From NCBI GenBank assembly GCA_030037525.1, contig JASHRC010000139.1:1-39239 (forward strand): DNA of 39,239 bases, read 5' to 3'. This DNA is from Candidatus Acidiferrales bacterium (lineage in GTDB: Bacteria; Acidobacteriota; Terriglobia; Acidiferrales; UBA7541). Under the pieces are notes generated by a model. The model saw only the letters and a list, made by a program, of their open reading frames with translations. It was not told the DNA's origin and did no database searches. The position numbers were made by a program, and so were the translations under genes. The first letter of the stretch is position 1. Each line of letters starts with the position of its first letter. This document shows positions 1-39,239 of this stretch, piece by piece.

Positions 1-2
1 AT

Positions 3-761
3 CGGGCTTTCGAGCGCGCCACACGCGTCAAGCCGACAGTGACTGAAACGATCGTGGTGGCCGCCAGGCAGCTGCAGGTGGGAGAACGTCTGGACTCAGA
101 TGCCGTCCGCATCATCTCCTGGCCCGCGGATGAGCCGCTTGCCGGATCATTTCGCCGAACCGGCGAGTGCATGGGCCGGGCCGTGATTTCCCCGATGGCG
201 CCCAACGAGCCGGTCCTGGAAGCCAACCTGGCGCCTCGCGAGGCGGGCGCTGGCTTGCCGGCGGCGATTCCCGAAGGGATGCGCGCGGTTTCCGTGGCGG
301 TGAACGATGTGGTCGGCGTCGCGGGGTTCGTGATTCCGGGCACGATGGTGGACGTTCTGACCACGGGTCGGTTGCCAGGCAGCAACCAAGGCACCGACAA
401 CAATATCACTCGCACAATTCTCGAAAATGTGCGCGTGCTGGCCGCGGGCCAGAAAATCGAACAGGATCGCGACGGCAAACCGGAGAAAGTTCCTGTTGTC
501 ACTCTGCTGGTTTCGCCCGATGACGCGGCCAAGCTGACCATGGCGAGCACAGAAGGAAAAATTCAGCTGGCTTTGCGCAACACCATCGACACCAAGGCAG
601 CCAATCCCCCCGCCGTGCTACAAGCCCAGCTGTTTTCTCCGCCAAGCGTAGCCGCGCCCGTGCACCCACCGAAAGCCGTTCACGCGGGCCCTCCACCCCC
701 TTACGTCGTCGAGGTGATCGTCGGGGACAAGAGGGAAACGAAGAGCTTCGAGGAGCAGTGA
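3..761 (+). CDS. cpaB: Tad/Flp pilus assembly protein CpaB (RcpC), 5' end cut by window
   Basis: CpaB/RcpC is a periplasmic Tad pilus protein thought to work with the secretin. The frame is already open at base 3 and stays open through a GTG at 39, so the true start and the usual N-terminal membrane anchor lie outside the window. Visible first is a SAF-type domain (VVAARQLQVGERL, then SDAVRIISWPADE), which is typical of CpaB. The RcpC/CpaB C-terminal domain follows, with the characteristic AVNDVVGVAGFVIPG and MVDVLTTGR stretches. The tail is proline-rich, ends in a charged segment, and the stop is at 759-761. The secretin gene starts 16 bp later on the same strand, which fits the standard cpaB-cpaC order. 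I see no frameshift. Domain assignment is firm; the 5' boundary is unknown. Confidence 0.93.
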   Translation, partial: RAFERATRVKPTVTETIVVAARQLQVGERLDSDAVRIISWPADEPLAGSFRRTGECMGRAVISPMAPNEPVLEANLAPREAGAGLPAAIPEGMRAVSVAVNDVVGVAGFVIPGTMVDVLTTGRLPGSNQGTDNNITRTILENVRVLAAGQKIEQDRDGKPEKVPVVTLLVSPDDAAKLTMASTEGKIQLALRNTIDTKAANPPAVLQAQLFSPPSVAAPVHPPKAVHAGPPPPYVVEVIVGDKRETKSFEEQ

Positions 762-777
762 ACCTGGGAAGACTTCG

Positions 778-2274
778 ATGCATACCAAGAACCGACCATC
801 GAGTTTCCGCACAGCCCTCCTGGCAGCAACCGCCGTGACGCTCTGGGGATTCTCCGCCGCCGCGCAAATCGAGCCTGTTACTGCCACAGCCTCGGCGGCA
901 GGGACAACCGCTCCTCGAGTTCAGACTCCAGCGCCGACCCAGGTCCCGGCCGGTCAGCAGGCCACAGCAAACGCGCCGCAAGAGGCGCAGGCACCGCAAA
1001 CGCTCCACATCCTCGTGGGGCACTCGCTACTGATTACCTCTCCGACGCGCATCAAGAGGATTTCCCTGGCCGACCCGGCGATTGCGGAAGCGACGGTTGT
1101 GAGCCCCTACCAGGTGCTGCTCAATGGCAAGAGTCCGGGCGGCGTTTCGCTGATCATCTGGGATGAGTCAGGCCAGAATCAGAATTTCGAAGTCTCGGTC
1201 GATATCGATATCCTGGGGATCGCGCAGAAGATCCACGAAGTCTTCCCGGGAGAGCCGGTGCAGATTGAGACCTCCGGAAACGTGGTGATGCTATCGGGAA
1301 AAGTCTCCTCGCCCGAGGTGGCTGAGAAAATTCTGGAGGTCGTGAAAAACGTAACGCCCAAGGTCACCAGCCTGATGGAAGTCCCTCCGCCGCCCCCGGC
1401 CGTCGAAATTTCTCTGCAGGTTCGATTTGCAGAGGTCGACCGCACCGCCATTAGCCAGCTGGGCGCCAATATCCTGCGAAACTTCGGCAGCAATATGCCG
1501 ATGTCGCTCAGCACCCAGCAGTTCTCTCCGCCCACCCTGGGGAGCACCCAGACGGTAACCACCAGCGGCTCCACCAGCACATCGACGACGGGAACCAATC
1601 AGTTCTTGGTCAGCAACCTCTTGAACATCGCTATTTTCCGTCCCGACATCAACCTGGATGTCTTCATAGAAGCCCTGCAGGAAAACAATCTTCTGGAAAT
1701 CCTCGCCGAACCGAACCTGCTCACCGAATCCGGAAAAGACGCCAGCTTCCTAGCCGGCGGCCAGTTCCCCTATCCGGTGCCGCAGAATACGGGAGCGAGC
1801 GGTGTCGCAACGATCACCATTCAATTCAAGGAATATGGAGTCCGTTTGAATTTCACGCCCACGCTGCTGCCTGACGGCATGATCCATTTGAAAGTGGCTC
1901 CGGAGGTAAGCACGCTGGATTTTACCAATGCTCTGACACTGAACGGATTCTTGATCCCGGCGCTGGCTGTCAATCACGCCGAATCGGAAATCGACTTGAA
2001 AGACGGGCAGAGCTTCGCGATTGCCGGCCTGCTCGACAACCGTGTGACCGAACAGTTGGAAAAAATACCCGGCATCGGCGACATCCCGATTTTGGGTAAG
2101 CTCTTTCAGAGCCGTACGCTGAACAAATCGAAGAACGAGCTGCTCATTGTGGCTACCCCGCGCGTCGTGCGTCCCGTTCCGGCGGGTGAGCCCGGGCCGC
2201 AGATCACGTTCCCAAAATCGTTTCTTCCTGCTACACAGCCAGCCGCCGGCAGTTCACAGCCGAGCTCGCGGTGA
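778..2274 (+). CDS. cpaC: Tad pilus secretin CpaC (RcpA)
   Basis: This is the outer-membrane secretin through which the Flp pilus exits. The 498-aa product starts with a Sec signal peptide (basic MHTKNR, hydrophobic core, AAA-type cleavage near residue 29). A Pro/Ala/Thr-rich linker follows, then the pilus/BON-like N-terminal region (about 75-195), which includes LLNGKSPGGVSLIIWDE. The secretin core (about 210-470) has the family hallmarks AEPNLLTESGKDASFLAGG, a GVRLNFTPTL segment and LKDGQSFAIAGLL, followed by IPGIGDIPILGKLF and the terminal LLIVATPRVV. A Ser/Thr/Gly-rich stretch near residues 255-275 is probably an exposed loop. The ATG is preceded by GGGAAG at a workable distance. It sits between CpaB and TadZ as in other Tad loci. 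Identification is very secure. Confidence 0.96.
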   Translation: MHTKNRPSSFRTALLAATAVTLWGFSAAAQIEPVTATASAAGTTAPRVQTPAPTQVPAGQQATANAPQEAQAPQTLHILVGHSLLITSPTRIKRISLADPAIAEATVVSPYQVLLNGKSPGGVSLIIWDESGQNQNFEVSVDIDILGIAQKIHEVFPGEPVQIETSGNVVMLSGKVSSPEVAEKILEVVKNVTPKVTSLMEVPPPPPAVEISLQVRFAEVDRTAISQLGANILRNFGSNMPMSLSTQQFSPPTLGSTQTVTTSGSTSTSTTGTNQFLVSNLLNIAIFRPDINLDVFIEALQENNLLEILAEPNLLTESGKDASFLAGGQFPYPVPQNTGASGVATITIQFKEYGVRLNFTPTLLPDGMIHLKVAPEVSTLDFTNALTLNGFLIPALAVNHAESEIDLKDGQSFAIAGLLDNRVTEQLEKIPGIGDIPILGKLFQSRTLNKSKNELLIVATPRVVRPVPAGEPGPQITFPKSFLPATQPAAGSSQPSSR

Positions 2275-2334
2275 GGGCGCCGATGGCAGCAATAACCGGC
2301 CACTAGGCCAGGCACGAACGGAGAAAGGGTCCCA

Positions 2335-3519
2335 ATGCTCACGCTGGGAATCATCACCAGCGATACGGCAAGTTCAGCGCAGTTGGCGGCAGCTGCGCAA
2401 CAGACAGGCCTTGCTGAATCGATTCGAGAATGGGTGATTCCGGGTGCGACCGCCCCGGATGCGGCGGAGATGGTGCCCGATGTCGTTCTGCTGGATTTGA
2501 CGCTCGATGCCGAGCGTCTGTTTGCGTTCGGAGCACAGCTGCGGCGAATCCGCCCGGCGACCAAACTGATTGCCGTTTCGGCCACCTCGCCACCCACGCA
2601 AAGCCTACTGCTGGATGCCATGCGCAGCGGGGTCCAGGAGTTTCTGTCCAAGCCGGTCGAGACAAGCGATTTGAAAGCGATGCTCTCCCGCTTTGCCGAG
2701 GAACTGATCACCTCGGGGCGACCGTTGCTCAATAAGCTCATTGTGGTGATGGGATCGAAGGGCGGGGTCGGCGCGACGACCGTTGCGGTGAACTTGGGCG
2801 TTCAGCTATCCGTTTATGCCAAGAAGCGAGTCGCGCTGCTTGATTTCGCCCGGCCGCTCGGCAACGTCCACCTGCTGCTTGATCTGCATCCGCAGTTTGG
2901 CGTTCGCGACGCGATGGACAGCCTCGAGCGCCTGGACGCGCATTTCCTGGATCGATTGCTGATATCCCACAGCACGCACTTGCGAGTGCTGGCGGGAACC
3001 ACCCAGCCCGAACAGTGGCAGGCGATTCGAGTCGATGCGCTCGAGCGCATCGTGAATGTCGCAAACGCCACCTCGGATATCGTGATCGTCGATATGGGAT
3101 CGCAATTCGGAACCGAATGGGCCTCCCTGCTGAAAATGGCCCGTATGATTCTGATCATTGCCGAGGCGAATGTACCGTCGCTGTGGACCCTGCAGCGGCG
3201 GCTTACCGCACTCAAGGGTTTCGGAATCGAATCTGAGCGCGCCAGAATCGTTCTGAATCGCTGGCATCAGGATGACGACGGCGTGCTCAAAGGCATTCAG
3301 AAGGATTTCAACCAACCCGTTTTCGCCCGCCTTCCCAATGACTTTCGCAAGGCAAACAGCTCCATAAATCTGGGGACGCCCCTTTTGGAGAACGGTCGAA
3401 GCAACGGTCTAAGCGCTCGCTATCGGCAAATCGCTGCGCAAATCGCAGGCGTGGACCCCGGTCCCGCCGCAAAGAAGAGCGGCTGGGGAGGGCTCTTCTC
3501 ATTCTCGACGAAGAGGTAA
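2335..3519 (+). CDS. cpaE: Tad pilus localisation ATPase TadZ/CpaE (receiver-like plus MinD-like)
   Basis: TadZ/CpaE proteins place the Tad machinery at its site in the cell. They combine a receiver-like N-terminus with a MinD/ParA-like ATPase. In this 394-aa product residues 1-125 form a response-regulator fold with Asp54 (VLLDLTL) and Lys106 (FLSKP) retained, so the phosphorylation site may be functional, although only one of the usual acidic-pair residues (Asp10) is evident. The ATPase domain begins at residue 135, with a deviant Walker A around 140-150 (GSKGGVGATTV). It continues with RVALLDF and DIVIVDMG. The C-terminus is basic. The ATG at 2335 has an AGAAAGG ribosome-binding site. The stop is 6 bp before the TadA start, which suggests translational coupling. 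Confidence 0.93.
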   Translation: MLTLGIITSDTASSAQLAAAAQQTGLAESIREWVIPGATAPDAAEMVPDVVLLDLTLDAERLFAFGAQLRRIRPATKLIAVSATSPPTQSLLLDAMRSGVQEFLSKPVETSDLKAMLSRFAEELITSGRPLLNKLIVVMGSKGGVGATTVAVNLGVQLSVYAKKRVALLDFARPLGNVHLLLDLHPQFGVRDAMDSLERLDAHFLDRLLISHSTHLRVLAGTTQPEQWQAIRVDALERIVNVANATSDIVIVDMGSQFGTEWASLLKMARMILIIAEANVPSLWTLQRRLTALKGFGIESERARIVLNRWHQDDDGVLKGIQKDFNQPVFARLPNDFRKANSSINLGTPLLENGRSNGLSARYRQIAAQIAGVDPGPAAKKSGWGGLFSFSTKR

Positions 3520-3525
3520 GACGAG

Positions 3526-4815
<1,290 letters not shown>

Positions 4816-4837
4816 AGGCTGACTAGAGATCTCGAAT

Positions 4838-5806
4838 ATGGCGCTCCTCATCGCATGCATCACCTTTATCGGCGCAACCGTCGTCTGCCTGTTGATCTGG
4901 TTCTCGTTTACCGGCAGCACTCGACAAGAGATCATTCAGCGCCGAATACAGGCCGTGGAACGGGCCGAGCGCCGAGGCAGTCGAGAGGTCGGCGTCCAGC
5001 TCCTGCGCGACGAGCTGATGAGCGGCGTGCCTGCATTGAACAGGGCCCTGGCGAAATGGTCGTGGTCCACGAGTTTCAAGGACTATGTAGCCCAGGCCGG
5101 ACTGAAGACCCGCCCGGGAAAGATTGTGCTGACCTGCGCCGTTCTCGCCGCCTTGGCCTATCTGGTCGCTGAATCTTTGTACGATCCCTTCCCCGTGCCG
5201 CTCCTGGCAGCCGTGGTGGGGGGCGTGGCGCCATTTGCCTATGTCGCCAGGAAGCGCCGCAGGAGGCTGCGCCGTTTCGAGGAACTTTTTCCGGACGCAC
5301 TCGATCTGCTCAATCGAGCCATCCGCGCTGGGCACGCTTTCATCACGGGCTTGGGGATGATTGCAACCGAAGCGCCCGAACCGGTTGCGAGCGAATTCCG
5401 TGCAACATTCGAGGAGCACAATTTCGGTCTGCCCTTGAGAGATGCACTGCAGAATCTCATCGAACGAGTCCCTTTGATCGACGTGCGATTTTTTGTGACG
5501 GCTCTGCTGATCCAGAAGGAGACCGGAGGCAACCTATCGGAAATTCTCGATAACCTTGCCCACGTGATTCGCGATCGTTTCCGAATCTACCGCGATGTAC
5601 AGAGCAAGTCGGCGCATGGGAGATTGACCGCGGGTATCCTGATTGCGCTGCCTCCGCTGATGTTCTTCGCTTTCGAAGCCGCGAATCCGAGTTATATGCC
5701 GGTCTTGATTAACGATCGGCTGGGGCCCTTCATTCTCGCGGGAGCCGCGATCTGGCAGGTTCTGGGTTCGTTGCTTCTCTGGAGAATCGTCAACGTCGAG
5801 GTCTGA
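4838..5806 (+). CDS. tadB: Tad pilus inner-membrane platform protein TadB
   Basis: TadB is one of two polytopic membrane proteins that form the base platform of the Tad pilus and transmit ATPase motion. This 322-aa product has an N-terminal transmembrane segment (residues 2-24), a basic cytoplasmic stretch and a hydrophobic pair around 90-140. The T2SS protein F domain lies at about 150-280, with the signature LFPDALDLLNRAIRAG and LIQKETGGNLSEIL. Two more transmembrane helices follow near the C-terminus. It has the standard position after TadA and is followed by TadC after 12 bp. TadB and TadC are paralogues; the order and the RAGHAFITGLGMIA region favour TadB here. Confidence 0.93.
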   Translation: MALLIACITFIGATVVCLLIWFSFTGSTRQEIIQRRIQAVERAERRGSREVGVQLLRDELMSGVPALNRALAKWSWSTSFKDYVAQAGLKTRPGKIVLTCAVLAALAYLVAESLYDPFPVPLLAAVVGGVAPFAYVARKRRRRLRRFEELFPDALDLLNRAIRAGHAFITGLGMIATEAPEPVASEFRATFEEHNFGLPLRDALQNLIERVPLIDVRFFVTALLIQKETGGNLSEILDNLAHVIRDRFRIYRDVQSKSAHGRLTAGILIALPPLMFFAFEAANPSYMPVLINDRLGPFILAGAAIWQVLGSLLLWRIVNVEV

Positions 5807-5818
5807 TCGAAAACGACC

Positions 5819-6730
5819 ATGAATTGGACAATCGCAATTGTAACGTTCGTCGCGACGGTCACCGTCCTGGGCGCTCTAGTCTTTGCGTTGGTTCCTGAGG
5901 AAGTGCGACTTACTGGGCGAGTGTCGCGCCTCATGGATGAGACGGCAGTCGACCGCGCGCCGGAGTTGCGAGACAAGCGCAGTGAGCACCTGTGGAGCAC
6001 GCTGGCATCGGTGGGCAGGGTCATTTCGCCAACCACGACGGGATCTTCGCGAGGGCAGCTGATGATGACCCGCGCCGGACTCCACCGAAGCGACGCGATG
6101 CTGGCCATTACGGGAGCCAGGATCCTGCTTCCGCTGGCATTCCTGCTAACTGCTGTTTCTAGCGGTTTGTACCGCTGGAGCCCCCTGTTCGTTCTGGCGG
6201 CTGCGGGATTGCTTGGGTACATGATCCCGGAAGGTTGGCTCCTGTGGCGCATTCACGACCGGCAGCAGCGTCTGCGGCACGCCATCCCGGACGGCCTGGA
6301 TCTGTTGGTTATCTGCGTAGAAGCCGGGTTGGGACTCGACCACGCTTTGCTTCGCGTTGCCGAAGAGTTGCAACTCACGCACCCCGAACTCAGCGAGGAA
6401 CTCCAGCGCGTCAATGCGGAGATAAGAGTTGGGAAGAACCGCACCGATGCCCTGCGTGAGCTGGCACGCCGGACAGGTCTCGACGACATCAAAGCCCTCG
6501 TTGCGATGCTCGTTCAGACCGAGCGATTCGGCACAAGTATTGCTCAGTCCCTGCGCGTGTACTCGGACGATTTGCGCCTCCGGAGGCGCCAGCGAGCCGA
6601 AGAAGCGGCCGCAAAGATCAGCGTGAAAATGGTTCCGGTGCTGGTGTTCTTCATCTTTCCGGCGTTGATGGTCGTAGTTTTGGGGCCTGCGGCCATTATG
6701 ATCATGCGTCAGTTTTTGAAAATCAGATGA
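5819..6730 (+). CDS. tadC: Tad pilus inner-membrane platform protein TadC
   Basis: This is the second platform protein of the Tad apparatus. The 303-aa product has an N-terminal membrane helix, a hydrophobic pair around residues 98-140, and a T2SSF domain at about 150-270. The domain carries AIPDGLDLLVICVEAGLGLD and MLVQTERFGTSIAQSL, which are typical of TadC. A C-terminal membrane helix ends in a basic tail (RQFLKIR). The ATG at 5819 follows TadB by 12 bp, so the two are very probably co-translated. The gene closes the recognisable core of the Tad cluster in this window. No TadD, TadE, TadF or TadG follows. Confidence 0.93.
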   Translation: MNWTIAIVTFVATVTVLGALVFALVPEEVRLTGRVSRLMDETAVDRAPELRDKRSEHLWSTLASVGRVISPTTTGSSRGQLMMTRAGLHRSDAMLAITGARILLPLAFLLTAVSSGLYRWSPLFVLAAAGLLGYMIPEGWLLWRIHDRQQRLRHAIPDGLDLLVICVEAGLGLDHALLRVAEELQLTHPELSEELQRVNAEIRVGKNRTDALRELARRTGLDDIKALVAMLVQTERFGTSIAQSLRVYSDDLRLRRRQRAEEAAAKISVKMVPVLVFFIFPALMVVVLGPAAIMIMRQFLKIR

Positions 6731-6798
6731 GCGGCCACCGCGCGCGCCCGATTCGAGACGTCGCGCGGCCACCGTCACTCTCACAAAGGAGCTGTTAA

Positions 6799-6897
6799 AT
6801 GGACACAACAACTGTGATTCGAGTCGTTGCGGGGGCACTCGCCGTACTCGTGCTGTTCGTGATCGTTTGGCGGAGGAAGCGCAAGGCTCTGGAGTAG
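6799..6897 (+). CDS. 32-aa single-span membrane peptide at the end of the Tad locus
   Basis: This is a short gene below usual ORF cut-offs. The ATG at 6799 is preceded by an excellent AAAGGAG (6785-6791) with 7-nt spacing, and the frame ends at TAG 6895-6897. The peptide has a short polar N-terminus (MDTTTV), one hydrophobic helix (about residues 7-24) and a strongly basic end (WRRKRKALE). That predicts an N-out/C-in membrane peptide by the positive-inside rule. It lies 68 bp after tadC and 43 bp before the chosen DUF192 start, on the same strand. I know of no named family. A role in Tad assembly is only a positional guess, but the strong ribosome-binding site makes translation likely. Confidence 0.6.
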   Translation: MDTTTVIRVVAGALAVLVLFVIVWRRKRKALE

Positions 6898-6940
6898 CTT
6901 GGAGGAGTTCTCAAGAACTCTGAGGGAGGCCGGAAAAGCA

Positions 6941-7345
6941 ATGTCTCAGAACGGTCAGAAAACCGAAGTGTACGTCTACAACAGGACCCGGGAGACGTTC
7001 GTCGCCACCGAAGCAAACATTGCCGACTCTTACTTTTCGCGACTGGTGGGTCTGCTGGGCAAAGGCGCGCGCTGGGCCCAGCTTGGGCGAGGACTCTGGA
7101 TCGTGCCTTCCCGCGGAGTACACACGATCGGGATGTTGTTCCCCATCGATCTGATTTTCTTGAGCAAAGAAAAACAGGTGGTGCACATTGAAGAGCACCT
7201 GCGCCCGTTCCGCGTCTCGAAAGTCTCGCTCAAGGCCACCAGCGTCCTGGAGTTGCCGGCCCACACAATCTACCGCTCGCGGACCCAGGTAGGCGATCAG
7301 CTGGAAATTGCCCGGTTGAAAAACGGAGGCTCGATCAGTTGCTGA
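6941..7345 (+). CDS. DUF192 family protein
   Basis: This is a DUF192 protein of unknown function, often a small exported or cytoplasmic single-domain protein. The domain covers nearly all of the 134 aa. It has SRLVGLLGK near the start, the conserved GLWIVPSRGVHTIGMLFPID block, and SVLELPAHTI towards the end. I chose ATG 6941 because a GGGAGG motif lies at 6924-6929. An in-frame TTG at 6899 would add 14 residues of no family character. No signal peptide is seen with either start. DUF192 genes are often found beside Tad loci, and this one ends the + strand run here. The neighbouring hydrolase gene converges on it with an 18-bp gap. Confidence 0.85.
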   Translation: MSQNGQKTEVYVYNRTRETFVATEANIADSYFSRLVGLLGKGARWAQLGRGLWIVPSRGVHTIGMLFPIDLIFLSKEKQVVHIEEHLRPFRVSKVSLKATSVLELPAHTIYRSRTQVGDQLEIARLKNGGSISC

Positions 7346-7363
7346 TCGTTCAGCAGTGCTGGG

Positions 7364-8140
7364 TCACTTCTTCGTCTGGGCTACCGACAAATCGTTTGGG
7401 CTAGGCGTGATTCTGGCACGGATCAAATCTTCCACTCGATTCCAGACACTGGGATCGCACTCAATCTCCGCATGTGGCTTCGCAAAGTGACGAACCAACC
7501 ACGGATACCCGTCTGAGCAAGAAACGGGGTTTGTTTTGTAATCGAACCGAAAATTTCCGAGGATTCTGGTGCGCCGCGGATCGGCGGCGCGAATCTCGGC
7601 TTGCCCGTGCAGCACGCTGTTGGGCTGGTAGAAATTGATCGCTTCGGAAACATTCGCGGGAATCAGCGCGTCGTCCTGGTGGTGCCTGGTAATGCTGTCC
7701 ACCTGAACGGTCAGGAGCACGGGTATGGAGCTCCTCCCCAGCTGTCGCGCGAGGTCAATCGCCGCAGAGGCTCCCCAGCTGTGTCCGTACAGAATAATTC
7801 GCGCATTGCGCTTTTCCGCTTCGCCGAGACTTCCGTCAGGACCTGCATCCAGCAGCCGAAGAACTTCTGCGTAGGCTTCGTCTGCCTTGTGATTCTCAAA
7901 AACCTCAGCGCATGCAAGCGAGGGGTATGCGGACCGCAACCGAGCGGCAAGCTGGACCTCGGTGTGAAGCATGTCGTCGTGCCGAACGTAGCCGCCAAGA
8001 AAGCCGAGGACAATCACGCGAGAAGAGGCCCGCGCCCCGGTGGTTCCCACTCCTGCGCGTGCAGGCATTTTTTCGCCGGAAGCAAACAAACTCGCGGCGG
8101 CGAGGAGTACGACTGCCAGACCCGGGCCCAAAGCACGCAT
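7364..8140 (-). CDS. Exported alpha/beta-hydrolase-like protein
   Basis: The 258-aa product has an N-terminal hydrophobic export segment (RALGPGLAVVLLAAASLFAS). A VIVLGFLGGYVRHDD strand-loop follows, as in the oxyanion side of alpha/beta hydrolases. A nucleophile elbow ILYGHSWGAS (GxSxG with Ser in GHSWG) is around residues 117-126. A possible acid is in VDSITRHHQDD, and a late His could come from VRHFAKPHAE. I cannot place it in a named lipase or esterase family, and the substrate is unknown. The start ATG is at 8138-8140. The gene is on the opposite strand to the Tad cluster and is preceded by a gap with a long inverted repeat. Hydrolase fold is likely; catalytic activity is inferred. Confidence 0.75.
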   Translation of the reverse strand: MRALGPGLAVVLLAAASLFASGEKMPARAGVGTTGARASSRVIVLGFLGGYVRHDDMLHTEVQLAARLRSAYPSLACAEVFENHKADEAYAEVLRLLDAGPDGSLGEAEKRNARIILYGHSWGASAAIDLARQLGRSSIPVLLTVQVDSITRHHQDDALIPANVSEAINFYQPNSVLHGQAEIRAADPRRTRILGNFRFDYKTNPVSCSDGYPWLVRHFAKPHAEIECDPSVWNRVEDLIRARITPSPNDLSVAQTKK

Positions 8141-8197
8141 ATTACGCGGTTGTTCGCGAGATCATAGCAGGAAAAGCGCGCCGACTGAAGTGTTCAC

Positions 8198-8243
8198 GTC
8201 GGAAAAAACTAGAAATGATTTGAGGCTTCTAGTTATGTCCGAC
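8198..8243. repeat. Interrupted inverted repeat upstream of the hydrolase gene
   Basis: The left arm is GTCGGA, aaa, AACTAGAA (8198-8214). The right arm is TTCTAGTT, atg, TCCGAC (8227-8243). The 6-bp and 8-bp blocks pair perfectly, separated by a 3-nt internal bulge on each side, with a 12-nt loop. There is no T-tract, so it is not an obvious terminator. It lies 58 bp upstream of the hydrolase start, in the position of an operator or a 5' leader structure. Confidence 0.6.
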
Positions 8244-8640
8244 CCATCAGGACTAGAACTAGGAGCTCCGAGAACTTTCTGGTGGGGGAGAAGAGAAAAG
8301 CGGCGCCGACCCCAGCCCTCGAATCCCTATAGGATCCTTCGGTCACCCTCTCCAATCTTCTCCCGCCGGTGCCGATCATCGGCGAGACGCCAAATACCAA
8401 CAATACAGACAACATATTAGGTGCCCCTCGCGGATAAACTGTAGCGGCGACTGCTGCCGGTTGCTAACCATCCAGGGAGCGCTGCGGCGACGGGCAATCG
8501 GGCCACGGCGACCACTTCTTATCTAGGCTGGGACTCTATGTAAGAAATACCGGCATTCCGATGCCAAATTCACGTCGAACTGGCTTCAGTCCATCCTGCA
8601 AGTCCAAAAAAATGTGGCTCTTGTAACGGGAGACATGTTG

Positions 8641-8656
8641 TGGCGAGCGGTTTGCA
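8641..8656 (+). promoter_or_regulatory. Sigma-54-like -24/-12 element
   Basis: The 16 bases read TGGCGAGCGGTTTGCA. The known sigma-54 consensus is TGGCACG, four bases, TTGCW. The essential GG and GC pairs are at the right spacing, and 10 of 12 defined positions match. It points towards the response regulator that starts 231 bp downstream, which is a long leader. It is a single motif match and could be chance. Confidence 0.3.
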
Positions 8657-8887
8657 TTAGGAGTGACTCGGTAGGATTTGCCGGTCGCTGGCGCCACCCG
8701 ATATAACTTCATCAGCCACGGAGGCTTACGGCATCGGCATCAAGTTTCTACCCCGGTTGTGACATCGGAGGATTTGTGCTAGAGGTACGAAAGTGGCTCA
8801 TAGGATTATCAGAGAATTGCGGAACTCAAACAGGCACCGTCCAGAAAGAAGGGAAGTAGTAGAAGCTCGCTGAAGGGAGTTCTGCTT

Positions 8888-9544
8888 ATGTCCACGCTGA
8901 AACTACTTTTGGCAGATGATCATGAAATTGTCCGCAAGGGTCTGCGATCGGTGCTGGAGGCTCAGCGCGATTGCGAAGTCGTGGGAGAAGCGGCCGATGG
9001 CCGTCAAGCCGTCACGCTTGTCAAAGAGTTGAACCCAGACATCGTGATCTTGGATATCTCGATGCCGCTGCTCAACGGCCTGGAAGCCACCCGCCAGATT
9101 CTGAAAATCCGACCTCAGACCAAGGTCTTAATTCTCACGATGCACGAGTCAGATTCCCTGATTCGGGATGTTTTGGACGCTGGTGCACGCGGTTACATCC
9201 TCAAGACAGATGCCGGCCGCGATCTGATCGCGGCGGTTGAGTCCCTGCGTCGCAACAAGACCTTCTTCACGTCGCGCGTCTCCCAGATGATCCTCGACGG
9301 TTTCCTGAAGGGCGATTCTCGTCCCTCGGATTCTCAAAACACGGGGACCCGTCTCACGCCGCGCCAACGGGAAATTGTTCAGCTTCTGGCTGAGGGAAAA
9401 AGCAGCAAAGAAGTCGCTGTGGCGCTCGATCTGAGCGTCAAAACGGCAGAAACTCACCGTGCCAACATCATGCGCAAGCTCGACTGCCACTCGGTAAGCG
9501 AAGTCGTACGCTACGCGATTCGCAATAAGATCATTGAGCCTTAA
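8888..9544 (+). CDS. NarL/FixJ-family response regulator with LuxR-type HTH
   Basis: This is a complete two-component transcriptional regulator of 218 aa. The receiver domain (about 5-120) has the acidic pair in LLADDHEIV, the phospho-acceptor Asp56 in IVILDISMP, Thr84 and Lys106 (ILKTDAG). A linker leads to a LuxR-type helix-turn-helix (about 148-213), with LTPRQREIVQLLAEGKSSKE and TAETHRANIMRKL. The ATG has an AAGGGAG ribosome-binding site about 8 bases upstream. No cognate kinase is adjacent. The only kinase sequence nearby is the decayed tandem-HAMP remnant about 0.8 kb downstream on the other strand. The signal is unknown. Confidence 0.93.
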   Translation: MSTLKLLLADDHEIVRKGLRSVLEAQRDCEVVGEAADGRQAVTLVKELNPDIVILDISMPLLNGLEATRQILKIRPQTKVLILTMHESDSLIRDVLDAGARGYILKTDAGRDLIAAVESLRRNKTFFTSRVSQMILDGFLKGDSRPSDSQNTGTRLTPRQREIVQLLAEGKSSKEVAVALDLSVKTAETHRANIMRKLDCHSVSEVVRYAIRNKIIEP

Positions 9545-10308
9545 GCGTCGCACTGCACAAACAGCTCCGTCCTCGACCTCCGTTCCGTTTTCCTCGACAG
9601 GTGTGATCGCTAGAGGAAAGCCGCCCAGCCCCCTCCAAGGTCGAGTCTTGACGGTCAAAGAAGCGGCGCATAGTTCAGGCCTGGAGCAAATGTTCACGCA
9701 TCCTGCGTGCTGTTTCACGCATTTCCAAACTGGACGCCGTTTGCGCGGCTGGCTGTCCTCCTCAAACAGGACCCAATCCAGCAACCAACTCTGAGAGCCA
9801 GCTGGCTTACGATTCGCTTAGCTCCCCAGCCCGTTCCTGCACGTCAAAGGCGGTTCGGAGGGCCCCAAAGCCCCAGGGCCATGCCACATGTCCGCAGGCC
9901 CAGGAAATCGGTTCAAGCGAGCACGCCCTAGCACAGGCTCGTGCCGGTACTGGCTCGGCCCCTACAGGATTCCCCCGTCTCGAAAGAGGTATACCTTGGA
10001 TGGCCGTTCATCTTGGCTCCTGCTAGAGTGCCTGGCACATGAGTGCAGGTTACAACCCGATACCGCCGGGTTTCCGCTCCACGCTGACCCACCCCTTTAG
10101 GGGGCCGCTGGGATTCTCCCCGACAGTGCCAGCGGCCCCTCCAACCTTCTTCTCATCTGAAGGATTCGAAGGCTACTGCCCTGGCAAAGCCGCCAGCAGA
10201 CAGAGGTGCCTAGTTTACGGGAACGAGCGCGGTAGCCCCGTCTGGCGAGCGGCGGCTCTCAGACCGGCCTTCCCATTTCGACTGAGGAACATCTGCGGCT
10301 GAGCCGCC
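9545..10308. other. 764-bp gene-poor gap next to the kinase remnant
   Basis: I find no convincing coding frame on either strand; the open frames show no recognisable domain. One strong hairpin lies at 10101-10139. The gap begins right after the response-regulator stop and ends where the truncated tandem-HAMP kinase reading stops. It may be the scar of a larger deletion or replacement that removed the rest of that kinase. Confidence 0.55.
10101..10139. repeat. Perfect 11-bp GC-rich hairpin
   Basis: GGGGCCGCTGG at 10101-10111 pairs exactly with CCAGCGGCCCC at 10129-10139 around a 17-nt loop. Following bases are pyrimidine-rich (CTCCAACCTTCTTCTC) but lack a real T-run. It may be a weak terminator for + strand transcription from the response regulator, or a leftover of a mobile or structured element. 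Confidence 0.55.
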
Positions 10309-11014
10309 TCACTTTGCAACGAAGGACTCGGTTGTTGGAAACTTGAGGTCTGAATAGGAATGGAGACGCACCTGGCCCGTCAGGTTGCTGGCCATCGAGT
10401 CGACCGAATCAGTGAGGTCCTTCCACGTACCGGCGGCCCCTGGCACTTGTGCCTGCCCTCCCAGCTTGCCGTCCGTGCCCACTTCGCGCGCCACGCGCGT
10501 GACCTCAGCGGTGAAGACGCCCAGCTGCTGGATCATGGTATTGACAATCGTCGCTGGCCGGAGAAACTCACTCGAGCGGAAGCCCATCGACGTCGAGTCG
10601 CACCGTCTGGGTCAAGTCGCCCTGCGCCACCGCCGCGATGGCACCTGTCACCTCCACGATCGGCCGCAGCAGGTCCTCCACCAGCGTGTTCACGGAAACT
10701 TCGATATCTCCCCACGATCCCCGCGACCCATGAAACCGCATCGTGCGACCCTGTTTTCCCACCACCTGTCCAACCCGGTTGAGTTCTCGAGCCATCTGCC
10801 GGTTGGCCGCGACGATCTCATTGAACGTGTCTGCGATCTTGCCGGCAAGCCCCGTCCAGGTCCCCGGCAGCCGCACGGAAAAGTCGCCGTCTCGCATCGT
10901 GAGTAAGCTGGCCAGAATCACTCCCGTCTCGCTCGATTGAGAATCTCCGTTTGAGCCGATGGCAGCTTCCGACTCGCCAACGGCTACCGCAGCTCCAGGA
11001 TCGTGTTTCTTCAT
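10309..11014 (-). pseudogene. Remnant of tandem-HAMP hybrid sensor histidine kinase
   Basis: Reading on the minus strand from ATG 11014 gives about 148 aa typical of the N-terminus of multi-HAMP hybrid kinases ([45 protein letters not shown]), then a stop at 10568-10570. The family sequence resumes at once in another frame ([59 protein letters not shown]). A frameshift near 10570, consistent with a net 2-nt loss, therefore splits it. After the second HAMP block the reading turns into unrelated sequence and stops at 10309. About 235 residues remain, with no histidine-kinase, ATPase or receiver domains, whereas intact relatives exceed 1,000 aa. It lies 33 bp behind a receiver-only regulator. 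An expressed 148-aa HAMP fragment cannot be excluded. Confidence 0.85.
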
Positions 11015-11047
11015 AGTGATCTCCGGCTTGGTACGGCTAAATCCTGA

Positions 11048-11497
11048 CTAATTGGCTCCCTTTTTCTGCGTTGCCTCGGTCTCATCGGGAGAAATCGCTT
11101 GCGCATTGCCCGTCCAGGGAAATGACCGTCCCGCCGCGACCGCTTCCAGGGCCACTAAAAGGTAATGGGCCACTTGTGATTTGGTCACGTAGCCGGAGGC
11201 TCCGGCTTCGATGGCGGCAGTCAACATGTGCGATGAGTCGTGCTGGCTCAAGACCAGTACGCGAGATGGGAGGACCTCCTTGCGAATCTGCCGGGTGGCG
11301 TCAAGACCGTTCATGTAGGGCATGCTGATGTCCATCACGATGACGTCGGGCAGCAACTTGCGCGCGGCTTCAACAGCTTCCACACCATTGGCAGCTTCGC
11401 CGCAGATTTCTACGTCGGCAGAGGACTCCACCAGCGACCGAAGACCTTTGCGAAAGATTTCGTGATCATCGACGATCAGCACTCGGGTTCGGGACAA
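11048..11497 (-). CDS. Receiver-only response regulator (NarL-type receiver without HTH)
   Basis: The 149-aa product is a single receiver domain. It has the acidic pair in LIVDDHEIF, phospho-acceptor Asp56 in VIVMDISMP, Ser84 in VLSQHD and Lys106 in YVTKSQ. The sequence resembles NarL/FixJ receivers, but it ends after a short polar tail (SPDETEATQKKGAN) with no DNA-binding domain. It could act as a phosphate sink or relay, or as a partner of the multi-HAMP kinase whose remnant starts 33 bp downstream on the same strand. Such receiver plus kinase pairs are a common layout. The receiver itself looks intact, so it may survive its partner or serve another kinase. Confidence 0.87.
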   Translation of the reverse strand: MSRTRVLIVDDHEIFRKGLRSLVESSADVEICGEAANGVEAVEAARKLLPDVIVMDISMPYMNGLDATRQIRKEVLPSRVLVLSQHDSSHMLTAAIEAGASGYVTKSQVAHYLLVALEAVAAGRSFPWTGNAQAISPDETEATQKKGAN

Positions 11498-11893
11498 GGC
11501 TCTCCCCGGCAGGGTGGCTGCTAGCCAGCGATCGCTCCAGCTCGCACACCGAACTGTGCGGCACCGCTCAGCAAATCATCGCTTCTAAGTATCCCGGATC
11601 GGAACGTAAGGGCATACACAGAACGCTGTAGGCCTGATCGGAAAAGGCCTTAGTATTGTCGTTTTCAGCACTTCTCGTCGTGGCAAGCGGAATTGGGAGG
11701 CGTGAACCGCAACTGGTCGGACTTTCGGCTCTTTTTTTTTCGGGGTGGCCAACAGAGTGATGGCGTGGCTCGCGAGGATGCCACGACCATCGTGCGGTTC
11801 GCCGTGGGCACAGAGTGATCCTGGACGGGCAAGCAGAGACGTCGGCGATTCCAGCTTCGTTGACAGCAATTCCGCGCCAGAATAGGATCGATT
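11498..11893. other. 396-bp gap upstream of metG
   Basis: No credible gene is visible; the minus-strand open frames overlap metG and have no family character. A run of nine T (11732-11740) on the + strand follows only a weak stem, so I do not call a terminator. The metG promoter should be here, but I cannot pick a convincing -35/-10 pair. Confidence 0.5.
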
Positions 11894-13957
11894 GTGCGCA
11901 TCCCCAAATCACACATGAACAGGGCCGGCCCCTCCCAGCAGAAACCGAAGTTTTATCTGACCACCCCGATTTACTACGCAAATTCGCGGCCTCACGTCGG
12001 CTCGGCCTACACCACGATCGTCTGCGACGCAATCGCGCGCTACAAGCGCATGTGTGGCTACGAGGTGGCCTACCTCACGGGAACAGACGAGCACGGGGTC
12101 AATATCGAACGCGCCGCCGAAGAGGCGGGGATTACGCCCCAGCAGCTGGTCGACACAAACGAGAAGATTTTTCGTGAATTGTGGAAGCTGCTGGGCATCA
12201 CGACGACCGACTTCATTCGCACCACCTCTCGGGAGCATGCGCGGGCCGTCCAGATGCTCGTGCGACGGACACTGGAGCGCGACAGAGTTCTATCGCCCGA
12301 GAAGCGCTCCATCTACAAGGACAAATACGAAGGGCGTTACTGCATCTACGACAACGCCTACGTGAGCGACACGCCGGAACCAGCAGACTGCCCGACGTGC
12401 GGCCGTCCCGCCGAGCTGATCGCGGAAGAAAACTATTTCTTCCGGCTTTCGGCGTATCAGGAAAAATTGCTTCAGCTTTATCGAGAGAAGCCGGGTTTTG
12501 TTCAGCCTGATTTTCGGAGGAACGAAGTGAAGAGCTTCGTGGAAGCGGGGCTGAAGGACGTTTCGATCAGTCGCAAGACGATCAAGTGGGGTATTCCCTG
12601 GCCCGACGATCCGGAGCACGTCTTTTACGTGTGGTACGACGCACTGGCGAGCTACCTGAGCGGTATCGGCTACGGCAGCGAAGACCCGCAGGAACAGGAG
12701 AAATTCGGTCGCTTCTGGCCAGCCGATCTGCACATGATCGGCAAGGAAATCATCCGGTTTCACGCCGTCTACTGGCCGGCATTCTTGATGGCCGCCGATC
12801 TGCCTCTGCCGAACCAGATCTTCGCGCATGGCTGGCTTCTGTTCGAACAGGAAAAGATGAGTAAGTCGAAGGGCAATGTCGCCTATCCCGAGCCGATTGT
12901 GAAGGTGCTCGGAAACGATGCGCTGCGATATTACCTTCTGCGTGAAACGGTGTTCGGACAGGACGGCAATTTTTCACGCGAGGGGCTGATCACCCGCTAC
13001 AACGCGGATTTGGCCAACGGTCTCGGGAACCTCGCCAGTCGTGTACTGACCATGGTCTGGAACTACCGGAACGGTTGGGTGCCCGGCATTTCGGAGAAAT
13101 TCAGAAGCACACCCCCGCATGACCAATGGTTTTCTGCTGACGTCGAAGCGGCAAAAGTTCGCACCATTGGGACCGTGCGGCTTGCTTATGACAGTTTCCA
13201 GTTCGCCCTTGCCGCGGAAGAAATCTGGAGGGCCATTGCCAATTGGGGAGACCAGTTCCTTACCGCCACCCAGCCTTGGGTCGAAGCACAAAAGCCGGGA
13301 CAGGAATGGCTGGTCGACAGCTGGCTGCGGTTAGTGGCCGAAACGCTGCGCAGCACTGTGATTCTCGCGCATCCGCTGATTCCCGAGGCCACTCTGAAGA
13401 TCTGGCAGCAACTGGGACAGGAACAAAAGCTCGAGGATATTCGGATGGACCACTTGCGATGGGACGCCTGGAAGCAAACGAGGCCCATCGGGAAATGCGA
13501 ACCTGTCTTTCCGCGGGCAGACAAGAAAGAAGCTTGGGAAAGGATGGAGGCGATGGAACAAGAGATTCGGAATCCGGCCGGAGCGCAGCCGGTAGGGACG
13601 TCGAGCGCGCCGGCAGGCTCCGCGAACAACAAAATTACCATCGAGGATTTCGCCCGGGTGGAAATGCGCGTCGGAGTGGTCCAATCGGCCGAGCGAATCC
13701 CGGGCGCGGACAAGCTGCTGAAGCTGCTGGTCGATATCGGCGATGAGACTCGTCAGATTCTTGCGGGCATCGCCCTCGCCTACGCCCCTGAGGATCTGCT
13801 TGGCCGGAAAGTGGTGATCGTCGCCAACCTCGCGCCGCGAAAAATGCGCGGACTCGAATCGAACGGTATGCTGCTAGCCGCATCGGTTGGACCAGACGGC
13901 AAGCCCGTGCTGTGCACATTTGCCGAGGAGATCCCGCCCGGCGCAAGGGTCAAATGA
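11894..13957 (+). CDS. metG: Methionyl-tRNA synthetase
   Basis: This enzyme charges tRNA(Met) with methionine in the cytoplasm. The 687-aa product has the class I catalytic core with the HIGH-equivalent HVGS in YYANSRPHVGSAY. The zinc-knuckle insertion includes CPTCGRP with an upstream Cys (RYCIYDNAYVSD). The KMSKS loop is EKMSKSKGN near residue 322, followed by the anticodon-binding helical domain. A C-terminal EMAP/Trbp111-type tRNA-binding domain (about 580-687, IEDFARVEMRVGVV and APRKMRGLESNGM) supports dimerisation, as in long MetRS forms. GTG 11894 has AGGA 6 bases upstream; ATG 11915 is an alternative that loses 7 residues. It heads a + strand run with tatD-like and prenyl synthase genes. 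Confidence 0.97.
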   Translation: MRIPKSHMNRAGPSQQKPKFYLTTPIYYANSRPHVGSAYTTIVCDAIARYKRMCGYEVAYLTGTDEHGVNIERAAEEAGITPQQLVDTNEKIFRELWKLLGITTTDFIRTTSREHARAVQMLVRRTLERDRVLSPEKRSIYKDKYEGRYCIYDNAYVSDTPEPADCPTCGRPAELIAEENYFFRLSAYQEKLLQLYREKPGFVQPDFRRNEVKSFVEAGLKDVSISRKTIKWGIPWPDDPEHVFYVWYDALASYLSGIGYGSEDPQEQEKFGRFWPADLHMIGKEIIRFHAVYWPAFLMAADLPLPNQIFAHGWLLFEQEKMSKSKGNVAYPEPIVKVLGNDALRYYLLRETVFGQDGNFSREGLITRYNADLANGLGNLASRVLTMVWNYRNGWVPGISEKFRSTPPHDQWFSADVEAAKVRTIGTVRLAYDSFQFALAAEEIWRAIANWGDQFLTATQPWVEAQKPGQEWLVDSWLRLVAETLRSTVILAHPLIPEATLKIWQQLGQEQKLEDIRMDHLRWDAWKQTRPIGKCEPVFPRADKKEAWERMEAMEQEIRNPAGAQPVGTSSAPAGSANNKITIEDFARVEMRVGVVQSAERIPGADKLLKLLVDIGDETRQILAGIALAYAPEDLLGRKVVIVANLAPRKMRGLESNGMLLAASVGPDGKPVLCTFAEEIPPGARVK

Positions 13958-14057
13958 ACGGCAGGTCAAAAGCCCTCGGTCGGAACCGCCCTCGAGAAGC
14001 CAAAACCGCTGGAGTTTTTCTTCCGCCACGGCAGGACGAAAGCGAAAAACAGGAATC

Positions 14058-14849
14058 ATGCGAATCGTTGACTCACATGCGCATCTGGAATTCGCGCAAT
14101 TTGACCATGACCGCCGGGAAGTGCTCGAACGAGCACAGGCTGCCGGCGTCGAACTGTTGCTGGCAATCGGCAGCGGCACAAGCCCGGACGAGCGGCTGGA
14201 TGCAGCGATTCCCTTCGCCGAACAGGCCGATTGGATCTACGCGACCGTCGGCATCCACCCGCACGACGCTCAGGTGGCGACCGAAGAGCATTTTGCGCAG
14301 CTTGATCAGCTGGCCCGGCACCGGAAGGTGATCGGCTGGGGCGAAGTGGGTCTTGATTATTATCACGACCACTCGCCGCGCGATGTGCAGAAGCGGGTCT
14401 TTCGAAGGCAGTTGGTCGAGGCCCGTGCCGCGAAACTGCCCGTGATCATTCACTGCCGCGACAGCTGGGAGGATTGCCTTGAGATCCTCGACCAGGATTG
14501 GCGCTCGAGCGGGCTTGGCGGGATTTTTCACTGTTTCACGGGAACGATCGGCCATGCGCGGCAGGGGCTGGACATGGGGTTTCTGATCTCGTTTGCCGGG
14601 AATGTCACCTATCCGAAGAACGGCTTGATCCGCGAGGTGGCGCGGGAAATCCCGCTCGATCGGATGCTCACGGAAACCGACTCGCCGTTCTTGGCACCCC
14701 AAGGATGGCGCGGCAGGCGCAATGAGCCGGCGCTTGTGGTTGAGGTAGCGCGGACCTTGGCGGATGTGAGAGACTTGGGCACCGACGAGGTCGCCGCCGC
14801 CACGGCGGCCAATTTTCGAAGGTTTTTCGGGCTCGGGGCGGGGCCGTAG
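14058..14849 (+). CDS. TatD-family metal-dependent DNase
   Basis: TatD-family enzymes are metal-dependent nucleases of the amidohydrolase (TIM-barrel) superfamily. The 263-aa product has the metal-binding DSHAHLEF at the N-terminus. It also has VGIHPHDA, the glutamate ligand in IGWGEVGLDYY, PVIIHCRDSWED, IFHCFTGT and the final ETDSPFLAP. All usual ligands are present. I chose ATG 14058 because the family consistently starts a few residues before DSHAH and ACAGGA lies just upstream. The open frame extends further 5', but with sequence that has no family character. It follows metG by 100 bp, a very common bacterial pairing. A specific substrate cannot be read from the sequence. Confidence 0.94.
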   Translation: MRIVDSHAHLEFAQFDHDRREVLERAQAAGVELLLAIGSGTSPDERLDAAIPFAEQADWIYATVGIHPHDAQVATEEHFAQLDQLARHRKVIGWGEVGLDYYHDHSPRDVQKRVFRRQLVEARAAKLPVIIHCRDSWEDCLEILDQDWRSSGLGGIFHCFTGTIGHARQGLDMGFLISFAGNVTYPKNGLIREVAREIPLDRMLTETDSPFLAPQGWRGRRNEPALVVEVARTLADVRDLGTDEVAAATAANFRRFFGLGAGP

Positions 14850-14878
14850 GTTCCGAAGCAGAAAAGGCAAACGGACCG

Positions 14879-15895
14879 GTGGCGTTCGCTGTCCAAATCG
14901 CCAAAGGCATTTTTGATCTCGTGCGAGACGATCTGGCGCTCGTGGAGCGAGAGCTTGCCGCCGAGGGCGGCGTTGCGATCCAGCCGGTCGCCGAAATCGC
15001 CGACTATCTGCGCCAGGGTGGTGGCAAGCGGCTGCGCCCCGCGCTGCTGCTGCTGGCGGCGGGCGCGGCGGGTTATCGCGGGCCCGGCGCTATCCGGCTC
15101 GGCGCTGTGGTGGAGATGATCCACAGCGCAACCCTGGTCCACGACGATGTGATCGATGGCGCCCAGACGCGGCGCGGGCGCCCCAGCACCCCTGCTCGCT
15201 GGGGCAACCACATGAGCGTGCTGGCGGGCGACTGGCTTTACATGCAATCGTTCGAGCTGGCACTCCGCCAGCGGAATTTCGCGATCCTCGAGATCTTGAT
15301 CGAGCTCACGCAGAACATGGTGGAAGGCGAGCTGCTGCAGCTCACCCGGCTGGGCCGGATCGATTTGACCGAAACCGATGTGACCGAACTCGCCTATCGC
15401 AAGACAGCCTGCCTGTTCAGCGGCTGTGCGCGGCTGGGCGCGGTGCTCGGGCAACAGCCGAAAAGCGTGGAAGAGGCGCTGGCCGATTATGGGCGCAACG
15501 CGGGGCTGGCCTTTCAGCTCGTCGATGACTTGCTCGACTTCACGGCTTCGCCCGAGCAACTGGGAAAACCCGTTCTGAGTGACCTCAAAGAGGGAAAAGT
15601 CACCTTGCCCCTGATTTTCGCGCTCGAAGACGGTATGGCGGGCCAAGGCGATCGAAACCTACATAGCCAAGCAAAGCGGCTGGTTAGCAAAGTGCTCGAA
15701 GAGCGAGGATTTTTGAGCGTTCGGCCCGACGAGATCACACAGCTGGTTCGTGAGAGCGGCGCGCTTCAGCGAGCATCAGATCTTGCCAGCGGATACGCGC
15801 GCCGCGCCAAGGCTTGCCTGGAAGATCTGCGCGATACCGAGTACCGACGGGCGCTGCTGGCCGTCCCCGATTTCATCCTCGAACGGCAGAATTAA
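14879..15895 (+). CDS. Trans-polyprenyl diphosphate synthase
   Basis: This enzyme adds isopentenyl diphosphate units to make a long all-trans isoprenoid, probably the side chain of menaquinone or another quinone. The 338-aa product has GGGKRLRPALLLL and the first Asp-rich motif in LVHDDVIDGA, with RRGRPS after it. The second Asp-rich motif is in FQLVDDLLDF, followed by GKPVLSDLKEGKVTLPLI. The residues just upstream of the first Asp motif are small or medium sized (IHSATLVHDD), as in long-chain (C30-C40) synthases rather than FPP synthases. Chain length is an inference. The start is GTG 14879 with AAAAGG upstream. It is the last gene of the metG run and converges on the SCO-family gene with a 7-bp gap. 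Confidence 0.93.
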   Translation: MAFAVQIAKGIFDLVRDDLALVERELAAEGGVAIQPVAEIADYLRQGGGKRLRPALLLLAAGAAGYRGPGAIRLGAVVEMIHSATLVHDDVIDGAQTRRGRPSTPARWGNHMSVLAGDWLYMQSFELALRQRNFAILEILIELTQNMVEGELLQLTRLGRIDLTETDVTELAYRKTACLFSGCARLGAVLGQQPKSVEEALADYGRNAGLAFQLVDDLLDFTASPEQLGKPVLSDLKEGKVTLPLIFALEDGMAGQGDRNLHSQAKRLVSKVLEERGFLSVRPDEITQLVRESGALQRASDLASGYARRAKACLEDLRDTEYRRALLAVPDFILERQN

Positions 15896-15902
15896 TTCCT
15901 CA

Positions 15903-16847
15903 TCAAGCATTGGGGGTATGCTCCGGCCGATGCGGGCCGGCGTTCCGCTGATCGGTCCGTTCGAGCGACTGCTCGGCGTCGGTGATCAGATCTGCGGGCT
16001 TCCAGTCGTTGCCCTCATACCATTTGTAGACCGTGCCGTCCGGATTGATCACCGTCGTGCTCAGAGAATGCGTGATCTGGTCACCGGAAAAACTGTAGTA
16101 CAGACCAAAGAAATTCGCGACCGCGGGCAGCTCGCTCGCGGGAACCGTCGCGAAGTTCCAGCGGTCGAAGGGATGACCGCCGGTGATCGGGTCGAAGGTG
16201 TGGGCGTATTTTTTCAGCACTGCGGGCGTGTCATTTTGGGAATCGAAACTGAGCGTGAGCAGGCGGATTCTCCTCGGGGTTCGCTCGCGGAGCTGAGCGT
16301 AAATCCGAGCAAAATTTCGCGAGACCAGAGGACAAAAATCGGGAAACGGACAGCGCGTATAGATGAAGGTGACCAGGACAACGTTTCCCCGAAACGTGTG
16401 AAGATGGACTTGCTGGCCGTCCTGATCGATCACGTAAAAATCAGGTACATTTTCTCCCGGCTTCGGCTCGTGAGAGGAGGCGCCTGGAGGGCTGGCCGCA
16501 CCCGGCGCCGCTTTTTTCGTCACCACAATGTTTTCCAGATAGGCACCGTCGCTCGTGACGACCACGTCGGCGGTGATTTCATCTCCGGGATTGAGCGATG
16601 CCAGAGATTTCGTGTCGCGAACCGGGTACGGCATCGTCATGGCGGCCATGAAGCCGGGAATCTCCTGGCCGTCCACGTTGAGGGTTCCGTGCGCGGCATC
16701 GATCGAAACAACCTTCCCAACCAGGTGATAACGTTTCGCTTGGGTCTCTCGAACCGCGGACTTACTGCACCCGGCCGACGCCGCCGTCAGCGCAACTAGA
16801 ACGATAGCGAGCGCCGCCCTGGGATTGCTCCGACGAGGATTCGACAT
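15903..16847 (-). CDS. SCO1-family lipoprotein with N-terminal CusF-like copper domain
   Basis: The 314-aa product is a predicted lipoprotein with lipobox SAGC at Cys27. Residues 42-105 resemble CusF-type copper-binding domains, including the methionine-rich FMAAMTMPY (Met67, Met70, Met72) and LNPGDEITADVVV. Residues 130-290 form a thioredoxin-like SCO1/SenC domain, with metal-site cysteines in YTRCPFPDFCP (Cys166 and Cys172) and the conserved His260 in DQITHSL. Classical SCO1 has CxxxC; here five residues separate the cysteines. SCO proteins deliver copper to cytochrome oxidase or act as thiol reductases at the membrane. A strong ribosome-binding site (AGGGAGAAAAGG) precedes the ATG. It is the last gene of a four-gene minus-strand block with a TonB-dependent receptor and a Cys/His-rich small protein, which suggests copper handling. 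Confidence 0.92.
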   Translation of the reverse strand: MSNPRRSNPRAALAIVLVALTAASAGCSKSAVRETQAKRYHLVGKVVSIDAAHGTLNVDGQEIPGFMAAMTMPYPVRDTKSLASLNPGDEITADVVVTSDGAYLENIVVTKKAAPGAASPPGASSHEPKPGENVPDFYVIDQDGQQVHLHTFRGNVVLVTFIYTRCPFPDFCPLVSRNFARIYAQLRERTPRRIRLLTLSFDSQNDTPAVLKKYAHTFDPITGGHPFDRWNFATVPASELPAVANFFGLYYSFSGDQITHSLSTTVINPDGTVYKWYEGNDWKPADLITDAEQSLERTDQRNAGPHRPEHTPNA

Positions 16848-16901
16848 CCTTTTCTCCCTTCGAGTCTTTTAAATTGTACGCCGGTTTTGCCACCCGTCAG
16901 G

Positions 16902-19208
16902 TCAGTAATGGAACCGATAGCGAAACTGCGCGTAGATTTGGCGCGGTTCGTTCCAATGGAAACCGCCAAAGGTAAGACTGTTGTCCAGTTGCACGCGGTA
17001 ATTGGCGACATTGAGCGCGGTCACCGAAATCGTGTATTTCTCGGCGAAAGTTTTTCCGACCGAGAGGTCAAACGTCGTATGGGCAGGCAGATACGGCCCG
17101 GGATATTGCGCGTTCGGCATGCCGTAGAGCCCGTTGGTGAAGCCGGAGCCGTAGTAGACGTTTGTTGAGGCATACATCTGCCAGGGAAGGTTCGAGTTGA
17201 AGCCCACGTTCAAGGTGTTTCTCTGATCGTGATCCACCGGCGAAAATCCCGGAGGTATATCTAATCCGCACGCCGGCGTCACCGGGACTGGGCAAATCAG
17301 CCCACCGGTGATCGGGGAAGTTGCCTCGGCAATCTGATTAGCATAGGCGAGGTGAAACTGACCGCGATGCCAGATGGTCGGCGATCGCAGAGTAAGTTCC
17401 CAACCTTGAATCAAGGCCCTGTCCCAGGTGATCGGCCAGAACAGATTGGACTCTCCGATGTTGTTGTGATCCAGCCAATTCCTGGCCCTGGTCACATAGT
17501 TGTCGGCGTCCAAAGTCCAGCCCCGAAAAGGCATCAGGACCCCAATCTGGTATTCAATATCGCGCTCACCATGCAAGGGAGCGAAAGTAAAATTCTGGCT
17601 GTTTGCCAGGCCGAGAAGCGCGCCCGTTGCTGTCACCAGCGGCGGGGCCTGGTAGTAGTAACCGTAAAAACCGCGAAAGACCCAATTCAAAACTGGAATT
17701 CTCAATGTAGCGCCCAGGCGAGGGTCGGTGGCGTTCTCCGTAATCGAGGATCTGAACTCGGTTTGGCGCAACCCGGCAATGAGAGTCAACCAGGAGTTCA
17801 CCTTGAATTTGTCGTCGAAAAACTGGGCGGTCACTCCGCCGTTAACGGCGATGGAGGAAGCGGGGAAGTTTTGGCTGCCATTCGTGAATTCGTTGTCAAA
17901 ATCGTTGTACTGGTGCTGGCCGAATCCATAGATTCCGCCTTGAAACTCGTTTTTCCAGAAAGCTGCGCTAAAGACAGCCTGCAAGCCTCCGTAGTTGGCG
18001 GTTTGATGGACCGTTGAAATAACGGGAAAATCGTTCGGCCCCCCTTGATAGTCGGCGCCGTTGTAGTGATAGAAGGGAGAAACCGTCAGAAGCATATTGG
18101 GGCTGAAGGTGTGGACCCATGAGAAAGCGACATAGCCATCGGGCTCACGCTCCCCATCGCGGAGGCCGAAACTAGGTGACTCCCCTGCCGCTTCTAAGAT
18201 CTGATTTCCGGATGAGTCGGGATTGGGATCAATGGGTATCTGGTAGTAATCCTGCCGCAACGATGTGACCAGCCGGAACTGGTTCGCGGGATCGGGATTG
18301 AAAATGAACGAAGCGAATCCGCCGTAGCCGTTTTCCGCGTCGTGAACTGTCTGCGGGATGGGCGTCTGAAGTCCGTAATTGCTTCGATTGCCGTTCAAGC
18401 TGGCATAGTAGGCGAATCGCTCGGTATGTCCTCCGCAACTGACCTGGTCATTGGTTTGATACCAGTTCCCAAAGCTGGTGACCAGATCACATTCGCGGGT
18501 GCGTTCAAAACCGGTGCGCGGCACGATGTTGAACATGCCGTAGGTTCGGTCCCCGTAGTCGGCGTCGTAGCTGCCCCGGAGCACTTCGAGATAGTCGATA
18601 TCCTTGGGATCAACTTGCGGCCCCAAATTGGTAGCGATGTTTGTGTTTGGGATCGGAACGCCATCAATCAGCCAGCTGACCTGATGGCCCCCTCGCATGT
18701 GCAGCATATCGTGTGTCACGTAGGCCGCGGGCACGTAGTCTGTGATCATCTCCAACCCGTTGGTGCGGTCTGCTCCGGGAGTCTCCTCGATGGCTTCGCG
18801 GTCCAAAATCGTCGTCGGCGTCACACTATCGGTCGTCGCCTCGACGGGAGCTTCTGAGACGACCACAGTTTCACTGACACTGGCGAGAAGTAACTGTAGA
18901 TGCAGCACGGGGGAAGTGTCGGAAGCAAGCTCGAAGCGCTGTTGCGCAGGGCTGAAGTTTTTCGCTTCCGCGGTGACGACGTAATCGCCGAAGGGCACTG
19001 CCGGAAACGAAAATCGACCCTCGTCGTTGGTCTGGGTCGACTGAGACCAATCCGAAGTGGACGATTTGATTTCGACCAACGCATTGGCGACGGGTCGGTG
19101 CTGCGGGTCGTGCACAATTCCGCGCACCTCGCCGAAAACAGTTGCCCAGGCCGTCCACACGAAAAGAAAAAGGCCCGCCGCGGGCAGCAGAAAAACACCT
19201 CTCCGCAT
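16902..19208 (-). CDS. TonB-dependent receptor with N-terminal carboxypeptidase-regulatory-like domain
   Basis: This is an outer-membrane gated channel that takes up a ligand using TonB energy. The 768-aa product has a signal peptide (basic MRRG, hydrophobic core to about residue 23). A carboxypeptidase-regulatory-like beta-sandwich follows (about 26-105, GEVRGIVHDPQHRPVANALV). Next is a TonB-box-like SETVVVSEAP near 113-121. The plug domain (about 125-240) has MLHMRGGHQVSWLIDGVPIP and IDYLEVLRGSYDADYGDR. The rest is a 22-strand-type barrel ending in aromatic FRYRFHY, as expected for BAM recognition. It is shorter than typical Oar-like receptors. The ribosome-binding site GGAGGAGG precedes the ATG. 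It lies 43 bp after the Cys/His-rich gene and 54 bp before the CusF-SCO1 lipoprotein. The ligand is unproven; copper or a copper chelate is my inference from context. Confidence 0.93.
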   Translation of the reverse strand: MRRGVFLLPAAGLFLFVWTAWATVFGEVRGIVHDPQHRPVANALVEIKSSTSDWSQSTQTNDEGRFSFPAVPFGDYVVTAEAKNFSPAQQRFELASDTSPVLHLQLLLASVSETVVVSEAPVEATTDSVTPTTILDREAIEETPGADRTNGLEMITDYVPAAYVTHDMLHMRGGHQVSWLIDGVPIPNTNIATNLGPQVDPKDIDYLEVLRGSYDADYGDRTYGMFNIVPRTGFERTRECDLVTSFGNWYQTNDQVSCGGHTERFAYYASLNGNRSNYGLQTPIPQTVHDAENGYGGFASFIFNPDPANQFRLVTSLRQDYYQIPIDPNPDSSGNQILEAAGESPSFGLRDGEREPDGYVAFSWVHTFSPNMLLTVSPFYHYNGADYQGGPNDFPVISTVHQTANYGGLQAVFSAAFWKNEFQGGIYGFGQHQYNDFDNEFTNGSQNFPASSIAVNGGVTAQFFDDKFKVNSWLTLIAGLRQTEFRSSITENATDPRLGATLRIPVLNWVFRGFYGYYYQAPPLVTATGALLGLANSQNFTFAPLHGERDIEYQIGVLMPFRGWTLDADNYVTRARNWLDHNNIGESNLFWPITWDRALIQGWELTLRSPTIWHRGQFHLAYANQIAEATSPITGGLICPVPVTPACGLDIPPGFSPVDHDQRNTLNVGFNSNLPWQMYASTNVYYGSGFTNGLYGMPNAQYPGPYLPAHTTFDLSVGKTFAEKYTISVTALNVANYRVQLDNSLTFGGFHWNEPRQIYAQFRYRFHY

Positions 19209-19251
19209 GCTCTACCTCCTCCACTTAAATTTGTTCTTACTGGATGGCAGG

Positions 19252-19623
19252 CTACGAGCGGGGGGGAATGAAGGGAGCGGACCGGAATCCTGGCGCTGTC
19301 GATTGCCGAGAGAGTCCGACCGCTTGCCTGACAGCACCGGGAGCAACCAGGGTGGCGAACCTTTCAGGCGCCGTGGGAGCGATCGGAGCGATCAAGCCGA
19401 AATCGGGCAGTTTCCCGGATTTTGATGTGCAGTGGCAAGCCGCCAGCCGGTCGGAATGCCCGTGGCCATGCGGCATGCAGCACATCATCGTGCAGGTCGG
19501 CGATTCGCAGGAAAGGGCGCGGGCCAGAAGTGCCAGTGGGGTGGCCAGAAGTGCCAGAAGGATCACCAGAATTTGAAGGCGACGCACGAAAAGGAGGCTA
19601 GCACAGCCTTTTGCGCGGTGCAA
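19252..19623 (-). CDS. Small Cys/His/Met-rich membrane or secreted protein
   Basis: The 123-aa product has no family I can name. It has a basic N-terminus, a hydrophobic segment (about residues 16-36), then a dense putative metal-binding cluster at 39-65. The cluster holds Cys39, Cys44, Met46, Met47, Cys48, Cys49, Met50, His52, His54, His56, Cys63, His64 and Cys65 (within CTMMCCMPHGHGH and CHC). The rest is Pro/Ala-rich and low in structure. The start is TTG 19623 with AAGGGG upstream, only 12 bp after the methyltransferase stop; GTG 19587 is an alternative. The gene is 43 bp before the TonB-dependent receptor. Its reality is supported by gene packing and by the non-random clustering of Cys, His and Met right after the membrane segment. 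A copper or other soft-metal role is inferred. Confidence 0.65.
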   Translation of the reverse strand: MHRAKGCASLLFVRRLQILVILLALLATPLALLARALSCESPTCTMMCCMPHGHGHSDRLAACHCTSKSGKLPDFGLIAPIAPTAPERFATLVAPGAVRQAVGLSRQSTAPGFRSAPFIPPRS

Positions 19624-19635
19624 TCTTCGGGCCCC

Positions 19636-20472
19636 TTAGGCGGTGCGGTGGTTTCTCGGCCGGAAGGCCACGGCCATGACATGCGCGCTCGCGCCTTGCA
19701 GCGAAGATTCGCTTTCGATCCAGGAAAGAAGCTCAAGAAGTTTCTCTCGTTGTTCTCTGTCTCTCCATGCCGGGCCGAACCGAGCCGTGCTCCAAGCGGG
19801 ACCTTCGATCGCCAGTATCTGGACATCCCCGAATCCCGCCTTGCTGACCTCGGCGGCCAATTCCCCGGGACGGTGAAAGTAAGCGGTCGTGAAGTAAGAA
19901 GGTTTGTCCGTCTCATTGCGGTGTACCCCGCGGGCCAAATCTGCTTCTACGATTTTGCGAAACTCCGGATCCTGAAAGAAACCCCGAGCGAGCCCGTCGA
20001 GCAGTGACGCGAAACGAGAGATCGAGGCGGCGAACAGGACGCCGTGCGGTTTCAGGACGCGCCGTGCTTCCCGAAGCGCGCGGAAACGATCCGAGCGGCG
20101 AACCAGATGGTACAACGGTCCGAATAGGAGAACGGCATCGGCCCTGCTTCGCGGGAAATCCAGGTGGCGGGCATCGCCGCGCACAATCGAAGCCAATGTG
20201 ACCCCTGACTTCGCCGCATACGAGTGCGCTTGCTCCAAGTGAAGCTGAACCGGGTCGATGAGGTGGACCTGGTATCCTCGTTTAGCGAGTGGGACGGCAT
20301 ATGCTCCGGCTCCGCCGCCCACGTCGACAATCACTGCCGGTGCCGGAGGCAGGTGCCGAGCCAAAATGGCCTGGGTCCTCAGTCGCTCGAGTTCACCCAC
20401 GGGTCCCGACAACCGCTCCCACTCTTTGCCCTCAAGATAGTGTGCCTCGATTTCTTTGGCTATCCGTCGCAT
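19636..20472 (-). CDS. Class I SAM-dependent methyltransferase
   Basis: The product is a soluble Rossmann-fold methyltransferase of about 278 aa. Motif I is VIVDVGGGAGAYA, the acidic end of strand 2 is in VHLIDPVQLHLEQA, motif II-like GDARHLDF follows, and then DAVLLFGPLYHLV and the post-motif ARRVLKPHGVLFAA. The ending (AHVMAVAFRPR) is typical of small-molecule methyltransferases. I chose ATG 20472 because residues from there on (MRRIAKEIEAHYLEG) look like the family N-terminus. A TTG at 20529 would add 19 residues. The substrate is unknown. It is the first gene of the block leading to the Cys/His-rich protein, the TonB-dependent receptor and the SCO lipoprotein, and it is divergent from the histone-deacetylase-like gene. 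Confidence 0.87.
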   Translation of the reverse strand: MRRIAKEIEAHYLEGKEWERLSGPVGELERLRTQAILARHLPPAPAVIVDVGGGAGAYAVPLAKRGYQVHLIDPVQLHLEQAHSYAAKSGVTLASIVRGDARHLDFPRSRADAVLLFGPLYHLVRRSDRFRALREARRVLKPHGVLFAASISRFASLLDGLARGFFQDPEFRKIVEADLARGVHRNETDKPSYFTTAYFHRPGELAAEVSKAGFGDVQILAIEGPAWSTARFGPAWRDREQREKLLELLSWIESESSLQGASAHVMAVAFRPRNHRTA

Positions 20473-20594
20473 TTTGGGTGATGGCCCGGGCCAGGTTTGG
20501 TAAGGCGAGCCTACTTCCGAAGTGCGCAAAAAATCAAATCAGCATGGAGCCGTGGTTTGCGCTCTCGGAAAATACGCGATAGGCTGGCCACGTC

Positions 20595-21533
20595 GTGTTG
20601 CCCTTCAAACTCATCTACCACGAAGGCTACGATCTGAACCTGGGCGCGCACGTTTTCCCTTCCCAAAAATACCGGTTGATTCGCGACAAGCTTCTCGAGG
20701 ACGGAATCGCCACCCAGGATGATTTTCTTGTGCCCCAACCGGCTGCCGATCCCGATGTGCTGCGCGTGCATTCCCGGGAGTACGTCTACAAGCTAAAGAC
20801 GGGCACCCTCAGTCGTACGGAAATAATGCGAATGGAGGTTCCCTACTCCCGAAAGCTGGTGGAGGCTTGCTGGCTGGCTGCGGGGGGTTCCATCCTCGCG
20901 AGCCAGCGCGCACTCGAGGACGGCTGGGCGGCCAATATCGGCGGCGGTTTTCATCATGCCTGCCCGGATCACGGGGAGGGGTTCTGCGTGATCCACGATG
21001 TCGCCGTGGCGATCCGCCGACTCCAATTTGACGGCGCGATCGAACGCGCCATCGTCGTCGACACCGACGTGCATCAGGGAAACGGCACGGCCGTAATTTT
21101 CGGAGGGGACACGAACGTCTATACGCTTTCTCTACACCAGGAACATAACTATCCGGTCCCGAAACCCCCTTCTACAGTTGACGTCGATCTGCCCGATGGC
21201 ACCGACGACGAGCAGTATCTTGCGATCCTGGAGAAGCACCTGCATCAGGCGTTTCACGATTTCGCGCCCCAGCTCCTCGTCTATTTGGCCGGGGCAGATC
21301 CCTATCGAGAAGATCAGCTGGGCGGGCTGGCGCTGACGATCGAGGGCCTCGGGCGACGAGACGCGCTGGTCTTTGATTACGCGCGGAGAAACGGCGTGCC
21401 CGTCGCGATCACGCTGGCCGGAGGCTACGCGCGACGCGTGGCCGACACAGTGGCCATTCACGTAGGCACGATCGTTGCCGCGCGCGACGCGGCACGGCAG
21501 AGTCAAAATCGCGCTAGCTCACAAGTCCGATAA
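20595..21533 (+). CDS. Histone-deacetylase-family amidohydrolase (class IV/HDAC11-like)
   Basis: The product is a zinc-dependent deacetylase-superfamily enzyme; bacterial members act on acetylated polyamines, acetoin-related compounds or proteins. The 312-aa product carries the tandem His motif in GGGFHHACPDHGEGFC, the zinc ligands in VDTDVHQGNGTA (Asp and His) and the third ligand Asp in LAGADPYREDQLGG. A C-terminal LAGGYARR matches the glycine-rich tyrosine loop. The sequence resembles the HDAC11-like, class IV branch more than acetoin-utilisation AcuC. The start is GTG 20595 with no strong ribosome-binding site. The 3' end is 3 bp from the convergent POTRA gene. Substrate cannot be told from sequence. 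Confidence 0.9.
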   Translation: MLPFKLIYHEGYDLNLGAHVFPSQKYRLIRDKLLEDGIATQDDFLVPQPAADPDVLRVHSREYVYKLKTGTLSRTEIMRMEVPYSRKLVEACWLAAGGSILASQRALEDGWAANIGGGFHHACPDHGEGFCVIHDVAVAIRRLQFDGAIERAIVVDTDVHQGNGTAVIFGGDTNVYTLSLHQEHNYPVPKPPSTVDVDLPDGTDDEQYLAILEKHLHQAFHDFAPQLLVYLAGADPYREDQLGGLALTIEGLGRRDALVFDYARRNGVPVAITLAGGYARRVADTVAIHVGTIVAARDAARQSQNRASSQVR

Positions 21534-21536
21534 TTC

Positions 21537-22853
21537 CTATTGGAAGTCGATCAACACGTCGACCGTCGTGCTTTTCGGGTCTTCTTGCAGAAATCGGCCG
21601 ATCTTCTCGTAATGAAAGGGCATTCCGGAGAAGGCTTCCTTGATTCCGCTGGAGATGAATTCGTCGTAAACGGCGCGACTAAAGACGGCTCCGGTGGGAA
21701 TCTTCCATGCCGCGCGAATGCGCTTTTCGCCTTCCGTGGAAAGTCCGGTTAGCACCAGCTTGCCCATGTGATATTGCGGGCCTTCGGTGATCCGAACCGC
21801 ATAGCCGACGGTCTTGGCGTCCTCATCGAAATGCGGTGCAGGCGAGAGACTCACGTCCAGATAGCCGCGCCCTCGATACGCATCGCTGATCGCCTGCCAG
21901 CCCTGCTCCATTCTCATGCCGTCGGCTACGTCACCTTCGTGGAGCGGAACCAGAGTGGCGAGCTCGAGCGGGCCCAAGACGGTCGCGCCGCTCCAAGTCG
22001 GCGCGCGCCAACTGAAGACAGGGCCAGGATCAATCGGCGCCGCGACGGAAACGCTGGAACCTGTCACCTTCGCGGCGGGCGTTCCAAACTTCACGCGAAG
22101 GAAGCCGCGGGAGAGATATGCGGGACGAACCTGCTCCAGTTCGAAAAGCGCGAGAGCGGTCCGCGAGTACTTTCCGCCGACAATATCCGACAGGCGCGAG
22201 TGCAGGCTGCGATCGTTCTCGGCAACAGCATCGCTGAATTCGATGCTCTCCAGAGTGAGACTAGGGTCGTCGACTCGAAACTGCTGGACACGCTCCTCGC
22301 TCCCGGGAGCGGTGATGAGGGAATGCGAAACCGTGTTGTGGAAGCCCATTTTCCCGATTTGGAGCTGGAGCGCGTCGGAGATGTCATCCAGAAGTGAGCC
22401 ACCTTCGGGCGCAGTGCTGTCAAACAGCGGAACCGAACTCTGGAGCGACGCGATCAGTTGATCGTCAGTGAACCAGGGAAAATTGTCGAACCACACGGGA
22501 ACCGCAGGGGCATCGGTGACCTGGAACTCGACCCGAACACCTCCTTCGGCGTCGCCATAGCGATACTGGACGCTCGAGAAGCGGCCGCATTTTGCCAGCT
22601 TGTCGGCCACCTGTTGGAAATCGGCACGGCCTACCTGCGAGCCGACCTCCAGCCCGGTGGCAGCCAAGATCTGCCCGGAAGTGAATCTTTCCGAACCGCT
22701 GAAGCGGATTTCCGCAAGGCGGCCCGTCGCGGCTGGACCCTGTGCCTGCGGCTCGGCGGAGCACCGGGCTGGCAGAGACAGCAGACAGGCGGAGAGGGTC
22801 ATCAGCCGAACGGCGCCCTTCGGGAGGGACGGGAAACCGGAGCCACGTTTCAT
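21537..22853 (-). CDS. POTRA-repeat outer-membrane-assembly-like protein without a barrel
   Basis: The product of about 438 aa has a signal peptide (LMTLSACLLSLPARCSA). It is then made of POTRA-like beta-alpha-alpha-beta-beta repeats. Clear repeat signatures are IRFSGSERFTSGQILAATGL (about 48-67), TLESIEFSDAVAENDRSL, then YLSRGFLRVKFG, and late AYRGRGYLDVSLSP and HMGKLVLTGLSTEGEKRI. BamA/TamA-family proteins have such repeats before a 16-strand barrel, but no barrel follows here. It may be a periplasmic accessory protein, or a stand-alone POTRA protein of a lineage-specific family. ATG 22853 sits 6 bp after the glmS stop, so it is probably co-translated. It is the last gene of the minus-strand run. 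Confidence 0.8.
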   Translation of the reverse strand: MKRGSGFPSLPKGAVRLMTLSACLLSLPARCSAEPQAQGPAATGRLAEIRFSGSERFTSGQILAATGLEVGSQVGRADFQQVADKLAKCGRFSSVQYRYGDAEGGVRVEFQVTDAPAVPVWFDNFPWFTDDQLIASLQSSVPLFDSTAPEGGSLLDDISDALQLQIGKMGFHNTVSHSLITAPGSEERVQQFRVDDPSLTLESIEFSDAVAENDRSLHSRLSDIVGGKYSRTALALFELEQVRPAYLSRGFLRVKFGTPAAKVTGSSVSVAAPIDPGPVFSWRAPTWSGATVLGPLELATLVPLHEGDVADGMRMEQGWQAISDAYRGRGYLDVSLSPAPHFDEDAKTVGYAVRITEGPQYHMGKLVLTGLSTEGEKRIRAAWKIPTGAVFSRAVYDEFISSGIKEAFSGMPFHYEKIGRFLQEDPKSTTVDVLIDFQ

Positions 22854-22859
22854 TTCCAA

Positions 22860-24716
<1,857 letters not shown>

Positions 24717-24831
24717 GGTGAGTGGCCCCCCTCGAACCACTCAATCGGAAACAGCTGGAATTATGCTAGCACAAAGAGGCGGGCGGGGACGTTGGCGGGC
24801 GAAGTGGTGTGCTCGGGCGGTCGACGCGAAA

Positions 24832-25074
24832 TCAATCCAGGATTTCGAAGCGGAACTGTTCGATTACGGGATTGGTCAGGACCTCCCGGGCGATGCGCTC
24901 GACCTCCGTCTCGGCTTCGGTTCGACTGAGGCCATCGAGATCGAGGACGAAGAACTTGCCCTGACGCACATCCTCGACCTTTTGGTAGCCCAGCGAGCAG
25001 AGCGCGCGCTGAATGGTTTGCCCTTGCGGATCAAGAACCGTGGGCTTGAGCATGACCCAAACGTGAGCCTTCAT
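24832..25074 (-). CDS. purS: Phosphoribosylformylglycinamidine synthase subunit PurS
   Basis: PurS is the small structural subunit that couples the PurQ glutaminase to PurL in step four of purine synthesis. The 80-aa product is the normal length and shows family features throughout: HVWVMLKPTVLDPQGQTI at the start, ALCSLGYQKVEDVRQGKFF in the middle, and LTNPVIEQFRFEI at the end. The ATG at 25074 is preceded by GAGGAGGAG, a strong but close ribosome-binding site. purQ and purL are not adjacent. Its neighbour upstream by 24 bp encodes an adenosine-deaminase-family enzyme, so the pair links purine synthesis and salvage. Confidence 0.95.
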   Translation of the reverse strand: MKAHVWVMLKPTVLDPQGQTIQRALCSLGYQKVEDVRQGKFFVLDLDGLSRTEAETEVERIAREVLTNPVIEQFRFEILD

Positions 25075-25098
25075 CTCCTCCTCGGATGCGAGCGACGA

Positions 25099-26121
25099 TT
25101 ATAGCAGGCCCGCCGAGCCGGCTGCCGCGCGAAAGTGGTCGAGCAGTTGGTGTTTCTCGCGGGAGGGCAGAAAGGCCGCGTGGAAACTCTGTGCGGCAAG
25201 TTCCAGGAGCTGCTCACCAGCCAGGCCGAGCGAAGCTGCGCGGGAGTATTCGGTCAACAAATCGGTGTGAAACATCCCCGGGTCGTCGGTTGACACAGTG
25301 ACGCGCGACCCTGCGTCGAGAAGCACTTTGAGCGGATGGTCCCCGAGCGACGCTTCTGGTTTTCCAAGCTGCTTTGCGAGCGCGCCCGTAGCCACGTTGC
25401 TGGTGGGGCAATTTTCGAGCACCACCCCCCGCAAGGCCAGTGACTTGGCCAGGGCCAGGTCGTGCATGAGCGCAATGCCATGGCCGATTCGCTCGGCGCC
25501 TAGCAGTTCCACCGCCTCGCTCACCAAACCCGGCCCGCCCGTTTCGCCGGCATGACACACGATTCCGAGCCCCTGGCTGCGAGCCAGATCGAATGCCGGG
25601 CGGAAAGCCGCGGTGGAAAAGGCAAGTTCGTCGCCGCCCATTCCGAAGGCCACCACGCCGGCTGGATGGAGTTCGACCGCCCACCGCGCGACTTCCAAAG
25701 CGGCGTTGGGCCCGAATTGGCGCGCCGCGTCGAAAATCCATGCGGTTCGAATCCCGCGAGCCGGCACACTCTCGGCGGCCTTGAGGATGGCTGTGAAGTT
25801 GGCCTCGACATCCTGCCTGCGCCGCAACATCACGCCGGCGGAGATGGTGATTTCGGCGTACGCCACCGTTTGACGCACCAGCTCGGCCAACAGCTCGTGC
25901 GTCACAAGCGCGTAGTCTTCCGGATCGCGCAGATAGGAGGTGACCCACTTGAAGGCGTCGATAAAGCCCGAGAAGTCTCGATACTGGTAACGTGCCTCGA
26001 CTTCCCGGGCGGTGATCGGATGGCCATGGCGCGCGGCCAGTCGAACGGCAGTCTCTGGGCGAATCGAGCCTTCCAGGTGCAGATGCAACTCAGCCTTGGG
26101 CAAAGCGTCCAGGATGCTCAT
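25099..26121 (-). CDS. Adenosine-deaminase-family enzyme (adenosine, adenine or aminofutalosine deaminase)
   Basis: The product is a zinc-dependent purine deaminase with a TIM-barrel fold. The 340-aa protein has the metal site KAELHLHLEGS at residues 9-19, FVAFGMGGDE-type substrate loop (VVAFGMGGDEL), the metal His in CHAGE, RIGHGIAL and the catalytic STDDPGMF near the end. All catalytic residues are visible. Adenosine deaminase is the default call. The family also contains adenine deaminases and aminofutalosine deaminase of the futalosine menaquinone pathway, and I cannot separate these from sequence alone. It lies between the PLC-like gene (18 bp) and purS (24 bp) on the same strand, which favours purine metabolism. 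Confidence 0.92.
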   Translation of the reverse strand: MSILDALPKAELHLHLEGSIRPETAVRLAARHGHPITAREVEARYQYRDFSGFIDAFKWVTSYLRDPEDYALVTHELLAELVRQTVAYAEITISAGVMLRRRQDVEANFTAILKAAESVPARGIRTAWIFDAARQFGPNAALEVARWAVELHPAGVVAFGMGGDELAFSTAAFRPAFDLARSQGLGIVCHAGETGGPGLVSEAVELLGAERIGHGIALMHDLALAKSLALRGVVLENCPTSNVATGALAKQLGKPEASLGDHPLKVLLDAGSRVTVSTDDPGMFHTDLLTEYSRAASLGLAGEQLLELAAQSFHAAFLPSREKHQLLDHFRAAAGSAGLL

Positions 26122-26139
26122 CGGGCGTTCCGTTCCGGG

Positions 26140-26973
26140 CTAGGGCAGCGGGGGCCGACCGGCATTGATCCAGGCCGTCATCCAGTACGAGCCGAGATCG
26201 GTTGACGCATCGGAGAGTAGGCGAATGAGCACGGCGCCGGCCTGCGCGTAGAAACGGTCATAGTATTCATCGTTATGGGAAGAAAGCCCCTGGGAAGCAC
26301 GCTCGTCCGCGAGAAGAATATTTTCAAGCCAGGTGTGCGCGCTCAAAGACATTTCGAAAGCATGATCGGTCGGGTCGCGGATAAAGGCCGCCTCGCTGGG
26401 CCTCACGAAAAAGAAGCGCTGATAACGATCCACGAGCCCCACTCCGAACCGCTCATTGACGCCGGCTTGGCCAGAAAGCTTGCCATCGCGGTTCGTGCTG
26501 GTCTTGAAAGGATCGTGTGCGACGGCGACATAGTAAGCAAGCGTCGCGGCCTCGATCTTGACTTGATCCCAATTGCGCATGCGAAAAGCATCGGTCAGCC
26601 TCTCGCTGTAGACGCCGATCTCCCAGGGAAGTTGCCCGTGTGCTGCCACGCTGCGTTTGCCAAATTTCGCTACGGCGTCGGCGTACGAGCGCGGCAGAGC
26701 CGTAAACGGAAAGGGACCGTAATGATCAAGCTCGATGAAACCGTTGCGTGACGCCCCAGGGGTTTTGGACTCGGCCGCCGCGGCGTCATTGGCCTGCTGC
26801 ATGAGGAATGCACGGTTGGACTGGAAAAACGGCAGTATCTCCTCAGGCAGCGTGTCGATCGCTTTATCGGCGATCAACCGCAGGGCGGCGTCGCCCCAGC
26901 CGAACGAAACCGGCGGGATGAGCAGCAGCACACTCACCAGCAACAGAATGACGGCTCCGGTAAGCCGCTTCAT
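26140..26973 (-). CDS. Exported S1/P1-nuclease / zinc-dependent PLC-like protein
   Basis: The 277-aa product has an N-terminal export or membrane segment (RLTGAVILLLVSVLLLIPPVSF). The mature N-terminus is near GWGDAALRLIADKAI, in the same layout as the Trp-containing N-terminus of S1/P1 nucleases and alpha-helical zinc-dependent phospholipases C. Later blocks NGFIELDHYGPFPF, AYYVAVAHDPFKTSTNRDG and KLSGQAGVNERF match the fold's His/Asp metal-binding helices in position. Several expected histidines seem replaced: Ala in DAALR, Lys in PFKTST and Asn in GVNERF. It may therefore have lost some zinc ligands. Its ATG overlaps the permease stop by 4 bp, implying coupling. Fold assignment is fairly good; activity is uncertain. 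Confidence 0.68.
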   Translation of the reverse strand: MKRLTGAVILLLVSVLLLIPPVSFGWGDAALRLIADKAIDTLPEEILPFFQSNRAFLMQQANDAAAAESKTPGASRNGFIELDHYGPFPFTALPRSYADAVAKFGKRSVAAHGQLPWEIGVYSERLTDAFRMRNWDQVKIEAATLAYYVAVAHDPFKTSTNRDGKLSGQAGVNERFGVGLVDRYQRFFFVRPSEAAFIRDPTDHAFEMSLSAHTWLENILLADERASQGLSSHNDEYYDRFYAQAGAVLIRLLSDASTDLGSYWMTAWINAGRPPLP

Positions 26974-28532
26974 CTGCGAGATTTCCCCTCCGCGAGAGCT
27001 TCTAGTTTTCGAGTGGACAGTTCACTGTGCCTGCGACCGTAAAAATAATAGACCACCAGTCCAATGGCTAGCCAGCTGAAGAAGCGAATCCAGTTGGTGA
27101 CCGTGAGCCCCGCCATCAACAGCACGCAGGTGAGGATGGTTATCACCGGGGCGAGCAGACCGCCCGGCGCGCGGAAAGCCCGAGGACGATCCGGCTCTCG
27201 AAATCGCAAAATCAAAACACCTCCGGCGACCAGGGCAAAGGCGAACAGCGTGCCGATGTTGGAGAGGTTCGCGAGCGTACCGATGTCGAAGAGCCCGGCC
27301 GGGATGGCCACCGCAAAACCGGCAACCCAGGTCGAGAAGTCCGGGGTCCCGTACCGCCGGTGCACGCGGCTGAAAATGCCCGGCAGCAGCCCGTCGCGCG
27401 ACATGGCGAACCACACGCGCGCCTGCCCGAGTTGAAACACCAAGAGCGATGAGATCATTCCCATGATCGCGCCAATCAGTACGGCCAGGCGCACGCTGCC
27501 GAAATGGAGGCGCTTCATGGTGTTGACAACGGGCGCCGCATCGTCGACCAGCGTCCGCCAGGGGACGATGCCGGTCAGCACCACCACCACGGCGACATAG
27601 AGAAGCGTGCAAATGACCAGTGTCAGGATGATCCCGATGGGAAGATCGCGCTGCGGATTTCTGCACTCTTCTGCAGCCGTTGAAACCGAATCGAAGCCGA
27701 TATAGGTAAAGAAGATAATCGACCCGCCCGTGAGGATCCCAGGCCAACCGTTGGGCGCAAACGGATGCCAATTTGCGGGATGGATGTAGTCTGCAGCCAC
27801 AGCCACAAAAATCAGGATGGCCAGAATTTTCAGCGCCACCATCACATTGTTGGTATTGGCCGACTCTTTGATTCCCCGAACCAGGATCACCGTGAGCAAC
27901 ATCACGATTACAAACGCAGGCCAATTGAAGCCAAAATGCCAGCCGGGCTCGTAGAGGGCATTGTTTGCAAAATCTGTGAGACCCTCGGGCAGATAGGCCG
28001 GAGTGATCCACCGCAAGCTGGGGTGCCAGCCGAACCAATCGAACAGGTCAACGACGTGCGCCGAGAATCCGACACTGACGGCCATATTCGACACCGCATA
28101 CTCCAAAATCAGGTCCCAGCCGATAATCCAGGCGACCAGTTCGCCCATGGTGGCGTAGGTGTAGGTGTAGGCGCTACCGGCAATGGGAATCATGGCGGCC
28201 AGCTCCGCATAGCAGAGCGCCGCAAAGCAGCACACGATTCCCACCAAAACGAAAGAGGCGGCGATGGCCGGTCCTGCCCCCGGCCGGCCAAACGACGCCG
28301 TGCGATAAATCAGGTACTCGATGACGGTTGAATTCATCACCGAACTGAACTGCATTTTTTCGCCCGCGATGGCCGTGCCAATGACGGTAAAAATGCCCGA
28401 GCCGATCACCGCCCCGATCCCCAGCGAAGTGAGGCTCAGCCAGCCGAGCGACTTTCGGAGGCGCTTTTCAGGCCGTTCGGAGTCGGAGATCAGTTGATCG
28501 ATGCTCTTGGTACGGAAAAGCTGTCGATCCAA
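26970..28532 (-). CDS. APC-superfamily amino-acid permease (CAT-like)
   Basis: The product is an inner-membrane amino-acid transporter of the APC superfamily, most like the cationic amino-acid transporter (YfnA/CAT) group. The 520-aa product begins LFRTKSIDQLI, a typical cytoplasmic lead for this group. It has about 12-14 hydrophobic helices. The first-helix motif is GIGAVIGSGIFTVIG, followed by CYAELAAMIPIAGSAYTY and FFTYIGFDSVSTAAEECRNP. The start is TTG 28532. It appears to be the first gene of a minus-strand run down to the POTRA gene, and its stop overlaps the PLC-like start. Substrate is inferred only to be an amino acid. Confidence 0.93.
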   Translation of the reverse strand: MDRQLFRTKSIDQLISDSERPEKRLRKSLGWLSLTSLGIGAVIGSGIFTVIGTAIAGEKMQFSSVMNSTVIEYLIYRTASFGRPGAGPAIAASFVLVGIVCCFAALCYAELAAMIPIAGSAYTYTYATMGELVAWIIGWDLILEYAVSNMAVSVGFSAHVVDLFDWFGWHPSLRWITPAYLPEGLTDFANNALYEPGWHFGFNWPAFVIVMLLTVILVRGIKESANTNNVMVALKILAILIFVAVAADYIHPANWHPFAPNGWPGILTGGSIIFFTYIGFDSVSTAAEECRNPQRDLPIGIILTLVICTLLYVAVVVVLTGIVPWRTLVDDAAPVVNTMKRLHFGSVRLAVLIGAIMGMISSLLVFQLGQARVWFAMSRDGLLPGIFSRVHRRYGTPDFSTWVAGFAVAIPAGLFDIGTLANLSNIGTLFAFALVAGGVLILRFREPDRPRAFRAPGGLLAPVITILTCVLLMAGLTVTNWIRFFSWLAIGLVVYYFYGRRHSELSTRKLEALAEGKSRR

Positions 28533-28617
28533 TCGCCACCTTCCTACTCGATTGAGAAAAAACTCTACCTTGGCGGGACCTTCCGCGCAACCGATCCTCC
28601 CACAGATTGGCGGGAAA

Positions 28618-30819
28618 TCAGGCGAATTGCAGATTGGCGTAGCGTGCCAGGAGCTTTCGGGGGCCGTAATCCTGGAAGCTGACGGTCAGGCGGCGGTCCT
28701 CTCCTTCGCCCTCGACCTCAATGATGGTGCCCAGACCGAACTTGGAGTGGCGCACGCGAGTACCCACCAGCGAATCTCCCTCCGCACGGCTCTCGGGAGC
28801 CGACCGGCCGGCCCGGTGGCGTCGATAGGGCGCTCGCGCCTCCTGCGAAAACTCCGGATCGGCTTCATAGTGGCGCCTCTCGTCTGGCCGAGACGGTGAG
28901 CCCGGGGCAGCCTCGATCAAATCGGCAGGGATTTCGCGAAGAAAGCGGGACGGCTCTGATGCGTGCATCCCCTGGCTGCCATACGCCCGCCGATAGCGAG
29001 CGCGCGAAAGCACCAGCGATCGCTTCGCGCGAGTCATGCCAACGTAGAACAGCCGCCGTTCCTCTTCAATGGCCGCCTGGGTATCGAGCGACCGGCTGTG
29101 AGGCAGTACGCCTTCCTCGAGCCCTGCGAGGAAAACCGCATCGAACTCAAGTCCCTTGGCGCTGTGCAACGTCATCAGAGACACCGCCACATCTTCGTCA
29201 TATTCGTCTGCCTCGCCGAGCAGCGCGGTGCGGTCGAGCAGATCCTCCAGCGTCTCTCCCGCCTGGGTGGCCTCGGCCACAGCATTGAAAAGCTCCCGCA
29301 GGTTTTCTGCGCGCGAAGTGTGCTCGAGATTGTCCTGCTGCTCAACCCAGTCGAGATACCCCGTTTCGCCGAGCACGCGTTCGATCAGCTCGGCGGGCGG
29401 AGTCGTCTCGCGCTCCTCGGTTAGATCCTCGATCATTTTGCGAAAAGAGCCGAGGGCGCCCGCCGCCCTTTTGCCAACCAGGAAATCGCTATCGCCGAGC
29501 ACCTCCCAAAGCGACTGAGCGGTCTCTCGGACGCGCGCTTCAAGCGCCGCCACCGTTGCCGCTCCGATTCCGCGCGGCGGCACGTTGAGGACGCGCAGCA
29601 GTGCTAGGTCGTCTTCGGGGTGAAAAAGCAGCCGGACATAAGCCAGAGTGTTGCGCACCTCGGCCCGGCCGTAGAAACTGAACCCGCCGACCACGCGATG
29701 GCGTATCCCCAGTCGGCGCAGGACTTCTTCAAACGAGCGTGATTGCGCTCCCGTGCGGTAGAGGACGGCAACGCGGGCGCTCAAATCGCTGCGAACCAGC
29801 GAAGCTACCTCGCGTGAGACAAACTGCGCTTCGCTGGCCGAATCGGTGGCTGCGTAGAAACGCAGTGCTTCGCCGGACCCTCGAGTCGCCCGAAGCTTCT
29901 TGCCGAGCCGTCCAGAATTGTTTTTGACCACCGCGGCGGCGGCATCGAGAATCGTTTGCGTCGAGCGGTAGTTTTCCTCGAGCCGGACAATTTTCGCGTC
30001 CGGAAAATCCTCGGCAAAACGCTTCAAATTCCCCGCACGAGCACCGCGCCAGCCGTAAATCGATTGGTCTTCATCCCCGACGACCAAGACATTCCTTCTG
30101 TTTCCAGCAAGCAGTCGCACCAGCTGTTCCTGAGCCTGATTGGTATCTTGAAACTCGTCCACCAGGATGTAGCGGTAGCGGTTGCTCCAGGCGGTGCGCA
30201 CCGTCGAGTGGCCATCCAGCAGGTCCACCGCGCGCAGCAGAAGGTCGTCAAAATCAAGCGCTGCTGCCTTGCGCAGGATTTCCTGGTAGGTCCGGAAAAC
30301 GGCAGCCACATCCCGATCACGCTTGGTAGCGGCTGGAGACTCCATCTGACCGAACGAGACGCCATGATTTTTCGCGTAGCTGATCTGCGCCCGCAGGCTC
30401 TTGGGAGCGTAGTCGGTCCCCGAAAGACCGAGCTGTAGCATGGCGCGTTTTACGGCAGATGTTTGGTCCTCATCGTCATAGATCACGAAATTACGTGGCA
30501 GCCCAACACGAGGAGCCTCCCGGCGCAGCAGCCGCGCGCAGAAGGAATGGAATGTCGAAATCCACACGTCGGAGGCGTCCTTTCCGAGTGACCGAAGCAG
30601 AGCTTGGATCCGCTGCTTCATTACCTCGGCGGCCTTGTTGGTGAAGGTGACCGCCAAGATCGAGCCCGGCGGAACGCCTTTTTCGATCAGATAGGCCACG
30701 CGATAGGTGATAACCCGCGTCTTGCCCGTCCCCGCTCCTGCCAAGACCAGCACGGGGCCCTCGGTGATGAGCACGGCTTCTTGTTGGCGCTCGTTCAGAT
30801 CGTCAAGCAGTCGGGTCAT
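28618..30819 (-). CDS. pcrA: UvrD/PcrA-type superfamily 1A DNA helicase
   Basis: The product is a 3'-5' DNA helicase of repair and replication restart. The 733-aa protein has LNERQQEAV (Q motif), Walker A LAGAGTGKTRV at about 27-37, then FTNKAAEVMKQR. Walker B is in VDEFQDTNQAQ, motif III follows in DEDQSIYGWRGA, then LEENYRSTQTIL, LMTLHSAKGLEFDAV and FYVGMTRAKRSL. The C-terminal Tudor-like domain is typical of PcrA (VRHSKFGLGTI, VSFQDYGPRKLL). All helicase motifs are intact. PcrA and UvrD are not separable with certainty, but the C-terminal domain supports PcrA. It starts at ATG 30819 and is divergent from the VTT-domain gene. Confidence 0.96.
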   Translation of the reverse strand: MTRLLDDLNERQQEAVLITEGPVLVLAGAGTGKTRVITYRVAYLIEKGVPPGSILAVTFTNKAAEVMKQRIQALLRSLGKDASDVWISTFHSFCARLLRREAPRVGLPRNFVIYDDEDQTSAVKRAMLQLGLSGTDYAPKSLRAQISYAKNHGVSFGQMESPAATKRDRDVAAVFRTYQEILRKAAALDFDDLLLRAVDLLDGHSTVRTAWSNRYRYILVDEFQDTNQAQEQLVRLLAGNRRNVLVVGDEDQSIYGWRGARAGNLKRFAEDFPDAKIVRLEENYRSTQTILDAAAAVVKNNSGRLGKKLRATRGSGEALRFYAATDSASEAQFVSREVASLVRSDLSARVAVLYRTGAQSRSFEEVLRRLGIRHRVVGGFSFYGRAEVRNTLAYVRLLFHPEDDLALLRVLNVPPRGIGAATVAALEARVRETAQSLWEVLGDSDFLVGKRAAGALGSFRKMIEDLTEERETTPPAELIERVLGETGYLDWVEQQDNLEHTSRAENLRELFNAVAEATQAGETLEDLLDRTALLGEADEYDEDVAVSLMTLHSAKGLEFDAVFLAGLEEGVLPHSRSLDTQAAIEEERRLFYVGMTRAKRSLVLSRARYRRAYGSQGMHASEPSRFLREIPADLIEAAPGSPSRPDERRHYEADPEFSQEARAPYRRHRAGRSAPESRAEGDSLVGTRVRHSKFGLGTIIEVEGEGEDRRLTVSFQDYGPRKLLARYANLQFA

Positions 30820-30907
30820 CTGGGGAGAACTCGATTCTAGCCGAGCGTGTCTGAATCAGCAATTTGGCGCCCCGAGCCGTCACGGAGACCTCTGATACAA
30901 TCACCTG

Positions 30908-31525
30908 GTGACCGGCGCGATGAACCGCGCGAAGCTGCCCGCCTGGCTCCAGAAACTAGTGGTGGGATTGGGCGGCGGCGGCTTGTTTTTGGTGACCTTC
31001 TTCGATTCTTCCGCGCTTTCCTTCCCTCTGGTGGCCGATGCCCTGGTGATCGAGGTCTCCATACACAGGCCGGCGCGCATGCCTTACTACTGCGCCATGG
31101 CAGCGCTCGGCTCACTGGCCGGCTGTATATGGCTTTACCTCATCGCCAAGAAGGGCGGCGAGGCATTTTTTCACCGGCGGGCCGGCAGAACCGCGCGCCA
31201 CGCAAAACGCTGGGTTCAACGCAACGCGTTTTTGAGCGTTTTTCTGCCCGCGATTCTGCCTCCCCCAGTTCCCTTCAAGCCATTCATCCTGGCCGAAGGA
31301 GTGTTTCAAGTGCCGCTGCGCACCTTCGTCGTGGCTCTTCTGCTCGGTCGCGGGCTGCGTTATTTCATCGAAGGGATACTCGCCGTTCGTTACGGTGATG
31401 CCGTCTTTGTGTATCTCGCGGCGCACAAGATAACGTTTGGACTTGCCGCTGTTGCGATTCTTCTGGCTGCCTACGCTCTGACCCGCCTCCATTCGCCCGA
31501 CCGATCCGACGCTCGGAACCCCTAG
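30908..31525 (+). CDS. VTT/DedA-type membrane protein (YqaA-like)
   Basis: The product is a polytopic inner-membrane protein of the VTT (SNARE-associated/DedA) family; DedA relatives are linked to lipid-carrier flipping. The 205-aa protein has GGGGLFLVTFFDSSALSFPL near residues 22-41, GSLAGCIWLYLIAKKGG, then the re-entrant-loop-like region LSVFLPAILPPPVPFKPFIL and three late hydrophobic segments. A TACAAT -10-like hexamer at 30896-30901 is only 6 bp before GTG 30908 and 18 bp before the in-frame ATG 30920. The message would therefore be nearly leaderless. The stop codon shares the CTAG at 31522-31525 with that of the convergent YdjM-type gene. Confidence 0.88.
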   Translation: MTGAMNRAKLPAWLQKLVVGLGGGGLFLVTFFDSSALSFPLVADALVIEVSIHRPARMPYYCAMAALGSLAGCIWLYLIAKKGGEAFFHRRAGRTARHAKRWVQRNAFLSVFLPAILPPPVPFKPFILAEGVFQVPLRTFVVALLLGRGLRYFIEGILAVRYGDAVFVYLAAHKITFGLAAVAILLAAYALTRLHSPDRSDARNP

Positions 31526-32547
31526 CGACGGGCAGCCCATGGGAACAGGAGTCGCTGCTGCCGAATTTGTAGATTACTCGCCAGGTCGACACGCAAAAGG
31601 ACGTTGGAAGGAGAGTCGTCGCCCTCCGGAAACCGTGCATCGCGCACCTCTACGCGATAATCGTCTTCCAGGCGCCGGACGGTTGCCAGCGGAACCCGTG
31701 CATATTCAAGAAATCTCGCAGCCTCTGCGGTTTTTTCCGCGATTTCAAGCGCCGGGGAATCTTGCGGCTTGTAGCGCGTGACACTGTTATTCGGATCAAA
31801 TTCGTCAGGGCGGGTGGGCGATACCTCAACTTCTTCGAGCGTGTCATCGGTCACCGCGACGCCGCGCCAAAGGAAGGGAGACGCTGCCTCGGGAAACGCG
31901 TCGGCGGCAACCGCCACCCGGGCGTGGAATTCGCGCGAGAGCAGCAAATCGACGGCCTCGCTGTGGAGATGCGCTCGAAAACCGAAATAGCCTGCCACCA
32001 GGCACAAGGTGATGGTCGCCGACGGCACTCCGCTCGGCCTTCTCTGCCCCGACGTGACTTCCTCATTGACCAGCTTGAATAAGAGCGGCAAAAGCAGTCC
32101 CGCAACCAGCAGCGCCAGAACCCAAGGATCGAAATCGGTCGCGAGAGGTCGGCCATACCAGCGCGTATGAAACGGCCATAGCAGCTCGACGCCGACTCCG
32201 CTGACAAGGTCAAGCAATAGGTGGCCCAGCGCGCCGACGGCGCAGATCGCAAGCGCCGGCCCGAGTCGCAACGGCGGCAGCGAGACTGTCTTCTTGCCGG
32301 GCAACCTCCGATCCAGCAGGCAGAACCCGGCGGCGATCAGACACACCAGCACTCCTGAGCCGACCAGCGAGTGAAACAAGGCGCGGTGAAACCGAAGGAA
32401 CGCGCCGGCACCGCCGAAATAGCTGGCAAAATCGAGATCCGGCGCGACACCGGAGGCGACCAGCATCAGAGTGCCGAAGCGTGGAAGGCGGCGCTGGCCG
32501 GCGCGCGCCAGCGCGAGAGAGGAAAAGGCATGGGTGAATGGTTCCAC
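31522..32547 (-). CDS. YdjM-type (LexA-binding, inner-membrane-bound hydrolase) family protein
   Basis: The product is a membrane protein of the YdjM/metal-dependent hydrolase family. The 341-aa protein begins MEPFTHAFSSLALARAG, which is a family hallmark with an early His. It continues with GVAPDLDFASYFGG and FHRALFHSLVG, all carrying the conserved His/Asp residues, then GHLLLDLVSGVGVELLWPF. Four or more transmembrane segments are visible in the N-terminal half. The C-terminal 140 residues form a soluble, mostly beta-rich domain. The start is GTG 32547. It lies 21 bp after the diacylglycerol-kinase-like gene on the same strand and overlaps the VTT gene tail to tail. Function is unknown beyond the family label. 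Confidence 0.85.
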   Translation of the reverse strand: MEPFTHAFSSLALARAGQRRLPRFGTLMLVASGVAPDLDFASYFGGAGAFLRFHRALFHSLVGSGVLVCLIAAGFCLLDRRLPGKKTVSLPPLRLGPALAICAVGALGHLLLDLVSGVGVELLWPFHTRWYGRPLATDFDPWVLALLVAGLLLPLLFKLVNEEVTSGQRRPSGVPSATITLCLVAGYFGFRAHLHSEAVDLLLSREFHARVAVAADAFPEAASPFLWRGVAVTDDTLEEVEVSPTRPDEFDPNNSVTRYKPQDSPALEIAEKTAEAARFLEYARVPLATVRRLEDDYRVEVRDARFPEGDDSPSNVLLRVDLASNLQIRQQRLLFPWAARR

Positions 32548-32568
32548 GAGCCGGGTTTCGGTCGTTCC

Positions 32569-33501
32569 TTAGAACTTAGCCCCAGGGGTCACGATGGATA
32601 GCGCGTCGGGCACGATTCGAAACGCCATGGGCAGGAGCCCTACGGGCTCACCATCGACCTGGGCATAGACCGGTTCGCCGTTCGCCGGTTCGCAAACGGT
32701 TTCCGTCGCCTTCCAGGTTTCAATTCCCTTCATTTGCCGCAGCGTGCCAAACCACAGCGCCGGCAGGCACGCCAGATAGCCCAGACGGCTGCGCCGCGAA
32801 TTGATCAGAAACTCGAACTGATCCTCAAACAGGTCGGCGCCGGTGGTGATCTTGAACGGTCCGCCGTAGTGCACGGTCCTGCCAACCACGACAATCGTGG
32901 CTTTGCGGTCCCGATCGCCGTTGCGAACGCGAATCTCGGGAAAGTTGTACTCGAAAAGCTGCCGGAAGCCCTCGACCCAGTAAGCAAACACACCGGTGTT
33001 CTTCTTGAGGTCGCCGTTTACGCCATGGACAATGGCCCCATCCGGGCCCGCTCCTGCCACCGAAAGGAAATAGCGCCCCGGGCCGGAACCGTCGCCACCC
33101 AGGGGCGCGGCGAAGCCAAGGGCAATCCGCCGGACCTTTCCTCCGGCAATCAAGCGCGAGGCATGGGGGATATCCCAGGGAATGCGCAGTTCCTTGGCCA
33201 GGATATTCGCAGTCCCTGCCGGAAGCACTGCCATGGGCACATCGCTTTTGGCCAGCCCGTTGACGATCTCGTTGATCGTTCCGTCCCCTCCGCAGGCAAT
33301 GACCATGCCGCGGCGCGCCCCGACCGCCTTGCGCGCAAGCGTGGTGGCCGTACCCGGCCCCGTCGTGGCGGCTAGCTCGGTGCGAATGCCCATTTCTTTG
33401 AGGATTTGCGCGGCGCGCTCAACTTCCGCGAAACGCCGGCTGCGCCGCCGCCCGCTCGTCGGGTTGTAGATCAACAGCGCGTCGTGGATACGGTCTGCCA
33501 T
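32569..33501 (-). CDS. Diacylglycerol/sphingosine-kinase-family lipid kinase
   Basis: The product is a soluble lipid kinase of the DAGK catalytic-domain family (DgkB/YegS/LCB5 type), which phosphorylates a membrane lipid alcohol with ATP. The 310-aa protein opens with LLIYNPTSGRRRS, followed by the nucleotide-binding IACGGDGTINEIVNGL (about 69-84) and VLPAGTANILAKELRIP. The C-terminal beta-sandwich includes YFLSVAGAGPDGAIV and late VDGEPVGLLPM. The family core is intact. The actual lipid substrate cannot be read. It starts at ATG 33501 and is divergent from ligA across a 71-bp promoter region. Confidence 0.92.
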   Translation of the reverse strand: MADRIHDALLIYNPTSGRRRSRRFAEVERAAQILKEMGIRTELAATTGPGTATTLARKAVGARRGMVIACGGDGTINEIVNGLAKSDVPMAVLPAGTANILAKELRIPWDIPHASRLIAGGKVRRIALGFAAPLGGDGSGPGRYFLSVAGAGPDGAIVHGVNGDLKKNTGVFAYWVEGFRQLFEYNFPEIRVRNGDRDRKATIVVVGRTVHYGGPFKITTGADLFEDQFEFLINSRRSRLGYLACLPALWFGTLRQMKGIETWKATETVCEPANGEPVYAQVDGEPVGLLPMAFRIVPDALSIVTPGAKF

Positions 33502-33509
33502 AGCTCGCG

Positions 33510-33540
33510 TTCAAGTGCGTGCAAATTCACATTGTATAAT
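33510..33540 (+). promoter_or_regulatory. Sigma-70-type promoter of ligA
   Basis: A perfect TATAAT at 33535-33540 precedes ligA, with a weak -35 candidate TTCAAG at 33510-33515 (19-bp spacer). Transcription would start near 33547 and give a leader of about 26 nt. The reverse complement also contains TATTAT at 33537-33542, which could serve the divergent lipid-kinase gene. Confidence 0.6.
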
Positions 33541-33542
33541 AG

Positions 33543-35606
<2,064 letters not shown>

Positions 35607-35665
35607 ATCGGTACGCGCAGTCCCCCGGTCTTCCATCTCGGCGCGCCAGGAAGGAGAACAGCAGC

Positions 35666-36094
35666 ATGCCCAATACACAAGAAATCGTCAAAGAAGTGGA
35701 AGCATTCTATCGCGCGTTCCTGGAAGCCTTTAATCGCCAGGATGTTGTGCGGCAGTCGAGATTTGTCGATCTGCCGTACGCGCTTATCTCCGGGGAAGGA
35801 GGCGTTGTGGTCTGTGCGACACAATCTGAGCACGAGCGCGTTTCCAGCCAAATTTTCGCTGATCTTAAGGCGCGCGGCTGGGCGCGGTCAGATATCGACC
35901 GCGTCCGCGTCTCGCTGTACGCCCAAAACCACGCGCTGATTGTTTCGGACCTCACGCGACGTCGAGCCGACGGTTCCGTGCTGCAGAAAAATCGCTTTTG
36001 CTACACCGCCCGCCATGACGGCCATGGTTGGAAAATGATCGCATACTCGCCTGTAGCTGACGGCTTCCTCGGCCCCGGCAACTTCCCTCGCTGA
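35666..36094 (+). CDS. Small NTF2/SnoaL-like protein
   Basis: The 142-aa product has an N-terminal helix pair (EIVKEVEAFYRAFLEAFNRQDVV) and a FVDLPYALISGEGGVVVC strand region. Beta strands follow, ending in CYTARHDGHGWKMIAYSPV, which is the usual pattern of NTF2/SnoaL-like folds in which a C-terminal W-K-hydrophobic strand closes the sheet. There is no signal peptide. I cannot assign a ligand or reaction. The ATG is preceded by AGGAAGGAGAACAGCAGC, a good ribosome-binding site. It sits between ligA and rnpB on the same strand, and nothing indicates a link to either. Fold call is an inference from pattern. Confidence 0.7.
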   Translation: MPNTQEIVKEVEAFYRAFLEAFNRQDVVRQSRFVDLPYALISGEGGVVVCATQSEHERVSSQIFADLKARGWARSDIDRVRVSLYAQNHALIVSDLTRRRADGSVLQKNRFCYTARHDGHGWKMIAYSPVADGFLGPGNFPR

Positions 36095-36139
36095 ATGCCG
36101 CGCTTCGATCAGCGCCGCAAAAGCCCGCAGATTTCATCG

Positions 36140-36145
36140 TATAAT
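36140..36145 (+). promoter_or_regulatory. -10 box of the RNase P RNA gene
   Basis: A perfect TATAAT lies 6 nt before base 36152, where the P1 pairing of the RNA begins. I see no good -35; strong stable-RNA promoters of this group may use an extended -10 or upstream contacts. Confidence 0.65.
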
Positions 36146-36150
36146 TAAGG

Positions 36151-36724
36151 AGGCGGATGGGCCGGGCGATCGCCGGCTGGCTCTCGGTCCGCGGCAAGGC
36201 GAACCAAGAGCAAGCGGGAGGAAAGTCCGGACTCCAGCCATGGCCAGCTCGCAAGAGGCGGCCACGGCAGGGCAACGCGCCTGGTAATGCCAGGGGGCTG
36301 CGTTCGGGATGCGCGAAAGCCAGTTCCGACGCCGCAGCTACGGAAAGTGCCACAGAGAATAAACCGCCGGTGAGGCTTTGACCTCGGCGGCAAGCTTTTC
36401 GGAAAAACCGGAAGCTCGCCTCGTTCGGTCGAGCACATTTGGCAAGGGTGAAAAGGTGGGGTAAGAGCCCACCGCCCGGGTGGCAACATCCGGGGCACGG
36501 AAAACCCCGCGTGGAGCAAGGCCAAATAGGAGGGGAGGGCTGGCCCGGCCCGTACGCGCCTTGCGTAGAACAGCGAGGCGCTCGAACCTCGGGTAGGCTG
36601 CTTGAGTCCCGGAGCGATTCGAGACCTAGAGGAATGATCGCCGTTGCGCGACCCAAATCATTCTGATGCGAATCAGAGCGACGGCCGCGCGGTGACAGAA
36701 TCCGGCTTACAGGCTCACCCGCCA
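36151..36724 (+). ncRNA. rnpB: RNase P RNA, type A, unusually long
   Basis: This is the catalytic RNA that trims the 5' leader of pre-tRNAs. Universal segments are all seen in order: GAGGAAAGTCCGG (36218-36230, P4 5' strand), GCCACAGAGAATAAACCGCC around 36348-36367, AAGGGTGAAAAGGTGG then GGTAAGAGCCCACCG (36444-36474), GGAGCAAGGCCAAATAGG (36513-36530), GTAGGCTGCTTGAG (36593-36606), and the terminal ACAGAATCCGGCTTA (36696-36710). P1 forms between 36152-36163 and 36712-36723 with 11 of 12 pairs. P2 forms by GGCGATC (36165-36171) with GATCGCC (36636-36642). The RNA is about 574 nt, against 377 nt in E. coli. Extra length lies around P7-P12 and as a P19-like insertion between the 3' strands of P2 and P1. 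A T-rich stretch follows P1 (36725-36738) and may terminate transcription. Confidence 0.95.
36699..36724 (+). repeat. rnpB 3'-end copy of 26-bp direct repeat (putative att site)
   Basis: These 26 bases, which end the RNase P RNA region (from AATCCGGCTTAC to CACCCGCCA), recur without a mismatch at 38304-38329. The upstream TGAC is also shared, except that an AG dinucleotide is missing in the second copy. It contains the 3' P1/P4 strands needed by the RNA, as expected for an integration target that restores the gene. Confidence 0.8.
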
Positions 36725-36747
36725 CTTTTCCTTTTGTTGACAATAAC

Positions 36748-37108
36748 TTACGAATATTTCGGTTTTAGTTGTGACGCCGGTGTGACGCCCTGGGGAAGAG
36801 CCTCTCTGGCTCTCCCGCCGTATATGGTCACCTTCCCATCCACCACGTTCGCCACGTAACGCCCCTCGGTAAAACTGCATGACCTTTTTGCCAGACCGCG
36901 CCATCTGTGCCCAACGAGATTTAGTCTGGGGGTTCTGCTCAAGCCCCCGAATCTCGTTGCCGTCGAAGCTGAAGTCCACCTGCCGGAGACCTCTCTTGGG
37001 AGTGCGTCGAACAGGGAAGCGTTCTGAGCCTAGCTCGACTGTTCTGGCGTTCTCCACGAGGGTTTGCCGCCACACTTCGATGAGAACTTGTTCGAACGAG
37101 AGTCTCAT
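36748..37108 (-). pseudogene. Frameshifted hypothetical protein (single-T frameshift)
   Basis: Reading on the minus strand from ATG 37108 gives a continuous protein-like sequence (RLSFEQVLIEVWRQTLVENA, RQVDFSFDGNEIRGLEQNP, MARSGKKVMQF). At the TTTT run near 36871-36876 the natural continuation TEGRYVANVVDGKVTIYGG is in the next frame. Removing one T joins QF to TEGRY seamlessly. The repaired product would be about 120 aa, ending shortly before the rnpB 3' end. The RYVANVVDGKVTIYG part resembles a small beta-rich C-terminus. I know no named family. A TTG at 37111 is an alternative start. The frameshift could be a real mutation, programmed slippage or a sequencing error. Confidence 0.65.
36771..36789 (+). 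repeat. Paired GTGACGCC octamers after the first rnpB-end repeat
   Basis: Two exact GTGACGCC octamers start 11 bp apart (36771 and 36782), 46 bases after the 26-bp repeat. A matching degenerate pair stands at 38373-38391, 43 bases after the second copy. They resemble direct-repeat arm sites of a tyrosine-recombinase attachment region; this is an inference. Confidence 0.45.
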
Positions 37109-37156
37109 CAAATGCCCAATTCGACAGTCTTAGATTGACTAACCCTACCGCAAGCC

Positions 37157-37822
37157 TTACCAAAGGAACGGGACCAGTCGAAATCGCCTCTGTAGGCAGT
37201 ATTCGGTATAACCGGGCAATTCTTGGCAGAGAACTTTTTCCTCGTTGAGCAGGCGGAGCACGATAAAGGGAATGAGCAGGGCAAAGATAGGCAAGGCGAC
37301 CAATGAGCCGAGCGCCAAAGGCGTGAACAAAAACATCAAGCTTGCTCCCAAATACATGGGATGACGGACGATGCTGTACGGCCCGGTAGAGACCACTTGC
37401 TGGCCGGGTTCGACTTGAATCGTGCGTGAGGCGAAACTGTTCACCATCATGACCCAAATTGTCATCGCAAAACCAAGGAAAACTACGGCTTGCGAAAGGA
37501 CCGTCAACCACAAGGGCAAATGAGACCAGCCAAATCGGTAATCGAGTCCGGGGAGCAAAATGGCGGCGAAGTAAATCATGTAGATGAACTTCATGATGAG
37601 CTTCTGTGCAGGCACCTTTTCCTTGAACTGCATCCTCCGCTCAATCAGTTTTGGGTCGTGTTTATAAACATACGCGAAGGCGGATAGCCCGGGGACCAAC
37701 CAAATCAGGAGATAGACCCAGCCCTGCCAAAACTTAAAGGAACCCGCAGGAATAAAGAGAACAGCCCCGACCACAAGCACACCAATCAAGAGCCGAAACG
37801 ATAATTTCGCTTTCAGACCCAT
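37157..37822 (-). CDS. Isoprenylcysteine-carboxyl-methyltransferase-family membrane protein
   Basis: The product is a small polytopic membrane methyltransferase of the ICMT/PEMT-like family. The 221-aa protein has about five hydrophobic helices. The SAM-binding signature is GPYSIVRHPMYLGASL (about 151-166), followed by the late NEEKVLCQELPGYTEYC with the conserved Glu and Tyr, and the closing RFRLVPFLW. Bacterial relatives methylate varied small molecules, such as thiols, and rarely a prenylated protein, so the substrate is unknown. I chose ATG 37822 because GAGGAAGG lies just upstream; the frame extends 25 codons further with non-family sequence. It lies inside the repeat-bounded segment, on the opposite strand to rnpB. 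Confidence 0.88.
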   Translation of the reverse strand: MGLKAKLSFRLLIGVLVVGAVLFIPAGSFKFWQGWVYLLIWLVPGLSAFAYVYKHDPKLIERRMQFKEKVPAQKLIMKFIYMIYFAAILLPGLDYRFGWSHLPLWLTVLSQAVVFLGFAMTIWVMMVNSFASRTIQVEPGQQVVSTGPYSIVRHPMYLGASLMFLFTPLALGSLVALPIFALLIPFIVLRLLNEEKVLCQELPGYTEYCLQRRFRLVPFLW

Positions 37823-38011
37823 GACCTTCCTCGGCCTACTTCGTAGACATCCTTCAGAACGCTCTAAACAGGCTAAGCAGAAAGATGAGTACAGCAATCA
37901 AATATGCAGCCTTCTCTCCCCGCGTGATTCTGACCTTGTACGACATGATAGAAGACTACATCGAAGCTCACACAGGAAATGGAATCTTTCTAGTCGGGTG
38001 CAACCCTGATT

Positions 38012-38248
38012 TCATATAGGACTGTGGTCCTCAAAATCGCGAATATGATTCAGTGCGTAAATGGTTTCTCTGCCACAAGTCCTGCACCGATGAGGAAAAA
38101 CCTTTGAGCGCCAGTGTTCAGCGGAGCTTGGCTCATTCTGGTTCAACATACTTTCTCTCTGCAGGATTGACGCTGGTAGAGGAATAGGACTGCCGCAAAG
38201 ACGGCAATAGACGCCGCGTGGCTTCGACCGAGTCGGGGTGGCCTGCAT
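38012..38248 (-). CDS. Small zinc-ribbon-like protein
   Basis: The 78-aa product contains two CxxC knuckles, YCRLCGSPIPLP at about residues 14-25 and HRCRTCGRETIY at about 52-63. Together they would bind one zinc ion. The rest is polar and short, with no signal peptide. I do not recognise a named family. ATG 38248 is supported by CAGGAG 6 bases upstream, which is better than the longer frame start at 38305. It is the first minus-strand gene inside the second rnpB-end repeat (its start is 56 bp from that repeat). Zinc ribbons of this kind occur in DNA-binding and regulatory proteins, but no function is claimed. Confidence 0.65.
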   Translation of the reverse strand: MQATPTRSKPRGVYCRLCGSPIPLPASILQRESMLNQNEPSSAEHWRSKVFPHRCRTCGRETIYALNHIRDFEDHSPI

Positions 38249-38303
38249 AGGAAACTCCTGCTTGGACTGATAACAACTTGTTTGTTTGCAATCCAGCTCT
38301 GAC

Positions 38304-38329
38304 AATCCGGCTTACAGGCTCACCCGCCA
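38304..38329 (+). repeat. Second copy of the rnpB 3'-end 26-bp repeat
   Basis: This is an exact copy of 36699-36724, 1,605 bp downstream, with no RNase P RNA upstream of it. It is the expected distal attachment site of an integrated element. Followed at 38373-38391 by GTGACGCC and a degenerate ATGACGGC at 11-bp offset, as after the first copy. Confidence 0.8.
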
Positions 38330-38473
38330 ATCTACCTTCTTTTCAACTACTTAAAATCCATCTCTGGTCGCTGTGACGCCGATATGACGGCGAGCGTCAG
38401 GAGTGCACGTTGAAAAATCAAACATCGTTTCGGCGGGTTGACGCCACAAAGTCCCCATCCTAATATCAGCCCA

Positions 38474-39073
38474 ATGTTTGGCGGCGAGACTTTGATTGGG
38501 CACACCGTCTCCCACTACCGCATTCTAGAAAAGCTGGGCGGCGGTGGCATGGGTGTTGTGTATAAGGCCGAAGACGTCCGCCTCCATCGTTTCGTCGCGC
38601 TGAAGTTCCTACCGCCGGAGACGGCACACGACCGACAGGCGCTTGAACGTTTCCGTCGCGAGGCAGAGGCTGCATCGGCTCTCAATCACCCCAACATCGC
38701 AACGATTTACGACATCGGCGCGCAAGACGGCCAGCAATTCATTGCCATGGAGTTGTTGGAAGGCGAGACGCTCAAGCACCGGATTTCCGGCAAGCCTCTG
38801 CCGCTCGACGAGACGTTGGAACTGGCCATCGAGATTGCAGACGCGCTGGATGCGGCCCACTCCAAGGGAATTGTCCACCGGGACATCAAACCAACCAACA
38901 TTTTTGTCACCGAGCGCGGGCACGCCAAGCTTTTGGATTTTGGTCTAGCGAAGCTGACGCCCAAGGGCGGTGCCGTGAGTCTTTCGGCGATGCCCACAGC
39001 CAGCGAGATGGAACAACTCACTCGGCTTGGCACTGCGATTGGCACACTCACGTGGGGTGAACCCCTCTACTGA
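38474..39073 (+). pseudogene. Truncated PknB-type Ser/Thr protein kinase
   Basis: The frame encodes the N-lobe and the first part of the C-lobe of a bacterial Hanks-type kinase. It has the glycine loop [14 protein letters not shown], the ATP lysine in VALKFLPPE, the catalytic loop [13 protein letters not shown] and DFGLAK. The reading goes through the activation segment to RLGTAIGT, where GTxxYMSPEQ is expected, and instead continues LTWGEPLY and stops at 39073. The APE-like motif, substrate-binding lobe and any membrane or sensor part are missing, so the protein cannot be a normal kinase. I favour ATG 38474; a TTG at 38438 also lies in frame. An 11-nt direct repeat at the break point is described separately. 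Confidence 0.85.
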
Positions 39074-39094
39074 GACAGCTGGAATTGGCACACT
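39038..39094 (+). repeat. 11-nt direct repeat at the kinase break point
   Basis: ATTGGCACACT occurs at 39038-39048, as the last kinase-like codons (IGTL), and again at 39084-39094. In the frame of the second copy it reads IGTLA, as in the normal kinase motif, before a stop. A 46-bp insertion or partial duplication could explain this; the sequence after the second copy is still not kinase. Confidence 0.5.
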
Positions 39095-39211
39095 TGCCGT
39101 TTAATTGCTCCCCGTCCTTCTGACCAAAAGAATGCGTGTTTAAGGTGGACCGCTGCCTCTCGAAAGGAGCGGATCCTGTGATGGAACCGCCGTCGGGCCT
39201 TGTGGGAACTG

Positions 39212-39234
39212 TGGAAAGCGTTTTGTGCTTTCCA
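39212..39234. repeat. Perfect 8-bp hairpin at the window edge
   Basis: TGGAAAGC (39212-39219) pairs with GCTTTCCA (39227-39234) around a 7-nt loop. The last 166 bp hold no complete gene; an open frame starting at ATG 39181 (about 20 codons visible) runs off the end and cannot be identified. The kinase break suggests that a different element begins here. Confidence 0.4.
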
Positions 39235-39239
39235 AGCCG

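Follow-up and report, generated by a model that had tools for sequence, protein, structure and literature searches.

The locus at positions 15,903 to 20,472 of the window, the whole stretch of 39,239 nucleotides analysed here from a Candidatus Acidiferrales bacterium, raises the question of what a small Cys/His/Met-rich protein does directly before a TonB-dependent receptor (TBDR) gene. Four minus-strand ORFs are located there: a methyltransferase ORF (19636-20472; 278 aa from ATG), the small ORF (open frame 19252-19623; 123 aa from TTG), the TBDR (16902-19208; 768 aa, with CarboxypepD_reg, plug and barrel) and a CusF-SCO1 fusion lipoprotein (15903-16847; 314 aa). The re-derived coordinates confirmed the 12-, 43- and 54-bp gaps given in an earlier note, and a hand count agreed with its six Cys, four His and three Met in residues 39-65 of the 123-aa ORF. 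That note had interpreted the locus as a four-gene copper operon whose small protein binds copper in the periplasm; its copper theme and conserved neighbourhood are retained below, while the membership of the methyltransferase and the role as periplasmic binder are not. We consider, with a probability of about 70%, that the ORF of 111-123 aa is a copper-sensing leader peptide (uORF) of the CruR/CutF type that regulates the TBDR in cis.

Conservation was analysed in two sets that overlap (e.g. L083, L084, L095, L109, L110, L113, L114) and are thus not independent. The relatives' set was drawn from 28 listed matches, 20 of which, the window's included, were used as uORFs; the unused matches were L019 (a broken frame; the contig L117, of the same length, has a uORF), L022 (partial, and consulted solely for the uORF position in L052), L024, L026, L027, L028 and L030 (whose frames were weak or unrelated) and L029 (the second piece of L016). 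The other set comprised the best 80 of 517 TBDR loci, chosen by receptor and not by any uORF trait, of which 78 were informative. The uORF-TBDR pair was present in 19 of the 20 relatives' regions, and it also occurs in genomes of the culturable Granulicella and Edaphobacter (L076, L129, L116, L122, L124). What is conserved is thus the small Cys/His/Met ORF together with the TBDR; CusF-SCO or CusF often comes next. The methyltransferase ORF (Pfam Methyltransf_25, 2.6e-18) had no homologue at E<=1e-5 in the 20 relatives' regions (in L034 only ~390 bp upstream of the uORF was visible) and none at E<=1e-8 at the 80 TBDR loci, where more than 900 bp upstream was visible in 70 of the 74 with a uORF. 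A single one of the 20 relatives' genomes carried a homologue, on a piece without uORF or TBDR. The methyltransferase was therefore rejected as an operon member and is an extra gene at the window's locus, outside the conserved unit, so that the proposed conservation of the neighbourhood across Acidobacteriota stood for the uORF-TBDR core and failed for this gene.

The start of the small ORF was placed by comparison with the relatives. The TTG at 19623 was rejected, since relatives begin at MRR, and the window uORF probably starts at the GTG at 19587, which aligned with that position, giving a putative arrest-type leader peptide of 111 aa (VRRLQILVI...; 19252..19587, minus strand) with a hydrophobic N-terminus. 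Comparison of upstream sequences revealed a -10-like TAGCCT at -13 from the GTG (19595..19600, minus strand), and a possible -35 element TTGCAC was assigned by eye with a spacer of 17 (19618-19623, minus strand). Boxes of the form TANNNT at -13 and -12 were found at 17 and 12 sites, respectively, in 82 distinct uORF upstream stretches (excluding L013, L014 and L023 of the 20 relatives), compared to 19 of 305 other ORFs, whose starts were the first ATG or GTG of long ORFs, uncurated. By eye, the upstreams of L013 and L014 showed no -10 box at this position. The placement of the box suggests a leaderless uORF transcript, and the upstream sequence suggests that the window uORF has its own promoter despite the same-strand methyltransferase upstream.

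A Pfam scan of the small ORF returned no credible family (best 0.03) and no DUF2946 match. The putative metal-sensing cluster, C-x4-C-TMMCCMPHGHGH...CHC (19429..19509, minus strand), contains the Cys, His and Met residues counted above, among them Cys conserved in an alignment of 20 homologues (A1, window included). The C-terminus reads FIPPRS-stop, and its Pro-Pro codons CCC CCC (19261..19266, minus strand) are the proposed stall site, as judged from the relatives' Pro-Pro and Cys spacing. In A1, residues A12, A19, C36, C53, P108 and P109 were invariant, R110 was present in 19 of 20, and all 20 C-termini consisted of PP[R/Q] plus one or three residues. When a set rule was applied to the TBDR loci, a Cys-rich uORF with PP in the last 12 residues was found at 73 of the 78 informative loci (74 with a wider span, through L060). 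Background frequencies under the same rule were 14 in 293 for other ORF starts and 318 in 9372 for arbitrary positions; no uORF was recognisable at L090, L093, L098 and L101. The tails of the 74 uORFs were RAPP/RGPP in 49, PPR in 22 and other in 3 (49, 19 and 6 under a shorter tail definition). An alignment of 40 of the 49 RxPP uORFs (A4) contained only C34, R112, P114 and P115 as invariant residues. A Cys was located 50-57 residues before PP in all 74 uORFs, while 500 shuffles of the body gave a mean of 30.5 and a maximum of 44; in the window uORF, 54 and 56 residues separate cluster Cys from PP.

Profile comparison aligned A1 with A4 only over 40 N-terminal columns (probability 86.6%), so that a single ancestor of the PPR and RxPP uORFs is at most a possibility. 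On a TBDR tree of 80 rows (L117 excluded because of X), the two tail classes required at least five changes. A phylum-wide search with the A1 profile returned the window's own genome and one other of 396, among at most 11 candidates scored per genome, so that this result is not read as absence elsewhere. Matches to DUF2946 at E<=0.1 were obtained for 4 of 40 A4 and 2 of 20 A1 uORFs, and a search of 199 phylum genomes gave six matches, three of them above the cut-off. One DUF2946 match, L133, is a CPVC...RGPP uORF preceding another TBDR.

The end of the uORF was further analysed with regard to the ribosome-binding site of the TBDR. In the window, fold prediction placed the Shine-Dalgarno (SD) sequence AGGAGG of the TBDR gene (19215..19220, minus strand) in a sequestered state, with a predicted anti-SD arm, CCTGCCATCC (19242..19251, minus strand), just past the uORF stop codon; 0.42 plus 0.49 of the SD pairing was located +6 to +20 nt beyond the second Pro codon. 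The mean unpaired probability of this SD was 0.09 in the free mRNA and 0.94 with a stalled ribosome modelled (0.23 and 0.44 in shuffles), and the fold stability of the whole window mRNA segment was unremarkable (z -1.32). Filtering by SD and spacer retained 73 of the 75 loci (window plus 74) and removed L060 and L066; for the retained loci the mean SD unpaired probability was 0.19 versus 0.28 in shuffles, and with the uORF end masked it reached 0.45 versus 0.32 (p=8e-10; here and in the codon analysis related loci were treated as independent). Release was obtained only with the masking edge at 0 to +21 nt beyond the second Pro codon and not at -30 or -15, and masking did not free the SD at some loci (e.g. 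L053, L083, L131). In a control of 27 other gene pairs, few in number and selected by a stricter SD filter (5 of 6 versus 4 of 6), the value went from 0.40 to 0.42 (p=0.75).

Per base, SD pairing peaked on the Pro-Pro codons, and the anti-SD arm varied in position among loci between these codons and the bases after them. According to these predictions, the ribosome-binding site of the TBDR gene pairs for the most part with the Pro-Pro codons or with bases directly behind them, and a ribosome positioned on Pro-Pro would free it. The first Pro codon was CCT in 56 of 74 uORFs. CCT accounted for 15.9% of the 725 other Pro codons in these uORFs (p=3e-26), for 12.1% of Pro codons in TBDR genes and, within TBDR Pro-Pro pairs, for 22.8% of the first codons. 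SD pairing to the Pro codons alone differed clearly between loci with CCT (0.32) and those without (0.09), whereas over the wider -6..+12 span it differed little (0.52 and 0.43). In the window the anti-SD follows the stop codon, and the Pro-Pro codons are CCC CCC, not CCT.

Stalling might instead act as in the CruR system, by blocking Rho-dependent termination between uORF and TBDR and not by releasing the SD. The same gene pair, the RAPP/RGPP tails of 49 of the 74 uORFs and spacers of more than 100 bp at many loci agree with such control, but the window spacer is only 43 bp with an SD predicted to be hidden and released, and release was significant across the whole set, which makes this alternative improbable. 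Control of Rho termination and SD release could also coexist.

These results also bear on the free periplasmic copper binder or chaperone of the earlier note, which would pass copper between receptor and SCO protein. Such a role would account for the hydrophobic N-terminus, the Cys/His/Met cluster and the copper-type neighbours. It is nevertheless very improbable: the uORFs differ in length and in the sequence of their bodies but keep the spacing from Cys to PP and the motif at the C-terminus, the Pro-Pro codons are CCT-biased and pair with the next gene's SD, and the small ORF precedes the TBDR in nearly all relatives' regions. The published cousins act in cis only, CutF being quickly degraded after export (PMC9973294) and CruR being thought short-lived (PMC9426467). 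Invariant cluster Cys, a near-fixed distance to the C-terminal Pro-Pro and last codons tied to the SD fit a cis-acting arrest peptide.

Regarding the ligand, Pfam analysis of the TBDR revealed CarboxypepD_reg, Plug and TonB-dependent barrel domains, and the plug residues H166, D167, H170, G173, G174, H175 and Q176 were invariant. A comparison with NCBIfam gave five weak families, none of them OprC; a single-sequence search of the PDB gave no match, and a profile search gave weak matches to NOMO2, YncD and PqqU. The predicted structure (pTM 0.77) was nearest, among the matches listed in a PDB fold search, to generic TonB-dependent transporters (TBDTs), so that structure says nothing on copper. 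The lipoprotein contains CusF_Ec (5.8e-12) and SCO1-SenC (1.5e-17) domains, and its ligand-type Cys166, Cys172, His260 and Met67/70/72 were invariant in 12 homologues. It resembles SCO1/SenC and CusF chaperones in these residues, although it joins both in one lipoprotein and its Cys pair is C-x5-C, not the usual C-x3-C. A same-strand downstream match to the CusF-SCO protein was found at 29 of 80 loci, and among 37 next-gene proteins from 36 loci, scanned out of 60 listed downstream proteins, CusF was present in 18 and SCO in 13. This chaperone, together with the soft-metal ligand cluster of the small protein, bears out the copper theme, and we infer that the TBDR imports copper.

The peptide might nonetheless sense another soft metal or the redox or export status, or the receptor may carry something else; such a reading overlaps the preferred one in mechanism. 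Export is sensed by peptides of the SecM type, the receptor has a generic TBDR fold, and CusF and SCO are absent at many TBDR loci. CutF-like clusters with only His motifs adjoin nickel/cobalt-type genes (PMC9973294). The frequency of CusF and SCO downstream and the suitability of Cys/His/Met ligands for Cu(I) argue for copper and make another ligand unlikely.

The earlier note had known of no described system with this gene set; PMC9426467, PMC9973294 and PMC12992588 nevertheless describe CruR-TBDT and CutF-type uORFs before TonB receptor, SCO and CusF genes. CruR (DUF2946; B. pertussis bp2923, before the copper TBDT BfrG/CrtA) combines RAPP arrest with copper control (PMC9426467, PMC12992588). 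The uORFs described here share with it a small Cys protein of exported type in front of a TBDR gene, a C-terminal Pro-Pro motif, RAPP/RGPP in the 49 of 74 Acidobacteriota-type uORFs noted above, and a near-fixed Cys-Pro-Pro distance (45 residues from CXXC to RAPP in CruR, 50-57 here, the window having ~10 more than CruR). The differences lie in the tail (PPRS-stop in the window, not RAPP) and the missing DUF2946 match, in the spacer (43 bp with predicted SD hiding, versus 162 bp with Rho termination) and in the receptor, a TBDR of the CarboxypepD_reg type for which the single-sequence search found nothing in the PDB. RAPP/RGPP arrest peptides (ApdA, ApdP, SecM-like and the TonB-class uORFs of PMC12992588) have the same tails, also in small exported-type proteins before TonB receptors. 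The PPR class of the window's lineage would escape a search for RAPP/RGPP, and the window's PPRx-stop differs from RAPP/RGPP, a point against a leader peptide of the CruR/CutF type.

CutF (R. capsulatus, before the multicopper oxidase CutO) ends in PEPEGPPPRL and has an SD-hiding stem-loop in a 40-bp spacer, with copper enhancing the stall (PMC8456105, PMC9973294). The window uORF resembles it in PPRS-stop versus PPPRL-stop, the Cys motif, the putative N-terminal export signal (hydrophobic by eye) and the short spacer with a stem-loop predicted to hide the next gene's SD, and it has the features used for CutF-like proteins in PMC9973294, namely fewer than 150 aa, PP in the last 15 residues, a putative N-terminal signal and a same-strand gene downstream. 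It differs in that the genes behind it encode a TBDR and CusF-SCO instead of an oxidase, and in a Cys-to-PP distance ~10 residues longer. A further difference is the first Pro codon: most of the 74 uORFs have CCU, and CCU-CC might therefore serve as the anti-SD itself. In the LepB reporter of PMC9973294, the CutF tail alone gave no stall, which also speaks against this reading.

These likenesses allow a variant of the preferred reading in which the same hardware responds with opposite sign, copper promoting the pause and switching TBDR and CusF-SCO on under excess or for cuproenzyme supply. CusF is often a tolerance protein. The PPRS-stop and 43-bp spacer also resemble CutF (PMC8456105, PMC9973294), whereas homologues of the same TBDR have RAPP/RGPP tails like the copper-relieved CruR, and it would be odd for an importer to be induced by an excess of the metal it takes up. 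We regard this sign as rather unlikely.

In the arrest-peptide reading, a promoter directly before the uORF would give a leaderless or near-leaderless mRNA, and the hydrophobic N-terminus would direct the nascent peptide to the membrane. The Cys/His/Met cluster, ~55 residues ahead of Pro-Pro and hence just clear of the tunnel, would sample copper, and the ribosome would pause with Pro-Pro at its active site. In the unstalled mRNA, the uORF end and spacer start would pair with the TBDR SD and keep the gene shut; a ribosome paused on Pro-Pro would cover the anti-SD arm and open the TBDR, and with it CusF-SCO. Most likely, low copper would cause pausing and expression and copper would relieve the pause, by analogy with CruR and since the target resembles an importer combined with a chaperone for an oxidase. 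Comparison and prediction provide the gene order, the conserved motif and spacing, the pairing and release of the SD and the codon bias; ribosome stalling, copper as ligand, the sign of response and the receptor substrate are what we infer beyond this. For Terriglobia, we tentatively propose, at slightly under even odds, a copper-gated arrest peptide on one TBDR family, in which the stalling Pro codons (mostly CCU CCN) are themselves the anti-SD so that stalling frees the start site, uORF mRNAs are leaderless, and R-x-P-P and P-P-R were swapped several times with spacing, codon choice and target kept.

No paper on an arrest peptide of Acidobacteriota was among those listed by literature searches, and little is known of how Gram-negative bacteria acquire copper. 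If true, the mechanism would extend a recently found type of bacterial control to soil Acidobacteriota. In the uORF set, nature has varied a putative metal-sensing nascent peptide many times, using two stall motifs and keeping the distance from sensor to stall site near-fixed. The set thereby allows a direct test of how a stalled ribosome is influenced by a metal that binds outside its tunnel, and it draws attention to a TBDR family linked to copper in a phylum that is widespread in soil.

The four minus-strand ORFs described in the earlier note were all present in the order and with the gaps given there (12, 43 and 54 bp), and its domain calls were right: the set comprises a class I methyltransferase, a Cys-rich small ORF without family (the uORF), a TonB-dependent receptor (TBDR) with CarboxypepD_reg/Plug/barrel domains, and a lipoprotein that fuses CusF with SCO1. 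For residues 39-65 of the small protein, the reported composition (six Cys, four His and three Met) was exact. The source genome consists of 4.2 Mb in 286 contigs. The window methyltransferase (19636-20472) sits between a divergent histone-deacetylase-like gene and the uORF; no homologue was found in the 20 regions fetched from relatives or in the 80 TBDR loci, and just one of the 20 relatives' genomes has one, which does not adjoin a uORF.

A search for the small protein in 101 genomes (its own and 100 relatives) gave matches in 26, own included (E<=0.01), with 20 clear full-length homologues, the window's among them. Six columns of their alignment are invariant: two Ala in the hydrophobic N-terminal part, two Cys, and both residues of a C-terminal Pro-Pro (PP). 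The residue after PP is Arg in 19 of 20 and Gln in one, and the stop comes one or three residues later. The uORF was followed by the TBDR in 19 of the 20 relatives' regions. In the remaining one (L040), the place of the TBDR behind a PPRA-type uORF is taken by a 322-aa protein weakly matching Phenol_MetA_deg (L040:7176-8144, minus strand), as if the leader were coupled to another outer-membrane-type protein. CusF-SCO or CusF alone came after the TBDR in 10 of the 20 regions, two of them cut by the contig end, and was absent in five; four end at the contig edge, and L040 is without a TBDR. A divergent histone-deacetylase-like gene lies less than 200 bp from the uORF in 12 of 20 regions and within 1.7 kb in 16 of 20, and thus the uORF heads the transcription unit in those relatives.

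So that the sampling did not depend on the trait under study, further loci were fetched by TBDR profile (best 80 of 517 relatives); the titles of the homologues were mostly Acidobacteriaceae, Candidatus Acidiferrales, Sulfotelmatobacter, Bryobacterales/Bryobacteraceae, and unplaced Acidobacteria or Terriglobia. A uORF, defined here as an open frame within 250 bp upstream of the TBDR start that contains four or more Cys and has PP in the last 12 residues, was found at 73 of the 78 loci with enough upstream DNA, and at 74 when L060 is counted, whose uORF ends 517 bp upstream of the TBDR. The same rule picked out 14 of 293 other long-ORF starts, by eye unrelated frames, and 318 of 9372 arbitrary positions. 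A histone-deacetylase-like gene lies within 2 kb of 11 of the 74 uORFs. Acidobacteriota-type uORF-TBDR pairs were also seen on contigs titled Betaproteobacteria and Nevskia soli (L094, L097), which may have been misbinned from a bog metagenome. In a genome from the window's own class, a DUF2946-type uORF (CPVC...RGPP; L133:1471-1884, minus strand) precedes a different receptor gene, Oar-like by eye.

The 74 uORF tails were R[AG]PP in 49, PPR in 22 and others in three (49, 19 and 6 with a shorter tail span). Among 40 of the 49 R-x-PP members aligned, one Cys, the Arg and both Pro were invariant. All 74 uORFs carry a Cys 50-57 residues before PP, most commonly at 53; with shuffled uORF bodies, 30.5 of the 74 did so on average and at most 44. 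In CruR, 45 residues separate CXXC and RAPP, and adding five strongly reduced the copper effect (PMC9426467). Because the PPR and R-x-PP profiles can be aligned over the first 40 columns only, common descent of the two sets is made likely by position and design rather than demonstrated by sequence.

Ahead of the uORF start, TANNNT boxes cluster at -13/-12 (17 and 12 of 82 distinct upstreams), and 44 of 82 have one within -17..-10, against 1-11 in five other 8-base spans; among 305 other ORFs, 19 had a box at -13/-12 and 40 within -17..-10. Shine-Dalgarno (SD) sequences before the 82 uORFs showed no excess over a control stretch. These data suggest that uORF mRNAs are leaderless, including the one in the window (TAGCCT at -13), whose uORF could therefore be transcribed without the methyltransferase.

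The window TBDR has AGGAGG as its SD, which is predicted to pair with bases directly behind the uORF stop (mean unpaired 0.09). When a PP-stalled ribosome was modelled by omitting the RNA up to 10 nt beyond the stop, the SD was predicted to be free (0.94); shuffled leaders gave 0.23 without and 0.44 with this masking. Across 73 loci, predicted SD unpairing was 0.19 versus 0.28 in shuffles (p=3e-7) and, when masked, 0.45 versus 0.32 (p=8e-10), both p values ignoring kinship. Masking had no effect with its edge at -30 or -15 nt; SD release climbed as the edge was shifted between 0 and +21 nt beyond the second Pro codon and then levelled off; window values were 0.08 at -60, 0.49 at +11, 0.84 at +16 and 0.94 at +21. 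The arm that hides the SD would thus lie on, or just ahead of, the PP-stalled ribosome. No masking effect was detected in 27 other same-strand gene pairs of the same loci (p=0.75, kinship ignored), which were chosen with a stricter SD filter and of which only six had spacers under 70.

Predicted SD pairing per base peaks on the two Pro codons (0.043 versus 0.004 upstream and <=0.001 at +20 to +45). The first of these codons is CCT in 56 of 74 uORFs and in 16 of 20 of the window-genus set. For comparison, CCT makes up 12.1% of 3463 TBDR Pro codons, 22.8% of first codons in 219 Pro-Pro pairs of TBDRs and 15.9% of 725 Pro codons at other positions of these uORFs. CCU-CC is complementary to GGAGG, and the modelled pairing with the Pro codons (0.32 at CCT loci, 0.09 at non-CCT loci) favours, but does not prove, an anti-SD function as the source of this bias; over the wider -6..+12 span the two groups are close (0.52 and 0.43). 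The CCT bias could also stem from stalling being influenced by the tRNA. In the window, Pro-Pro is CCC CCC and the anti-SD follows the stop.

Among 37 downstream proteins (next genes of 36 loci), CusF was found in 18 and SCO1 in 13, and 29 of 80 loci had a same-strand match to the window CusF-SCO protein downstream of the TBDR, many loci having a contig end or no same-strand gene there. Ligand-type residues of CusF-SCO were kept in 12 homologues. Where the metal-site Cys pair is expected, the SCO domain of the window protein (15903-16847) reads C-x5-C (CPFPDFC), as it does in all 12 aligned homologues. The receptor keeps plug His residues H166, H170 and H175; in CrtA two His are conserved, of which one is essential (PMC12914433). 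The receptor's fold is that of a generic TBDT (predicted structure, fold search), and the searches made linked its sequence neither to OprC models nor to solved copper TBDTs. Copper is thus the best, but not a proven, ligand.

This kind of control is already known: published work describes CruR (PMC9426467), its RAPP arrest in vitro (PMC12992588), CutF (PMC9973294) with its tail PEPEGPPPRL (PMC8456105) and an anti-SD said to sit in the CutF stem-loop (PMC9973294), and TonB-gene uORFs with RAPP/RGPP across Gram-negative phyla (PMC12992588). Neither PMC9426467 nor PMC9973294 contains the string 'acidobacter' in its main text; PMC12992588 mentions Acidobacteriota a single time, in the legend of a figure on proteome bias, and its source tables may list some of these R-x-PP uORFs. 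Several points did not turn up in the literature searched and are therefore possibly new: this TBDR family of Acidobacteriota and its uORFs, the class with PPR tails, the swapping of the stall motif, the use of Pro-Pro codons as anti-SD, and the leaderless signature.

In L043 (1717-5243, minus strand), TBDR and SCO are separated by a BNR-repeat protein and an N-terminally extended Fe/Mn superoxide dismutase, and a cytochrome c comes after SCO. A TBDR tree of 80 rows, built by a quick method, required a minimum of five changes between R-x-PP and PPR tails, so one stall motif appears to have been swapped for the other while the receptor was retained. Transfer of uORF-TBDR blocks could contribute to the tail pattern.
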